From: Pontibacter coccineus
Lineage (GTDB): Bacteria; Bacteroidota; Bacteroidia; Cytophagales; Hymenobacteraceae
Assembly: GCF_030546575.1 (NCBI RefSeq)
Contig: NZ_JAUOTN010000003.1
Coordinates: forward strand, 62,001-126,000
Direction of reading: 5' to 3'
DNA: 64,000 nucleotides
Shown here piece by piece: positions 1 to 64,000 of the stretch (position 1 is its first letter; every line of letters starts with the position of its first letter). The position numbers and the translations under genes were made by a program. The notes under the pieces are model-generated. The model had not been told where the DNA came from. It saw only the letters and a program-made list of their open reading frames with translations, and did not search any database.

Positions 1-61
1 GCTATACCTTGCCGACCGTGTAAAATTCAGGTTTGGGAAGTGCTGTGCGTGTGACAGCTAT

Positions 62-493
62 TTATAAACTAGTGTCAAAAACCTTCTGCTCTTTCGTCTC
101 AACGAAACCGATATGCCGGTAGAAGGTGTGCGTGTCGGTTCTTTTCCTATGGCAGCGCACCCGTATCCTGCTCACACCTTTTTCCCGGGCCCATCGTTTT
201 ACCTCGTCAATCAACGCCTTGCCAATGCCTTTGCCTCTATAGTGCTCGTCTACCACCAATCCCCCAATCTCTACAAAGGCATCAGACTCCAGCCGCAAGG
301 TATAGCAGCCGTGTATCCAGCCCACTAATTGCTCGTCTAGGATCGCGGCGTAGCCACAGTGGTCTTTGCTTGCTACAACTGCCTTTAGGCGCTGCGCCGT
401 GTCCGCTACAGAGGAGCTATAGCCAAGCTGGCCCGAGAGCCTGGCAATAGCGGCTGCATCCTGTTCTATGATCTGTCTTAAAGTAACCGCCAT
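62..493 (-). CDS. GNAT family N-acetyltransferase
   Basis: About 143 residues. A likely acetyl-CoA-dependent N-acetyltransferase of unknown substrate. The GNAT core is clear: a beta strand ending in GGLVVDEHYRGKGIGKALI carries the R-G-x-G-x-G/A acetyl-CoA pyrophosphate loop, and the C-terminal FYRHIGF is the usual motif B. The reading frame stays open to 526, but that start would overlap the upstream hydrolase; the ATG at 493 lies 8 bases after that gene's stop and gives the usual GNAT beginning (MAVTLRQI). Probably co-transcribed with the hydrolase. Family assignment is firm, substrate unknown. Confidence 0.85.
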   Translation of the reverse strand: MAVTLRQIIEQDAAAIARLSGQLGYSSSVADTAQRLKAVVASKDHCGYAAILDEQLVGWIHGCYTLRLESDAFVEIGGLVVDEHYRGKGIGKALIDEVKRWAREKGVSRIRVRCHRKRTDTHTFYRHIGFVETKEQKVFDTSL

Positions 494-501
494 GCACCGT
501 A

Positions 502-1917
502 TTATTTCACCACCCCCTTCATCCATGCACTCATCGTGTCCAGCGCTGCGGGTGCCATGGTCTCTTCTATCGTCGCGTACTCGTGTACCTGGCCTGTGTC
601 GGCATTCTGGAAGATGTGGTTGAGGCCGGACAGCTCCTTGATGGTGTAGCGCTTGTTGCCGGCTGCTTTCAAAGCTTTTTCGGTAGCGGCGAGGTTGGCG
701 GCAGCGGGTACCTGCAGGTCTTTGCTGCCGTTAAGGGCGAGCACGGGCATTTTGAGTTGCTGCAATGCCGGAGCCGGGTCGTAGGCCAGGAAATGGCGCA
801 TCCAGGGTGTTGTGATCTGGGCGACAACGGCATTTTCAGCCTGGGGCGACAGCATGACGGCCAGCTGCTGGTCTTTTTCTTCCAGGTTGGCTCTGGCTTC
901 TTGCTCCAATACCCGTATTTTTTGGGCGGCCTCAAACACTTCGGCATCTGAGGCGGCTACTTCGAACTGGGCACGACGCAGCTGCAGGTACTTTTGCAGG
1001 GTTGCTTCCGGTAGCTGCGACTTTAAAATTGCTTCGTTCTGCGACACTAACAAGTCCACGCCCGGCACGGCACTGCCCGCCATCAGCACCACAAAGGCGA
1101 CGTCTGTGTTCGCGGCGGCCACACTGCTCGCTATCAGGGCGCCCTCGCTTATACCCAGCAAGCCGATCTTTTTCGGGTTTACCTGCTGGTGCGTTTTCAG
1201 GAAGGCATAGGCCGCCTGCGCATCTGACACAAAATCCTGCGTCGTGGCCATGGTATGGTTACCGCCTGACTTACCGGCGCCGCGGTCGTCGAGGCGCAGT
1301 ACGGCAAAACCCTGGCGCGTGAGGTGGTCGGCCAGCACCAGAAAAGGCTTATGCCCCAAAAGCGTCATGTCGCGGTCCTGCCGGCCGGAGCCGGTGAAGA
1401 GAATGACAGCCGGATGCTTACCCTTGCCGGCAGGTATAGAGAGGGTGCCCGCCAGTGTTATACCTGCCGCCTTGTTCTCCACTGTTACTTCCTGCTCCTG
1501 GAAGGGGTATGGCTTTGCGGGCATCTGCGGACGCTTCGCTTCAGTGGGCTCGCCTTTGGCAAGCGAAAGTGGAAAGGCCATGCCTGCCTGCTTCCAGCTA
1601 CCGTTTATGGTTTCGGGGCCGGTGATTTTGCCGGCGTAGGCAAAGCCACCTCCCGGTACGCCTAGGTATAGGCTGTCTTTTTTGAGTTCGGTTTCAGGTA
1701 TAGCCATGCCTTTTACGCCCTGCATCGGGATATCCATGGTGGCAGTCAATTGGCCGCTTTCGCTACTGTTAAGCCTGAAAATGATGGTCACCCTTGCGCC
1801 CGGAGCCTCCAGGGTGCCGTGCCAGGGGCCAAGCACCTGGGCTGGGCCTGGCTGTTGCGCCACGGCGGCGATGTTGTTGAAAAGGAAGAGGCAGCATGAT
1901 AGGAGGAGGCGTTTCAT
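502..1917 (-). CDS. Secreted alpha/beta hydrolase (esterase/peptidase S9-like)
   Basis: 471 residues with an N-terminal signal peptide (MKRLLLSCCLFLF, ending near AAVAQ), so exported. An N-terminal beta-rich region of about 110 residues precedes the hydrolase fold. The nucleophile elbow is GISEG, the oxyanion region FTGSGRQDRD, the acid is in NGSKDLQVP and the histidine in GLNHIFQ. RLDDRGAGKSGG is the typical loop of this family. It likely hydrolyses an ester or peptide bond in the periplasm; the substrate cannot be told. It lies just upstream of the GNAT gene and about 57 bases downstream of the sdpI-like gene, all on the same strand. Confidence 0.85.
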   Translation of the reverse strand: MKRLLLSCCLFLFNNIAAVAQQPGPAQVLGPWHGTLEAPGARVTIIFRLNSSESGQLTATMDIPMQGVKGMAIPETELKKDSLYLGVPGGGFAYAGKITGPETINGSWKQAGMAFPLSLAKGEPTEAKRPQMPAKPYPFQEQEVTVENKAAGITLAGTLSIPAGKGKHPAVILFTGSGRQDRDMTLLGHKPFLVLADHLTRQGFAVLRLDDRGAGKSGGNHTMATTQDFVSDAQAAYAFLKTHQQVNPKKIGLLGISEGALIASSVAAANTDVAFVVLMAGSAVPGVDLLVSQNEAILKSQLPEATLQKYLQLRRAQFEVAASDAEVFEAAQKIRVLEQEARANLEEKDQQLAVMLSPQAENAVVAQITTPWMRHFLAYDPAPALQQLKMPVLALNGSKDLQVPAAANLAATEKALKAAGNKRYTIKELSGLNHIFQNADTGQVHEYATIEETMAPAALDTMSAWMKGVVK

Positions 1918-1974
1918 AGTTGTCAGTTAGCTGTTTTTGGTGTGAAAGATGATCCCTGTATACCTGATTGGGCT

Positions 1975-2643
1975 TTATGGCTGCCGCTCTAATTCATGTC
2001 GCTCCCGCCGGTAGGCCATAAACGAATAGACTACAGGAATGAGTACTGTCAGGGCTATCTCGGCGATATAAAGCGTTTGCTGCATTCCCCACGCAGGCAG
2101 AAAGGCTAGCGCTATCAGCAAAAGGCCGCCGATGATCCACAGGATGCCGCCCAGTCGGTGCGTCTTGCGCCATACCTGTTCGCTCTCCAGCGTCCAGGGG
2201 GTGCGGATGCCGATAAAGTAATTGGGCTTAACCGCCTGAAAGTAGTTTCCCAACGCAACGAACAGGCCACCTATCAACACGAAATGGATATTCTGGCGGA
2301 AAGTGCCCGGATTCAAAGCGTTGTGAATGAGGAACACCGAGAGTGCCGCCATAAAAATGACGAGAATGAAGCGCAACTGGTGGTATTTGCTGCCCATGTG
2401 GGTCAGCTTCCGTTTCGGGTCGATGTGCGGCAGGGCCAGCAGCAGGAGGTTGAACAGGGCAGTCGTGCCCAGCACTATAAAGACCAGGGAGTTTTTGCCG
2501 GCCCAGCCGTCGGCCTCGCCTTGCAGGTTGAAGTGCACCGGTACCTGCTCCGGCAGACGGGTCCAAACCACCGCCAGGTTTACTAGCGGAATGAAAACGA
2601 TCGCCCAAAGGATGATTTCCCGGGTCAGGTTGTTGGTTTTCAT
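1975..2643 (-). CDS. sdpI: SdpI family membrane protein (DUF1648 + SdpI)
   Basis: 222 residues with about six hydrophobic segments. The N-terminal part holds the DUF1648 signature (PVHFNLQGEADGWAGK) and the C-terminal part the SdpI signature (GIRTPWTLESEQVWRKTHR). In Bacillus subtilis SdpI gives immunity to the SDP toxin and, with SdpR, forms a signalling pair. Here the start lies 5 bases after the stop of an ArsR-type regulator, the same sdpR-sdpI order. No toxin operon (SdpABC-like) is visible in the window, so the role may be general envelope stress or immunity. Family assignment firm, role inferred. Confidence 0.85.
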   Translation of the reverse strand: MKTNNLTREIILWAIVFIPLVNLAVVWTRLPEQVPVHFNLQGEADGWAGKNSLVFIVLGTTALFNLLLLALPHIDPKRKLTHMGSKYHQLRFILVIFMAALSVFLIHNALNPGTFRQNIHFVLIGGLFVALGNYFQAVKPNYFIGIRTPWTLESEQVWRKTHRLGGILWIIGGLLLIALAFLPAWGMQQTLYIAEIALTVLIPVVYSFMAYRRERHELERQP

Positions 2644-2648
2644 AAGGT

Positions 2649-2903
2649 CTAATCTTTAAGTGTGATAATCCATTTCATTAAATCGTCGAGCACCGTCGTG
2701 TTGAGCGAGTAAATCACAAACTGCCCTTGCTTCCGGTAAGTGACCAGTTCCGCCTGACTCAGGATGTCGAGGTGGTGCGAAATACTGGGCTTGGTAATCT
2801 GGAAAGCCTCCGCGATGTCCCCGGCAGTCAGATCCTTCTCCTTTAGCAGGTTGAGAATTTCTCTGCGGGTCTGGTCATTCAAGGCTTTGAAAACTTTGTT
2901 CAC
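2649..2903 (-). CDS. sdpR: ArsR/SdpR family transcriptional repressor
   Basis: About 84 residues. A small winged-helix regulator: VFKALNDQTRREILNLL, then a recognition helix ITKPSISHHLDILSQAELV and a wing with GQFVIYSLN, which is the SdpR-like branch without the metal-binding Cys box of ArsR. The frame is open to a TTG at 2927, but that start would place the operator palindrome inside the gene; the GTG at 2903 gives the usual family beginning (VNKVFKALND) and leaves the palindrome upstream. It probably represses its own operon with sdpI. Confidence 0.85.
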   Translation of the reverse strand: MNKVFKALNDQTRREILNLLKEKDLTAGDIAEAFQITKPSISHHLDILSQAELVTYRKQGQFVIYSLNTTVLDDLMKWIITLKD

Positions 2904-2917
2904 AATGTAAATTAGGT

Positions 2918-2937
2918 ATTTAGACAAATATCTAAAT
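2918..2937. promoter_or_regulatory. Probable operator of the ArsR/SdpR repressor
   Basis: A perfect inverted repeat with 7-base arms, ATTTAGA (2918-2924) and TCTAAAT (2931-2937), separated by 6 bases. It lies just upstream of the regulator's likely GTG start. Its A/T-rich form and spacing fit operators of ArsR/SmtB proteins, so autoregulation of the sdpRI pair is inferred. Confidence 0.65.
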
Positions 2938-3193
2938 AATAACTAAAAAGTCAACATAATCCATAAATAATTTATGCTGAATGCAGTTGTTGCGTCGTTG
3001 GTAGTATATGATATCTTAATTTGACAAGGATAATCACCAACCTGCGCAGCTATACCTTGGGCACCAGTCCTTTTGCCGGTGTCGGTTAGTCTGTGCATCG
3101 CCAACCTTGTTAGAACTTAGCCTGAGAAAATATGGGCTTGGCCGGGTTTTTTCTTACATTAGCAGAATTACATATTTTACCTGTTTATTCACT

Positions 3194-4123
3194 GTGCTCC
3201 GATCCAATTTTTTTACCCTCTCTCTATTTCTGTCTATTGCCCTGATCTTGGCAAGTGGCTGCACTGAAAACGACCAGTCTGCTAAGAACCCGGCGGAAAC
3301 TACCCCTGAGTATGTGGCCAGTGTAGACGAGTGGCATCAGGAGCGTGAGGCGAAACTGAAGGAGCCGGACGGATGGCTCACCTTGGCAGGCCTGTTCTGG
3401 CTGCAGGAAGGTGACAACACCTTTGGCAGCGGACCCGACAACAGCCTGACGTTTCCGGAGGGAAGGATTCCGGGCCGGGCGGGTGTGATCAGTCTGGAAG
3501 GCGACACGGTGAGGATTCGCATCAATCCGGGAGTGGAAGTGTTGCTGCATGGAAAACCCGTGCACGAAGCCCTGCTCTATACCTCCGGTATGGATACCGT
3601 TCCCAAACTGTCGCACGGTTCGCTTACCTGGTTCGTGATCAAGCGTGGCAACAGGTATGGCATCCGGCTCCGCGACCTACAGAACGATGCCCTCGTGCAT
3701 TTCAAAGGGATAAAGCGCTTTCCTGTAAGGGCCGACTGGCGTCTGAAGGCGAGCTTCGTAGCGCATCCCACTCCCAAGCAAATCGCCATTACCAACATTG
3801 TGGGGCAAACCTCCATGCAGGATTCGCCAGGTACGCTGATCTTCAATCTGAACGGGCAGCAGTACCAACTGGACGCCCTGCTGGAAGGGGAGGAGCTTTT
3901 CATTATTTTCGCTGACAAAACCAACGGCCTCGAAACTTATGGCGCCGGTCGCTACCTCTACGCCGCTATGCCAGGGCCGGACGGCACAACGGTGCTCGAC
4001 TTCAACAAGGCGTCCAACCCACCCTGCGACTTTGTGTCGTACGCGACCTGCCCGCTGCCACCCCGCCAGAACTTCCTGCCCATTATGATTGAGGCCGGAG
4101 AGAAGTCGTACGGAGAATATTAG
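3194..4123 (+). CDS. DUF1684 family lipoprotein
   Basis: About 309 residues from the GTG at 3194, which starts directly before a lipoprotein signal (hydrophobic run ending in the lipobox LASGC); the frame is open to a TTG at 3107, giving an unlikely extra 29 residues. DUF1684 landmarks are GWLTLAGLFWLQEG near the N-terminus of the mature protein and NPPCDFVSYATCPLPPRQN near the C-terminus, followed by AGEK. The function of the family is not established. Anchored in a periplasm-facing membrane leaflet by inference. Transcribed away from the sdpRI operon. Confidence 0.8.
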   Translation: MLRSNFFTLSLFLSIALILASGCTENDQSAKNPAETTPEYVASVDEWHQEREAKLKEPDGWLTLAGLFWLQEGDNTFGSGPDNSLTFPEGRIPGRAGVISLEGDTVRIRINPGVEVLLHGKPVHEALLYTSGMDTVPKLSHGSLTWFVIKRGNRYGIRLRDLQNDALVHFKGIKRFPVRADWRLKASFVAHPTPKQIAITNIVGQTSMQDSPGTLIFNLNGQQYQLDALLEGEELFIIFADKTNGLETYGAGRYLYAAMPGPDGTTVLDFNKASNPPCDFVSYATCPLPPRQNFLPIMIEAGEKSYGEY

Positions 4124-4533
4124 GCTATACCTCAAAAGCTTACCTAATTCGGTGCATTTTCAAAACAACCCAGGTATAGGTATGCGCCCGATTAGTCTAT
4201 GCAGCTTGGCGCTTTAGTTCTCCCACCATCCTATCATTGATTGTTCGCGTCTGCTTTGTCATACCTCAGGTATAGCCGGAGCAGGCAATGCTTTTGTCCA
4301 ATTCAGGCAGCATCCTGCTGTTGCCTACTTTGCGGCATTACAGAGCTGGGGCCTCGATCTTTTGTTATGCCCGGCCGGTTATGTGCAAGGCGCCTCAATA
4401 GATAATGTAAACAATTTGGTGCTAAAAGGGTAGAATAATGCGGGGCACTATCCAGGCCTTCGGAAGAGAACGAACTTATCGGGACATATAATTGTTAATA
4501 TATAGTTCTGATAAATTTTTTAAAAAGTGAACA
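4124..4533. other. Intergenic gap, 410 bases
   Basis: No gene seen. It holds three AGGTATA motifs (about 4133, 4174 and 4269) and ends in an A/T-rich stretch that presumably carries the promoter of the thioredoxin-like gene. Confidence 0.6.
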
Positions 4534-5193
4534 ATGATTAACAAGACGATGCCTAATACAGTAATTACGGGTGCACATTTGGCGCAGGCCATGACCTATA
4601 CGCAATACAGGGAATTAATTGACCAACTGCTGGCTGAGAACAAGACCACGGGCACAGACCATTCTGAAGCCATGGTAGAGTATACCCGCATGAACGCCCA
4701 GCGCATGCGCCGCGTCGAGAAAACCACGGAGCTGGACGCTGAACTGGTAGAGCTGATGCTGCGCGTGCAGAACAAGATGATCTGGGTGATCGTGACGGAA
4801 GCCTGGTGTGGCGACGCCGCCCAAACAGTGCCCGCCATCGTAAAGATAGCCGACGCCTCGCCGCTGATAGACGTGAAGCTGTTGCTGCGCGATGAACACC
4901 TGGAAGTGATAGACGCCTACCTGACCAACGGGGGCCGCTCCATCCCGAAGCTTATCGTGCTCGACGCTGAAACCATGGAAGAACTGGGTAGCTGGGGCCC
5001 ACGGCCGGCAGCTGCCCAGGAGCTGTTCATGGATATGAAAGCCCGGAACGTTCCTTACAATGAATTTGTGGAGAAGTTGCACGGCTGGTATGGCAAGGAC
5101 CGCAGCAAAGCACTGCTGCAGGAGTTCAAACAGCTGATCCCGCAATGGGGCCGTCTGCAGCCAATTGAAGAGCAGCCAATGGAACGACTCTAG
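4534..5193 (+). CDS. Thioredoxin-like protein with WCGD active site (Thioredoxin_9 type)
   Basis: 219 residues, cytoplasmic (no signal peptide). The thioredoxin fold is seen at VTEAWCGDAAQTVPAI, where the usual CxxC is replaced by C-G-D-A, so only one active-site cysteine remains; the cis-proline region is RSIPKLIVLD. This pattern is typical of the Thioredoxin_9 group, whose biochemical role is poorly known; a single-Cys protein could act in monothiol exchange, for instance with bacillithiol (the bshA gene is in this window), but that is inference. Preceded by an A/T-rich leader and followed by a strong terminator. Confidence 0.8.
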   Translation: MINKTMPNTVITGAHLAQAMTYTQYRELIDQLLAENKTTGTDHSEAMVEYTRMNAQRMRRVEKTTELDAELVELMLRVQNKMIWVIVTEAWCGDAAQTVPAIVKIADASPLIDVKLLLRDEHLEVIDAYLTNGGRSIPKLIVLDAETMEELGSWGPRPAAAQELFMDMKARNVPYNEFVEKLHGWYGKDRSKALLQEFKQLIPQWGRLQPIEEQPMERL

Positions 5194-5212
5194 CAGCTCG
5201 TTTCATATAAAA

Positions 5213-5246
5213 GCGGCGACCTTTGCCTAAGGTCGCCGCTTTTTTT
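5213..5246. terminator. Bidirectional intrinsic terminator
   Basis: Nine-base perfect stem GCGGCGACC / GGTCGCCGC with a 9-base loop, followed by seven T and preceded by A-rich sequence. It lies between two convergent genes and can serve both. Confidence 0.9.
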
Positions 5247-5263
5247 ATACCTGTCTGTTAAAC

Positions 5264-7237
5264 TTAATTGGTTTTAGCGCGCAGGATCAGGTTGATTTGT
5301 TTGATCTTGTCGCCTACCTCCAATTGGTGCACCACATCCATCCCTTCTACCACTTTCGCGAAAATGGTATAGCGACCGTCCAGGTGCGGGGCAGGGGAAT
5401 GGGTGATAAACCACTGGTTGCTCTCGGTGTCTTTTCCGGCGGAGGCCATGCCTACGTAACCCTCGCGGTAATGCAGCGGGGCGAACTCAGAGCGGATGGA
5501 GTAGTCGGAGCTGCCCCAGCCGTCGCCACGCTTGTCGCCGCCCTGCGCCACAAAGTTGGGCACCACGCGGTGGAAGTACAGTCCGTCAAAAAACTGCTTG
5601 TTCACCAGCTCCACGAAATTAGCTACTGAGCCCGGCGCATCCTCCACAAACAGCTCCAGGGTGATCGTGCCCTTCTCGGTTTCAATCACCACCTGCTGGT
5701 CCGGGTGCAGGGTCTGCACCAGTTTCCAGTCGATGGGGTGGGTGAAAGGATTCTGCGGGGTTTCGGACTGCTCTTTGCCACTCAGGTAATCGATGGTTTT
5801 CTGCAGTTCAATGTTGGTTTCCATATCGCGGGGTAGCACGAGTTTCTGCTGCGCCTCGCTGAGGAAGGAGTGGTCGCGGTATACCTCCCGAAAGTTGAGC
5901 TTCGGATTGCGGATCACCCCAGCCGCCAAGCCAGCCAGTGACACATCTCCGGAGGCTATACCTTGTTTAAAGATGGCAGCAAATTCCTGTTCCAAATTTT
6001 TCGGGAAATCTCCCTGCTGGCGCATGGCAGTGAGCGCTTCCATGCCATAGGTGCCGATCACGGGCTGCGACGCGGTGAAGGTTTCTTTGGCGATGAACTG
6101 GTAGTTTTTGTAGTCGGCGGAGAGGGCCTTGAGCAGATGGGCTTTGTCGTATGGGTTTTCGGTGCGCAGGTATAGCTGCTGGTACTCCTGGCTCAGTTTG
6201 GCCTTGTCAGGGCTGTTGCGCAGGATCACCCAGATCAGACCGGCCCGAACGCGGCCGTCCTCTACCTGCGCAAGGGCTTTGCGAAGTGTGTTGCTGTCCA
6301 CGCCGGCATAGTTGGCCTGCAGAAATTCCGCCGTGGCCACGGCCGTGTTGATGTTTGGATCGGTCAGACCTGCCACGATGGCCTTGTCTATTTCCTCAAA
6401 CTCGAGCCCCGCCATGGAGCGGATCGCGCTGAGGCGCACGCGGTAATCGGGGTCGCTTTGCACGATACCGGAGAGCAATGATGCTTTATCCCGGGCATTC
6501 ACTTTGGAGAAAGCCTGGGCCACGGCCATGCGTACATCGGCCGATTCATCAGAAGTAACGACCGTGGTCAGCTGCTGGCGATAGGGCGTCAGGTCGAGCT
6601 TGGGGGTACGGGCCAGTTGGTGAGCGGCCGCCAGGTGCACCTCGTACGACTTTCTTTCAGTTAGCCACTGCACGGCCTTTTCTACAGCCTGCGTGTTGCT
6701 GATCTGGCGCAAGCCGGCCCGGTACAATCCCCAGGCCTGTCCCGCTTGCGCAGTTTCGTTCGCTGCCTGGTAGTTTATCAGAAAGCTGAGTCCGCCGCTA
6801 TCAGCCAGTTTGCCGAGCGCTTCCAATACTTCTGCCTGCACAGCCGGGCGCTGTTCCTGCTGCAGATGCCGGATCATGGCCTGCTGGGCCTTCTTGTGCC
6901 CGATCTGGCCCAAAGCATAAGCAGAAGCCACCCGGATCACAGCGCTGGTGTCTGACAGTGAGGTCAGCAGTTGGGGGATGGCCAGCGTGTCCTGTACCGA
7001 GGCAAAGGCAAGCGCGGCCTCCCGGCGGTACTGCGGATTCGGGTGATTCAGGAAGTTGAGGAGCTCAACCGTTTTGCGCTCGTCCTGCAAGGTATAGAGC
7101 TCGCGCAGGGTAGCGTCCGAAAACTTGTTGATATGCTGCGACGGCGTGTCGGTTGCCACCGCCATACTCTGCTGGGGCTGTTGACGGCATGCGGCGAAGG
7201 CGGCAAGGGCAAATAGGAAGGTATAGCTTTTTTTCAT
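5264..7237 (-). CDS. Lipoprotein with HEAT repeats fused to a cyclophilin-type PPIase
   Basis: 657 residues. A lipoprotein signal ends in AFAAC. Residues about 50-480 are a string of HEAT-like helical repeats (for example REAALAFASVQDTLAIPQLL, RVASAYALGQIG). Residues about 515-655 are a cyclophilin peptidyl-prolyl isomerase: TEKGTITLELF, FHRVVPNFVAQGGD (catalytic Arg in FHRV), NQWFITHSPAPHLDGRYTIFAKV. It probably folds or holds envelope proteins at a membrane; the HEAT solenoid likely binds clients. No close operon partner. Confidence 0.9.
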   Translation of the reverse strand: MKKSYTFLFALAAFAACRQQPQQSMAVATDTPSQHINKFSDATLRELYTLQDERKTVELLNFLNHPNPQYRREAALAFASVQDTLAIPQLLTSLSDTSAVIRVASAYALGQIGHKKAQQAMIRHLQQEQRPAVQAEVLEALGKLADSGGLSFLINYQAANETAQAGQAWGLYRAGLRQISNTQAVEKAVQWLTERKSYEVHLAAAHQLARTPKLDLTPYRQQLTTVVTSDESADVRMAVAQAFSKVNARDKASLLSGIVQSDPDYRVRLSAIRSMAGLEFEEIDKAIVAGLTDPNINTAVATAEFLQANYAGVDSNTLRKALAQVEDGRVRAGLIWVILRNSPDKAKLSQEYQQLYLRTENPYDKAHLLKALSADYKNYQFIAKETFTASQPVIGTYGMEALTAMRQQGDFPKNLEQEFAAIFKQGIASGDVSLAGLAAGVIRNPKLNFREVYRDHSFLSEAQQKLVLPRDMETNIELQKTIDYLSGKEQSETPQNPFTHPIDWKLVQTLHPDQQVVIETEKGTITLELFVEDAPGSVANFVELVNKQFFDGLYFHRVVPNFVAQGGDKRGDGWGSSDYSIRSEFAPLHYREGYVGMASAGKDTESNQWFITHSPAPHLDGRYTIFAKVVEGMDVVHQLEVGDKIKQINLILRAKTN

Positions 7238-7365
7238 TGTGTAGGCTTAGTCGCTTCAATATACTAAATGCCTGTAATATAGCCCTGCTAAAATGTTTTA
7301 CGGCTAATTTGTTTGGCAGCTTTATAATTTTTAGTATATTGAATTCTTGAATATATATTTTTACA

Positions 7366-7860
7366 ATGCAGCACACCGGCATTAGCATACGTCTGTTCTC
7401 CAAACCCTATGGCATCAGGTCGCAGGTGGAGCGTCTGCTGTTTGTACTTGCCTTGCTTTCTGTGGCTTTGCATGGGTGGCTTCTCTACCAGCTCATTGCT
7501 GTGCGGGACTTTCACTCCGCCATGACCTTCCTATACCTCTTCAGCCTGTTGCCCTTTTCCCTTTTTATGGTCTCCGTGTGGCTCGACCACAACCCGGGTT
7601 ACCAGCGTCACCTCAGCATATCGGGTGTAGGCGTAAGGTACCGGCTTGGTTTTATGCAACGGGAGCACGAGTTTGAGTGGGAGGAAGTAGAGCGTATGAT
7701 CATCAGCAGCCACGCGCTGGAGTTTGAACTTAAGAACGGGGAGCAACATGCGGTTGCGCTGGACACGGTGAACCATGCCAGGAAGCTGCAGCGCATCCGT
7801 GCAGAACTCGCGCTGATTGCAGCGGAAAAGGGGATCGCTATTGAAATAACACAAGACTGA
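7366..7860 (+). CDS. Two-TM membrane protein with PH-like tail, paralog 1 of 3
   Basis: 164 residues. Two hydrophobic segments (about residues 22-43 and 52-70) are followed by a soluble beta-rich tail with RYRLGF and FEWEEVERMII, the pattern of small bacterial PH-like domains. The tail aligns in order with those of the next two genes (RYRL, then a W followed by acidic/hydrophobic residues, then FEL/FDL), so the three look like tandem duplicates. Function unknown. It starts 4 bases before the next gene's ATG and is probably co-transcribed with it. Confidence 0.75.
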   Translation: MQHTGISIRLFSKPYGIRSQVERLLFVLALLSVALHGWLLYQLIAVRDFHSAMTFLYLFSLLPFSLFMVSVWLDHNPGYQRHLSISGVGVRYRLGFMQREHEFEWEEVERMIISSHALEFELKNGEQHAVALDTVNHARKLQRIRAELALIAAEKGIAIEITQD

Positions 7861-7864
7861 CCCT

Positions 7865-8359
7865 ATGTATGTAAACCTCTACCCTAACAAAGCGCTGAAG
7901 AAGACAAAACAGATTCTGCTCTGGACAGGCATCCTGCTATTCTGCGGAGGTGTCTCTGCCCTGGCCGGCGAATTTATTGCCCGCGAAGAGATCCGCTGGG
8001 TCTGGGCGGGCGGCGCATTGCTAGTAGGTGCAATTGGTGCATTGGGTTTTGCCGTGGGCGCCGGCTACCTTCAATTGAAAGACGCCTACTTCTCCATGAC
8101 GCCGGAGCGCATCGCCTACCGGCTCACCTTGTATGGTGCTGAGCACACCATCTACTGGGACGCCATCGACAGCATACAGGCAACCGAGCATGCCCTGGTA
8201 TTCGACCTGAAAGACAGCAAGCAAATGATTATGCGACTTGGGCACATCCAAAGCCCCGAAATTGCAAACCACGTGAGTGTCAGTGTACAGCTAGCCGCTA
8301 TACAGCAGCAGGTTGAAGTAAACCAGGTGCCGGTTAGCGCACAACGCGTCAGTCTGTAG
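7865..8359 (+). CDS. Two-TM membrane protein with PH-like tail, paralog 2 of 3
   Basis: 164 residues. Two membrane segments (about residues 16-35 and 47-68) then a tail with FSMTPERIAYRLTLYGAEH, IYWDAIDSIQ and LVFDLKD. It is clearly homologous along its whole length to the third gene (MYVNLY versus MYISLY at the N-terminus; PERIAYRL versus PDRISYRL). Function unknown; the PH-like tail suggests a regulatory or scaffold role at the inner membrane, which is inference. It follows paralog 1 by only 4 bases. Confidence 0.75.
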   Translation: MYVNLYPNKALKKTKQILLWTGILLFCGGVSALAGEFIAREEIRWVWAGGALLVGAIGALGFAVGAGYLQLKDAYFSMTPERIAYRLTLYGAEHTIYWDAIDSIQATEHALVFDLKDSKQMIMRLGHIQSPEIANHVSVSVQLAAIQQQVEVNQVPVSAQRVSL

Positions 8360-8755
8360 CTTCCTCCTTCCCGAACTGCCAGCGATTCTGTTTAGAAGAA
8401 CACTTCTGATCTACCTGCTAACACAGGTTTTTTCTTCGCCCTAAGTCCCTTTGGTGTTTGGTGCCGCTATATTCTCAATGTCAAGATCAGTTGTTAGTAT
8501 GATAGCTCTATCAAGCTATACCTTGCTGCGATAACTGAACCTTATGCAGCAAGCAGAGAGCGAATATAATCTCACTCAAAACATCCAAACTAATGTTTTT
8601 TGATTTTTGGGTACTTTATTATTGGTAAAACAAAACTCGGGAAAAGGACGATCGTATTCTATTTTAGTTCAATTAATAATTTATATTTTACAATTTTATT
8701 AAATACTGCTGGTCAGCTCCGTCTTACTGTAAGTCACCTATTCAATACAGTTTCC
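8360..8755. other. Intergenic gap, about 396 bases
   Basis: No convincing gene. It holds one AGGTATA motif (about 8516) and an A/T-rich stretch from about 8580 that likely carries the promoter for paralog 3. The frame of paralog 3 runs upstream to 8600, but that extension is A/T-rich and unlike the paralogs. Confidence 0.55.
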
Positions 8756-9256
8756 ATGTACATCAGTCTTTATACAGCCCGACAACTGCGTAGGATCAAA
8801 GACCGGCTGCTTTGGTTAGGGCTGTTTATGGCAAGTGGAGGTGCGGCGGCACTACTTTACAATCTTATACTACGGCAGGAAGCCCGCTGGTTATGGGGAA
8901 TGGCAGCCTTCGTAATTGTTCTGGTCGGACTATACCTGCTGGCACTCGGCACGGGTAAAATATCGCTCAAAAATACTTTTGTGGCCATATCGCCGGACAG
9001 GATCTCTTACAGGCTTAACTTTTACGGCAAGGAGTATACCTTGGACTGGAGCAGTATAGCGGCTGTGCATTTTAGCGACCACTGCGTACTTTTTGACTTA
9101 CGGGGCGACCGCCAGAAGTCACTACTTCTTTCCGGTATCGAAAGTCACAACACGGCCAGCCAGGTGGCGTTGGGTCTACAGGTGGCTGCACTGGAGCGCA
9201 ATGTAACTGTCAATGGTGTGCGGTTTAATGTAGCTGGGCCGGCCAAAGGCTTTTAA
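8756..9256 (+). CDS. Two-TM membrane protein with PH-like tail, paralog 3 of 3
   Basis: 166 residues from the ATG at 8756, chosen because MYISLYTARQL matches the start of paralog 2. Two membrane segments follow, then a tail with VAISPDRISYRLNFYGKEY, LDWSSIAAVHF and VLFDLRGD. It is separated from paralog 2 by about 400 bases and probably has its own promoter, so its regulation may differ. Function unknown. Confidence 0.75.
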   Translation: MYISLYTARQLRRIKDRLLWLGLFMASGGAAALLYNLILRQEARWLWGMAAFVIVLVGLYLLALGTGKISLKNTFVAISPDRISYRLNFYGKEYTLDWSSIAAVHFSDHCVLFDLRGDRQKSLLLSGIESHNTASQVALGLQVAALERNVTVNGVRFNVAGPAKGF

Positions 9257-9514
9257 GATTCCTTTCTTTTGTCTACACAGCGGCTTTCCCCCGTCGCTGT
9301 TAGCTCTCTTCCTTTTCCTGAGCTCTTCTTGATCAGGTGGCATCCAGAGGCTGCTTATCCCATAGCGAAGCTGCTTGCTTTTGGGAGATAATCAGAATAT
9401 AGATGTGATGTTTTAGTAATATGGATTTAAAAAATATGATTAATTAATTTTTTAATATATATTTTTATTTTAATATTGCAATAGATAATCTTCTCTCACC
9501 TAACCAAACAGCTA

Positions 9515-9751
9515 ATGAAATTAAGATTCTATGCGGCTTTAATCAGTGCCCTGATGCTTTTTTCGTTTGCCAGCTTCGCAAAAGCTGACCTGAAGTCTGC
9601 TACGTATGAGAAAACGACCAAGGCCAGGAAACAGGCAGTATCTGGTAATAAAGCCGCTGCGTATTTTTCGTTTAAGTCTTCGGCCTACAAAAAAGATGGC
9701 CTGGTAAAAAAGAAGCGTTACAAAAAAGGCAGCTGCCCAGTTTTCGACTAA
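9515..9751 (+). CDS. Small basic secreted protein, unknown
   Basis: 78 residues. A signal peptide (MKLRFYAALISALMLFSFASFAKA) is followed by about 54 residues very rich in Lys, Ser, Ala and Tyr, ending in KKGSCPVFD with one cysteine. No known family recognised. A strongly A/T-rich leader (9420-9514) and a good terminator just downstream make it a stand-alone transcription unit, which supports it being real. Confidence 0.65.
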   Translation: MKLRFYAALISALMLFSFASFAKADLKSATYEKTTKARKQAVSGNKAAAYFSFKSSAYKKDGLVKKKRYKKGSCPVFD

Positions 9752-9780
9752 TTTACAAGTACCTTCCCGTAGAATATCTC

Positions 9781-9808
9781 AAGCAGCCTCGTGGCTGCTT
9801 ATTTTTTT
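9781..9808 (+). terminator. Intrinsic terminator after the small secreted protein
   Basis: Eight-base perfect stem AAGCAGCC / GGCTGCTT with a TCGT tetraloop, followed by a T-rich run. Confidence 0.85.
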
Positions 9809-9931
9809 AAAAGCAGCACATGACGCAACTGCATGGTATAAGCACTTCAGCAGTCAAATTACATAGTAGCGAGGCGCCGGGGTTATAGTTTTGGAGCAAT
9901 TGTTTTCGGAACTTGCGGCTTTAATCTGACT

Positions 9932-11098
9932 ATGGCCGAGCTGAAAACACGTGTGTATGGACTTCAATTTGGATTGCTGTGCCTGAGCTCTTTTCTTTTC
10001 TTTGCAAGCTTCAACATGATCATTCCGGAGCTGCCCAACTACATCACACAGCTGGGCGGTGCCGAGTACAAGGGACTGATCATTTCGCTCTTCACGCTGA
10101 CAGCCGGCCTTTCACGGCCTTTTAGCGGGCAGTTGGCCGACAAGATGGGGCGTATACCTGTCATGCTGATCGGGGGAACTGTCTGCATTTTGTGCGGTTT
10201 CCTATACCCCATCACCGGTTCGGTAGCGGCATTTTTGCTGCTGCGTCTGGTGCACGGCTTCTCGACGGGGTTTACGCCGACCGGCACGGCTGCCTATGTA
10301 GCCGACATCATCCCGACGGAGCGCAGGGGGGAAGCGACCGGACTATTGGGTCTGGCCGGTAGTCTGGGTATGGCAGCGGGGCCAGCTATGGGCGCCTCTA
10401 TCGCCAACAGCTTTTCGCTGGATGCCATGTTTTACTCTTCTTCAGCTGCCGCCTTTTTGTCGGTGGCCGTGGTGGCCCGCATGCGCGAAACGCTGGACAA
10501 CCCAAACCGCTTCCGGATGGGACTGCTCAAAATTTCCCGCAAAGAGATCTTTGAGCCCCGCGTGCTCAACCCCTCCATTGTGATGATGCTCACGGTGGTT
10601 TCCTTCGGCATCATCCTCACGATCATTCCTGATTTCAGTGAACACCTGGGCATTCAGAACAAAGGCCTTTTCTTTACTAGCTTTACGCTATCCTCGCTGG
10701 CCATCCGTTTCCTGGCTGGCCGGGCCTCCGATAAGTATGGCCGCATCCGGGTGCTCAAGGTCAGTTCGGGGCTGCTGGTCGTCGCGATGGGGTTGATCGG
10801 CTTGGCGGACACGGCGACAGAACTGTTGCTGGCAGCGGCTGTGTTCGGTGTGGCGGTGGGCATGAACTCCCCGACGGTTTTCGCCTGGACCATCGACCTG
10901 AGCCATCCGGAGCGCCGTGGGCGGGCGATGGCGACCATGTACATCGCGCTAGAGGCAGGTATAGGATTCGGCGCCCTGTCTTCCGGCTGGATCTATGCTA
11001 ACGACCCTACCAGGTTCAGCCTGGTGTTCTGGACAGGCGGCGCATTCGCCCTGCTCGGGTTCCTATACCTCAATTTTGTAGTAAAAGACCGGAAGTAG
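9932..11098 (+). CDS. MFS transporter
   Basis: 388 residues, about 12 membrane helices. The major facilitator signature between helices 2 and 3 is GQLADKMGRIPVM, repeated in weaker form after helix 8 (GRASDKYGRIRVL). It exports or imports a small solute by proton antiport or symport; the closest general type is the drug/metabolite efflux group, but the substrate cannot be read from sequence. A TAGTTTTG at 9886-9893 could be the -7 element. Alone between two terminator-like hairpins. Confidence 0.85.
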   Translation: MAELKTRVYGLQFGLLCLSSFLFFASFNMIIPELPNYITQLGGAEYKGLIISLFTLTAGLSRPFSGQLADKMGRIPVMLIGGTVCILCGFLYPITGSVAAFLLLRLVHGFSTGFTPTGTAAYVADIIPTERRGEATGLLGLAGSLGMAAGPAMGASIANSFSLDAMFYSSSAAAFLSVAVVARMRETLDNPNRFRMGLLKISRKEIFEPRVLNPSIVMMLTVVSFGIILTIIPDFSEHLGIQNKGLFFTSFTLSSLAIRFLAGRASDKYGRIRVLKVSSGLLVVAMGLIGLADTATELLLAAAVFGVAVGMNSPTVFAWTIDLSHPERRGRAMATMYIALEAGIGFGALSSGWIYANDPTRFSLVFWTGGAFALLGFLYLNFVVKDRK

Positions 11099-11305
11099 CA
11101 GGCAGGTTCTATAAGAGCAGGTATAGCTCATTCTTGAATACTGTGCTGAGGCTTTCTACATAGGAAGGCCTCTTTTATTGCTCACACGCCGCTGCCGACA
11201 ATATTTCGCTCCAGAAATAGTCAGAGGACATTGCTTGAACGTATAGCAATCTGTTGTGAAGACTGCAATAAAACAATAGCCAGGACCAGTTGTTTCTCCA
11301 TCATC

Positions 11306-12148
11306 ATGTCAGCGATCAGCCAAGCTTTTATTGACCACCTGACAGCTGTGCACCAGCAGTCCCGCCATGTAGTGCCACACTCTATGAGCTGTGCCTTTCT
11401 GGAGGGCCTGCTGCAATTGCTCTTTCCATCGCTTTCAGAACGCTCTTTCAGCTCCCGGTCCGAAGTAGAGGCCTATGTGATGCTGCTACACTCCGATCTG
11501 GAGAAGATACTGTATAGGATAGAGGAGCGCCTGCCCGGTAAGCCCTACGAGATAGCGGACGCCTACTTCGCCTCTCTGCCGGACCTGCAGCAGCAGCTCA
11601 ACGACGATGCCGCCGCCATAGAGGAAGGAGACCCGGCCGCTGTAAACGTAGACGAGGTGATCCGGACCTATCCCGGCTTTTTTGCCGTGGCCGTGTACAG
11701 GCTGGCGCATCAGTTTTGCCGCATGGGCGTGCCCCTGCTACCACGCGTGCTCGCTACCTACGCCCATACCAGAACAGGAATAGACATCCATCCGAGAGCT
11801 AACATAGGCGCCCGGTTCTGCATAGACCACGGCACCGGCATCGTGATCGGGGAGACGACCGACATCGGAAACAGTGTGAAGATATACCAGGGTGTGACGC
11901 TGGGAGCGCTCAGTGTCGAGAAATCGATGGCCAATGTGAAGCGGCACCCGACAATTGAAGACAATGTGATTATTTACGCCGGAGCGACAATACTGGGCGG
12001 TAAGACGGTGGTGGGGCACGACAGCATTATAGGAGGGAATGTGTGGCTGACCGAAAGTGTGCCCTCTTTTGCCAGGGTGTACCACCGTCCGCAGATCAAA
12101 GTGAGTTATTATGAAGATAGAGCTGATGTTCTGAATTTTTCAATCTAA
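11306..12148 (+). CDS. cysE: Serine O-acetyltransferase
   Basis: 280 residues from the ATG at 11306 (the frame is open to 11231 but MSAISQAFID is the natural start). It makes O-acetylserine from serine and acetyl-CoA, the first step of cysteine synthesis. An N-terminal helical domain precedes the left-handed beta-helix of hexapeptide repeats, with GIDIHPRANIGARFCIDHGTGIVIGET containing the catalytic Asp/His. The C-terminal HRPQIKVSYYEDRADVLNFSI ends in Ile, as in forms that dock into cysteine synthase. The next gene, 12 bases on, is that enzyme. Confidence 0.93.
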   Translation: MSAISQAFIDHLTAVHQQSRHVVPHSMSCAFLEGLLQLLFPSLSERSFSSRSEVEAYVMLLHSDLEKILYRIEERLPGKPYEIADAYFASLPDLQQQLNDDAAAIEEGDPAAVNVDEVIRTYPGFFAVAVYRLAHQFCRMGVPLLPRVLATYAHTRTGIDIHPRANIGARFCIDHGTGIVIGETTDIGNSVKIYQGVTLGALSVEKSMANVKRHPTIEDNVIIYAGATILGGKTVVGHDSIIGGNVWLTESVPSFARVYHRPQIKVSYYEDRADVLNFSI

Positions 12149-12160
12149 AAAGACACGTAT

Positions 12161-13078
12161 ATGAAAGCGCATAGCATACTTGAAACAATAGGCAGGACGC
12201 CCCATGTAAGAATCAACCGCATGTTCAAGGATAAATCGGAAGTGTGGATGAAACTGGAGCGCGCCAACCCGGGCGGCAGCATCAAAGACCGCATTGCCTT
12301 GGCCATGATCGAAGACGCTGAAACAAAGGGCATCCTTAAAAAGGATAGTGTGATCATCGAGCCAACCTCTGGTAACACCGGCGTGGGGCTGGCCATGGTC
12401 GCCGCCGTAAAAGGGTACCACCTGATTCTGGTGATGCCGGAGTCCATGTCCATAGAGCGGCGCAGGCTGATGACGGCTTATGGGGCCAAACTGGAGCTGA
12501 CGCCACGCGAAAAGGGCATGAAAGGTGCCATAGAACGTGCCCGCGAATTACTCGAGGAACACGAATCCTCCTGGATGCCCATGCAGTTTGATAACGAGGC
12601 CAACACGCAGGTACACATCGAAACCACAGCGCAGGAGATCCTGTCTGACTTTCCGGAAGGATTCGATTACATGATCACCGGGGTAGGCACCGGCGGGCAT
12701 ATAACAGGTGTGGCCAAGGTGCTGAAGCGACATTTTCCTAACCTCAAGGTATACGCGGTGGAGCCTTCCGCCTCGCCGGTGCTGAGCGGCGGACAGCCGG
12801 GGCCGCACCCGATACAAGGTGTAGGCGCGGGGTTTGTGCCCTCTATCATGGACACCAGTTTGTTGGACGGCGTGGTGCAGGTAGCAGCCGACGATGCTTA
12901 CGACTTTGCAAGACGAGCCGCCATGGAGGAAGGCATATTTGTAGGCATATCGTCGGGCGCGTCTTTGGCGGCGGTGCAGCAGAAATTGGACGAAGAGATT
13001 CCGGATGGTGCCCGGGTACTGACCTTCTGCTACGATACAGGGGAGCGATATTTATCAGTAGAGGGCCTTTTTGTGTAG
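12161..13078 (+). CDS. cysK: Cysteine synthase (O-acetylserine sulfhydrylase)
   Basis: 305 residues. A PLP enzyme that turns O-acetylserine and sulfide into cysteine. The PLP lysine is in NPGGSIKDR, the substrate loop is [12 protein letters not shown], the phosphate loop is [10 protein letters not shown], and SSGASLAA lies near the C-terminus. Length and motifs are standard. Co-transcribed with cysE and probably in a complex with it. Confidence 0.95.
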
Positions 13079-13090
13079 GGTATACTTCTA

Positions 13091-13133
13091 AAAAAGCGCC
13101 GCCTGTTGCCAAATGCAACAGGCGGCGCTTTTT
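13091..13133. terminator. Bidirectional terminator with a 19-base perfect stem
   Basis: Arms 13091-13109 and 13115-13133 are perfectly complementary (core GCGCCGCCTGTTGC), with a 5-base loop and A/T tracts on both ends. It lies between convergent cysK and the DUF2267 gene, ending 4 bases before the latter's stop. Confidence 0.92.
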
Positions 13134-13137
13134 CTAT

Positions 13138-13572
13138 TTAGGCAGCCAGCAGTTCCTGGATGTCCTCGTTCAGCGATTCTTTCACTTTCTGCAGCTGACC
13201 GTCGGTTATGGTGCGTTGCAGGGCCTGGAACACGGCCCGGAAAGCCGCAGTGATTTCTTCATCCTGCTGAAAGTCATTGTCAGCGGCAAAGGCGTTTTTG
13301 TTTCGGATGTAATTGATCCAGTCGTTCGCATCCCGGATTTTCACAGGTACCTTATTCAGATCATACTGATCAAAGTAGACACCTTTCCAGAAAACGGGAA
13401 GCTGAGCAGCGAATTGTATGGCATCATGTACAGGCATTCTATCCCGTACAGATTGCAGCACAGCCCTGAAAATACGACCGGCTTTGTTGAGATCCTCCGT
13501 CTGTAGCTCTGCTGCTACATCCTTCAGCAGCAATGCTGCATCTTTGGTGCTGTCTTCAAAAATAAATGGCAT
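13138..13572 (-). CDS. DUF2267 family protein
   Basis: 144 residues, all-helical, cytoplasmic. The DUF2267 pattern is visible in RAVLQSVRDRMPVHDAIQFAAQLPVFWKGVYFDQYD. The family has no firm function; members often occur as small stress-related proteins. Alone on the minus strand, reading into a shared terminator with cysK. Confidence 0.8.
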   Translation of the reverse strand: MPFIFEDSTKDAALLLKDVAAELQTEDLNKAGRIFRAVLQSVRDRMPVHDAIQFAAQLPVFWKGVYFDQYDLNKVPVKIRDANDWINYIRNKNAFAADNDFQQDEEITAAFRAVFQALQRTITDGQLQKVKESLNEDIQELLAA

Positions 13573-13846
13573 AGATCCTCCCTTCTTTAAGCGTTACGTC
13601 CTATATGGTACGGGCAGGAGGGGGGCATGTTCCCTAATACCCGGCTTATCAGGTATAGCGGAGCCAGGATGTGGTAGTTCAGAAGAATGAATCACGGCAG
13701 TGTCATAATCAACTGCAGAAAGGTGCTATCGGAGTTAACAGGCAAAAAAGTTATAATTCCCTGAGGTATAATGAGATTAGAGACATTTGAGTTGATTAAG
13801 TATAAAAGTATCTATATATTGTACCGGTATAGAGCCATTACGAAGT

Positions 13847-15574
13847 ATGAATACGCAAGTCTCCTCGGTAGCACATTCGATTTTTAATAACAAAGGCGCC
13901 TTTGCGTTACTGCTCGGCTCCGGGGTTGCCGGGAATGCTGGTATACCTGCAGCCAGAGAGATAGCCACTGACCTGATCAGGCAGATAGCGGTGCTGGAAA
14001 ATGCGAAATGTGAGCCGAACCCGGAGGAGTGGTTTTTTGAGCGGTTCGGAGAGAAGCCCGGTTATGCGAGCCTGCTCGAGCCGCTCGCCAACACTGAGAC
14101 GGAGCGGCATAATTTGTTGAGAAGGTACTTCGAGCCCAGTGAGGCAGAGTTGGAGCAGGGACTGAAAAAACCGACGAACGCCCATCAAATAATTGCCCGC
14201 CTGGTGAGCAAGGGGTATGTACGGGTTATCCTGACGACCTCCCTGGACAGGCTGATGGAAAATGCCTTGAGATGCATAGGTATAGAGCCCGTTGTGATCA
14301 GCGGCCCCAGTCATATCGTGAACTCCCTGCCGATCGTCCATGCCCGGGTTACAGTCATCAAGATCAACGGGGACTACATTGATTCCAGCTTCCTGAATAT
14401 AAAGAGCGAGGCAGACAAGTATGAAGAGCGCCTTTCGGAGCTGCTGCGCTATGTGTCCGACAACTTCGGACTGATTACCTGCGGATGGTCAGCGGAAAGT
14501 GACAGTGTGTTGAAAGAGGCGCTGGAGACTTCCAACAAATTCAGATTCTCCAACTACTTCACTTATTCAGACAAGCTTGGAAATGAGTTAGAAGAGCTAG
14601 CCTACATCAGGCGGGGGAAAGCGGTGAGCATCACAAATGCCGACTCGTTCTTCAAAGAACTGCAGGAAAAAGTAGAGGCGCTTGAAAATGCAAGGCCTGC
14701 GAACCTTTCAAGATCACAGATCGCAATCGTCGAACTGAAGAAGCATATTGTGCAGGTCGACCAGATCATATCGCTTCATGACCTCGTCAGGGGTGAAATT
14801 GATCGGTTAAATGATAGCTTCAATGCGCTGCCGGTTACGGGTATACCTTCTAAGGAAGAGATAAAGGAGCGGGTAAATTACTACTTCCAGCAGTCCAATA
14901 CGCTTAGCGCACTGTTTGTGAATGGTGTTTATTGGGGGAGAGAACAGCACCATTCCATTTGGCTCAATAGCCTGGCCTGTTTTACATCCGAAAAAGAGCG
15001 GGAAGGTGAGGGTGGCGTGTGGCATGACCTGGAAACCCTGCCCGGGCTTATTTTTCTTTACAGCATAGGGCTGGCCAGCATTCTCAAGAAAGACTACAAG
15101 TTATTGTCCAGGATGTTTTCCATGACATCTCACGTGAGGTATGGTGAAGCGCCGATTCTGGATCATGTCCATGTGGCGAAGGTACTCGATTACGACACTT
15201 TGCGGGAAGCGCTGGGAAACAGGCAGCTCGTACCCATGTCCGAGTTGTTGTACTCAGAGCTGAAACCGCTCTTTAGCTCCTTCCTGCCGCACAGCAAAGA
15301 CTATGAAAACCTGTTCGACAGATTTGAATACCTGCTGGCTCTGTCCCACACCAAGATAATGGGGAAAGGCCGAATTCCTGTCGGCAGGTTCGGGTATAGG
15401 GTGAAACAGCATGGCGTCAAGCACCCTTTCGAACAGATCGCGTCTGAGCTCGGAAACCATACAGAAGGCAACAGCCTGTTCTCCCCCTCTCTGTTTGTCG
15501 ATATCACTGACCTAAAGCATACCGAGAAGAAATTCAAAGAATACTTTGACAAGCTTTCGGGGTATTATTTTTAA
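13847..15574 (+). CDS. SIR2-family protein, possible anti-phage NADase
   Basis: 575 residues. Residues about 15-270 are a SIR2-like Rossmann domain: LLLGSGVAGNAGIP (NAD loop, 22-34), LTTSLDRLMENAL (129-141), VIKINGDYIDS (170-180) and GLITCGWSAESD (208-219). The rest is a helical domain without a recognised family. Related stand-alone SIR2 proteins in bacteria deplete NAD+ in phage defence. Two key positions differ from the usual motifs: TTSLD instead of TTNxD and KINGD instead of KxHGD. So catalysis may be altered or lost. The gene stands alone, beside a tRNA gene, as islands often do, but no integrase is visible. Confidence 0.75.
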   Translation: MNTQVSSVAHSIFNNKGAFALLLGSGVAGNAGIPAAREIATDLIRQIAVLENAKCEPNPEEWFFERFGEKPGYASLLEPLANTETERHNLLRRYFEPSEAELEQGLKKPTNAHQIIARLVSKGYVRVILTTSLDRLMENALRCIGIEPVVISGPSHIVNSLPIVHARVTVIKINGDYIDSSFLNIKSEADKYEERLSELLRYVSDNFGLITCGWSAESDSVLKEALETSNKFRFSNYFTYSDKLGNELEELAYIRRGKAVSITNADSFFKELQEKVEALENARPANLSRSQIAIVELKKHIVQVDQIISLHDLVRGEIDRLNDSFNALPVTGIPSKEEIKERVNYYFQQSNTLSALFVNGVYWGREQHHSIWLNSLACFTSEKEREGEGGVWHDLETLPGLIFLYSIGLASILKKDYKLLSRMFSMTSHVRYGEAPILDHVHVAKVLDYDTLREALGNRQLVPMSELLYSELKPLFSSFLPHSKDYENLFDRFEYLLALSHTKIMGKGRIPVGRFGYRVKQHGVKHPFEQIASELGNHTEGNSLFSPSLFVDITDLKHTEKKFKEYFDKLSGYYF

Positions 15575-15689
15575 GGTAGCGAATTGAATTGATGCAGATG
15601 GAAAAGGCGGCTTTGAGCTTGTAGGTATAAGATATACCTTTTATTTATTACCAAAGTACAGTTGCAGGTATAGCCTGGCGTAAAAAAGA

Positions 15690-15715
15690 AAAGGCAACCT
15701 GTATAGGTTGCCTTT
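15690..15715 (-). terminator. Terminator of tRNA-Ala
   Basis: Ten-base perfect stem AAAGGCAACC / GGTTGCCTTT with a 6-base loop, directly after the tRNA 3' end on the minus strand and followed there by a T-rich run. Confidence 0.85.
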
Positions 15716-15716
15716 G

Positions 15717-15790
<74 letters not shown>

Positions 15791-15858
15791 GTTTGAGTGT
15801 CACAAAATTAGAACAAATTTTGAATATGCAAAAGCCTAAGCGCTAGATTTTGAAAATA

Positions 15859-15888
15859 AAAAAGGCGGGACATTTGTCCCGCCTTTTT
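15859..15888. terminator. Terminator downstream of the first TonB-dependent receptor
   Basis: Thirteen-base perfect stem with core GGCGGGAC / GTCCCGCC, ATTT loop, and A/T runs at both ends. It ends 20 bases before the receptor's stop codon position on the minus strand. Confidence 0.9.
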
Positions 15889-15907
15889 CTGTATAAGCTA
15901 TTTCTGC

Positions 15908-18900
15908 CTAGTTGAAGATATAGCGCAGACCAAGCTGTGCATACCAGGTAGTTGAAAGCGTTGTTACGTCTCTGAATGGTTCTGTAGGAAGCACAGTTTG
16001 TCCGTTCTCCGTAACAGTTCTCATCTGGAAAGTAGGTACACCATCAGCACTGATAGGAGCGTCTTTGGTGTTGGTTGTCAGGATGCTCTGTGCATTGTTG
16101 AATGCTGTGCTGATACCCCAGTTAGAGTTGATCAGGTTGCCGATGTTCATTACGTCAGCGCTTATCTGAAGCGTGTTACGCTTGCCACCGATGTTGGTGT
16201 AGATGTCCTGTAGCAATCTGAAGTCGAAACGGTTCAACCAAGGCATCAGGGCGCCATTACGCTCAGCATACTGACCGCGTCTGGAGCTCAGGTAGTCATC
16301 GTTGTTGATAAAGTTATCAAAGGCCGTACGCTGTTGATCAGCAGTAAATAGCACAGCGCCCGTTTTGCCGTCCTTAATGTCAGCGAAGTTCAGGTTATCT
16401 ACATTGTTCGGTACATACAGCAGGTCGGCATTGATACCATCTTTGTTGATGTCACCATTGTAGGTATAAGAGAAACGTCCCTGATGTGAACCGTTGTAGA
16501 ACAAGGATACAGTAGTAGCCAGGTGGTTGAAGTAGTTTACTTTATAAGAAAGGCTACCTACCACGTTATGAGGCACTGCATACTGAGAGTTATAAAGGTT
16601 CTGCTCGTTCGGGCCGTTTACAGACGGGCTACCTAACCATGCAGAAGAAGCGTTTGATCCAGGGTTACTAGAAACTTCAGTAGCGTAAGTATAGGTATAG
16701 TAAAGTGAACCAAACAAACCATTGCGAGACGGAAGAGAAAGACCAACCGTGCTGCTGAAAGATTCTCCTTTCTTAGCAGTATTAGTCAGCACTACAGCAG
16801 TGTTAGCGTTAACAGCTTCATTATATTTTGTGCTGTTTGCACCTGCTGGGTAGTATCCTCTGTTGTCGTTCTCGCCTTCACCACCGTAGTTCAGCGTTAT
16901 AGGAGCATCTTTTCTGTTAGCACCAAACTGGTAAGCTGCATTCACGTCTTTTGTGTAGATAACGTCAGCAGTGGCTACCAGCGGTGTACCAGGGATCGTG
17001 TAGTCAGCACCAATGCTTGTTCTCCATACCTTAGGCATTCTGAACTCGTTGTCAACCAGGGCAAAGCTTGTAGGAACACCAGCTCTTGGGTTTTTGATGA
17101 ACACGTTCTGAGCGCTTGCCGGCGTGTTGTTCAACCAGTAGTATTGTTCCGGTTGGAAACGGATGTCACCAATCCAACCTGCAACTGATGCATAGCTGTT
17201 AGGTTCTACGTTGTTCTGGATTACACCAGAGTTCGATGGCATGTTTGTCAACCATACGAAAGGAACACGGCCGTTGAACAGACCAGTACCACCACGCAGC
17301 TGCAAAGAACCATCACCAAAGGCGTCAAAGTTGAAGCCGATACGTGGAGCCAGCATGATTCTGGATTTTGGCCATTCGCTGGTCGTGTACTTTTTGTCGC
17401 CGCCTTCCGGAGATCTCAGCGTAAGCTCATCAATAGACGGGTTGGCAGTCAGGTCGTTCATGTAAACAGGCAAGTCTGCACGCAAACCTAATGTCAGGTC
17501 CAGTCTGTCAGTAGCAGCAAATTTATCCTGGATGTAAGCACCTGCTGTACCCAATACGATTGGAGCATAAGGGTCCTGACCTTCGTAAGGGTAAGTCAGA
17601 CCGAACATGATTGGAGCCACTTCATTTGGAGTACCTGTTGTCAGGAAGTCTTCAACAGAGTTGTAGCGGTAGTAAGATGTACCCAAACGGATGTACTGGT
17701 TACCAAACTTCTGCGACTCAAATGTAGCACCACCAGTGATGGTGTGCTTGCCAGCCAGGTAGGTCAGGTTGTTGGTGATGCTGTAGTTGTTATTCAGTAC
17801 GTCGTTTCCAAACGTAAACAACTCATAGCCAAAAGTCATGTAGTTGGTGCCACCATTCCAGATATCAACCATTGGGAAGATCTCACTAGGAGATTTACGC
17901 GTATCCTGGATGCGGCTATACGTTGCCAGTAACTGGTTAGAAAGACGGGAAGAGAAAGTGCTGTTCAATTCAGCAGAAGCCGAACGAACGATGTTCTCTG
18001 TATCGTACATGGTTTTAGCAAAAGCCATAGACTGGTCGCTCACGCGGTTTACAGTAGAGCGCGGGCTTGGGCCTGAGCTGCCGTTCACCAAAGAACCAGC
18101 CTCGCCTTTCACCTGGTTGTAACGAACAGCAAGTTTATGGTTGTCGTTGATGTTCCAGTCAATACGAGCCAGTAAGTTGGTGCTCTTAGTGCCATTGTCG
18201 TTTGCGTAGCCTTCGTAAGCGCCTGGGTCATAACCCCAGGTGTTGATCAGGTGGTTACGCACCGCTTCAAGGTCAGATCTCTTGGTTCTGGCAATGTTTT
18301 GGTCAGGGTTAGCTACACCATCATCAGATGCTTTCCAAAGGTTTACAGCAAATGGGTTAGTGCCTTTTTCGTCGATGTTCTCAGCATTTACGAAGAAAAA
18401 CAGTTTATTCTTGATAATCGGACCACCTAAACGGAAACCTAAAGTACGGCTTGATGTTTCGTTGCCCTGATCAAGTTTTTCGCCATTTACTCTTCTGCCA
18501 TTCATGTCCTGGTTACGGTAGAAACCATATACTGAACCAGAGAACTCGTTGTTACCGCTACGGGTAACGGCATTGATGCCAGCACCCGTAAAGCCTGACT
18601 GACGAACGTCGAAAGGAGCGATGTTTACTTGTACCTGCTCAATCGCGTCAATAGAGATAGGCTGTGACCTGCCACCAGGAAGTGGATTGGAATTCAAGCC
18701 AAATCCGTTGTTAAAGTTTGCACCATCAATCTGTACGTTGTTAAAACGACCATCACGACCTGCAAAGCCATTACCGTTAGCCTGTGGCGTAAGTCGGGTA
18801 AAGTCTGTAAGGCTACGTGTTACGGTAGGCAATGTAGCAATCTGCTCAGTGCTCACGTTAGTCGCGGCGCCAGTTCTCTGGGCGTTGAATACCGAAGACT

Positions 18901-19267
18901 GGTCAGCTGTTACCGTCACTTCCGATAGCTGGGTACCACCGTCAGACATGGTAGCATCCAGCACGTAAGGGCGGCCAAGCTGCAAAGTGATGTTTGTGAA
19001 AGACATAGGCTGGTATCCTATGTAGCTTACCTCGATGGTATAAGGACCACCGATACGGGTGTTGGCGATGTTAAAGCGACCCTCTGTGTTGGTCACTGCG
19101 CCATACGTGGTGCCCGAGGGCTGGTGTGTTGCTCTTACGGTTGCCCCGATCAAAGCTTCACCCTTTGAATCCTTCACGGATCCACTTACGCTACTTGTTG
19201 TCACCTGTGCGTGCATAGTAAGCACGCATAGCAACATAAGCAGTGTTGATAGTAATAACTTTTTCAT
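15908..19267 (-). CDS. TonB-dependent outer-membrane receptor, Oar-like (copy 1)
   Basis: 1119 residues from the ATG at 19267 (open frame to 19321). A signal peptide ([21 protein letters not shown]) is followed by a CarboxypepD-regulatory-like domain ([18 protein letters not shown]), a plug domain ([49 protein letters not shown]) and a large beta barrel that ends in ARYIFN-like LGLRYIFN. Oar-type proteins lack a SusD partner, and none is seen here. The cargo is unknown; large ligands or proteins are possible. It is a paralog of the next gene. Codon use is less GC-rich than the neighbours and it carries few AGGTATA copies. Confidence 0.92.
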   Translation of the reverse strand: [1119 protein letters not shown]

Positions 19268-19422
19268 AAAAGATTGATTGATTTTTGCCCGCAAAATTAG
19301 AGCGTATAATTCGAAATGCAACTACTTAGAGATTAAATTATTATTAATAATCTGTCTTATGTTATTTGCTTTTTAGCACAAATAATTTATCGTAATTTGC
19401 AAATGGGCTGCTAGTTTAAACA

Positions 19423-19480
19423 CTGATTGCCAAAAAGAAAGGCGGAGCTGTATGGCTCCGCCTTTCTTTTTGGCAATCAG
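19423..19480. terminator. Very long hairpin, 26-base perfect stem
   Basis: Arms 19423-19448 and 19455-19480 are perfectly complementary with a 6-base loop; the core is GGCGGAGC / GCTCCGCC. It lies 24 bases after the stop of the second receptor on the minus strand, so it is a terminator, but the stem extends well past a normal terminator and includes the non-repetitive flank CTGATTGCC. Confidence 0.8.
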
Positions 19481-19503
19481 GTAGAATCGTACGCGGTTTA
19501 CTT

Positions 19504-22500
19504 TTAATTGAAGATGTATCGGATACCAAACTGAGCTCTCCAGCGCGACGAAAAGTCGTTCACAAAAAATGGGTCGCCGTCTGTCAGGCCGCGGCCGGTA
19601 TAGTTGAAACGGGGTGTCGTGGTGCCAGGCTCGTAGCCAACAAAGTCAATGGCCTGAAAAGCGTTGAAAGTCGCCGTGTACTGACGGCCCCAGTCTTTGT
19701 TGAGCAGGTTCGTGAAATTAAAAACGTCCAGGGTCAGCTGCAGCCGGTGGTTGTTCTCTTTCTGTCCTATGTAAAAGTCCTGCATCAGGCGCAAGTCAAT
19801 CTGATTTGTCCAGGGTAGCCTGTCCTCGTTCCGCTCCGCATACTGGCCTCGTCTGTCGCTCAGGTAGTCATTGCCACTGATAAAGGCGTCCAGCGCCTGC
19901 CACTGCTGCTCAGCCGAAACAACGGTTCCGTCCCGTTCGGTGTAAGGCACCAGGTTTATCTCCGAGGCATTGCCCGGGATGTAGATCAGGTCATTCGTTC
20001 TGCCAGCGTCGCTGTTTACGTCACCGTTGTAAATGTACGAAAGCGGCACGCCCGACTGCCCGTTGTAGAAAGCGGAGATAGTAGTGCCCGCAAAGCCCAG
20101 GTAATTTAAATTATAGGTAAGGCCGGCCACTACCCTCGACCGCACATCATTGTCGGCAAACGCTTCCCGCACATTGTTGAGGCCTTCCACCTGGTTCACA
20201 TTGATCCAGTTAGACCGTGCCTGGCTGGAGTTACCGGGGTTTACATCCTTTGCCCTGGAATAGGTATAGGCCAGCGAACCCGAAAGGCCGTTCTCCACAT
20301 ACGATTTCTGTAACTGAGCTGTCAGGCTGTAACCATAGCCACGGCTGGTGTTGGTCAGGTAGATGATGTCCTGGAAACTATTGCCCTGTATACGGCCAAA
20401 CACAGGCCGGTTGTCTGCTCCCGTCAAGGTTCCCGTCTGCTCCAGGTTCAGGTTCTGGTAGTAGATGTTGTTCAGATTTTTGGAGTATATACCTTCCAGG
20501 GTCGCCACCAGGTTAAAAGGAAGTCGTTGGTCAATGGCTGCATTGACCCGGAACAGCTGCGGAAACTTAAAGTCAGGATCTGTGATGTTGATCTCGGCTG
20601 TTCTGTCTGACAGGCCCACGGTGGTGGCCGTAGGCTGGGTGTTAGGGTCAGGGTTGAAGCGGATCTGCTCCAGTACCGGGCCCGAAGTGAGTGACAGGCT
20701 ACCCAGCATTTGGCCGGTATTGGTGTACTGGTTGGCTATCCATACAAACGGAGCCCGGCCGGTGAACACCCCAGCCCCACCACGCACCTGCGTATTGCCA
20801 TCGTCCATTACATCCCAGTTCACCCCCACACGGGGCGACAACATAAACTGAGCGCCCGGCGTCTTGTCCGTCGCCAGCCCCCTGCTTCTGAAGGCTTCGT
20901 TAAACTCCTCGTTTGCGGCAGGTTCGTCGTTAAAAGTCGGGATGTCCAGGCGTATACCTGCTGTCAGCTTCAGGTTGTTGAGAACTGCATATTCGTCCTG
21001 CGCATAGAAGCCGAGTTGAAAGGCGGAAAATTCGGCGCCCTGCTGGCGGTTGTCCGTGCGGGAGTAATTCCGGAAGAAAGCGCCGGGCGCTGTTTCAGCG
21101 GGCGTGCCAATGGCTTCAAAAGCCTCGAGGGAGTTGTATTCATAGGCACCGAACTCCTGCCGGATGAACAGGTTGTAGGTTTTGTAAAATTCGTTGTGCG
21201 TTCCCAGCGTGATCGTGTGCTTACCCAAAAACAGGTTGAAGTTGTCGGTGATGGTGAGCACGTCCTGGTCGAGCTGGTTCTGGCCTGAAAAAGGCTCGCC
21301 GCCCAGCGCAATGGTGCGGCCACCTGCCAAACGGACCAGCACGCTCGGGAAAGGGGCGCCTATGATGTCGCGGTCGTCACGCACTGCCGTAAAACCGATA
21401 ATGGCCTCGTTGGCATACTGGCCCCCAAACTGACTGCGCAGCTGTAGCACGCTGGAGTTGGTGGTGCTGGGGAAATACTCGGCGTTGTTAGAGAAACGCA
21501 ACGCATTCGGTGTTCTGGAGTTGTCAATGTTCTCGCCATACACATAGCTGTGGCGGAGCGTAAGTTGGTGGTTGTCGGTGATGTTCCAGTCGAGTCGGGC
21601 AAAAATCTTGTCGCTCCGGGTTTCATCGTCTATACCTCTGAAGCTGCCTGGGTCATAGCCCAGGCGATTGGCGACGTTCAGCGCGCGGGTGGCTTCGTCT
21701 ACTGTGATGTTGGAGCCCGGGGTGCCGGGCTCGAAGAGGAGCGGGGCCACTCGTTTGGTTTTCTCGCCATTCACAAAAAAGAACAGCTTGTCTTTGATAA
21801 TAGGGCCGCCGATGCGCAGGCCGGTCTGGTAATCGGTAAAGTCCGGCAGCCGGGTGCGCGAATCATCCGGGCTCTTGCCCACCAGGCGCTCATTGTTGCC
21901 AAAATAATAGGCTGAGCCAGTGAACTGGTTCGATCCGCTGCGCGTGATGGCATTGATGCCGCCTCCCGTAAAACCGCTTTGTCGCACATCAAAAGGAGCA
22001 ATTACCACCTGTATCGCCTCAATGGCATCCAGCGAGATGGGTTGTACACCGGTTTGGCCGCCGTTGGTGCCGCTGGCCGAGAGCCCGAACACGTCGTTGT
22101 TCACGGTGCCGTCTATCGAGAAGTTGTTGAAGCGGTTGTTCTGGCCGGCAAACGATATACCTGACCCAGATGTAGTGGCTTGTGGTGTGATACGGGTAAA
22201 GTCGTTCAGGCTTCGGCTGATGGTAGGTAGGGATTCCAACTGCTCTGTGGACACGTTGGTGGCGGCGCCCGTCCGGTCGGAGTTTATGACTTTGTCCTGC
22301 GTAGCAGTGATCTGCACCTCGCCAAGGGTGGTAGTGCTTTCTGAAATGGTCAGGTCCAATCGGTAGTTCTGGCCGAGTGTCAGGTTAATGTTGTCAACCC
22401 GCTGCTCCTGGTAACCAACATAGGAGGTTCGTACGGTATAGGGCCCACCTACACGCATGTTCTGGATATTGTAACGGCCTTCTGCGTTTGTGGCGGCTAC

Positions 22501-22677
22501 GTACTGGGTATTAGTGGGGGTATGGACCGCAATAACCGTTGCGCCAGGCAATGGTGAGCCGTTCTGGTCCTGCACCACGCCGTTCATGGCCGCAGTTGTC
22601 GTACCCTGTGCCCATACCAAATGGCTGCTCAGCAGCAAAAGGAGGGATACAAGCAACTTTGTGTAAATTGTCCTCAT
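19504..22677 (-). CDS. TonB-dependent outer-membrane receptor, Oar-like (copy 2)
   Basis: 1057 residues. Signal peptide (ending near LVWAQ), carboxypeptidase-regulatory-like domain ([18 protein letters not shown]), plug ([37 protein letters not shown]) and a beta barrel with the C-terminal FGIRYIFN. It shares long stretches with copy 1 ([38 protein letters not shown]), so the two are tandem duplicates that have diverged in the barrel. No SusD-like gene is next to it. Separate terminators for the two genes suggest separate transcription. Confidence 0.92.
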   Translation of the reverse strand: [1057 protein letters not shown]

Positions 22678-22680
22678 AAT

Positions 22681-22721
22681 ACTTATAAGTTAAATTGAAA
22701 AAAATATAACTTCTTATAAGT
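22681..22721 (-). promoter_or_regulatory. Paired CTTATAAG palindromes upstream of the second receptor
   Basis: ACTTATAAGT (22681-22690, a perfect 10-base palindrome) and TCTTATAAGT (22712-22721) lie 31 bases apart, just before the receptor's ATG, with an A/T-rich stretch between. Two equal sites three helical turns apart suggest a dimeric regulator, but none is identified. Confidence 0.4.
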
Positions 22722-22972
22722 ACGTAGGTATGAGTATTTTATCTCTTATTTGATCTTAAATTTTATGTCCAGGCAGGGCGGTGTATATTTGGCATAAAGT
22801 AGCGGCGGGCTCTGTGGTCCAGGTATAGCGCTGGCTGTAGTTTCCTTAGCTATAGCGTGTTCCATACCCGAACCAAGGTATAGCTCATACCGGCCGGACA
22901 TGAAATTATACCTATGGCCGGTTGGCTTCTCTTAAAAATTTGGAGTGAAATGCTAAGAGGCCTTCATGCGCC

Positions 22973-23611
22973 TCACTCATCAAAAGGCCGTACCGCTTTG
23001 ATGAAAATCTTTTGCCAGTAATCGGAGTAGAGGTTGTTCTCGATGACCCCCAGGCTGGTGGAGGCGTGTATGAATTTGACTTCGTTATCGTTATTCACTT
23101 CCGTTACCATACCTACGTGCGTGATCTCCCGGCTATATTTGTTAGCCCCAAAAAACACGAGATCCCCTTCTTTCAGTTCTCTCACCTTTACGGTTTTGCC
23201 AAAGCGGCTCTGTTCCTCTGATGTGCGGGGCAGGTTCACATTAATGCTCTGGAAAGAGGTGCAAAGCAGACCGGAGCAGTCCATGCCCACGCGCGTGGTG
23301 CCGCCCCACTTATAAGGAGTGCCGGTATAGGAGCGGGCCGTTTGTATAACAGTGGTCACATGCTCGTCGAGGCGACGCGGGTTGGGCACGTTGGTGCGGC
23401 TGGTGCGGTCTTTGGTGGCTACGTTGCCTTTTCCACCACTCCGGGCGGCTATTCTGGCTTGTTTGCGGGCCTGCCGCTTTTCCTCAGCGATCTCTCTGGC
23501 CGACTTATAGGTCTCGCCGCGCTTGCTGAAGGTAGGCTTTGCTGACTGACACGAAGCCATCAAGCCGATAAAGAAGATAAATAATAGGTAATTGGTAAAT
23601 GATGTTCTCAA
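22973..23611 (-). CDS. NlpC/P60 family lipoprotein (peptidoglycan endopeptidase)
   Basis: 212 residues. A lipoprotein signal ends in LMASC; a basic linker (EEKRQARKQARIAARSGGKG) leads to an NlpC/P60 domain with the catalytic Cys in GMDCSGL, His in ITHVGMV and a third polar residue region FIHAST. It likely cuts the peptide stem of peptidoglycan at the outer or inner membrane. Transcribed divergently from the FAD-linked oxidase gene. Confidence 0.9.
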   Translation of the reverse strand: MRTSFTNYLLFIFFIGLMASCQSAKPTFSKRGETYKSAREIAEEKRQARKQARIAARSGGKGNVATKDRTSRTNVPNPRRLDEHVTTVIQTARSYTGTPYKWGGTTRVGMDCSGLLCTSFQSINVNLPRTSEEQSRFGKTVKVRELKEGDLVFFGANKYSREITHVGMVTEVNNDNEVKFIHASTSLGVIENNLYSDYWQKIFIKAVRPFDE

Positions 23612-23683
23612 AGCGTAACTTGGTAATTAATGGCTAAAATATTGTCGGGCTTGCTAAATTAAGCATAAGCTATTTAATATAAA

Positions 23684-25087
23684 ATGAATTTCAATAAGAT
23701 AACCCCGGATCTGGTAGAAGCCTTCGCCTCCATTGTAGGGCGGGAGCACCTTGTACTGCCTGCTGACCAGGAAGGCATGGTGCGCTATACCCACGACGAA
23801 ACGGAGGACCTGCGCTACCTGCCTGAAGTGGTGCTCAAACCTAAGAACGCAGAAGAAATCAGTCGTATTATGCAGCTGTGCCACGAAAATCGTATACCTG
23901 TCACGCCTCGTGGGGCCGGCACAGGGCTGAGTGGCGGGGCACTGGCGGTGCATGGCGGTGTAATATTATCCATGGAGCGTCTCAATGCCATATTATCCAT
24001 CGACGAGCGCAACCTGCAGGCTACAGTGGAGCCGGGCGTTATTACGCAGGTATTCCAGGAAGCCGTGATCTCCCGTGGTCTCTTTTATCCGCCTGATCCT
24101 TCGAGCCGGGGCAGCTGCCAGCTGGGGGGTAACCTGAGCGAATCTTCCGGAGGACCCAGGGCGGTGAAGTACGGCGTCACCAAAGACTATGTGCTGAATC
24201 TGCAGGTCGTGCTGCCAACGGGTGAGATCACCTGGACAGGGGCCAACGTGCTCAAAAATGCTACAGGGTATAACCTGACGCAGCTGATGGTCGGGAGTGA
24301 GGGGACTCTGGGCATCATCACTAAAATCGTGTTCCGTCTTATACCTTACCCGACACAGAACCTGGTGCTCCTGGTGCCCTTCCGGAAAGAAGAGGAAGCT
24401 GCCGCTGCCGTATCTCGCATATTCACAGCAGGTATAGTACCCTCGGCACTGGAGTTCATGGAGCGTGAAGCCATCGAGTGGACGTGCCGTTACCTGGGCC
24501 TAGACGTGCCCATGGCAGCCGACGAACGCGCCCATCTGCTCATAGAGCTCGACGGCAACGACATGGACCTTCTGTACAAAGATGCGGAGCGGGTATATGA
24601 AGTGCTGGAGACATTTGACGTAGGGGATATTCTGGTAGCCGACACCGAAAAACAGAAAGAGGACCTCTGGCGCCTGCGCCGCAGCGTAGGCCATGCCGTG
24701 AAAAGCAATTCTGTTTACAAAGAAGAGGATACGGTAGTGCCCCGTGCTGAGCTGCCGGTGTTGCTTCGGGGAGTGAAGGAAATAGGGGAAAGGTATAAGT
24801 TTAAGTCGGTGTGCTACGGCCACGCCGGCGATGGTAACCTGCACATCAACATCGTAAAGGGCGACATGTCTGACGATGACTGGCAAAACAAATTGCCCGA
24901 AGGTATAAAGGAGATTTTCAGGCTGTGTGTTTCGCTGGGGGGCACCATATCAGGTGAGCACGGCATCGGCTTGGTGCAACGGCCTTACATAGGTATAGCG
25001 CTCAGTGAGGTACAACTCCGGCTCATGCAAGGTATAAAGCAACTCTTTGATCCGAAAGGCATTCTGAACCCGGGCAAGATATTTTAG
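23684..25087 (+). CDS. glcD: FAD-linked oxidase, glycolate oxidase / D-lactate dehydrogenase GlcD type
   Basis: 467 residues. The FAD-binding PCMH domain shows PRGAGTGLSGGA, PPDPSSRGSCQLGGN, GYNLTQLMVGSEGTLG; the C-terminal FAD-oxidase domain shows CYGHAGDGNLHIN and SGEHGIGLVQR. It oxidises a 2-hydroxy acid such as glycolate or D-lactate and passes electrons to a carrier. No GlcE/GlcF genes are next to it, so it may act alone. The exact substrate is not fixed by sequence. Confidence 0.88.
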   Translation: MNFNKITPDLVEAFASIVGREHLVLPADQEGMVRYTHDETEDLRYLPEVVLKPKNAEEISRIMQLCHENRIPVTPRGAGTGLSGGALAVHGGVILSMERLNAILSIDERNLQATVEPGVITQVFQEAVISRGLFYPPDPSSRGSCQLGGNLSESSGGPRAVKYGVTKDYVLNLQVVLPTGEITWTGANVLKNATGYNLTQLMVGSEGTLGIITKIVFRLIPYPTQNLVLLVPFRKEEEAAAAVSRIFTAGIVPSALEFMEREAIEWTCRYLGLDVPMAADERAHLLIELDGNDMDLLYKDAERVYEVLETFDVGDILVADTEKQKEDLWRLRRSVGHAVKSNSVYKEEDTVVPRAELPVLLRGVKEIGERYKFKSVCYGHAGDGNLHINIVKGDMSDDDWQNKLPEGIKEIFRLCVSLGGTISGEHGIGLVQRPYIGIALSEVQLRLMQGIKQLFDPKGILNPGKIF

Positions 25088-25093
25088 AAAAGG

Positions 25094-25124
25094 AAAGCGG
25101 CAGTCATACGATGGCTGCCGCTTT
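25094..25124 (+). terminator. Terminator after glcD
   Basis: Ten-base stem AAAGCGGCAG / CTGCCGCTTT with an 11-base loop and a short T tract, just after the stop codon. Confidence 0.85.
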
Positions 25125-25166
25125 TATAGGTATAAAACCAAGGTATACCCTGGCTTTCGGTAAATA

Positions 25167-25418
25167 TCAGGCTTTGCGGTCATGGTCTGGCTTTTTGTTT
25201 GCCAAAGCCTTGTCTAACTGCCGAAGGGTATCCCAGGACTGCAGGAGGTTGCGCGGGGTTTCGTGCAGTTTGGGCTGCGACGCGTCCAGCTGCTGCGTGT
25301 TAGGGTGCTCAGGGGCAGTTTTCATGTTATGCAGCTCATTCTGGGCCTGGCTGTTCTGCTCGGAGGCCTGATGACTGCGAAACAAGGCTTCATTTAAGTT
25401 TTTATCGGGTTCCGTCAT
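25167..25418 (-). CDS. Small hydrophilic protein, unknown
   Basis: 83 residues, very rich in Asn, Gln, His and Lys, with no membrane segment and probably disordered. No family recognised. The ATG lies 11 bases after the stop of the hydrolase on the same strand, so it may be translated from that transcript. Could be a spurious frame; the close spacing supports it. Confidence 0.5.
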   Translation of the reverse strand: MTEPDKNLNEALFRSHQASEQNSQAQNELHNMKTAPEHPNTQQLDASQPKLHETPRNLLQSWDTLRQLDKALANKKPDHDRKA

Positions 25419-25429
25419 AATCGCTCGTT

Positions 25430-26329
25430 TTAGGTGTTGTGTAATGTCTTCTCCTTTTTCTTGTCTTCCTCTTTTATAAAATTACTAACGTACTGCGCCA
25501 CCTCATCGGCATGTTCTTCCATTAGAAAATGTCCGCTATCCTCAAAGTGCAGCACATAGCACTCATGAAAAAATTTTTTCCAACGCTGCAATGCCTCAAT
25601 CCTGACAAGTTTGTCACGTTCACCCCATAAAATGAGGGTGGGAATATCCTGTATCTTTTTGCGCTCTTTCCACAGTTCATCATACCACTTACTCACCCCC
25701 ACCAACTCCCGGGCGCAGGCCAGTGAACTGACCGTGTCATCGGGGTCGCCCAGTGCGTGGGTGTATTGGGCTTTAAGTTTCTCCGGCATCTTGCTTTCCT
25801 GTCCGAACAGTTCGTGCACCAGCGCATCCGTGGTAAGATTAAGCTTGGAGTGCAAAAACTTGCCAAGTGGGCCGATCAGGTATTTGCTGGCCTTCGAAAG
25901 CTCCTGATGGTTAGACAGCGACCAGGTCCAGGTGTTGAGCATCACAATGCTGCGGACTTTTTCGGGGTATTTGATGGCATAGGCGAGGCCAATCGGCGCG
26001 CCAAAGTCGTGCACCAGCAGCGTGATGTTGGTCAGTCCCAGGTGTTCCATCAGTTGCTCAAAGTTGCGGGCATGGGCCCTTGGCTTGTAGCTCCAGTCTT
26101 TGGGTTTGTCTGATAGGCCGAAACCGATCAGGTCCAGCGCCACGCAGCGGTACTTCTTGCTCAGGAGCTTGATCAGGTTGCGGTATACGAACGACCAGGA
26201 AGGCGTGCCATGGATCATCACGATCGGGTGACCTTCCCCTTCATCGATATAATGCATCTTGCCGGCTTCTAATTCCAGGAACTTGGATTTGAAGGGATAT
26301 TCATTGGTGTCCAGCCAGTCTGGTTTCAT
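25430..26329 (-). CDS. Alpha/beta hydrolase, haloalkane dehalogenase-like
   Basis: 299 residues. The nucleophile is an aspartate in LVHDFGAP (D108), as in haloalkane dehalogenases and epoxide hydrolases; the oxyanion loop is IHGTPSWSFVYR, the acid is in WGERDKLV and the base in DSGHFLMEE. Classical dehalogenases have Trp right after the Asp (HDWG) to hold the halide; here it is Phe, so dehalogenation is doubtful. Cytoplasmic; the Lys-rich C-terminus is unusual. Confidence 0.85.
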   Translation of the reverse strand: MKPDWLDTNEYPFKSKFLELEAGKMHYIDEGEGHPIVMIHGTPSWSFVYRNLIKLLSKKYRCVALDLIGFGLSDKPKDWSYKPRAHARNFEQLMEHLGLTNITLLVHDFGAPIGLAYAIKYPEKVRSIVMLNTWTWSLSNHQELSKASKYLIGPLGKFLHSKLNLTTDALVHELFGQESKMPEKLKAQYTHALGDPDDTVSSLACARELVGVSKWYDELWKERKKIQDIPTLILWGERDKLVRIEALQRWKKFFHECYVLHFEDSGHFLMEEHADEVAQYVSNFIKEEDKKKEKTLHNT

Positions 26330-26863
26330 AGGTGACTCAGGGTGTTAGCTACCCTTATCTATACTTGAGACAGGAACTCAGGTTGTAGAGAAAAGTAAAA
26401 ATGTGTCCTGCGTATTTAAATTACAGGAAATACGGCACCAGGGGTAGGTATAAAAAAGGTGCCATAGCAACACAGGCTGTCGGGCAGGGAAAAGGATAGT
26501 ATTGATTTATTTTAATTTTTGGGGACATACCGCAACTCTTTTGTGGTGAACAAAGTAAGACAAGGCGCCGGTTCGCGGTATTTTGAAGGAAAGACACTGC
26601 CTTACGATCAGATCATCAGACAGTAGAAAGGCTATCACAGAGTAGCCAAATTCAAATCCTTCTTAAAAAATGTTTAATTTTGTCCTTTTAACAGCGCATG
26701 TTTCATGGGAAACATCCCTGTTTAACTATTTGCAATTTTATCGAAAAACGGGTATTCCCCGCGTAGATTGATGCTTTCTTAAATAACATTTTCCTCGCTT
26801 AAGGGGGCACAAGTGTTAGAAAAGCCAGTAAGAACATACTGGCAAGTTTGTCGAGACTGCATA
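26330..26863. other. Intergenic gap upstream of ugd
   Basis: No gene seen on either strand. It holds one AGGTATA motif (about 26446) and is A/T-rich after about 26500. The promoter of ugd lies at its end. Confidence 0.6.
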
Positions 26864-26891
26864 TTGATTATTTTAAAAAACTTTAAGTTTG
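26864..26891 (+). promoter_or_regulatory. Bacteroidota-type promoter of ugd
   Basis: TTG at 26864-26866, 17 bases, then TAAGTTTG at 26884-26891, matching TTG-N-TAnnTTTG. Transcription would start near 26897, giving a leader of under 20 bases. Confidence 0.65.
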
Positions 26892-26914
26892 TACTTCATT
26901 AATAACATTTACCT

Positions 26915-28267
26915 ATGAGAATAGCTGTAGTTGGCACCGGTTACGTGGGCCTGGTGACGGGCACCTGCTTTGCCGAGGTGGGCATCGACGTGACCTGCAT
27001 CGACATCGACTCCAAGAAGATAGACAACCTCAAGCAGGGCATCCTGCCCATCTACGAGCCCGGCCTGGAGGAGATGGTGCTGCGCAACTCCCAAAAGGAG
27101 CGCCTTTCCTTCTCCACTAACCTTGCCGAGAGCGTGCAGGGCTGCCAGGTGGCCTTCATCGCCGTGGGCACGCCTCCGGGCGAGGACGGCTCGGCCGACC
27201 TAAAGTACGTGCTGGCCGTGGCCCGCGAGATCGGCCGCTCCATGACCGACTACCTGGTGGTGGTGACCAAGAGCACCGTGCCGGTGGGCACAGCGGGCAA
27301 GGTACGCCGCGCCATCCGCGAGGAACTCGAGGCCCGTGGCGCCGACATCGCCTTCGACGTGGCCTCCAACCCCGAGTTTCTGAAGGAGGGTGCCGCCATC
27401 GACGACTTCCTCAAGCCCGACCGCATCGTGGTGGGCGTGGACTCAGAGCGCGCCGAGCAGGTGATGGGCAAGCTCTACAAGCCCTTTTTGATGAACGGCC
27501 ACCCGCTCATCTTCATGGACATCCCCTCCGCGGAGATGACCAAGTACGCGGCCAACGCCATGCTGGCCACCAAGATCTCGTTCATGAACGACATCGCCAA
27601 CCTGTGCGAGATCATGGGCGCCGACGTGAACATGGTGCGCAAGGGCATCGGCTCGGACGCCCGCATCGGCAACAAGTTCATCTACCCGGGCATCGGCTAC
27701 GGCGGAAGCTGCTTCCCCAAGGACGTGAAGGCCTTGATCAAGACGGCCTCCGAGAATGGCTACTCCATGGAGGTGCTCAAGTCGGTGGAGACGGTGAACG
27801 AGCGCCAGAAGTCGGTGCTCTTCAACAAGGTGATGAACTACTTCTCGGGCGACCTTTCGGGCAAGACTTTCGCCGTGTGGGGCCTCTCCTTCAAACCAAA
27901 GACCGACGACATGCGCGAGGCCCCCTCGCTGGTGATCATCGAGAAACTGCTTGAGCAGGGCGCTAAGGTGAAGGCCTACGACCCGGTGGCCATGAAGGAG
28001 GCCAAGCATTCTCTGGGAGACCGCATCGAGTACGGCAAGGACGAGTACGAGACCCTGATCGACGCAGACGCCCTGCTGCTGGTGACCGAGTGGCCCGACT
28101 TCCGCTCCCCTAACTTCGCTGTGGTCAACAAGCTGATGAAGGAGAAAGTGGTGTTCGACGGCCGCAACATCTACGACGCGCGCGAGATGGAGGAGAAGGG
28201 TTTTACCTACTTCGGTATCGGCGTCAAGCAGGCCAGTGTTCCAAAGCAAACAAAGGAGACAGTATAG
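26915..28267 (+). CDS. ugd: UDP-glucose 6-dehydrogenase
   Basis: 450 residues. It oxidises UDP-glucose to UDP-glucuronate with two NAD+. The NAD loop is [10 protein letters not shown], the catalytic Cys is in GGSCFPKD, and SNPEFLKEG and [10 protein letters not shown] are family landmarks. The stop is 1 base from the ATG of a UDP-glucuronate decarboxylase, so the pair would make UDP-xylose for polysaccharides. Codons end almost always in G or C, much more than in neighbouring genes, and no AGGTATA occurs in it, which points to a different history or very high expression. Confidence 0.95.
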
Positions 28268-28268
28268 C

Positions 28269-29233
<965 letters not shown>

Positions 29234-29249
29234 ACACCGCATAAATCAT

Positions 29250-29294
29250 AAAACAAAAAGCCCTGACAGATTCGCTGTCAGGGCTTTTTGTTTT
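29250..29294. terminator. Terminator with a 20-base perfect stem
   Basis: Arms 29250-29269 and 29275-29294 are perfectly complementary (core AGCCCTGACAG), with a 5-base loop and A and T runs at either end. It lies between the convergent uxs and TPR-protein genes. Confidence 0.92.
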
Positions 29295-29318
29295 ATAGTT
29301 AACTAAGGTATAGAAAGC

Positions 29319-30563
29319 TTAAATCTTCTTGTGCGCTTTCATAAAGTCCTTTGCCTCTTTGTTGGCAGCATGTTTTTTGTCGGTTGCTTCCAGCACAATA
29401 CCATAGTAGTGCTTCGCCGTTTTCAGTTCACGCTCCTGTTTGGCAATGCGGGCGAGGTTCAGATAAGAGTTGACAAAATAGCCGGAATCACGCTCATTGC
29501 TCATTTCAGCGAATGTAATGGAGTTCTGGTAGTACGCTTTTGCCTTCTGTAAATCGCGGTACTTGTTCTGATTGATATAGGCCAGGATATAAGAGGCATA
29601 ACGCCCGCTAACGGCCTCGTAGCCGGGCATGCGCCGGTCGAGTTTGCTTAGAATATCGAGGCACACCCGCTCCGCCATCGTAAAGTGGCCCTGTACAAAG
29701 AGCGCACGTGCGTAGAAACGCTGGAAATAGGCGTTGTTCGGATATTTCTCAACAAGTCCCTTCACCAGATCCAGGGCCGCTTCCATGTTGCCTTCTTCGT
29801 TGGCATATATCTTCATCAGGAAGAATTTTGCCTCCGTGCCGGTATAGAAGCCATTGTTGGCCACGTAGCGCAACTGCTTTATACCTAGCCGCTTATCGCC
29901 GCTCGGAAAGAAAGCCAGCACCGGGCGCAGCATTTTGTAGTTTTCATGAATCCAGATGGAGTAGTAGTTGAAGAGCGCCTCTCCAAACAGAAACTCCGGG
30001 CTCAGGCCGTTGCCGGCTTTGGCTTTCTCCAGGTATTCCAGCGACCGCTTACTGGCAACGGTTGCTTTGCGCCAGTTGCTGCGCTCGGAATGCAGGCGTC
30101 CGGCAAACCCGTTAGCGGCTGACAAAAAGAAGGCGGCCTCGTAGTCTTTGTTATTGGCATCGTAGAGCTTCTCCGCTTTCATGATGGTAGAGTCCATGTA
30201 GGCGAAAAACAGGTCATCGTACGCCAGGGTTTGGATATTGGTAGGCACGATCTTCCACCACTGGCTGAGGCCCATCAGGAAATAAGGTAGCGGATGATTG
30301 GGATAGCGGCGACGCAGGGATTTGAATTGTTTTTCGGCGAGCTCGTACTTGAAGTTGTACATGTTGTCCACGGCACCTTCCAGTTCGTACTGGATGTCTT
30401 TGTCCATAAGCAGCATGCCTTTGATATTGCCGGCCGCAGGAATCACCTCTACCGATTGTATTGTCACTTCTCTGATGGCCGTGTCAGACTGCTCCTTAGA
30501 ACCCTGCCCTAAAGCGAAGTTAGTCAGGATGATACCGAGAAACGCAAGTACAATCTTCTTCAT
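29319..30563 (-). CDS. Secreted TPR-repeat protein
   Basis: 414 residues. A signal peptide (MKKIVLAFLGIILTNFALGQ) leads to an all-helical array of tetratricopeptide repeats (for example YELAEKQFKSLRRRYPNHPLPYFLMG, AYFQRFYARALFVQGHFTMAERV, AYYQNSITFAEM). Such proteins scaffold envelope complexes; the partner is unknown. It shares a long terminator with uxs, and its start faces the peptidase gene. Confidence 0.82.
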   Translation of the reverse strand: MKKIVLAFLGIILTNFALGQGSKEQSDTAIREVTIQSVEVIPAAGNIKGMLLMDKDIQYELEGAVDNMYNFKYELAEKQFKSLRRRYPNHPLPYFLMGLSQWWKIVPTNIQTLAYDDLFFAYMDSTIMKAEKLYDANNKDYEAAFFLSAANGFAGRLHSERSNWRKATVASKRSLEYLEKAKAGNGLSPEFLFGEALFNYYSIWIHENYKMLRPVLAFFPSGDKRLGIKQLRYVANNGFYTGTEAKFFLMKIYANEEGNMEAALDLVKGLVEKYPNNAYFQRFYARALFVQGHFTMAERVCLDILSKLDRRMPGYEAVSGRYASYILAYINQNKYRDLQKAKAYYQNSITFAEMSNERDSGYFVNSYLNLARIAKQERELKTAKHYYGIVLEATDKKHAANKEAKDFMKAHKKI

Positions 30564-30673
30564 AGGTCAAAAGAAAAGTCCGGAGTGTCGTGCCAATAGC
30601 CCCTCATTTGGAGAACAGGTACTAAAAGTACAACAATTATATTAATTTTGAATTGATACAAAAGAAATATTGC

Positions 30674-31588
30674 ATGAAACTCCTGAAACAACTCTGCAGC
30701 ATACACGCACCGTCCGGCAACGAAAAAAAGCTATCCGATTTTCTGCTTAACTACATTGAGGAACAGAAAGTTCAGTGGAGGCAACAACCTGTGGTTATTC
30801 ATGGAGAAGGTTTCCAGGATTGTATTTTGTTAATATTCGGGAAGCCAAGGACAGCGATTTTTGCGCACATGGACTCGATTGGATTCACCGTGCGCTATGG
30901 CAAACAGCTGGTAAAGATCGGCGGGCCTGACCTGGAAACCGGCTATGCGCTGGTAGGAGAGGACTCACAAGGGAAAATTGAGTGTACACTGGAGTTCGAT
31001 GAAGAAGAGCGCGAGATCAGCTACAAGTACGAACGGGAAATAGAGCGGGGAACGGAGCTTGTCTTTAAGTGCGATTTCCGTGAAACCCAGGAAACAGTGC
31101 AGTCCTGCTACCTTGATAACCGACTGGGGGTGTGGAGCGCATTAAAAGTTGCTGAGACGTTGGAGAACGGCATCATTGTGTTTAGTGGTTGGGAAGAGCA
31201 CGGCGGTGGCTCCGTGGCCTACCTGGCCAAGTATATCGCGGAGCGTTACGGCGTGCACCAGGCGCTTATTTCAGATATTACCTGGGTAACCGAGGGTGTG
31301 AAGCCGGGAGAGGGCGTCGCGATCTCGATGCGCGACAGCCTTATACCCCGCCGGTCTTATATTGAGAAGATCATAGGTATAGCCAAAGCCTCCGGTATAC
31401 CCTATCAGTTGGAAGTAGAAGGTTCAGGCGGCAGCGATGCCAAGGAGTTGCAGCACGGACCCTATCCCTGGGACTGGTGCTTTGTCGGCGCCCCTGAAGA
31501 CAATGTGCACACCCCGAACGAAATTGTGAACAAGAAAGATATTGAGAGTATGGTGGCGATGTACAGGGAGTTGATGGCGAAGTTGTAG
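30674..31588 (+). CDS. M42/M20-type zinc aminopeptidase-like protein
   Basis: 304 residues from the ATG at 30674. The di-metal site of the MH clan is visible: FAHMDSIG (His, Asp), [13 protein letters not shown] (bridging Asp), GWEEHGGGS (Glu-Glu), SDITW, and DNVHTPNE (His). [11 protein letters not shown] near the N-terminus is typical of M42 enzymes. It probably trims peptides in the cytoplasm. It is shorter than the usual 340-360 residues of M42 and may lack part of the lid domain. Confidence 0.8.
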
Positions 31589-31616
31589 GGGAATTTTAGA
31601 AAGGAAGTACAGGATC

Positions 31617-32552
31617 ATGAATTCACAGAGAGGGGAACTCCAGGGCGAAAAGCTAAGTGAAATCCGGCAAGGTGGGGTTTACGCTATCTGCTGCAATGTG
31701 AAAGATTGCCCCTGTGAAGCTAAAACATCTCCATGTCCAAGAGGCTTCTTCTCGTTGTTTATTCAGGCTATCTATGGCATTGAACTCTCTAAACGCTATG
31801 GGATACCTTACTATGTGGATTTCGGTAACCATAAATACCTCTATACTGAGCCTTCCAGAAGTGAGCAAAACTTCTGGAACTATTACCTTGAACAAACCGG
31901 TGTGGAACCTGCCTACTTAAGCAAAGCAAGGTTTGTAAGAAATTCCCTACATGAGGTGTATCCATTTAGGGTATGGAGTAGACTTCATTTCTTGAAGATG
32001 CATCATACAGTAGTCCGTGAGTTAAAATTCATTGACTCACTAGAGAAACATTTTGAAGAAAAGAGGCACTTCTATGGAGCACATAAGGTTCTTGGTGTAC
32101 AGATTAGACGTACTGATCATGGACAGGAGATTGAACAGGTAGGTCTGGATGTATTTATTAACATTATTGATCGAAAGCTGGGTAAATTCGACTATCTATT
32201 TGTAGCTACTGACGATAACAAAGTGATTGAATTGCTATCACAACGCTATACGGATAAATTGATTTGCAACAATGCCGTGAGGTCAGATAATGACGAAGCT
32301 GTACACTCAAACCTTAATATAGAAAACAGGTATGAACTGGGGCAAGAGGCTCTTATTGACTGTTACTGCTTGTCACTTTGCACTCACTCTATCTTAATCC
32401 AATCAAATATCTCTTACGCAGCATTGCTGTTTAATCCAAAGCTATCTTACACTTTGCTGGAGAAAGGTAGGTTCACGTTTAAGTTAAAACGACTTGCACG
32501 CTACTATTTAGATGAAATCATATTGAAAGTCAGCTACAGAAAATATCGGTAG
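31617..32552 (+). CDS. Fucosyltransferase-like glycosyltransferase (NodZ/O-FucT superfamily)
   Basis: 311 residues. VLGVQIRRTDHGQE is the GDP-sugar-binding arginine motif (I-R-R-T-D) of the alpha-1,6-fucosyltransferase/NodZ and protein O-fucosyltransferase superfamily; FVATDDNKVIELL and QEALIDCYCLSLCTHSILIQSNISYAAL follow in the right order. It likely moves fucose or a similar sugar to a glycan. Two Cys clusters near the N-terminus (CCNVKDCPCEAKTSPCP) are unusual. The gene is clearly more A/T-rich than its neighbours and has no AGGTATA motif, so recent transfer is likely. Preceded by 28 bases after the peptidase. Confidence 0.72.
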   Translation: MNSQRGELQGEKLSEIRQGGVYAICCNVKDCPCEAKTSPCPRGFFSLFIQAIYGIELSKRYGIPYYVDFGNHKYLYTEPSRSEQNFWNYYLEQTGVEPAYLSKARFVRNSLHEVYPFRVWSRLHFLKMHHTVVRELKFIDSLEKHFEEKRHFYGAHKVLGVQIRRTDHGQEIEQVGLDVFINIIDRKLGKFDYLFVATDDNKVIELLSQRYTDKLICNNAVRSDNDEAVHSNLNIENRYELGQEALIDCYCLSLCTHSILIQSNISYAALLFNPKLSYTLLEKGRFTFKLKRLARYYLDEIILKVSYRKYR

Positions 32553-32576
32553 CTTTTAAGTGCTAACGATATAATC

Positions 32577-32610
32577 AAGGAAGCCCCTGCAATAGTGGGC
32601 TTCCTTTTAT
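32577..32610 (+). terminator. Terminator after the fucosyltransferase-like gene
   Basis: Ten-base stem AAGGAAGCCC / GGGCTTCCTT with a 10-base loop and a T-rich tail. Confidence 0.88.
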
Positions 32611-32820
32611 TTTAAATAAAGACAGGCTGAGATGGTGCGAATAGGATAAGATAACAGTACCCGGCACAAATGACCTAACTATGAGCGGTATAACCTGCAC
32701 ATTAGGTCTAAGGCTTTGGAAGTAAATATTTGGAAAAGTCAAACCAATAGGCTTTCTTTAATAGCTCTATATAGCAATTTCAGAATCTCAACCCTTATTT
32801 ACAAAACTAACTCTTATTGG

Positions 32821-35067
32821 ATGGAACCTATTCTCTACGCAATTCCTGGATTTGGTCTGGCGGCCCTCATTTATACCTTTATAAGGTCGGCCTGGGTAAC
32901 GAAGCAAGCAGCTGGTAACGAACGCATGACGGAGATCGCCCGCCACATTTCCGATGGCGCCATGGCTTTCCTGAAGGCGGAATACAAAGTGCTCTTCTAC
33001 TTCGTAGTCATCGCCAGTATATTTCTTTTTTATCTGGGCTATTCCGGTGAGAAATCGCACTGGACGATTGTACTAGCCTTTATCATGGGTGCTCTTTTCT
33101 CAGCTGTTGCCGGCTTTATCGGCATGCGCATTGCCACTAAGGCCAATGTGCGCACGGCAGAGGCAGCCCGAACAAGTCTGTCACGCGCCCTTAGCGTGTC
33201 GTTTGCCGGTGGTTCGGTCATGGGTATGGGCGTGGCCGGTCTGGCTGTGCTGGGCCTGGGCTCGCTCTTTATCGTGCTCTACTACTTCTTTGTTTATAGT
33301 GTGGATGGCAGCGTGAATGGCCACGAAATGGAAGTGGCCCTTGAGGTGCTCACAGGTTTCTCGCTGGGTGCTGAAAGTATCGCCCTTTTTGCGCGCGTGG
33401 GCGGCGGTATCTATACCAAAGCGGCCGACGTTGGAGCTGACCTCGTGGGGAAGGTAGAAGCAGGTATACCGGAGGACGATCCGCGTAACCCGGCTACCAT
33501 TGCCGACAACGTGGGCGACAACGTAGGTGACGTGGCCGGTATGGGAGCCGACCTTTTCGGCTCGTATGTGGCCACTATTCTGGCAACGATGGTGCTGGGC
33601 CGTGAAGTGGTTTCGGAAGATAATTTCGGTGGCATGGCCCCGATCATTCTGCCGATGTTCATTGCGGGTCTGGGCATTTTGTTCTCCCTGATCGGTATGT
33701 TGTTCATCCGGGTGAAAGAAGGTGGCGACGTGCAGGGGGCCCTCAACCTCGGTAACTGGATCTCTGTCGCCCTGACAGCCGTTGGCGCTTATTTCGCCAT
33801 CCACTGGATGCTGCCTGAAAACATGAACCTGCGTAACTTCGAATTTACCTCAAATGGTGTGTTCATTGCCGTGATTGTGGGTCTGGTAGTAGGCACACTG
33901 ATGAGTATCATCACGGAGTACTATACGGCGATGGGCAAAAAGCCGGTTAATTCGATTGTGCAGCAATCTTCTACAGGCCACGCCACCAACATCATTGCTG
34001 GTCTGGCGGTAGGTATGCACTCCACTGTGTTGCCTATTATCGTTTTAGCGGCTGGTATCGTGTTGTCTTATGCCTCTGCCGGACTTTACGGTGTGGCGAT
34101 TGCGGCAGCCGGTATGATGGCTACGACCGCCATGCAGCTGGCCATTGATGCGTTCGGGCCTATTGCTGACAACGCTGGTGGCATTGCCGAGATGAGTGAA
34201 CTTCCAAAAGAGGTGCGCGGCCGTACCGATATTCTGGATGCTGTGGGCAACACCACTGCTGCTACCGGTAAAGGCTTCGCGATCGCGTCTGCCGCCCTTA
34301 CCTCGCTGGCCCTTTTTGCCGCCTTCGTAGGTATAGCCGGTATCGATTCCATTGACCTTTACAAGGCGCCCGTGCTGGCTGGCCTGTTTATCGGTGCCAT
34401 GATTCCGTTCATCTTCTCAGCGCTTTGTATCGCGGCGGTAGGTCGTGCGGCCATGGCCATGGTACATGAAGTGCGCCGTCAGTTCCGCGAAATTCCGGGT
34501 ATTATGGAAGGTACTGGTCAGCCAGAGTACGAGAAATGCGTGGCTATCTCCACAAAAGCGGCTATCCGCGAAATGATGTTGCCTGGCGCTATTGCCCTGA
34601 CCGTGCCGGTTTTGGTAGGCTTTGGTTTTAGAGACGTGTTTGCAGATACCCCTTCAGCCGAAATCCTGGGTGGTTTACTGGCCGGCGTAACCGTATCGGG
34701 TGTGCTGATGGCAATGTTCCAGTCCAACGCCGGTGGCGCCTGGGACAATGCCAAGAAGTCGTTTGAGAAAGGTGTGGAGATCAACGGCAAGATGGAGTAC
34801 AAAGGCTCTGACGCTCACAAGGCTTCCGTAACGGGCGACACCGTGGGTGACCCGTTCAAAGACACTTCCGGTCCTTCCATGAACATCCTGATCAAGCTGA
34901 TGTCGATCGTATCGCTGGTAATCGCACCGCACATTGCCACAGAGCGTACCCCGGCTATACCTGAAGAACCGAATCTGAACATGGAGATACAGCAGGAGGC
35001 CCCGTCTACCGGACAGATCATCAACTCTGAAAACACGGTTGTAGTGGCTGGTCTGACTGCCAGATAA
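32821..35067 (+). CDS. hppA: Membrane-bound ion-pumping pyrophosphatase
   Basis: 748 residues from the ATG at 32821 (the frame is open to 32716, but [12 protein letters not shown] begins the first membrane helix). About 16 membrane helices. It hydrolyses pyrophosphate and pumps H+ or Na+ across the inner membrane. Substrate motifs: [31 protein letters not shown]-type region, [15 protein letters not shown], and [13 protein letters not shown]. The stretch [10 protein letters not shown] has Ala where K+-independent enzymes have Lys, so the enzyme should need K+; Na+ transport is then likely by family knowledge. Confidence 0.95.
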
Positions 35068-35090
35068 CTAACACAATATTGCTAAGTATA

Positions 35091-35124
35091 AATAAGCCCA
35101 TCCTTTCGGTTGGGCTTATTTTTT
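35091..35124 (+). terminator. Terminator after hppA
   Basis: Ten-base stem AATAAGCCCA / TGGGCTTATT with a 10-base loop, then T-rich sequence. Its right arm overlaps the -33 element of the next promoter. Confidence 0.88.
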
Positions 35125-35140
35125 ATTATCCTTACCTTTG
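35110..35140 (+). promoter_or_regulatory. Promoter of hpt
   Basis: TTG at 35110-35112, 20 bases, TACCTTTG at 35133-35140: a full Bacteroidota-type promoter about 20 bases before the ATG. Confidence 0.65.
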
Positions 35141-35161
35141 TTTACCAACAAGACCTATTAT

Positions 35162-35704
35162 ATGGAGCCCCGTACAATCACGATTCACGATTGTGACTTC
35201 AGTACCTACCTGTACGAAGAAGAAATCATTGCCCGCATCGTGATGCTGGCAGAGCAAATTGAGCAGGACTACGCTGGTAAAAACCCACTTTTTTTGGCAG
35301 TCTTAAACGGTTCGTTCATGTTCACGGCCGATCTGATGAAGCGCATCAACATACCTTGCGAGATCTCATTCATCCGGATGTCGTCTTACCAGGACATGCA
35401 CAGCACCGGCCAGGTGAGAGAAGTGCTGGGTCTGACCGAGAATATTGAGGGACGTGATGTGGTGGTGATAGAAGACATCGTAGATACCGGCCATACCGTC
35501 AATGCGCTTTTGCAACAACTGCGCGAAAAGAGCCCGTCTTCCATCGAGATCATTACGTTGCTCATGAAGCCTGAGTGTCTGCAGCACGAATTGGATGTGA
35601 AGTATGTGGCCAAGTCTATACCAAACGATTTTGTAGTGGGCTATGGACTCGACTACAACGGACTGGGCCGCAACCTGCGCGATATTTACAAGATCGTTTC
35701 CTAA
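35162..35704 (+). CDS. hpt: Hypoxanthine phosphoribosyltransferase
   Basis: 180 residues from the ATG at 35162, placed right after a good promoter. It salvages hypoxanthine or guanine with PRPP to give IMP or GMP. The PRPP-binding loop is VVVIEDIVDTGHTVNALL; the flexible loop (SFIRMSSYQDMHSTG) and the base-binding VVGYGLDYNGLGRNL are in place. Next gene is adk, another purine-nucleotide enzyme, with its own promoter. Confidence 0.93.
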   Translation: MEPRTITIHDCDFSTYLYEEEIIARIVMLAEQIEQDYAGKNPLFLAVLNGSFMFTADLMKRINIPCEISFIRMSSYQDMHSTGQVREVLGLTENIEGRDVVVIEDIVDTGHTVNALLQQLREKSPSSIEIITLLMKPECLQHELDVKYVAKSIPNDFVVGYGLDYNGLGRNLRDIYKIVS

Positions 35705-35764
35705 AGAACCGGCACTAATTGGGGTGAAAACGATCTTCCCGGATTTGACCCTGCGCAAAAAATA

Positions 35765-35797
35765 TTGAACGAAACACCGATTTTATACTTAAATTTG
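35765..35797 (+). promoter_or_regulatory. Promoter of adk
   Basis: TAAATTTG at 35790-35797 with TTG at 35765-35767 (22-base spacer), about 20 bases before the ATG. Confidence 0.55.
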
Positions 35798-35819
35798 TTT
35801 TTTATCATAAATCATAGAT

Positions 35820-36410
35820 ATGCTCAACATCGTTTTGTTTGGCCCTCCAGGTGCTGGTAAAGGTACGCAAAGCCAAAAGCTGATAGACAAGTATAACCTG
35901 ATACACCTGTCAACGGGTGATTTGCTGCGCTCGGAAATTGCCGCCGGCACTGAACTGGGGATGAAAGCTAAATCGCTGATGGACAATGGCCTCTTGGTGC
36001 CGGACGAAGTTGTGATTGGTATGATCGCAAACAAAGTGAGAGAAAACAATCACGCGGGCGGGTTTATCTTTGACGGATTCCCTCGCACGGTGCCACAGGC
36101 GCAAGGCCTGGACAAGCTCCTGATGGACCTTGGCACGGAGATATCCTGCATGATTGCCCTGAAAGTGGACGACGAAGAGCTGACCAAGCGCCTGTTGCTG
36201 CGCGGACAGACTTCCGGACGCCCTGATGACCAGAATGAAGAGCTGATTCGCAAGCGTGTAGTGGAGTACAACACCAAAACCACACCAGTCGCTGACTACT
36301 ATGCTGGACAAAGCAAGTATTATGCAGTGGATGGCATTGGTGAGATTGATGAGATCTTTACCGAAATCTGCAAGCACGTCGACAACCTGAAAGAGAAGCA
36401 GCAGAAATAG
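35820..36410 (+). CDS. adk: Adenylate kinase (short form)
   Basis: 196 residues. It balances ATP + AMP with 2 ADP. The P-loop is GPPGAGKGTQ; AMP site LSTGDLLR; FDGFPRTVPQA; LID arginines in GRPDDQNEELIRKR. The long zinc-binding LID insert of larger bacterial forms is absent, as in AK1-like enzymes; that is common in Bacteroidota. Confidence 0.95.
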   Translation: MLNIVLFGPPGAGKGTQSQKLIDKYNLIHLSTGDLLRSEIAAGTELGMKAKSLMDNGLLVPDEVVIGMIANKVRENNHAGGFIFDGFPRTVPQAQGLDKLLMDLGTEISCMIALKVDDEELTKRLLLRGQTSGRPDDQNEELIRKRVVEYNTKTTPVADYYAGQSKYYAVDGIGEIDEIFTEICKHVDNLKEKQQK

Positions 36411-36520
36411 TCTTCTTCACAGCTTTTCTAAAATAGAACACAGAGGTATAAGCAGGTCGGAACTCAATTGCTCCGTTCTGGCTTATACCTTATAATTTAT
36501 ACCTGTTAGCATTACCTACA

Positions 36521-37513
36521 TTGGCCCAATCCAACTTTATTGATTACGTAAAAATCTGTTCCCGCTCCGGGCACGGTGGCGCTGGCTCAGCGCATTTGCA
36601 CCGCGACAAACGCACCGCCATGGGTGGTCCTGATGGGGGCGACGGGGGCAGAGGAGGCCATATCATCCTGCGTGGCAACGCACAGCTCTGGACTTTGCTG
36701 CACCTGCAGTACCGCAAGCACGTAATTGCCGAAAATGGTCAGGGCGGTGGCCCAAGCCACTCTACGGGTGCCCAAGGCAAGGACGACGTGCTGGAGGTTC
36801 CGCTGGGGACGATCGCCCGCAACGCCGAAACCGGCGAGTTCATGTGCGAGATCACCGAAGACGGTCAGGAGATCATCCTGACACCTGGTGGCCGAGGCGG
36901 ACTGGGCAACGCGCACTTTAAGTCGCCTACCAACCAGACGCCGCGCTATGCCCAGCCAGGTGAGCCAGGTATAGAGGAGTGGGTGATTCTGGAACTGAAG
37001 CTTCTGGCCGATGTCGGCCTGGTGGGGTTCCCGAATGCAGGCAAGTCAACTTTGCTGTCCGTGGTATCGGCAGCCAAGCCAAAGATCGCCAACTACGCCT
37101 TTACGACGCTGGAGCCTAACCTGGGCGTGGTCGCTTACCGCGATTACAGATCCTTTGTGATGGCCGATATACCGGGTATCATCGAAGGAGCTTCGGAAGG
37201 AAAAGGCCTTGGCCTACGCTTCCTGCGCCACATTGAGCGGAACTCCATGCTGCTGTTCATGATCTCGTGCGACAGTCCGGATATAGCAGAAGAGTACAAG
37301 GTGTTGGTAAACGAGCTGGAAACCTTTAATCCGGAACTACTGGACAAAAAACGCATACTGGCCATCACCAAAACCGATATGATCGATGATGAGTTGGAAG
37401 CCGAAATGCGCGAGACTTTGCCCAAGGACCTTCCGACTGTATTTATCTCGAGTATGACCCAGAAGAATATCACACAGTTGAAGGATATGATCTGGTCTGA
37501 ACTCAACTCGTAG
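36521..37513 (+). CDS. obg: Obg family GTPase
   Basis: 330 residues with a TTG start at 36521, supported because the family begins with NFIDYVKI right after it. It helps assemble the 50S ribosomal subunit and senses GTP/ppGpp. The glycine-rich Obg fold covers residues 1 to about 158 ([13 protein letters not shown]), and the G domain follows: [25 protein letters not shown]. The C-terminal OCT domain of some homologues is missing. Downstream of adk with an AGGTATA-rich gap. Confidence 0.95.
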
Positions 37514-37536
37514 TCCGTCAGCCATTTGCAAATTAT

Positions 37537-37576
37537 AATCGGTAGAGGCTGCAAGGTCTGCTACCGATTTTTTTTG
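37537..37576 (+). terminator. Terminator after obg
   Basis: Nine-base stem AATCGGTAG / CTACCGATT with a 15-base loop and eight T. Confidence 0.85.
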
Positions 37577-37696
37577 AGACGCAGTACTACATGTTGAATA
37601 GCTGCCTTGTTAACTTATTGATAGAGAGTAGAAAATGATTCACTCTTAAGGTCGGATTTACTGAACTTCCCATCGGGATGGACAGAAGGATCATTA

Positions 37697-37714
37697 GCTA
37701 TACCTAGGTATAGC
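37697..37714. repeat. 18-base perfect palindrome of two AGGTATAGC units
   Basis: GCTATACCTAGGTATAGC: two copies of the dispersed motif back to back, each in its full nine-base form. The most perfect instance in the window. Confidence 0.9.
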
Positions 37715-37849
37715 GCCAAACGAAGCCCCCCAACAATTTAACAATTCAACTATCAACAATTAATAAATGCCAATCTGACACGAAAACAGAATTGGCAAGA
37801 CAATTGAAAAGACAAAACAGACCTATCAACCTATAATTCTTAAGGCATT

Positions 37850-38416
37850 ATGTCAGAGAAAGATATTAAGAAAGAGCAGGAAAACGCAGAAGCACAGGAT
37901 AACACTGCCAATACAGAAGAAACTATCGGACAGGAGCAGGCCGAAGAGACAGCAGAACAAGCTGGCTCTGAAACACAAGCCGAAGCCGAACTGGCAGAGA
38001 TGAAAGACAAATACATCCGCCTGATGGCTGAGTTTGAGAACTTCAGACGCCGCACCAACAAGGAGCGCATGGACCTGCTGAAGACAGCGAACGAAGACCT
38101 GATGACCGAGCTGTTGCCCGTGATGGACGATATGGAGCGTGCCCGCCAGTCGATGGAGGCAACTAAAGAGGTAGATGCTTTGTTGCAGGGCCTGGAGCTG
38201 GTGTTCCACAAGCTGAAGCACGTGACCCAACTCAAAGGTTTAAAGCCGATTGAGATCAGCGCAGGAGATGAGTTTGACAGCGACTTTCATGAAGCTGTTA
38301 CCCAGATTCCGGCTCCGTCAGAAGAGTTGAAAGGCAAAATAGTAGACGTAATCGAGAAGGGCTATACCTTGAATGATAAGGTGATCCGCTTCGCGAAAGT
38401 TATAATAGGAGCTTAA
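37850..38416 (+). CDS. grpE: Nucleotide exchange factor GrpE
   Basis: 188 residues. It releases ADP from DnaK. A long acidic N-terminal coiled coil (rich in Glu, Gln, Ala) leads to MAEFENFRRRTNKERMDL and the C-terminal beta domain with VTQIPAPSEELKGKIVDVIEKGYTL. Followed by dnaJ after 3 bases, an operon common in Bacteroidota; dnaK is not in the window. Confidence 0.95.
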   Translation: MSEKDIKKEQENAEAQDNTANTEETIGQEQAEETAEQAGSETQAEAELAEMKDKYIRLMAEFENFRRRTNKERMDLLKTANEDLMTELLPVMDDMERARQSMEATKEVDALLQGLELVFHKLKHVTQLKGLKPIEISAGDEFDSDFHEAVTQIPAPSEELKGKIVDVIEKGYTLNDKVIRFAKVIIGA

Positions 38417-38419
38417 TCA

Positions 38420-39568
38420 ATGGCTAAGAGAGATTATTACGAGGTTTTAGGGGTAAGCAAAGGAGCAAGTCCGGAGGAGATTAAGAAGGCTTACCGTAAG
38501 CTCGCCATTAAGTTTCACCCCGACAAGAACCCCGACGACCACACCGCTGAAGATAAGTTTAAGGAAGCGGCTGAAGCGTATGAGGTACTGAGCGACCAGC
38601 AGAAGCGCCAGCGCTACGATCAATTCGGCCATCAGGGCATGAACGGCGGCTTCGGTGGCGGTGGCGGCATGAACATGGAGGATATTTTCTCCCAGTTCGG
38701 CGACATCTTCGGCGGCGGCGGTGGCGGCTTCGAGAGCTTCTTTGGCGGCGCTGGCCGTCAGGGTGGCCGACGTACCCGTAAAGGCAGCAACCTGCGCATT
38801 AAGCTCAAACTCAACCTCGAGGAAATTGCCAACGGCGTTGAGAAGAAGATCAAAGTAAAGCGCTACGTGGCCTGCAGTACCTGCGGCGGCAACGGCGCCA
38901 AGAACGGTACCGACATGCAGACCTGCGGCTCTTGTCAGGGTTCGGGTCAGGTGCGCAAGGTGGTGAACACCATGCTGGGCCAGATGGTGAGCACGGCAAC
39001 CTGCCCTACCTGTAACGGCGAAGGCCGCATCGTAACCAAAAACTGCGAAGCCTGCCACGGCAGCGGCCGCGAACTGCAGGAAGAAGTGATCACGATCAAT
39101 GTGCCGGCTGGCGTAATGGACGGCATGCAGCTGTCGATGAGCGGCAAAGGCAACGTGCCGGAGCGTGGCGGTGTGCCGGGCGACCTGCTGATCCAGATTG
39201 AAGAAGAAGAGCACCCAAGCCTGAAGCGCGATGGTAACAACGTGATTTTTGACCAGTACATCAGCTTTGTTGATGCTGCGCTGGGTGCCGATATCGAAGT
39301 GCCGACCATTGGTGGCCGCGTGAAAATCACGATCAAGCCGGGTACGCAGAGCGGAGAGATCTTCAGGCTGCGGGGCAAAGGTGTGAAAGACATCAACGGG
39401 TATGGCAAAGGCGATCAGCTGATCCACATCAACGTATGGACGCCGAAGACGCTGAGCAGCGAGGAACGTGCTACACTGGAGCGTTTGCGCGATTCCAATA
39501 ACTTCGCACCGCACCCGGGTAAGAGCGACAAAGGCTTCTTTGAGAAAGTGAAAGACTATTTCCAGTAA
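38420..39568 (+). CDS. dnaJ: Chaperone DnaJ
   Basis: 382 residues. The J domain has HPD in [11 protein letters not shown]; a Gly/Phe-rich region ([23 protein letters not shown]) follows; the zinc domain has all four CxxCxGxG motifs ([32 protein letters not shown]); two C-terminal substrate domains end the protein. It delivers unfolded clients to DnaK. A full type I DnaJ, in operon with grpE. Confidence 0.96.
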
Positions 39569-39590
39569 GCCTTTTAAGGACCAGATAAAT

Positions 39591-39628
39591 AAAAGCCTGC
39601 CTTTTCAGTAGAGAAGGCAGGCTTTTTT
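39591..39628 (+). terminator. Terminator after dnaJ
   Basis: Thirteen-base perfect stem (core AGCCTGCCTT / AAGGCAGGCT) with a 10-base loop and six T. Confidence 0.92.
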
Positions 39629-39711
39629 GTTGCGTATATAACGCAGCACCCGTATTTGGTATAGCCTATACCTGCGTTAGTCGATTAAGTATAGTGCTTT
39701 ATTGATATCAC

Positions 39712-39742
39712 TTGTCACTCAGCCCTAAAAAGTCTATTTTTG
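39712..39742 (+). promoter_or_regulatory. Promoter of the ABC exporter operon
   Basis: TTG at 39712-39714, 20 bases, TATTTTTG at 39735-39742; the leader before the TTG start codon is short, about 18 bases. Confidence 0.65.
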
Positions 39743-39765
39743 AACATACCAAAAGGTTATAAGCA

Positions 39766-40677
39766 TTGAGCATTCTTAAAGTTGACGGCGTAACCAAGCG
39801 ATACGCCAACCACACTGCCCTTGATAACGTCAGTTTCGACATCCCGGCAGGCTGTATCTTCGGCTTGCTGGGGCCTAACGGGGCAGGCAAAACGTCCCTT
39901 ATCCGCATCATCACCCAGATCACAGGTGCCGACTCCGGCGAAATATACTTCAAAGGCGAGAAATTGCGCCCGTCGCACATCAAGGACATAGGGTACCTGC
40001 CTGAAGAGCGCGGTCTGTACAAAAAAATGAAGGTAGGGGAGCAGTTGCTATACTTGGCGCAGCTCAAAGGCTTGACCAAAGACGAGGCCACGGCCCGGAT
40101 CAAAGAGTGGGTAGTGCGTTTCGAGATCAAGGACTGGATGAACAAGCACATCGAGGACCTTTCGAAAGGGATGCAGCAGAAAGTGCAGTTTATGGCCACC
40201 GTGATGCACGAGCCTTCGCTGATCATCCTCGACGAGCCTTTCTCGGGTTTTGACCCCATCAATGCCAACCTGATCAAAGACGAGATCCTGCGCCTGCGCG
40301 ACAACGGAGCCACCATCATTTTCTCGACGCACCGCATGGAGTCGGTAGAGGAGCTCTGCGATAACATTGCCCTGATCAACCGCTCCCGCAAAGTGCTCGA
40401 CGGGCCCGTGCGCGAGATCAAAGACACCTACAAGACCGATACTTACCAGGTGATCGGCAACGGGCAATTGCTTGTCACCTCCCCGGATTTTGAGGTGCTG
40501 GAGCAACACGAGAACCACGGTGTTTTCCGCGCGTCTATCCGTCTGCTCGACGGTGCTTCGCCAAACGACTTGCTGCGTTACCTGATTCAGCGTGTGGAGG
40601 TACACTCCTTTGTGGAACTGGTGCCGAGTATCAATGACATTTTTATCCGAAAAGTAAAAGAAACCTACCATGCATAA
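39766..40677 (+). CDS. ABC transporter ATP-binding protein (NatA-like)
   Basis: 303 residues, TTG start at 39766. Walker A GPNGAGKTS, signature LSKGMQQKV, Walker B LIILDEPFSGFDP, then the H-loop STHRMESVEELC. A C-terminal DUF4162-like extension of about 80 residues follows, as in NatA-type Na+ or drug exporters. It powers the permease encoded by the next gene, which it overlaps by 8 bases. Substrate unknown. Confidence 0.9.
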   Translation: MSILKVDGVTKRYANHTALDNVSFDIPAGCIFGLLGPNGAGKTSLIRIITQITGADSGEIYFKGEKLRPSHIKDIGYLPEERGLYKKMKVGEQLLYLAQLKGLTKDEATARIKEWVVRFEIKDWMNKHIEDLSKGMQQKVQFMATVMHEPSLIILDEPFSGFDPINANLIKDEILRLRDNGATIIFSTHRMESVEELCDNIALINRSRKVLDGPVREIKDTYKTDTYQVIGNGQLLVTSPDFEVLEQHENHGVFRASIRLLDGASPNDLLRYLIQRVEVHSFVELVPSINDIFIRKVKETYHA

Positions 40678-42004
40678 GATCTGGCTCATTATACAACGCG
40701 AATACCTGACACGCGTGCGGAAGAAAAGCTTCATCATCATGACTTTCCTGACACCGCTGTTGCTGGCCGCTTTCATGGTCATACCTGCCTGGCTGGCCAC
40801 TATCTCAGACAGTGAGGATGTGGTGATGGTGCTGGACGAGAGCGGACTGTTTGCCGATAAGCTGGAAAGCAAAGAAGATCTGAAGATCATCCCTATAGCA
40901 GCGGGTTCGCTGGAGCAGGCCAAAACCGCCTATCAGGAAACCGACTATACCGCTCTGCTGCACATCCCAAAACTCGACCTGGACAATCCGGAAGGTATAC
41001 GCCTTTACTCCAAAAAGAACACCAGTCTGCAAGTGAAGTTCAGGCTGGAAAACATGCTCGAGAAGGAGATTGAGAGCCAGCGTTTTATGGCCTCAGGTAT
41101 AGACCGTGAGATGCTCAACAAGATGAAAGCCAACGTGACCATGACGACCGTGAATCTGAGCGAAAGTGGCGAGCGCGACAGCAACGTTTGGGTGACGTCG
41201 GGTGCCGGTATCATCGGGGCGGTGATCATCTATTTCTTCATTTTCCTGTATGGTGTGCAGATCATGCGTGGCGTGATCGAGGAGAAAACCAACCGCATCG
41301 TGGAGGTGATGATCTCGTCGGTGAAGCCTTTTCAGCTGATGATGGGCAAGATCGTAGGTATAGCCGGCGTGGGCCTGACGCAGTTTTTGCTTTGGGTAGT
41401 GCTGTCGACCATCGTGGTAGGCGGCGTGCAGGCGGCCTTTGACATTAAGCCAGCACCTACCCCCATCGAGCAAATGCAGGCCGGGCGTGATTTAGCGACT
41501 GGCGAAGAGTCAGCGCAATCAGAAAAAGCAAGCCAGGCGGATATGTTGTCGGAAGTGAGCAGCGCTATTTCCAACCTGAACTTTCCGCTCTTGCTGGGCT
41601 GTTTCCTGTTTTACTTTCTGGGTGGCTACCTCTTGTATGGTTCACTGTTCGGGGCCATTGGCGCTGCCGTGGACAACGAAACGGATACGCAGCAGTTCAT
41701 GTTCCCGATCACGATTCCGCTCATCATCTCCTTCATCATGTCGTACACCGTGGTGATACAGAACCCGGACGGACCGGTGGCGTTCTGGATGTCGATCATC
41801 CCGTTCACATCCCCGATCGTGATGATGGTGCGCATTCCTTTCGGCGTACCGGCCAGTGAACTCTTGCTCTCGATGGGACTTCTGATCCTGGGCTTTATCT
41901 TCACCACCTGGATCGCCTCCCGCATCTACCGCGTAGGTATATTGATGTACGGCAAGAAGATCAACTACAAAGAACTTTCGAAGTGGTTGTTTTACAGGGT
42001 GTAA
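40670..42004 (+). CDS. ABC-2 type permease (NatB-like)
   Basis: 444 residues, overlapping the ATPase gene. One N-terminal helix, a large extracytoplasmic loop (about residues 45-180), then about five helices. VMISSVKPFQLMMGKIVGIAG and the C-terminal GILMYGKKINYKELSKWLFYR are usual for the NatB/ABC-2 family. With the ATPase it forms an exporter; Na+ efflux or a peptide is possible, not shown. Confidence 0.88.
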   Translation: MHKIWLIIQREYLTRVRKKSFIIMTFLTPLLLAAFMVIPAWLATISDSEDVVMVLDESGLFADKLESKEDLKIIPIAAGSLEQAKTAYQETDYTALLHIPKLDLDNPEGIRLYSKKNTSLQVKFRLENMLEKEIESQRFMASGIDREMLNKMKANVTMTTVNLSESGERDSNVWVTSGAGIIGAVIIYFFIFLYGVQIMRGVIEEKTNRIVEVMISSVKPFQLMMGKIVGIAGVGLTQFLLWVVLSTIVVGGVQAAFDIKPAPTPIEQMQAGRDLATGEESAQSEKASQADMLSEVSSAISNLNFPLLLGCFLFYFLGGYLLYGSLFGAIGAAVDNETDTQQFMFPITIPLIISFIMSYTVVIQNPDGPVAFWMSIIPFTSPIVMMVRIPFGVPASELLLSMGLLILGFIFTTWIASRIYRVGILMYGKKINYKELSKWLFYRV

Positions 42005-42030
42005 CCGACAAGGTATAGGTATAAAATTAG

Positions 42031-42064
42031 AATAGCTGGTTCTTCGGAGTCAGCTATTTTTTTA
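42031..42064 (+). terminator. Terminator after the ABC operon
   Basis: Eight-base stem AATAGCTG / CAGCTATT with a 12-base loop and a T run. Confidence 0.8.
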
Positions 42065-42095
42065 TAACTTGATAGGGGAAACTGCATATTTGAAA

Positions 42096-42632
42096 ATGAA
42101 ACAGAAGATAGAAATACCGCTTAGCAAAACTAAAATGACGCTCTTCCTGATGGGAGCCATTGTGTTCGTCGTTATGGGCGTTTTCTTTGCAATGGAGCCA
42201 GCCAGGTTCATATCTCCAGTTTTCAGGAGTGAGGGGCTTGTACGGATAGCGGGAGTTGCTTCTGTGCTATTTTTTGGTTTGGGCGCCGTGTATATGCTTA
42301 GAAAATTATTCGATAAAAAAGTGGGGCTGACGATTTGTGAAGCGGGAATTACGGATAACTCGAGTGCAGTGAGCGTTGGCTTAATTGAGTGGCAGGATAT
42401 AACCGGCGTAGAAACACTTGAGATAGCGTCGAACAAAATACTGCTAGTGCATACCAACAATCCTGAAAAATACATGGCGCGGGGTACCAATATCTTCTCA
42501 AGGAAAGCAATGCAAGCGAACCACAGGATGTATGGAACACCTTTGTCCATCACAGCAAATTCGCTCCAAATTACCTATAAAGAACTGGAGCGGCTGGTAT
42601 GCGAAGAATTAGAAAACAAAAGTGTTCGCTAA
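42096..42632 (+). CDS. STM3941-family membrane protein
   Basis: 179 residues from the ATG at 42096 (the frame is open to a TTG at 42069). Two membrane helices (about residues 10-32 and 47-66) are followed by a PH-like soluble tail: VGLIEWQDITGVETLEI and later SLQITYKELERLV. IPLSKTKM at the start is typical of the STM3941 family. Function not established. The architecture parallels the three paralogs at 7.4-9.3 kb, but sequence similarity is low. Confidence 0.75.
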   Translation: MKQKIEIPLSKTKMTLFLMGAIVFVVMGVFFAMEPARFISPVFRSEGLVRIAGVASVLFFGLGAVYMLRKLFDKKVGLTICEAGITDNSSAVSVGLIEWQDITGVETLEIASNKILLVHTNNPEKYMARGTNIFSRKAMQANHRMYGTPLSITANSLQITYKELERLVCEELENKSVR

Positions 42633-42690
42633 TCCACCAAGCCGAATAAGTTTCCTGAACGAACTGCCCCTTAGAGTTAATAACGAAACG

Positions 42691-43578
42691 ATGACCAAAC
42701 TTTCACTTCTTACACTCCTGTTGCTCATGTTCACCACAGGTATAGCCGCTGCCGCTGACAAAGACAAACCCGCCTATCAGCTTTTCACCGCGAAGGGCAA
42801 GCAGGTAAGGTATAGCAAGATGCTGGACGAGTTGCAGAAAGCCGATGTGGTGCTGTTTGGCGAGCAGCACAACGACCCGATTGCGCACTGGCTGCAGTTG
42901 GAAGTAGCCAAAGACCTGCACAAGGCGCATCAGCAAAACTTTGCCATCGGCGCTGAAATGTTTGAAGCCGATGTGCAACTGGTACTGAACGAATACCTAT
43001 CCGGGCAGGTGGCTGAGAACAACTTTGAACAGGAATCAAGGCCTTGGAATAACTACAAAACCGACTACCGACCGGTGGTGCGTTTCGCGAAAGAGGCGTC
43101 TATACCTTTTATTGCGACCAACGTGCCACGCCGTTATGCCGCTATGGTTTCGGCTGGAAGCCTGAAGGCGCTGGAGAATGTATCGGCAGACGCCAAACGC
43201 TTCATCGCCCCATTGCCGGTGCAAGTGGATATGAACCTGCCGGGGTATAAGAACATGCTGGCCATGTTCGGTGGCAGCACCCACGGCAATACCAAGAGCG
43301 AAAACATCGTGCAGGCACAAGCCCTAAAAGACGCGACCATGGCGCATTTTATAATGCAGCAGGTAAACAGCGGCAAAAAAATGCTGCACCTGAATGGCGC
43401 TTACCATTCTGATAATTTTGAAGGGATTGGTTGGTACCTAAAGCAGGGGAATCCGCAACTTAATACGCTTACTATCACGACCGTGCTGCAGGAAGATCTG
43501 GACAAGCTGACTGAAGAGCATAAGCAGAAAGCAGATTTTATACTGGTCGTGCCGGCAAGTATGACACGAACTTATTGA
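42691..43578 (+). CDS. ChaN family protein, haem-binding-like, secreted
   Basis: 295 residues from the ATG at 42691, followed by a signal peptide (MTKLSLLTLLLLMFTTGIAAAA). The ChaN/DUF399 fold shows VVLFGEQHNDPIAHWLQLE, IGAEMFEADVQ, FIATNVPRRYAAMV and MLHLNGAYHSDNF. ChaN binds haem in Campylobacter and may take part in iron uptake; here it is likely periplasmic and possibly lipid-free. Context gives no iron genes, so the role remains open. Confidence 0.85.
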   Translation: MTKLSLLTLLLLMFTTGIAAAADKDKPAYQLFTAKGKQVRYSKMLDELQKADVVLFGEQHNDPIAHWLQLEVAKDLHKAHQQNFAIGAEMFEADVQLVLNEYLSGQVAENNFEQESRPWNNYKTDYRPVVRFAKEASIPFIATNVPRRYAAMVSAGSLKALENVSADAKRFIAPLPVQVDMNLPGYKNMLAMFGGSTHGNTKSENIVQAQALKDATMAHFIMQQVNSGKKMLHLNGAYHSDNFEGIGWYLKQGNPQLNTLTITTVLQEDLDKLTEEHKQKADFILVVPASMTRTY

Positions 43579-43611
43579 GTTTGAGAGTTAGAGAATTAAA
43601 GAAGCTAAGGT

Positions 43612-44079
43612 GTGAGTGATATCATTGTACGTTCTTCGTTATCGAAAGAAGAAACACTTAAAAGACTCGGGCAGGTTTTCAAGGAAGGGAATGACCTTGA
43701 TGTAGAGATGACGGTTCTGCATGGAGAGTTTTATTTGTCTAATGCCCCTGAATATAACTTAGGGCTTTTACCTGGCAAGCAGAGAAGTATTTCACTAGAC
43801 CCCTTCTATATGCAATTCCGGGTGAAAGGGGGAGCAGATAGCTCTACTATTCACATTACACCGCAGTCCAAGGCTTTTTTCATCGCATTAAGTTCGATGT
43901 TTCTATCCTTAGGATGGATTATTCTTCTGGTTTCTTCACTTGCTGAGAAGCGGTGGCTTGATATACAAGTATACTTAATTGGTATCGCGTTAACGCTGGG
44001 TATGCTACTATATCTGAAATCAAGTGGCAAGAAAGAAAAGAGAGTAATTGAGCGAATAGTCAGCGAGTTTGAGAGTTAG
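43612..44079 (+). CDS. Two-TM membrane protein, unknown
   Basis: 155 residues, GTG start. A soluble N-terminal half with a beta-rich pattern (FYLSNAPEYNLGLL, YMQFRVKGGADSSTIHI) is followed by two membrane helices near residues 88-130 and a basic tail. No family recognised. The next gene starts 4 bases on, and the pair may form a small membrane unit. Confidence 0.65.
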   Translation: MSDIIVRSSLSKEETLKRLGQVFKEGNDLDVEMTVLHGEFYLSNAPEYNLGLLPGKQRSISLDPFYMQFRVKGGADSSTIHITPQSKAFFIALSSMFLSLGWIILLVSSLAEKRWLDIQVYLIGIALTLGMLLYLKSSGKKEKRVIERIVSEFES

Positions 44080-44082
44080 TCC

Positions 44083-44319
44083 ATGGAATTCTTGTTAGGC
44101 GATATTCTATTAGCCGGATTAGGCTGGCTATACCTCCTAATAAGGTATAGGAAGAAAGAAGTCATGGCGAAAATTCTGGCAAACAAGTACGAAGGGAGCT
44201 ATAGTAAGGCAGGAAGTTCATTGTCGCTGAGCGGCTTTGCCACCCTTCTTGGACTGATGCTTCCAGCTTTTCTAGTAGCTGTATTGTTTGTCTATTTGAA
44301 AGACGTTTTTCATGTATAA
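44083..44319 (+). CDS. Small two-TM protein, unknown
   Basis: 78 residues with two hydrophobic segments joined by a basic, Ser-rich loop (YRKKEVMAKILANKYEGSY). No family recognised. Within its coding sequence lies an inverted pair of AGGTATA units (44129-44149), unusual for a coding region. Co-transcribed with the gene before it. Confidence 0.6.
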   Translation: MEFLLGDILLAGLGWLYLLIRYRKKEVMAKILANKYEGSYSKAGSSLSLSGFATLLGLMLPAFLVAVLFVYLKDVFHV

Positions 44320-44324
44320 AAACA

Positions 44325-44358
44325 ACAAAGCCCGACCATTTGGCCGGGCTTTGTCTTT
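44325..44358. terminator. Bidirectional terminator
   Basis: Ten-base stem ACAAAGCCCG / CGGGCTTTGT with a 10-base loop, between convergent genes. Confidence 0.88.
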
Positions 44359-44384
44359 CTACTAAAGAGAAAGAAAGGTGCTTT

Positions 44385-44732
44385 TTATGCTGAGAACGAG
44401 CTTCCGCAGCCGCAGGTACTCTTAGCCTGTGGGTTGCTGAAAACGAAGCCGCGAGCGTTCAGGCCGTCCTGGAAATCAACTTCCATACCCAGCACATACA
44501 TTGCGTGCTTCTTGTCCATGATCAGGCTCAGGCCGTCCAGGTCGTATACCTCATCTGAGTCTTTTGCCTTGTCGAAGCCCAGCAGGTAAGACATACCCGA
44601 GCAGCCACCACCTTGCACGCCAATGCGCAGGCCGTATTCAGCAGGCACGTTCTTCTCTTGCATTATATTTCTAACCTCAACTAGCGCTTTTTCAGTAAGC
44701 GTTATCGGTGCAGTTTTTGTTTCAGTTGCCAT
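44385..44732 (-). CDS. iscA: HesB/IscA family iron-sulfur assembly protein
   Basis: 115 residues from the ATG at 44732. A-type Fe-S carrier: the first Cys is in GGGCSGMSY and the other two in STCGCGSSF near the C-terminus. It moves or stores Fe-S clusters. IscA, ErpA and SufA cannot be told apart from sequence alone. No suf/isc genes are in the window. Confidence 0.92.
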   Translation of the reverse strand: MATETKTAPITLTEKALVEVRNIMQEKNVPAEYGLRIGVQGGGCSGMSYLLGFDKAKDSDEVYDLDGLSLIMDKKHAMYVLGMEVDFQDGLNARGFVFSNPQAKSTCGCGSSFSA

Positions 44733-44888
44733 AGTCTGTTCTAATTTGAAATGGAGCTGCAATTTACGCAATTACTCGCAATTTTGCTGCGGCTCCCGAA
44801 TGTATTAGCAAAACAGCTATACCTTGAAAATGATTCATGCCAACCTAAATTAATTTTTTCCGATATTTAAGGTTCAAAACGATCGCAA

Positions 44889-45422
44889 ATGGAAGAGAGC
44901 ACGAACATTATACTGGATATACTTAAAATTTCTATACCTGCTATCCTGGTGGCCGCAGTAGCTTATTCTATCATCAAAAAGCACCTGGAGCGCGACTACA
45001 AACTGCGCCTCCTGGAACTGCGCCAAAAAAGTGCTGAAGTGGTAACGCCTATCCGTCTGCAGGCCTACGAGCGCATTGTGCTCTTGCTGGAGCGCATCAC
45101 GCCAAGTAATCTTCTGTTGCGGGTGAGCGGCGGAGGCCATACTGCCGCCGAGTACCATCGCATTTTGCTCACTGAGATCCGCAACGAGTTCAACCACAAT
45201 ATGTCGCAGCAGGTATACATGACCGAACAAGCCTGGCAGCAGGTACGCCATGCCCGCGAAGAAGTCGTGAACCTGATCAACAAATCCTACCAAAGTCTGG
45301 GCGAGAAGGCGAAAGGCACCGAGCTGGCCAAACGCATCCTGGAAAGCGTCCTCAACAACGAAGTTGACCCTACGGCAAGAGCCATTAGCTTCCTGAAACA
45401 GGAAATCGGGCAGGTGTTTTAA
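44889..45422 (+). CDS. Single-TM helical protein of Bacteroidota, unknown
   Basis: 177 residues. One N-terminal membrane helix (about residues 10-30) is followed by a cytoplasmic helical domain rich in charged residues (HLERDYKLRLLELRQKSAEVV, EIRNEFNHNMSQQVYM). I recognise the type as a conserved Bacteroidota protein without known role. Stand-alone gene. Confidence 0.7.
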   Translation: MEESTNIILDILKISIPAILVAAVAYSIIKKHLERDYKLRLLELRQKSAEVVTPIRLQAYERIVLLLERITPSNLLLRVSGGGHTAAEYHRILLTEIRNEFNHNMSQQVYMTEQAWQQVRHAREEVVNLINKSYQSLGEKAKGTELAKRILESVLNNEVDPTARAISFLKQEIGQVF

Positions 45423-46084
45423 GTTAGAAGGTTGGGAAGGTAGAAAGTTGAAAAATTGAAATGTAGCGACGTGGCACTCTGGCGTCGCTAGAGACGGGAC
45501 AGGTCACTCCCTATTCTGTCAATTTAAGGCTTGTAGCCTAATTTGTCATCTCGAAAAAATTGAGTGATCTGGATTGTTTCATCGCAATAGTAGTACTCCA
45601 GACTTTTCCCTAAGGTCAAAAAGACAAGAAAAAAGATCATTGGCTCTTCCGGACATCCATGTCTGGAAGTATTTCTGCTGGGGACATCCCTGTCCCAGTA
45701 AACAGACAAAACCAACCCAGTACACGGGGATTAGGAAATCCCCGACCGTTTGCTTCGGGATTGATAAATCCCGAAGAGCCTTGTAGCCGAGCATTTTCAG
45801 AACGTGAGCATCTGTAGGGACAGGTCGCGACCTGTCCGAATCGTGCACCCGTATACCTGTCAATGTCCCGCACCGGCTCACCAGTCCCAATCGTGCACAG
45901 GCATTCCTCTTCGAACCAGTATACCTTAAAACTTATACCTGAGTCGTTATCTGATATACGCTGTATACCTATACCTGCGTGTGTCCTACACTTGGCTGGA
46001 ATGTGTGCCACAGGTATACCTACTTTTGCTATACCTACAACTCACTGCCTCTTCAGCACAGCCAGCTATACCTGAAACCGTACC
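45423..46084. other. Repeat-rich intergenic gap, 662 bases
   Basis: No credible gene; short frames on both strands are not supported. It holds hairpins at 45464-45490 (arms TAGCGACG/CGTCGCTA), 45725-45744 (CGGGGATT/AATCCCCG) and 45753-45776 (CTTCGGGATT/AATCCCGAAG), and a 20-base palindrome at 45818-45837 centred on GGTCGCGACC. Nine AGGTATA units crowd into 45850-46076. At about 45519-45560 lies a weak likeness to the MITE-like element at 57241. Confidence 0.75.
45725..45837. repeat. REP-like hairpin cluster
   Basis: Three hairpins in about 110 bases: CGGGGATT-agga-AATCCCCG, CTTCGGGATT-gata-AATCCCGAAG and the palindrome GGACAGGTCG/CGACCTGTCC. A related GATT-GATA hairpin occurs at 48244-48267 on the other side of the next gene. 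Pattern fits REP-type elements moved by tyrosine transposases of the IS200 kind; none is in the window. Confidence 0.6.
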
Positions 46085-47977
46085 TTAATACAATATCCGG
46101 AACTTGATCGTAGCCGGCACCTGCTTCATCTCCTCAATCACTTCCTTGTTATACAGCTTGTCGATGTCGGTGATCACGTAGCCGATCTGTTCGTTTGTTT
46201 TCAGGTACTGACCCAGAATGTTCACCTGATTACCGGCCAGCACACTGTTGATATTGGCGAGTACGCCTGGCACGTTCTGGTGAATGTGGATCAGGCGGTG
46301 CGCGTTTTTAAGCTCCGGCAACTGGATGTTCGGGAAGTTGACGCTCTGGTAGCTGTTGCCTGTGTTGATGTACTCCATAATCCGGCTCGGCACGAAGGTG
46401 CCGATATTTTCCTGCGCTTCCATGGTACTTCCGCCGATGTGCGGAGTCAGGATGACGTTGGGCAGGCCGCGCAGTTCGCTCACAAATTCCTCATCGTTGG
46501 TAGCAGGTTCGTAAGGAAACACATCCACTGCAGCACCCTGTACCTTACCCGATTTAATGGCTTCTACCAAAGCAGGCAAATCCACAATATGGCCACGGCT
46601 CAGGTTGAGGAAGATGGCACCGTCCTTCATGGCGGCGAACTCTCTTTCCCCGAACATGCCTTCATTGCTGGTGCGTCCGTCCACATGCAGACTCACAATA
46701 TCCGATATTTCGAGGAGCTGTTTCAGCGTCTCGCACTTGCGGGCATTGCCAAGTTGCAGGCGCTCTATCACGTCATAATAGTACACATCCATCCCCAGTG
46801 CCTCAGCCAATACCGACAGTTGTGCGCCGATGCTGCCGTAGCCCACTATACCTAGCTTCTTATCACGTACTTCCACACTGCCCGTGGCCGACTTATCCCA
46901 AATGCCCTGGTGCATTTTGGTGCTTTTGTCCACCACATTGCGGCAGAGCATGATGATCTCACCGATGGCCAGTTCCACCACACTGCGGGTGTTGCTGTAA
47001 GGGGCGTTGAAAACGGCCACGCCTGCTTCCAGACAGCCACTGAGGTCAATCTGATTGGTGCCGATGCAGAAAGCACCGATACACATCAGTTTGTTGGCAT
47101 GCTCGAGTACCCGTTTGGTCACCTGCGTTTTGGAGCGTATACCCAGCACCGATACGTTTTTGATCCGCTCGCACAGCTCGTCCTCACTCAAAGCACCCGA
47201 CACAGTTTCGATCTGGTAGCCTTCGCGTTTGAACAACTCGACAGCCTTCGGGTGTACGTTCTCCAATAGCAACACTTTGATGCGGTTTTTGGGGTAAGAG
47301 ATAGCCATCGGCAGCTTGTGCTGGTACAGGAACTCGTCCAGGCTCGGGGCTACGTTGTCGGCTTTGGCTACCACATTGTCCCGCACCACGTTTTCGGTGA
47401 AGGCATAAAATTTATTGGCTAGCCCCGCTTCCTTGATCTCGTAATCGGTATACCCATCACCGAGCACGTATACATCGCCTTCGAGCGCCAGCTCTTCCAA
47501 TAGCTTTATCTTGCCCCGGTCTAAGCTCAACAAGTTCTCCTCGTCAAAGCCGATGATATTGCCGTGTTCGTCAAACTTAAAGGTATTGGCATAGATGTTT
47601 TCTTCCTTGATGCCATACTCGGTCACGATGGGGGTGATAAATTCTTTAAACCCGCTCGACACGATCAGGATATTGTCGGCATAAGCCTGGAAGAAATCTT
47701 TGTTGCGTCTGATGGAGTCCGATACCCTGTTCTGTAAAAGCTGGATCAGCGGTTTCAGGTGGCGTCGGTTTGCTTTGAGTAAGGCGAGGCGTTTAGAAAG
47801 ACCTTCGGTAAAAGAGCTCTTCCCCTCCATGGCCCCGTTGGTCAGGTCCCGGATCTGCTGCAGGATCGCTGCTTTGTTGTCCTCGCCTTCGAGCGTTATT
47901 TCGCCCAGTTCATCCAGCGCCTCTACCTGTGTAAACGTGCTGTCGAAGTCGATGATGTAGTATTGGTCTTTTGCCAT
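46085..47977 (-). CDS. serA: SerB-SerA fusion: HAD phosphoserine phosphatase + phosphoglycerate dehydrogenase + ACT
   Basis: 630 residues from the ATG at 47977. Residues 1 to about 225 are a HAD phosphatase like SerB (IIDFDSTFTQ with the catalytic Asp pair D10/D12, GDGYTDYE as motif IV). Residues about 245-555 are D-3-phosphoglycerate dehydrogenase: GIVGYGSIGAQ (NAD), NLSRGHIVD, DVFPYEP, LTPHIGGST (catalytic His). Residues 560-630 are an ACT domain for serine feedback. First and last steps of serine synthesis on one chain; the middle enzyme SerC is absent from the window. Serine also feeds the cysE-cysK pathway. Confidence 0.9.
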   Translation of the reverse strand: MAKDQYYIIDFDSTFTQVEALDELGEITLEGEDNKAAILQQIRDLTNGAMEGKSSFTEGLSKRLALLKANRRHLKPLIQLLQNRVSDSIRRNKDFFQAYADNILIVSSGFKEFITPIVTEYGIKEENIYANTFKFDEHGNIIGFDEENLLSLDRGKIKLLEELALEGDVYVLGDGYTDYEIKEAGLANKFYAFTENVVRDNVVAKADNVAPSLDEFLYQHKLPMAISYPKNRIKVLLLENVHPKAVELFKREGYQIETVSGALSEDELCERIKNVSVLGIRSKTQVTKRVLEHANKLMCIGAFCIGTNQIDLSGCLEAGVAVFNAPYSNTRSVVELAIGEIIMLCRNVVDKSTKMHQGIWDKSATGSVEVRDKKLGIVGYGSIGAQLSVLAEALGMDVYYYDVIERLQLGNARKCETLKQLLEISDIVSLHVDGRTSNEGMFGEREFAAMKDGAIFLNLSRGHIVDLPALVEAIKSGKVQGAAVDVFPYEPATNDEEFVSELRGLPNVILTPHIGGSTMEAQENIGTFVPSRIMEYINTGNSYQSVNFPNIQLPELKNAHRLIHIHQNVPGVLANINSVLAGNQVNILGQYLKTNEQIGYVITDIDKLYNKEVIEEMKQVPATIKFRILY

Positions 47978-48140
47978 AGTCGGTGGGGTGATGGGTTCAG
48001 TCAGGTATAGATTCACATCCTGTGGGTGTGAGTTGTTCTTTTGTCATTCCTTGCATGCTCTTTACCCTCGCTCGCCTCTGGCGAGTGTGAGCTATGCGGT
48101 GGCGTCCTGCCACTTGTGCCTAAAGGTATATCGCTCTTTT

Positions 48141-48202
48141 GGATTTCTCAACCCGGAAGTCTTATCAAGTGTCCCTATCCCCACTGTCGGGTTGAGAAAT
48201 CC
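48141..48202. repeat. Inverted repeat, 15-base perfect arms
   Basis: GGATTTCTCAACCCG (48141-48155) and its complement (48188-48202) around 32 bases. Likely an arm pair of a REP- or MITE-like element; related hairpins flank it. Confidence 0.7.
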
Positions 48203-48428
48203 CCGTGCCACCTGAAACGCAGATTACAATCCGCAACAGTCAGATTTCGGATTGATAGATCCGAAATAGCATTCGCTACGGTGCCAGCGCACACATCCAA
48301 GCGGGCCTAATACCTTACACACACCAGAGATGAACGAGGGGGATGTTCTCATCTTTCGCCGGGCGGTCAGCGTGGAATTATGGGACGACAAATCACAGAA
48401 GATACACCAAGGTAAATATAGGACATAA

Positions 48429-48465
48429 AAAAATCCGGCAACAGGTATAGCGGCCGGATTTTTCT
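48429..48465 (-). terminator. Terminator of bshA with AGGTATAG in its loop
   Basis: Eleven-base perfect stem AAAAATCCGGC / GCCGGATTTTT. The 13-base loop contains AGGTATAG. Confidence 0.88.
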
Positions 48466-48481
48466 ACTATTTAATTCTGGG

Positions 48482-49630
48482 TTACAGCGAATTGCCTATT
48501 TCAGCCAGTTGCGCGTCGATGATGCGATGGTAGAATTGCTCGTAGAGCGGCACTATCTTCTCAATATCAAAGTCGTGGGCGCGGGCCAGGGCGTTTGCCT
48601 TGAAAGTAGGCAGGTTAGCGTCGTCGAGGACGTAAAGAGCATTTTGCACCATGTCGTTCACATCGCCTACTTCGCTCACGAAACCGGTTACGCCGTGTAT
48701 GTTCAACTCAGGTATACCTCCGGCGTTGGTCGAGATAACAGGCACCTCGCAAGCCATCGCTTCGAGGGCAGCCAGTCCAAAGCTTTCCTTTTCGGACGGC
48801 ATCAGGAATAGGTCTGCGATGGAAAGTACTTCTTCCACGGCCTCCAGCTTGCCCAGGAAACGCACATCGTTGTAGATGTTCAGGTCACGGCACAATTTCT
48901 CCATTTTAGGGCGCTCAGGGCCATCGCCCACCATCAAGAGTTTGGATGGCATTTGCTCTCGCACTTTGGCAAAGATGTGGATCACGTCCTCCACACGCTT
49001 CACGCCCCGGAAGTTTGAGGTATGGACCAGGAGCTTTTCGTTGTTCGGACCAATGGCCGCCCTAAAATGCTCTTTCTTCTGGCGCTTGAATTTGTTCAGG
49101 TCGATAAAGTTGGGAATTACCTCAATCTCTTTTTCGATCTGGAAGAACTCGTAGGTCTCGGTACGCAAACTCTCCGACACGGCTGTTACGCCATCGGACT
49201 GGTTAATGCTGAACGTAACTACCGGCTCAAACGAAGCGTCCTTGCCCACCAGCGTAATATCGGTTCCGTGCAACGTGGTGATGATAGGTATATGGATGCC
49301 TTTAGTACGCAGGATCTGTTTGGCCATGTACGCCGCAGAAGCATGCGGTATAGCATAGTGCACGTGCAGCACGTCGAGTTTTTCGAAACGGGCGATGTCT
49401 ACCATCTTGCTGGCCAGCGCCAGTTCGTAGGGCGGGTACTGGAAGAGCGGGTAATTCGGGATGTATACTTCGTGGTAGAACAGGTTCTCGTTAAAAAAGT
49501 CGAGGCGGGCCGGTTGGCTGTAGGTGATAAAGTGTACCTGGTGCCCTTTGAGGGCCAGTGCCTTGCCGAGTTCAGTGGCGACCACGCCGCTTCCCCCGAA
49601 GGTAGGGTAACAAACTATTCCGATTTTCAT
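48482..49630 (-). CDS. bshA: N-acetyl-alpha-D-glucosaminyl L-malate synthase
   Basis: 382 residues from the ATG at 49630 (frame open to 49678). A GT4 glycosyltransferase making GlcNAc-malate, the first step of bacillithiol synthesis. N-terminal [19 protein letters not shown] binds the acceptor side; [33 protein letters not shown] and [20 protein letters not shown] (UDP-sugar site) are typical of BshA. bshB and bshC are not in the window. Bacillithiol is the low-molecular thiol of this lineage. Confidence 0.92.
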
Positions 49631-49699
49631 GGTTTTGTGCTGTGGAAACAACAAATGCAGCCCCACGCGGAGCTGCATTTGTCAACAATCCATTCTATG

Positions 49700-52651
49700 T
49701 TAAGTTTTAGGAACAATCGATTTATAAATCACATCGTGAATACGGGTGCGGATGTTATACTTCACCAACTTGGAATTGCTGGCGTCCGGGTATACCCTGT
49801 TGCTCAGGAAGATGTAGATCAGCTGGTTCTCCGGGTCTACCCAAGCACCTGTACCGGTGAAGCCCGTGTGGCCAAAAGTAGACTTAGACGCTAAGTTCGA
49901 AGTCGGGCCGTTGCCGTCGGGGTCGGGTTTGTCCCAGCCCAGGCCGCGGCGGCTGGTGGCAGACTGTCGCTTCGAGAACTCCGTCACCACCGGGGTATTG
50001 TAGTATTTGTGTCCGCCGTAGTTGCCGTTCTGCAGGTTCATCTGCAAGAGCACGGCCAGGTCGTTGGCGTTGGAGAACAGGCCCGCATGACCGCCCACAC
50101 CGCCCATCATGGCGGCGCCCTGGTCATGCACCGTGCCCCAGATCAGGTTCTTACGGAAGTAATTGTCATCCTCTGTCGGTACGATCACATCGCGTGAGTG
50201 CTTCAAAAGCGGGTTATAGGTCATGGTGCTCAAGCCGAGCGGACCATAGAAATTCTGATCCATGAACTCGTTCAGCGGCTGGTTCAGCATGCGCTCCGAC
50301 ATACGTTTGAGTATATAGAAGCCCAGGTCGCTGTACTGGTAATCGTAAGCTTTAGCATTTTTCGGCTTCACCAGCAGCGGCGAGCGCACCGTCCAGGCCC
50401 AGAGCGAGTCCTCCATCGATTTGATGGAGTAGATGCCCGGCACCACTTCGTTCGGGAACACATCATTTTGAGCGCTGGCGTAGAAGGTCTGGTTCAGCTG
50501 CAGCTTGTCCAGTGTTTTCTGCCAGTGCGGTATACCTGCGCGCAAACCTGACTGGTGGGCCAGCACGTCGCGAATCACCAGGTTGGCTTTGTTGGTGCCC
50601 TTCAGCTCCGGCAGGTACGTGGCTACTTTCTCGTCGAGATTGATCTTGCCCTGGTCTTTGAGGAACATCACCGCCTGCAGCGTAGCCGCCACTTTGGTTA
50701 TGGACGCGATGTCGTATACCGTGTTGTTGGTGACCGGCTTTTTCTTGTCGTAGGTATAGTGGCCGTATGATTTGTTGAAGATCACTGTGCCGTTCTTCAC
50801 CACCAGCACCTGCGCACCCGGTGTAGCGGCGTAGGCAATGGCTTCGGTTGCGATGTTGTCGATTTGAGCCAGCGTCTTGGAGTCCATGCCCACGCTCTCC
50901 GGCGTGCCATACTTCAGGCGGCTGAGGGAAGGTGTGGCCATACCTGAGCCTGCCTTTAATGTAGCCGAAGCCGTGATTGGCAGCTTGCCTTTGGCGGCGC
51001 GGGCACCAAACAGCACCTGCGGCACCAGCGACTGGGAGGTCGGATTGTCTTCGTAACCAGCTACCAGCCAATCGCTCTTGTCGAAATACTTCAGGCTGTA
51101 GGCGTTGCCAAACACAACTACCACTACTTTCTTGTTGGTGCGCTCCTGCAGGTACTTGATGAAAGCACGCGTACCCAGGCCGATACCGAAATCACGGAAA
51201 GGCGTGTTGTTCATGCCGTGCACGCTCACTACCACGACATCATGGTCCTGCAGTTTTGTGAAAAGTTTAGTGAAGGCAGAGTCCGGGGCGAAGCGATCTT
51301 TGATGTTAAATTTTGTTACAGGCGCGTAGTTGCCCAGTGTTTGCTGGAAGATGTTGTTAGGACCTGTGCCAATGGTTACAGAGGCAATGCTCAGTGTGTC
51401 GAGGTTACGGAAAGGGATCAGGTTGCCTTTGTTTCTGGCCACGGTTACGGCATGCTCGTAGAGCTGCTCCTGCACCACATTGCTCAGCGGACGATCCACA
51501 TCCTGCTGCAGGTTGGTCAGTAACACCGGCTTGTAGTTGTTCAGCCCAGCCCAGTATTTGGCATGCAGGATCTTGCGCACGCGCTGGTCAATGTCTTCCT
51601 GCTTGATTTGCTTATTGGCGATGGCCTCGTTGATCTTGCGCACGGCAGTCGGCACGTCCTCCGGGAACAGCAGCACATCGTTACCAGCCAGCAGCGCTTT
51701 CAGGTCCACTTCGCCGGGCTTGTAGAAACTGCTCACGCCCTTCATGTTGAGGGCATCGGTAAACACTAGGCCCTTGTACTGCATCTTCCCTTTTAGTAGC
51801 CCTGTTACGATTGGCTTCGACAGCGTAGCTGCCTGATTTTTGGTCGAGTCGATCTTGGGCATGTGCAGGTGCGCGACCATCACGCCCATCACACCGGCCT
51901 CAAACGACTTATGGAAAGGGTATAGCTCCACCTCCGAAAGGCGCTTCATGTCGTGGTTCACCACCGGAAGGGTCAGGTGGGAGTCGGTGTCGGTATCGCC
52001 GTGGCCGGGGAAGTGCTTGGCTACGGCAATCACACCATGGTCCTGCAGACCTTTAATATAAGCAACGCCGCGGCGGGCCACTTCTTCTTTGGTCTCGCCG
52101 AAAGAGCGGTTGCCGATCACCGGGTTAGCCGGGTTCACGTTCACGTCCAGCACAGGCGAGAAGCTTACGTGCACGCCCATACGCTTCATTTTGAGCGCAA
52201 TTTCGCGCCCCATCAGGTATACGTACTTGTCATCATCGAGCGCGCCCAGCGTCATTTGCTTGGCAAAGTGCATGCTGCTGTCGAGGCGCATGTTCAGGCC
52301 CCACTCGGCGTCCAGCGCGATCAGCATCGGTACACGGGCCTGGCTTTGGAAACGGTTGGTGAGTTGGGCCTGCCGCACCGGGCCGCCCTGCATGAACATG
52401 ATCCCGCCGATGCCGTAGCGGGTCACCAGGGTGTCGATTGACTGGAAGTGTTTTTCGTTTTTGTTGGAGTAGGCGGCCACCATAAACAGCTGGCCCAGAC
52501 GCTGATCGGGAGTCATAGAGACAAAGACACTGTCTACCCAACTTTGCTCTTTAGAAGCCACAATGATGCTGTCTGACGGTGTCAGTGACATCAGTGGTCC
52601 CATTCCGAGAAAGATAAGTATAAGTAATCCTAAGCTAAAACTCTTCAACAT
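49700..52651 (-). CDS. GH3 beta-N-acetylglucosaminidase fused to a class C beta-lactamase-like serine hydrolase
   Basis: 983 residues from the ATG at 52651, with a signal peptide (MLKSFSLGLLILIFLGMGP). Residues about 30-370 are GH3 of the NagZ type, with the loop KHFPGHGDTDTDSHLTLP bearing the catalytic His/Asp pair. A GH3 C-terminal domain follows (380-570). Residues about 590-980 are a serine hydrolase of the beta-lactamase/PBP fold with SITK (catalytic Ser), YSDLG and HTGFTGTG. It probably trims muropeptides in the periplasm, a known Bacteroidota combination. 69 bases upstream of bshA, same strand. Confidence 0.9.
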   Translation of the reverse strand: MLKSFSLGLLILIFLGMGPLMSLTPSDSIIVASKEQSWVDSVFVSMTPDQRLGQLFMVAAYSNKNEKHFQSIDTLVTRYGIGGIMFMQGGPVRQAQLTNRFQSQARVPMLIALDAEWGLNMRLDSSMHFAKQMTLGALDDDKYVYLMGREIALKMKRMGVHVSFSPVLDVNVNPANPVIGNRSFGETKEEVARRGVAYIKGLQDHGVIAVAKHFPGHGDTDTDSHLTLPVVNHDMKRLSEVELYPFHKSFEAGVMGVMVAHLHMPKIDSTKNQAATLSKPIVTGLLKGKMQYKGLVFTDALNMKGVSSFYKPGEVDLKALLAGNDVLLFPEDVPTAVRKINEAIANKQIKQEDIDQRVRKILHAKYWAGLNNYKPVLLTNLQQDVDRPLSNVVQEQLYEHAVTVARNKGNLIPFRNLDTLSIASVTIGTGPNNIFQQTLGNYAPVTKFNIKDRFAPDSAFTKLFTKLQDHDVVVVSVHGMNNTPFRDFGIGLGTRAFIKYLQERTNKKVVVVVFGNAYSLKYFDKSDWLVAGYEDNPTSQSLVPQVLFGARAAKGKLPITASATLKAGSGMATPSLSRLKYGTPESVGMDSKTLAQIDNIATEAIAYAATPGAQVLVVKNGTVIFNKSYGHYTYDKKKPVTNNTVYDIASITKVAATLQAVMFLKDQGKINLDEKVATYLPELKGTNKANLVIRDVLAHQSGLRAGIPHWQKTLDKLQLNQTFYASAQNDVFPNEVVPGIYSIKSMEDSLWAWTVRSPLLVKPKNAKAYDYQYSDLGFYILKRMSERMLNQPLNEFMDQNFYGPLGLSTMTYNPLLKHSRDVIVPTEDDNYFRKNLIWGTVHDQGAAMMGGVGGHAGLFSNANDLAVLLQMNLQNGNYGGHKYYNTPVVTEFSKRQSATSRRGLGWDKPDPDGNGPTSNLASKSTFGHTGFTGTGAWVDPENQLIYIFLSNRVYPDASNSKLVKYNIRTRIHDVIYKSIVPKT

Positions 52652-52669
52652 CCTGTACTGGTATTTATA

Positions 52670-52700
52670 TTGGAACAAGTCGAAATTACCCCTATTTTTG
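52670..52700 (+). promoter_or_regulatory. Plus-strand promoter upstream of mutL
   Basis: TTG at 52670-52672, 20 bases, TATTTTTG at 52693-52700: a full consensus. The start would be near 52706, about 300 bases before mutL. Confidence 0.55.
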
Positions 52701-52718
52701 CAGAAGGCGGTTCAAAAA

Positions 52719-52746
52719 ACCAGAAAAATTATTTCCGGTCTTTTTT
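52719..52746 (+). terminator. Terminator-like hairpin just after the promoter
   Basis: ACCAGAAA / TTTCCGGT, one mismatch in eight pairs, 5-base loop, followed by C and six T. It would stop a transcript about 40 bases after its start. Confidence 0.5.
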
Positions 52747-53007
52747 GCCTCCCCTAGGCGGTATGGCGGATGGTGCTTGCAAGTGCTAACGCCTCTGGAG
52801 TCACAGGCCATATAGCTTCTCTTGTTAAAATCAGAATCCGGACGAACGCTAAGTTTCCGGGCGTATTTTGTAACCGGTCTGTAAATTAGTAATAAAATTC
52901 ATTCCGAATAAGTTCTGTTTTGACAAAATAGTCTATTCAAAAACCCGGCCGATTTCCGAAATTGGGTGCTTTGAAGGGAAGATACCACCAAATTGATTTG
53001 AAAGCGG

Positions 53008-54834
53008 ATGTCCGATATTATACACTTATTGCCCGATTACCTTGCCAACCAGATAGCCGCAGGCGAAGTGGTGCAGCGGCCTTCGTCGGTGGTGAAGGAG
53101 TTGCTGGAGAATGCCATTGACGCCCGCGCCACCAGCGTGCAGCTGATTGTGAAGGATGCTGGCAAGCAGCTGGTGCAGGTAGTGGACAACGGGATCGGCA
53201 TGTCGGAAACTGACGCCCGCATGTGTTTCGAGCGACACGCCACGTCTAAAATAAAATCCACGGAAGACCTCTTCCGGATCCGCACCATGGGTTTCCGGGG
53301 CGAGGCCATGGCCTCGATTGGAGCGGTGGCGCAGGTAGAGCTCAAAACCAAGCCGCACGGTGCCGAAACGGGTACCCGCCTGCTGGTAGAAGGCTCGACG
53401 GTGGCGTCGCAGGAGCCAGCCGCTGTGTCTGCCGGTACCTCCATCGCTGTCAAAAATCTCTTTTATAACGTACCGGCCCGCCGCAATTTCCTGAAGACGA
53501 ATGCGGTGGAAATGCGCCATATCCTGGACGAGTTTCAGCGGGTGGCGCTGGCTTACCCGGAAGTGGCCTTTACATTGCACCACAACGACGTGGAGATTTT
53601 CAGTCTGCCAGCCGGTAAGCTGAGCCAGCGCATTGTGGGTGTGTTCGGCAACAACTACAAAGAGCAGATGGCCGGCTGCGAGGAAGAAACGCCCTTTATG
53701 AGCGTGCGCGGCTACATTGGCAAGCCCGAGTTTGCCAAGAAGACCCGTGGCGAGCAATTCTTCTTTGTGAACAACCGTTTTATCAAGAGCGGCTACCTCA
53801 ACCATGCCGTGATGATGGCCTACGAAGGGTTGCTGCCCAAAGACAGCCATCCGTTCTATGTGCTCTTCATCGACATTGAGCCCGAGCGGATCGACATCAA
53901 CGTGCACCCGACCAAGACCGAGATCAAGTTCGAAGACGAAAAGACGGTATACGCCATTGTGCATGCTGCCGTCAGAAAATCGCTGGGGACGCACAACATC
54001 GCCCCTTCGCTCGATTTCCAGAGTGACGTGAATTTTGCGCCGCTGCAACCCATCCGGATGCCACATGGGGGAGAAGGCTTTGAGAAAGAAGGTGCGTTTC
54101 CGGGCTTTAAGGTCCCGTCATCACCAAAAAAGGCCAGTTCTAACGGTTGGGAGCAGTTATATGAGCCGCTACGCAATGCCCAGCCGGAGCAGCAACAGGA
54201 GGAGCGCATCACGTCTCCATCGGGCATGGACTTGCTCGACGATACGTTTGCGGCACCCATGACCACCTCCAGCAAAACTTTGCAGGTACATCACAAGTAT
54301 TTGTTGGTGCAGGTGAAGTCGGGTGTGATGATCATTGACCAACAGGCGGCGCAGGAGCGGATTCTGTTTGAAAAGTACATGGCCTCGCTGCAGAAAAAGA
54401 TGGTGACCTCGCAGGCGCTTCTTTTCCCGCAGACCATCGAGCTTTCGCCGGCTGATTCGGCATTGGTAAAAGAGCTGCGGGCAGAGTTTCAGGAATTGGG
54501 TTTCCAGTTCGAGGACTTCGGCGGCAACACCATCATCCTGAATGGTATACCTGCCGATGTGCAGGCGGCCAACGAGAAAGAGCTGCTCGAGGAGTTGATC
54601 GAACAGTATAAAAACAATCTGGCCACGCTCAAGTTGGATAAACGGGAGAACCTTGCCCGGGCCATGGCCAAGCGACTGGCCTCCAAGCTGCAGCCGCGCA
54701 TGTCAGACCTCGAGATGAACTCGCTTGTAGATAAGCTGTTCGGTTGCGAAGTACCCAACTATACCCCCGGTGGACAGAAGACGCTGGTCATCATGGAGCT
54801 CGGTCAGCTGCATGACCTTTTCCAGAAGGGGTAA
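53008..54834 (+). CDS. mutL: DNA mismatch repair protein MutL
   Basis: 608 residues. The GHKL ATPase half has IAAGEVVQRPSSVVKELLENAIDA, DNGIGM and TMGFRGEAMASIG; residues 335-410 are a variable linker; the C-terminal half dimerises. The C-terminal DQHAxxERxxxE endonuclease motif reads DQQAAQERILFE, with Gln for His, and the closing CPHGRP motif is replaced by NYTPGGQ, so nuclease activity is doubtful. Length is normal. The rhomboid gene follows after an AGGTATA-rich gap. Confidence 0.95.
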   Translation: MSDIIHLLPDYLANQIAAGEVVQRPSSVVKELLENAIDARATSVQLIVKDAGKQLVQVVDNGIGMSETDARMCFERHATSKIKSTEDLFRIRTMGFRGEAMASIGAVAQVELKTKPHGAETGTRLLVEGSTVASQEPAAVSAGTSIAVKNLFYNVPARRNFLKTNAVEMRHILDEFQRVALAYPEVAFTLHHNDVEIFSLPAGKLSQRIVGVFGNNYKEQMAGCEEETPFMSVRGYIGKPEFAKKTRGEQFFFVNNRFIKSGYLNHAVMMAYEGLLPKDSHPFYVLFIDIEPERIDINVHPTKTEIKFEDEKTVYAIVHAAVRKSLGTHNIAPSLDFQSDVNFAPLQPIRMPHGGEGFEKEGAFPGFKVPSSPKKASSNGWEQLYEPLRNAQPEQQQEERITSPSGMDLLDDTFAAPMTTSSKTLQVHHKYLLVQVKSGVMIIDQQAAQERILFEKYMASLQKKMVTSQALLFPQTIELSPADSALVKELRAEFQELGFQFEDFGGNTIILNGIPADVQAANEKELLEELIEQYKNNLATLKLDKRENLARAMAKRLASKLQPRMSDLEMNSLVDKLFGCEVPNYTPGGQKTLVIMELGQLHDLFQKG

Positions 54835-54947
54835 TTTGAATTGTTAAATTGTTGATTGTTAAATTGCTGGGTTGGATTTCAGCGCCTTAACTCAGGTATA
54901 GGTATAGCCAACAGGTATAGTAAGCGACGCGAGAAAAAGAAGATAAG

Positions 54948-55727
54948 ATGTTCAATATAACCCCCATGGTCAGGAATCTCCTGATCATCAACGTGGTGGT
55001 GTTCATGCTGCAGTCAACGGGTGTGTTCGACTACCGATCCTTTGCGCTGCACCACTTCGGTTCCGACTATTTCCAGCCGGTCCAAATATTCACGCACATG
55101 TTCCTGCACGGCGGCTGGGCGCATTTGTTCAGCAACATGTTCAGCTTGTTCATCTTCGGGCCTTTGCTGGAGCGATTCTGGGGACCGCAGCGCTTTCTCA
55201 GCTTTTACCTGATCACCGGCCTGGGAGCCAGCATGCTCTACTCCGGCGTTCGGGCGTACGAGTTGAATACGATTGAAAACGAGGCTGTGCAGTACATCGA
55301 GAACCCAACGCCAGCCGGTTTCTACAATTTTATGGAATCGCATTACGCAGGCGGCTATGAGAAACGCTTTGCGATAGAGTACCAGCGCAACCCGGATAAC
55401 GAAGGCTACATAACGGAAAGCAAAAAAGCCGTTACGGCTGTCTTCAACCAGGCGTTCAACATGCCGATGTTGGGGGCTTCGGGTGCGGTGTTTGGCATCC
55501 TGATGGCCTTTGGTATGCTCTTTCCGAATCTCGAACTCTTCCTGCTGTTCCTGCCCGTCCCCATCAAGGCCAAATATTTTGTGCTCTTATACGGGGGCTA
55601 CGAGCTGTATGCGGGCTTTAACAGGGTGCCGGGCGACAACGTGGCACACTTTGCCCACCTGGGCGGTATGCTGTTTGCGTACATTCTTATTAAAATGTGG
55701 CAACGCAACGATTATCAGGATACGTAA
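54948..55727 (+). CDS. Rhomboid family intramembrane serine protease (1)
   Basis: 259 residues, six to seven membrane helices. The catalytic Ser is in LGASGAVFG (S178) and the His in HFAHLGG (H237 or H234). HMFLHGGWAHLFSNMF is the conserved region with the second and third helices. A soluble insert of about 60 charged residues (104-168) breaks the core between helices, longer than in plain rhomboids. It cuts membrane proteins; targets unknown. Followed 69 bases later by a second rhomboid. Confidence 0.9.
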   Translation: MFNITPMVRNLLIINVVVFMLQSTGVFDYRSFALHHFGSDYFQPVQIFTHMFLHGGWAHLFSNMFSLFIFGPLLERFWGPQRFLSFYLITGLGASMLYSGVRAYELNTIENEAVQYIENPTPAGFYNFMESHYAGGYEKRFAIEYQRNPDNEGYITESKKAVTAVFNQAFNMPMLGASGAVFGILMAFGMLFPNLELFLLFLPVPIKAKYFVLLYGGYELYAGFNRVPGDNVAHFAHLGGMLFAYILIKMWQRNDYQDT

Positions 55728-55796
55728 TAGTAAAAACAATAAGTATAAGATAGCTAGGCGCAAAAGCCTTTCCGCTCTTTTCAGCTAACAGGTATA

Positions 55797-56711
55797 ATGA
55801 GTATCATCCAAGACATAAAAGACTCTTTCCGGCAGCAAAACAATACCCTGAAGCAACTGATTCTGATCAACGTCATCGTTTTTGTGACGTTGATCGTGCT
55901 TCGTACGGTGCTGTACCTGACCAGTAGCAGCTGGGCCTACACGGGGCTGATGCGCTTTATCGCGCTGCCCTCTGACCCACTCGTTTTCATTACCCGTCCC
56001 TGGACGATCATTTCCTATTTCTTCACGCACGAAGGTTTCCTACACATAATCTTTAACATGCTCAACCTCTACTGGTTCGGGCAGCTGATCAAGGAGTACC
56101 TGGGTGAGAAAAAATTGCTCAGTCTGTACATTTTGGGAGGTATAGCCGGCGGCTTGCTCTACATGCTGAGCTACAACCTGATCCCATATTTTGCCGACCG
56201 CGCCGCCTACGCCGTCATGATCGGTGCCTCGGCCAGCGTGCTCGCCGTGGTTGTAGCGGCTGCCACGCTGATCCCGAACTATACCTTCAACCTGATCCTG
56301 ATCGGTCCGGTTCGGATCAAGTATATCGCCGCTTTTCTGGTGATTTTGTCGATTTCCGGGGCTGTAGGCGATAATGCAGGTGGTAACATTGCGCACTTGG
56401 GAGGAGCTTTGTTTGGTTGGCTTTTCGTGAAGCAACTGCAACGTGGCCGCGACATGGGACGCCCTTTGCACAGCACCATGGATTTCTTTGCCAACCTCTT
56501 CAAGCGGCGCCCGAAGCTGAAAGTAACCCACCGCCAGAAAGCCACTGTTGGGAATGATTCCCGTCCAGCTTCTGGCTACCACACAGGTTATGCCGGCAAG
56601 CCCAGCCAAATGGAGATCGACCTGATCCTGGATAAAATTTCGGTTTCGGGGTATGAGAGCCTTTCCAAAGAAGAGAAGCAGAAGCTGTTTCAGGCGAGTC
56701 AGAAGGATTAA
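55797..56711 (+). CDS. Rhomboid family intramembrane serine protease (2)
   Basis: 304 residues. Six membrane helices; Ser in MIGASASVLA (S145), His in NIAHLGGALFG (H200). A C-terminal cytoplasmic tail of about 90 residues (from 215) is basic, then ends in a helical motif MEIDLILDKISVSGYESLSKEEKQKLF, known from Bacteroidota rhomboids. It is not a close copy of the first rhomboid. The pair may act in series or on one set of substrates. Confidence 0.9.
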   Translation: MSIIQDIKDSFRQQNNTLKQLILINVIVFVTLIVLRTVLYLTSSSWAYTGLMRFIALPSDPLVFITRPWTIISYFFTHEGFLHIIFNMLNLYWFGQLIKEYLGEKKLLSLYILGGIAGGLLYMLSYNLIPYFADRAAYAVMIGASASVLAVVVAAATLIPNYTFNLILIGPVRIKYIAAFLVILSISGAVGDNAGGNIAHLGGALFGWLFVKQLQRGRDMGRPLHSTMDFFANLFKRRPKLKVTHRQKATVGNDSRPASGYHTGYAGKPSQMEIDLILDKISVSGYESLSKEEKQKLFQASQKD

Positions 56712-56897
56712 GCAGGTATAGCTGGACTTTATTGTTTTTTCGCCTAGCCCCAGCGGGGCTTTGTGCTATGGCGTGAGCGTCCTCGCTCTGTTTGCTATGG
56801 AGGGGCCTCTGGCCTAGGTATACCTATACCTTGCGTAGCTTCAGCCTTCCTATACCTTAAGCTAAACTGTTTTATAGCTTGCCCTGGCCGGGCGGGC

Positions 56898-56927
56898 CTT
56901 ACTTTTTGTCTTGACACAAAAAGTAAG
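56898..56927. repeat. Inverted repeat CTTACTTTTTGT
   Basis: Arms CTTACTTTTTGT (56898-56909) and ACAAAAAGTAAG (56916-56927) around CTTGAC. I know this type from other Bacteroidota genomes as a widespread intergenic repeat. Confidence 0.65.
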
Positions 56928-57240
56928 CAAAAAAGTCAAGATTCCCCAAATCGAGGGCCCCTACCCCCACTCGCTGATCGCTCGAACAGTGGGTAATCAT
57001 TTTAGTGCACCTGGCAATGCTGTTTGCTGCGTAGTTTCAGTGCAGGTTAGTCTTGTTATACCTGCCAGTGGTTATTTGCTGCAGGGCTTATACCAGTAAG
57101 CTGGCAGTAGCTGCAAGTCCCCCTTTGAAGGGGGCAGGGGGATGTTAATCGTGCACAAATATACCGGAGCTAAGCTGCTTATACCTGTAAATTGGCAGCG
57201 ACAGATTCCCCACCTTAGATAAGGAGGGGCTAGGGGGAAT

Positions 57241-57377
57241 GCCGTCAACTTAAGGTTTATTGTCATTTCGACCCCTTGGGAGAAATCTGAAGGAGTGCTT
57301 AAGCTTTGAAAAAATCCAGATCTTTCCCGTCGTCGAGTTGACAGCCGGAGTTAATCATGGCTTAAGTTGACGGCATT
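57241..57377. mobile_element. MITE-like element, about 140 bases
   Basis: Terminal inverted repeats of 17 bases: AATGCCGTCAACTTAAG (57238-57254) and its exact complement (57361-57377). The same six bases GGGAAT stand on both sides (57235-57240 and 57378-57383), like a target-site duplication, although they overlap the left repeat by three bases. The inside has no gene and contains GTCATTTCGA with GAGAAATCTG. A non-autonomous element whose transposase is elsewhere. Confidence 0.6.
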
Positions 57378-57412
57378 GGGAATTAGGGGTGATTGGACCC
57401 GGCATTTGTGAG

Positions 57413-57443
57413 AATCCTGTAAATCCCTAAATCCTGTAAATCC
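57413..57443. repeat. Two tandem copies of a 14-base unit
   Basis: AATCCTGTAAATCC at 57413-57426 and 57430-57443, 17 bases apart. Confidence 0.75.
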
Positions 57444-57478
57444 TTGGGGTAGGGGCCCTATATAAAGATTCAGACAAA

Positions 57479-57515
57479 CAAAAAAGCGCCCCTCCTTTGC
57501 AGAAGCGGCGCTTTT
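57479..57515 (-). terminator. Terminator of mdh
   Basis: Stem AAAAGCGCC / GGCGCTTTT with a 16-base loop, ending in a T run on the minus strand. Confidence 0.85.
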
Positions 57516-57540
57516 CGTATCACTAAGCAAGGTATAGCGA

Positions 57541-58482
57541 TTAAGCTTTGGCGGCGTTGATGTTGTCGAGCGCTTCCATTACTTCTTTCACGTGACCGCG
57601 TGACGTTTCCAGCAATTGCTTCTCGTCGTCGTTCAGTTGTAGTTCGATGATCTTCTCGATACCATTTTTGCCCAGAATTACCGGAACACCCAGGTATACG
57701 CCATCGATGCCGTACTCGCCCTCGAGCTTCACGCAAACAGGGAACACACGGCGCTGGTCGCGCACGATCGCTTCCACCATCTGAGCAGCAGCTGAACCCG
57801 GAGCGTACCAGGCAGAAGTACCCATCAGTTTCACCAACTCACCGCCACCGTTCTTGGTGCGGTCCACAATGGCGTTCAAAGTTTCTTCGTCGATCAGCTC
57901 CGTTACCGGGATACCGCCCACCGTAGTGTAGCGTGGAAGCGGAACCATGGTGTCGCCGTGACCACCCATCAACACCGCCTGGATGTCTTTTGGAGATACG
58001 TTCAGGGCCTCAGCCAGGAATGCACGGTAACGGGCCGTATCCAGGATGCCGGCCATACCCATTACGCGGGTGCGTGGCAGCTTGGAAGTGATGTGCGCCG
58101 CATACGTCATCACGTCGAGTGGGTTAGAAACCACAATGATGATGGCGTCAGGCGAGTGCTTCACGATGTTCTCGGTTACCGACTGCACGATACCGGCGTT
58201 AGTCGAAATCAGGTCGTCGCGCGTCATTCCTGGCTTGCGTGGCAGACCAGAGGTAATCACTACCACGTCAGAACCAGCAGTTTTGGTATAATCGTTGGTT
58301 ACGCCAACCGTGCGTGTATCGTACAGGTTGATGGGGGCTTTCTGCCAGATATCAAGCGCTTTGCCCTCAGCAAAACCTTCTTTAATATCCACTAAAACTA
58401 CTTCGTTCGCGATTTCGCGGTAAGCCAATACATCGGCGCACGTTGCACCCACGTTACCAGCTCCAACTACGGTTACTTTCAT
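57541..58482 (-). CDS. mdh: Malate dehydrogenase
   Basis: 313 residues. It interconverts malate and oxaloacetate with NAD+. NAD loop GAGNVGATCAD; Arg of the substrate loop in GLPRKPGMTRDDL (malate type, where lactate dehydrogenases have Gln); catalytic His in MGGHGDTMVPL; SNPLDVMTY. It belongs to the LDH-like MDH group. Alone, with a terminator at its end. Confidence 0.96.
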   Translation of the reverse strand: MKVTVVGAGNVGATCADVLAYREIANEVVLVDIKEGFAEGKALDIWQKAPINLYDTRTVGVTNDYTKTAGSDVVVITSGLPRKPGMTRDDLISTNAGIVQSVTENIVKHSPDAIIIVVSNPLDVMTYAAHITSKLPRTRVMGMAGILDTARYRAFLAEALNVSPKDIQAVLMGGHGDTMVPLPRYTTVGGIPVTELIDEETLNAIVDRTKNGGGELVKLMGTSAWYAPGSAAAQMVEAIVRDQRRVFPVCVKLEGEYGIDGVYLGVPVILGKNGIEKIIELQLNDDEKQLLETSRGHVKEVMEALDNINAAKA

Positions 58483-58749
58483 TGTAGGATATACTTTAAT
58501 TATGGTTTGAGATTCGGTTTACTTCCGTAAAATTAGAAAATTCTATTGTTAAAATCGTGTTTTAATAGCAAGTATCACAACACACGTAGTACGATTTTTC
58601 ATATTCAGGTCTTCGCACAAATGAAAAGCGGCTGCCTCCATGAAATAGTGACCTGAGTACTATCTGCGTCATTAGGTTCAATATAGATCGCCAAGATCTT
58701 TAACCAGATAACCGTGCTTCTTGATACGAGCTACGTGATACTTAAAATG

Positions 58750-60081
58750 CTACGAGATACGCTTTAAAGAAATCTCCAGCACCTGTTCTGTCTTCTCGGT
58801 CACTTTAAAGCGGTTGTCCAGGCGCTGGCCCACGATCCAGGCAATGGACTGGTCTGTTACTAATACCAGTGTTTTGGCCTTCAGGTTGGCCGGAACCTTC
58901 TTATCAATCAAAAAATCGCTGATCTTCTTTTTACCATTCATCCCCAGCGGCACAAACCAGTCGCCTTCCTGCCACGGGCGCAACCTCAGCGGAAACTTGA
59001 GCAGGCCGGCGTCCAGGGCAGCCACATGGGGTTTGGTGTTGAGCTTGTACTCGCTGGCCGGTACATAGCGCAGGGTCAGCTGCGCGTGCTCCTCGTTCAC
59101 TTCCGTCTGACCTTCTTCTATAGTTATACTTCCAAAGCGACTCAGGTTGCGGGGCGTGATCACGAGCTGGTCGCGGTCTTTTACCAAGGTATGGCTCGGC
59201 GAGTCGAACTGCTTGCCCGAAAGTCCCTCCAGCGCTTCTACCAGTTCCAACACCACAGAGTAGCTGAAGTTAAACGGGCGCAGCAGTTCGTGCAGCACCA
59301 CGGGCAGGCCGGTTGCGTTCTGCAGGGGCGCCAGCGACAGGTATACAGCTTCTTCGGCCTCCTTTATACTTTGCTGGCGCAGGTTGTCAATGTAAGCGTG
59401 CACGATAGCCTCGGCCTGGCTCACCCGCTCGGCTGTGTGCTGCATAGTTTCCTCCAGGTTCGGGTTGATTTCCTTGAGCACCGGAATTACCTCGTGGCGG
59501 ATTTTGTTGCGCTGGTACTTGGTCGTCTCGTTCGAGGTGTCTTCGCGCCAGATCAGGCGTTGCTCCGTCACGAAATCGAAAATATCGTCTTTGGTAACCG
59601 TGAGCATCGGCCGAATGATGTGCCCGTTTTTGGCAGGTATACCGTGGAGCCCGGCTATACCTGTGCCCTTGGTCAGGTGAAGCAATATGGTCTCTGTCAG
59701 GTCGTTGCTATGGTGGGCTGTGGCAACGTAGTCGTAACCTTCCTGCCGGCGCACCTGTTCAAACCAGGTATAGCGGAGCGTGCGGGCCGCCATCTGGATC
59801 GAGAGTTTCTCCTGCGCAGCAAAGGTGCGGGTGTCGAAATTCTCAGTATAGAAGGGCACCTCATACTTTTTGGCCAGCTTTTTGGCGAAGAGTTGATCCG
59901 CCTCCGCGTCCTCGGCGCGCAGCCCGAAGTTGCAATGTGCCACGGCAAACGTATACTTGAGTTGGTGCAGCACTTCGCAAAGCACCACCGAGTCGATGCC
60001 GCCGCTCACGGCCGCCAGTATTTTGCTGTCGGGCCCGCAAAGGGAATGGGATTGGATGAAACCGGAAACTTTCTGTAGCAT
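58750..60081 (-). CDS. tilS: tRNA(Ile)-lysidine synthetase
   Basis: 443 residues. It changes C34 of tRNA-Ile(CAU) to lysidine so that the tRNA reads AUA. The ATP site is SGGIDSVVL, the family region is ATAHHSNDLTETILLHLTKGTG. C-terminal substrate domains follow. Of note, the iterated motif AGGTATA adds AUA codons to many genes here, so this enzyme is needed for reading them. Confidence 0.95.
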   Translation of the reverse strand: MLQKVSGFIQSHSLCGPDSKILAAVSGGIDSVVLCEVLHQLKYTFAVAHCNFGLRAEDAEADQLFAKKLAKKYEVPFYTENFDTRTFAAQEKLSIQMAARTLRYTWFEQVRRQEGYDYVATAHHSNDLTETILLHLTKGTGIAGLHGIPAKNGHIIRPMLTVTKDDIFDFVTEQRLIWREDTSNETTKYQRNKIRHEVIPVLKEINPNLEETMQHTAERVSQAEAIVHAYIDNLRQQSIKEAEEAVYLSLAPLQNATGLPVVLHELLRPFNFSYSVVLELVEALEGLSGKQFDSPSHTLVKDRDQLVITPRNLSRFGSITIEEGQTEVNEEHAQLTLRYVPASEYKLNTKPHVAALDAGLLKFPLRLRPWQEGDWFVPLGMNGKKKISDFLIDKKVPANLKAKTLVLVTDQSIAWIVGQRLDNRFKVTEKTEQVLEISLKRIS

Positions 60082-60106
60082 AAGGCAGCGGCTGGTATAT
60101 TTTTTA

Positions 60107-60114
60107 TAATTTTG
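60107..60114 (+). promoter_or_regulatory. Possible -7 element for the OstA-like gene
   Basis: TAATTTTG lies 89 bases before the start codon; no TTG at the right distance upstream is seen, so support is partial. Confidence 0.35.
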
Positions 60115-60202
60115 AAGTTAAGAACAGGCAGAGGCCGCAGGTATGGGAACGTGGGTATAACACATCGCCCCTGACCAGGCCCTTGTCTTTTGTCCATAAA
60201 GC

Positions 60203-62053
60203 ATGAACATCACAAAATTAGTCTATTCTATTCTCTTTACGCTATTCTCGCTGACAGTTTTGGCGCAGGAGCAGCAGCAGAAGCCTCCGGTCAATCCGCG
60301 ACAGGCCGCGCAGCAGGTGCGTCCGCCGCAGCCACCCAAGATTGTGCCGCAGCAACAACCACCGCAGCCGCGCCTCAACCAGCCACGGCAGGCACCCCAG
60401 CAGCCCCGCACCACACCGCAGGATACGGCGCGTCCGGGTCAGACACCAGCCCAGCAAGGCCCTCAGCAGCAAGGGCAGCAGGATCGGGTGCAACTGGAGA
60501 GTGCCGATGACCTAATCGGTACCACGATCAACGGGAAGCGGGTGAACAAGCTGATCGGGAATGTGATTTTCAAGCAAAAGGAGACCTATCTGCATGCCGA
60601 TTCCGTGTACCAGTACCGCGACAGTGAAATACTGGAGGCTTTCGGCAACGTGCGCATCAACCAGGCTGATACTGTTACCATGACCGGTACGAAGGCTATC
60701 TATGACGGGGCAGGACGCACTGCCAAAATGAGTGGCGGCGTAACCATGCAGGACCCCAGTATGACGCTTACAACGCCGACCCTCGACTACAACCTGGATT
60801 CACGCACGGCGGTCTATACGGAAGGCGGCACCATCGTGCAGCCCGAAAACCGCTTGCAGAGCCAGCGCGGTACTTATGATACCAACACCAAAGTCTTCAC
60901 CTTCCAGCAAAATGTAAAAGTGTTCTCGCCGGATTATGAGATCACGGCGCAGAACATGCGCTACAACACCGAAAGCAAAGTGGTTTACTTCCAAGGTCCC
61001 ACCTTTATCAAAGGGCAGAACGGCGACCTTTATGCGGAACAGGGCACTTATAATACGATTACGAAGGTGTCGCGCTTTGGCCGCAATGCCTACATCCTGA
61101 CGCCGGAGTACCGTTTGGGAGGCGATGACCTGTACTATGACGAAGCCCGCGGCTACGGGGAGGCGAAAGTGAACATGACCATGCGCTCCCTTAAAGACGA
61201 CGTGACCATACGCGGGCAGGTTGGTCGCTACTGGCGCGACAAAGGTGTAGCCAAGGTATGGGGTAACCCGGTAATGGAGTCAATCATGGATGGCGACACG
61301 CTGTACATGGCCGCTGACTCGCTTATTTCCCGCGAGGCAAAAGCAGACGGACAGCCGAGTATGTTATTCGCCTTTAACAACGTGAAGATCTACAAGTCGG
61401 ACCTGCAGGGCACTTGCGATTCCCTCAGCTACAACCGAACCGACTCGCTCATGTACATGCACCGCAACCCAACGCTGTGGAGCGAGCAGAGCCAGATCGT
61501 GGGCGATACCATCCGCATCCACATGCGCAACAAGACCATCGACAAGATGTACATTTTCAGCAACTCCTTTATTACTTCCGAGGATTCGCTGCAGAACTAC
61601 AACCAGGTGAAGGGCCGTGACATGGTGGCGCACTTTCAGGACGGCCGTATGCGGCGGGTGAATGTGAATGGCAACGGCGAGAGCATTTATTTTGCGCTGG
61701 AGGGCGACTCGGTGCTGACAGGTATGAACCGGGCCGTGTGCAGCGACATGGTTTTAAATTTTGCGGAAAATAAACTCAAATCTATTTCGTTTCTTGTAAA
61801 TCCGGAAGCCAAGTTTATACCGCCGCACGAGTTGCAGGCCTCTGACCGAAGGCTGGAGGGATTTGCGTGGCTGGAAGAGCTCAGACCCGATAAGAAAGAG
61901 GTGCTGGCCCCGCGTGTACCGGTAAAAGAGCCGACGCCGCCTGCAAAAGCAGCTAAGCCAACAAAAGGCAAAGCATCGGGCACCAAGTCAGGACAGTCCA
62001 AAGGCAAAAAGCCTGCTGCCGGGGCTGCCAAACCGACTCCGGTCCGCCAGTAA
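60203..62053 (+). CDS. OstA/LptA-like protein of LPS transport
   Basis: 616 residues. A signal peptide (ending in VLAQE) leads to about 75 residues very rich in Pro and Gln, then repeated OstA-type beta units (about 100-560), for example GNVIFKQKETYLHADSV, FGNVRINQADTVTMTG, GTYNTITKVSRFG. The tail (from about 575) is rich in Lys, Pro and Ala. It probably bridges the periplasm for lipopolysaccharide as LptA does, though it is much longer. bamD follows 55 bases on. Confidence 0.85.
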   Translation: MNITKLVYSILFTLFSLTVLAQEQQQKPPVNPRQAAQQVRPPQPPKIVPQQQPPQPRLNQPRQAPQQPRTTPQDTARPGQTPAQQGPQQQGQQDRVQLESADDLIGTTINGKRVNKLIGNVIFKQKETYLHADSVYQYRDSEILEAFGNVRINQADTVTMTGTKAIYDGAGRTAKMSGGVTMQDPSMTLTTPTLDYNLDSRTAVYTEGGTIVQPENRLQSQRGTYDTNTKVFTFQQNVKVFSPDYEITAQNMRYNTESKVVYFQGPTFIKGQNGDLYAEQGTYNTITKVSRFGRNAYILTPEYRLGGDDLYYDEARGYGEAKVNMTMRSLKDDVTIRGQVGRYWRDKGVAKVWGNPVMESIMDGDTLYMAADSLISREAKADGQPSMLFAFNNVKIYKSDLQGTCDSLSYNRTDSLMYMHRNPTLWSEQSQIVGDTIRIHMRNKTIDKMYIFSNSFITSEDSLQNYNQVKGRDMVAHFQDGRMRRVNVNGNGESIYFALEGDSVLTGMNRAVCSDMVLNFAENKLKSISFLVNPEAKFIPPHELQASDRRLEGFAWLEELRPDKKEVLAPRVPVKEPTPPAKAAKPTKGKASGTKSGQSKGKKPAAGAAKPTPVRQ

Positions 62054-62070
62054 ACACTGTATATTCACGC

Positions 62071-62101
62071 TTGTAAATCACAGGGATATTGTATAATTTT
62101 G
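62071..62101 (+). promoter_or_regulatory. Promoter of bamD
   Basis: TTG at 62071-62073, 20 bases, TAATTTTG at 62094-62101. The ATG at 62109 is only 8 bases on, so the transcript would have almost no leader. Confidence 0.6.
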
Positions 62102-62108
62102 CCCGTTC

Positions 62109-62933
62109 ATGAACAGAGGAATCCTGCATACCGTCGTAATGTTGTGCCTGTTGGTTTTTGCAACCAGCTGCAGCAACTTCCAAAAGCTATTGAAAAGCAA
62201 CGACGTTGACCTGAAATACAAAGCCGCGCTCGAATACTACGAGAAAGGGGACTACTACCGCGCCAACCAGCTGTTGGAGCAGGTAATGCCTTTGATGACG
62301 GGTAGGGAAGAGGCCGAGAAAGCCCGTTTCTACTACGCCAACACGCACTATCAGCAGCGGGAGTACATGCTGAGCGCGTTCCAGTTCCGCACTTTCTACG
62401 AAACATATCCGCGTAGCGAGTTGGCTGAAGAGGCGATGTTCCTGCAGGCCAAGTCACTCTACAACGATTCGCCGGACTTTGAGCAGGACCAGACCAGTAC
62501 TGTAACGGCTATGGAGTCGATCCAGGAATTTCTGGTGCGCTACCCGACCAGCCAGTACGCGGCAGAGGCCAATACCATGTTTGATGATCTGAGCGCCAAG
62601 CTCGATCGTAAATCATTTGAAAGTGCCCGCCTGTACTATAAGCTGCGTAATTACAAGTCAGCTGTGGTGGCGTTTACGAACTTCCTGCGCGAGAATCCGT
62701 CTTCCCCGTACAGCGAGGAGGCTTCTTACCTGCGGATAGACTCACAGTACCGTTATGCGCTGGATAGTGTGCCGGGCAAGCAACAGGAGCGTTTCACGGA
62801 GGCAGTAGACTTCTACCAGGCCTTCATCGACCAGTATCCGGACAGCCGCTTCCTGCGTAGTGCCGAACAGGTATTCGCCAGCACGCAGTCAGAGCTCGAG
62901 AAAATAAAGAAAACTAACCCAAGCAATTCATAA
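62109..62933 (+). CDS. bamD: Outer-membrane assembly lipoprotein BamD
   Basis: 274 residues. Lipobox VFATSC, then five TPR-like units (ALEYYEKGDYYRANQLLEQV, AFQFRTFYETYPRSELAEEAMF, AVDFYQAFIDQYPDSRF). It works with BamA to insert outer-membrane barrels such as the TonB-dependent receptors. The neighbours rpoZ and coaBC follow closely on the same strand, a common Bacteroidota order. Confidence 0.92.
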   Translation: MNRGILHTVVMLCLLVFATSCSNFQKLLKSNDVDLKYKAALEYYEKGDYYRANQLLEQVMPLMTGREEAEKARFYYANTHYQQREYMLSAFQFRTFYETYPRSELAEEAMFLQAKSLYNDSPDFEQDQTSTVTAMESIQEFLVRYPTSQYAAEANTMFDDLSAKLDRKSFESARLYYKLRNYKSAVVAFTNFLRENPSSPYSEEASYLRIDSQYRYALDSVPGKQQERFTEAVDFYQAFIDQYPDSRFLRSAEQVFASTQSELEKIKKTNPSNS

Positions 62934-62944
62934 ATTAAGTATAT

Positions 62945-63271
62945 ATGGCAGCAGTTCCATCATCAATCGTTACCCGTAACATGGCCGACTTTGCAAAGCA
63001 GACCGGCAATGTGTACAAGTCTGTTTCGGTGATCTCTAAAAGAGCAAACCAGATCTCTGTGAAGCTGAAAGAAGAGTTGAACTCTAAGCTGGCTGAGTTT
63101 GCGACAACAGTGGATAACCTGGAGGAGGTATTCGAGAACCGTGAGCAGATCGAAATTTCTAAGTACTACGAGCGCCTGCCAAAGCCAACTAACCTGGCTA
63201 TCGAGGAATTCCTGGAAGGCAATGTATACGTTCGCACACCAGACGTAGAGACAGAAGAAATATCGCTGTAA
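62945..63271 (+). CDS. rpoZ: RNA polymerase omega subunit, Bacteroidota form
   Basis: 108 residues, 11 bases after bamD. NVYKSVSVISKRANQIS and the later EFLEGNVYV fit the RpoZ/Rpb6 fold in the form found in Bacteroidota. It stabilises the beta' subunit. Position before coaBC supports the call. Confidence 0.82.
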   Translation: MAAVPSSIVTRNMADFAKQTGNVYKSVSVISKRANQISVKLKEELNSKLAEFATTVDNLEEVFENREQIEISKYYERLPKPTNLAIEEFLEGNVYVRTPDVETEEISL

Positions 63272-63276
63272 GGCGC

Positions 63277-63837
63277 ATGCTCCGGAATCGGAAAATAGTA
63301 TTGGGAGTTTGCGGAAGTATAGCTGCGTATAAAGCAGCCATGCTGGTTCGCCTACTCGTAAAAGCAGAAGCAGAAGTACAGGTGATCCTGACCACTTCTG
63401 CTTCTGCCTTTATAACCCCGCTCACATTGGCTACCCTTTCCAAGCGGCCAGTGCTCACCGAGTTTGTGCTCAACGAGCAGGGCGTCTGGAACAACCACGT
63501 GGAACTGGGCCTTTGGGCCGATGCCATGGTGGTAGCGCCAGCCAGTGCCAACACGGTGGCCAAATTCGCCAATGGCTTCTGCGACAACCTGCTTTCTGCC
63601 ACTTACCTGTCAGCACGTTGCCCGGTGTTTGTGGCCCCGGCCATGGACCTGGACATGTACCGGCATCCGGCGGTACAGGCCAACTTTACCAAACTGCGCG
63701 GCTATGGCAACTTCATCATTGAGGCGGGGTATGGCGAACTGGCCAGCGGACTGGTGGGGCAGGGGCGTATGGCCGAGCCCGAGGAAATTATTCGCGTACT
63801 AGAAAACCACTTTTCAGGCATTGGAAAAACTGTTTAA
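63277..63837 (+). CDS. coaBC: Phosphopantothenoylcysteine decarboxylase part of CoaBC
   Basis: 186 residues. The flavin-dependent CoaC half: [56 protein letters not shown]. The frame stops at 63837, but the CoaB half begins directly in the +1 frame, so the usual fused CoaBC is split. Dropping one T from the run 63811-63814 joins them as [20 protein letters not shown]. Either a true split or an indel. Confidence 0.85.
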
Positions 63838-64000
63838 GGGCAAGACTGTTGTCCTGACCGCCGGCCCGACCTACGAACCCATTGATCCGGTGCGCTTTAT
63901 CGGGAACCACTCAACAGGCAAAATGGGCTATGCGCTGGCCGAATGCTTTGCCCAGCGCGGCGCCCAGGTACAACTGGTGGCTGGCCCTACTAACCTGCAG
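63821..64000 (+). CDS. coaBC: Phosphopantothenate-cysteine ligase part of CoaBC, cut by window end
   Basis: The frame from TTG 63821 reads [20 protein letters not shown], then [20 protein letters not shown], the opening of the CoaB domain. It overlaps the CoaC frame by 17 bases. The rest lies beyond 64000. If the overlap is real, CoaB could be translated separately from the TTG. Confidence 0.75.

Follow-up and report, generated by a model that had tools for sequence, protein, structure and literature searches.

A SIR2-family protein of Pontibacter with a replaced catalytic pair, maintained at a single locus in nine species

In a 64,000 nt stretch of the Pontibacter coccineus genome (the window, at its full length; the genome comprises 4.66 Mb on 12 contigs), one gene encodes a 575 aa protein with a predicted SIR2 fold that belongs to the candidate defence family PDC-S65 and in which both residues of the catalytic Asn-His pair are replaced. 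The gene occupies one locus in nine Pontibacter species, where it evolves under purifying selection. We give about an even chance to the reading that it is a domesticated and disarmed SIR2 immune effector, which would now work by binding rather than by cutting NAD.

The gene, its family and its predicted fold

The features discussed in the text are located in the window as follows:
13847-15574, plus strand: SIR2-domain gene of the PDC-S65 family with an altered active site (Pontibacter; ORF of 575 aa with ATG start)
13847-14689, plus strand: SIR2 domain, residues 1-281 (structure match to SPARSA Sir2 8y80)
13955-13957, plus strand: codon of Arg37, replacing a tryptophan that is invariant in 33 other family rows
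14240-14242, plus strand: TCC codon of Ser132, replacing the catalytic Asn
14366-14368, plus strand: AAC codon of Asn174, replacing the catalytic His
14702-15571, plus strand: C-terminal helical domain, residues 286-575 (AlphaFold2 model)
13799-13825, plus strand: conserved upstream block, probably a promoter (alignment of nine orthologues)
13633-15681, no strand: inserted single-gene cassette, absent from genome G046 (limits are those of the blastn matches)
15716-15790, minus strand: tRNA-Ala(GGC), island attachment site in related genomes
13138-13572, minus strand: DUF2267 gene, the left neighbour (PF10025, E = 4.2e-23)
12161-13078, plus strand: cysM-like gene, used as locus marker (the name is our reading; PF00291, E = 3.1e-73)

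The initial annotation had called the product a SIR2-family, defence-like protein, and both the fold and the family match bear this out. The PADLOC profile PDLC05061 (PDC-S65) aligned with residues 2-569 of 575 over positions 16-588 of its 592 (E = 3.8e-184, 612 bits), which by sequence makes the protein a near full-length member of this candidate phage-defence family. After a second PDC-S65 model, the next-best PADLOC models were those of SIR2-Argonaute systems (E of 1e-17 or weaker), and ThsA scored E = 0.0057. The Pfam model SIR2_2 reached 23.8 bits on the protein (E = 5.1e-5), below its cut-off of 24.5, and 26.4 bits, above the cut-off, in the genome search; a Pfam HAD match (E = 0.024) was taken as chance. 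PDCs are candidates, many of them single-gene, that stem from a guilt-by-embedding screen and are mostly unvalidated (PMC12988326), and no paper naming PDC-S65 was found in the literature searched.

The full-length AlphaFold2 model, built from 17 sequences, has a mean pLDDT of 76.6 and a pTM of 0.56. Its residues 3-281 superimpose on the SPARSA Sir2 subunit 8y80 (Z 23.8, rmsd 3.4, 268 aligned), and the SIR2-domain model also matches ThsA (Z 21.5 to 8bto), DSR2 (up to 19.8) and KomC (up to 19.6), so that, as predicted, the protein has the Rossmann-type SIR2 fold. The SPARSA Sir2 subunit is likewise the nearest solved sequence in a profile search (8jkz, 8jl0 and 8in8 alike, E = 1.5e-10). The loop 175-191 by Asn174 was poorly modelled (pLDDT <50).

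The C-terminal half, modelled alone, reached a pTM of 0.86 and is predicted to be almost all-helical with two short strands. The earlier statement that the C-terminal 300 residues match no family needs amending, since the PDC-S65 candidate model covers them; it holds for solved structures, as Foldseek against the PDB gave no match at E ≤ 0.001. A second structure comparison returned as its best match a designed protein (Z 7.8), within the range commonly seen, and DSR2 chains were absent among the 50 matches listed for this half, which is no evidence against a kinship with DSR2. Casein-kinase matches at residues 469-512 (E = 0.14 and worse) were taken as chance.

SIR2 effectors of this type are thought to kill phage-infected cells through the destruction of NAD. 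The two residues by which the NADases ThsA, DSR2, SPARSA and KomC are recognised, the catalytic Asn of TTNxD and the His of KxHGD, are both replaced in the window protein, and it departs from each of these systems in further ways. ThsA of Thoeris shares the SIR2 domain but is described as a SIR2-SLOG protein; its C-terminal SLOG domain is alpha/beta, whereas the C-terminal half here is predicted to be helical. DSR2 (defence-associated sirtuin 2) has the same order of a SIR2 domain and a helical C-terminus, in which cavities bind the phage tail tube protein, but is about 1000 residues long as against 575 here. KomC of the Kongming system also has a SIR2 domain, and its engineered H146N substitution aligns with the natural Asn174; it differs in having 264 residues in the PDB, in having been solved with KomB and in that the wild type, by alignment, carries Asn and His. 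The Geobacter SPARSA Sir2-APAZ protein, which has the closest solved SIR2 domain by both sequence and structure, has Asn142 and His186 and acts together with a short Argonaute (PMC10781750); the window protein carries Ser132 and Asn174, and its gene has no Argonaute gene among the neighbours seen.

Those neighbours are cysE-, cysM- and DUF2267-type genes, the tRNA and receptor-like genes (the names cysE and receptor are our reading; for the cysE-type gene Pfam gives only Hexapep, below the cut-off), and neither HerA nor any other partner gene was seen adjoining the SIR2 ORF. Human FAM118A and FAM118B, each of which alone processes NAD very weakly and which together process much more (PMC12700824), offer a model in which the window protein would be half of a two-part enzyme and modulate an active SIR2 partner by co-assembly. 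The conserved SIR2 scaffold would suit such a role, but the window genome holds a single copy of the protein and no second SIR2_2 match at E ≤ 0.01 (CobB-type sirtuins lie outside this search), and FAM118A retains its own His and Asn; we regard this explanation as very improbable.

Active-site residues and their histories

In the ORF, TTSLD begins at residue 130 (Ser132, Asp134), KINGD at 172 (Asn174) and CGWSAE at 212. The initial annotation had read Ser132 and Asn174 in place of the usual Asn and His, and this was confirmed by residue count and by an alignment that is unambiguous at both sites, where they stand opposite N142 and H186 of SPARSA (our count along the alignment).

To place these residues in the family, 45 rows were compared: the window protein, its eight same-locus orthologues, two homologues of the genus at 60% identity, eight records from an order that we take to be Bacteroidales, two phylum hits, 13 plasmid records (read out of 40 matching ones) and 11 viral contigs. 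In the phylum search, 23 of 395 genomes matched the PDC-S65 profile at E ≤ 0.001, three of them near full-length with the window's own included, and the other two of these three were taken into the rows; the profile also matched two of 14 control genomes. Three of 390 genomes of the window's own order matched at E ≤ 1e-30, all of them Pontibacter, again counting the window's own. The tree (43 rows) and the count over 34 rows outside the nine-species group omit L128 (short ORF) and L137 (incomplete), and a count over 33 rows further omits L136, which is identical to L135.

Residue 132 is Asn in 36 rows, Thr in five and Ser in four, the nine Ser/Thr rows being the window protein and its eight same-locus orthologues. 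The protein thus resembles PDC-S65 in its near full-length profile match and in having relatives on plasmids and viral contigs, but differs from the other 36 rows, which all have Asn132 (TTNF or TLNF), through the TT(S/T)L of its group and the loss of Trp37. In the tree the Ser/Thr132 group forms one clade with one origin (support 100/100). Residue 174 is Asn in 25 rows and His in 20, although 25 of 45 is no unbiased frequency because the scan patterns, which included KINGDYID for the genome contigs and K(I/V)NGDY(I/M) and TT(N/T/S)(L/F)DRL for the viral ones, favour Asn174. The His174 state requires five changes on the tree, at least four of which are forced by well-supported branches. The initial reading of an altered site thus needs one amendment: since members of the family often carry Asn at 174 naturally, only Ser132, together with the changes at Trp37, Phe133 and Leu189, is special to the clade of nine species. 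Close homologues with the canonical residues had been named as a possible argument against an altered site, and one exists: the G010 copy of the same genus, at about 60% identity, carries TTNFD and KIHGD, yet it confirms the difference. The G012 copy, equally distant, carries TTNFD and KINGD. No convincing residue that compensates for His174 was found in the Asn174 rows, as the contrasts L058/L059 and L086/L127 share changes in the same direction only at columns 84 and 229 besides 174. His/Asn switching at residue 174 in PDC-S65 spans bacteria and archaea and occurred at least four times.

Beyond the pair, 48 columns are conserved in at least 94% of the 34 outside rows, and 38 of these keep their residue throughout the nine orthologues. 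Changes affect ten columns, namely 17, 26, 28, 36, 37, 132, 133, 189, 215 and 265, of which 37, 132, 133 and 189 differ in all nine. Ser28, Trp37, Asn132, Phe133 and Leu189 are invariant in the 33 outside rows; the nine orthologues have K, R, S or G at 37, T or S at 132, and throughout L at 133, N at 174 and A at 189. The earlier claim that the NAD-loop and CGWSAE motifs are kept therefore stands for CGWSAE and for the GSG of the loop, which eight of the nine orthologues retain (L006 has Asp there), and only in part for the loop as a whole: Ser28 (34/34 outside rows), Gly36 (32/34) and Trp37 (34/34) are all replaced in the window protein. Among the nine orthologues, variability peaks at 28-38 when 11-residue windows starting in 1-275 are compared, and across the whole protein this stretch ranks second of 565. 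By alignment, SPARSA, an active NADase, is itself without Trp at the position of Trp37.

Mutants of the solved relatives indicate what such replacements might do. The SPARSA exchanges N142A and H186A each abolished NADase activity (PMC10781750), and the alanine mutant of DSR2 Tyr134 degraded clearly less NAD (PMC11263360); Phe133 appears to correspond to DSR2 Tyr134, as both stand beside the Asn position. A PDB entry shows, by its title, KomC H146N complexed with NAD fragments, H146 aligning with the Asn174 column. Taken together, the replaced pair, the SPARSA mutants and the KomC complex make it likely that the ordinary NADase activity of the window protein has been lost and possible, by analogy, that NAD is still bound. 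The SPARSA authors propose that the Asn-His pair controls water access rather than acting directly (PMC10781750), so that another arrangement could still cut NAD; likewise, Asn need not mean inactivity, as Asn174 is found in many relatives in which the rest of the site is intact.

These points bear on the alternative of a re-tooled enzyme that would still be an abortive-infection effector, performing chemistry on NAD or another nucleotide through Ser/Thr132, Leu133, Asn174 and Ala189. Residues fixed at 133, 174 and 189 in nine species, with only T or S admitted at 132, are unlike free decay, and the repeated switching at 174 in otherwise intact relatives suggests that Asn is compatible with some selected function. 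A working enzyme is harder to reconcile with a cofactor loop that varies more among the nine than any other part of the SIR2 domain and has lost Trp37, and with SPARSA proteins that become inactive when either residue of the pair is exchanged for alanine; we judge it unlikely, at roughly one chance in five. Overlapping with both the binding and the re-tooled readings, and slightly less doubtful than the latter, is the tentative idea of a re-specified SIR2 effector: the fixed new pocket of Ser/Thr132, Leu133, Asn174 and Ala189 may have as its ligand or substrate a molecule new to SIR2 proteins, making a house sensor or regulator out of a suicide enzyme. If this idea were true, the repeated His/Asn switches would mark lineages of the family that use NAD uncut.

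Locus, insertion history and selection

The gene is present in 11 of 50 genomes of the genus, nine at 83-100% identity (the window's own included) and two at about 60%; the housekeeping distribution that had been named as a further counter-argument is thus absent. In the eight other same-locus genomes the gene is flanked on one side by DUF2267 and then cysM, and on the other by the tRNA-Ala or its island copy; cysE was also seen in seven of them (the G039 stretch stops inside cysM); the window shows the same gene order. The cysM marker has a DNA match in 48 of the 50 genomes, 30 of which were used for a cysM tree. There the nine genomes with the SIR2 gene form one group (support 82/91), and the gene-less G046 stands next to them with weak support (86/64); relative to the window, G018 takes a different position in the cysM tree from that in the SIR2 tree. 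In place of window positions 13633-15681, G046 has about 48 bp (blastn), and the SIR2 gene is the sole gene of the cassette delimited against this empty site. Because DUF2267 adjoins the tRNA in G046 as well, it is older than the insertion. The single locus, the cysM grouping and the empty site together make one gain followed by vertical descent the simplest history that these sequences suggest.

The tRNA-Ala(GGC) lies 141 bp past the stop codon of the SIR2 gene, and the remark in the initial annotation that a tRNA next door is a common site for islands proved apt. In six of the 16 further genomes compared at the locus, 46-47 bp from the 3′ end of the tRNA gene occur a second time, and in five of the six islands the intact tRNA follows 8.7 to ~21 kb further on; for G031, the fetched stretch reached the contig end first. 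Of the 70 ORFs of at least 120 aa from the six pooled islands, six carry an integrase domain, a number consistent with one per island, five match N6_Mtase, three HSDR_N and three Methylase_S (among 25 of 45 Pfam families listed), and the PADLOC families listed (25 of 291) include models for restriction-modification of types I and II. Judged by sequence, the tRNA is a real integrase-island hotspot in Pontibacter. Four of the six island-bearing genomes also have the SIR2 gene and belong to the nine, but the gene lies outside the tRNA islands, from which the repeat separates it. A decayed tRNA copy, the mark of an arrival with a tRNA island, was sought on the DUF2267 side, where only chance-level matches of 10-11 bases occurred. 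The pooled islands also hold terminase-like and primase-like genes (an example island is L069:6273-15083).

The two 60% copies of the genus lie at other loci and both keep Asn132. Both have defence-type genes nearby: close to the L058 copy (TTN) there is a KAP NTPase resembling PifA, and an integrase lies ~7 kb from this copy; the L059 copy (TTN) is preceded by a pair of Schlafen-type helicases with weaker matches to PDC-S41, AbiO and Nhi. Ten of the 13 plasmid relatives lie no more than 8 kb from a gene of the restriction, integrase, recombinase, transposase or transfer type, although in a plasmid setting such neighbours indicate little beyond mobility. Proteins related in part to the SIR2 half, and labelled TPR or hypothetical, are found in the records of Haloferax virus Halfgib1 and of two Vibrio phages (H21-H23).

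Pairwise comparison of the nine orthologues (36 pairs) gave a dN/dS of 0.063 over the full gene; by region it was 0.059 (residues 1-285), 0.041 (SIR2 core, 110-230), 0.062 (286-575), 0.090 (286-420) and 0.044 (421-575), compared with 0.031 for cysM and 0.079 for DUF2267. As dS exceeds 1 in most sets, these ratios are approximate. No in-frame stop occurs in the 11 copies of the genus. The 27-bp block at 13799-13825, which ends 21 bp before the start codon, has few differences across the nine orthologues, while the sequence further upstream is mostly unconserved; it is probably a promoter. With up to three mismatches it has one match in the genome, and being unrepeated it allows no regulon to be derived. 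The alignments thus place the gene under purifying selection in all nine species and show it not to be decaying. The two missing catalytic residues, the lost tryptophan of the cofactor loop and the Asp in the GSG loop of L006 are what one would expect of a gene whose active site disappeared because the gene was no longer needed, but the intact frames, a dN/dS of about 0.06 that includes the SIR2 core and the conserved upstream block speak so clearly for maintenance that we give this explanation hardly any weight.

Defence by other means than NAD cleavage, for instance by a C-terminal domain that binds and titrates a phage protein, would agree with the PDC-S65 label, with the restriction-modification genes in the tRNA-Ala islands and with the strong constraint on residues 421-575. 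Defence genes usually show patchy turnover, against which stands one copy at one site across nine species, and we consider this possibility improbable, though not negligibly so.

Proposed mechanism and further genes of the window

Nine copies at one locus in one species group are unlike a freely moving defence gene, and the reading that we prefer, that of a disarmed effector working by binding, would run as follows. A mobile PDC-S65 gene, with relatives that have an intact or half-intact Asn-His site, would have inserted a single time, in the ancestor of the nine species, into the interval that separates DUF2267 from the tRNA-Ala. NAD cleavage would have been switched off by Asn at 174, the change of Asn132 to Thr or Ser and the loss of the cofactor-loop tryptophan. 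The protein would have retained its SIR2 scaffold and C-terminal helical domain, along with most of the remaining conserved motifs. The C-terminal domain may now sense a protein or another signal, and the SIR2 scaffold, possibly nucleotide-bound, may provide assembly or a nucleotide-gated switch.

Some eukaryotic TIR proteins are suspected to be inactive scaffolds that descend from immune NADases (PMC12700824); no description of a bacterial disarmed SIR2 effector kept under selection was found in the literature searched, outside of which lie most subscription journals and bioRxiv. One genus offers a natural series here, with an intact Asn-His pair in G010, a half-intact one in G012 and a doubly changed and fixed one in nine species, which allows a direct test of what a SIR2 immune domain does without cutting NAD, and of the domestication of a suicide gene.

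Two further gene pairs of the window appear, in our reading, to be duplicates or relatives. The adjacent ORFs at 7865-8359 and 8600-9256 are apparent tandem duplicates of one membrane protein, and on the minus strand of 15908-22677 there are two large, adjacent and mutually related ORFs that resemble outer-membrane receptors.
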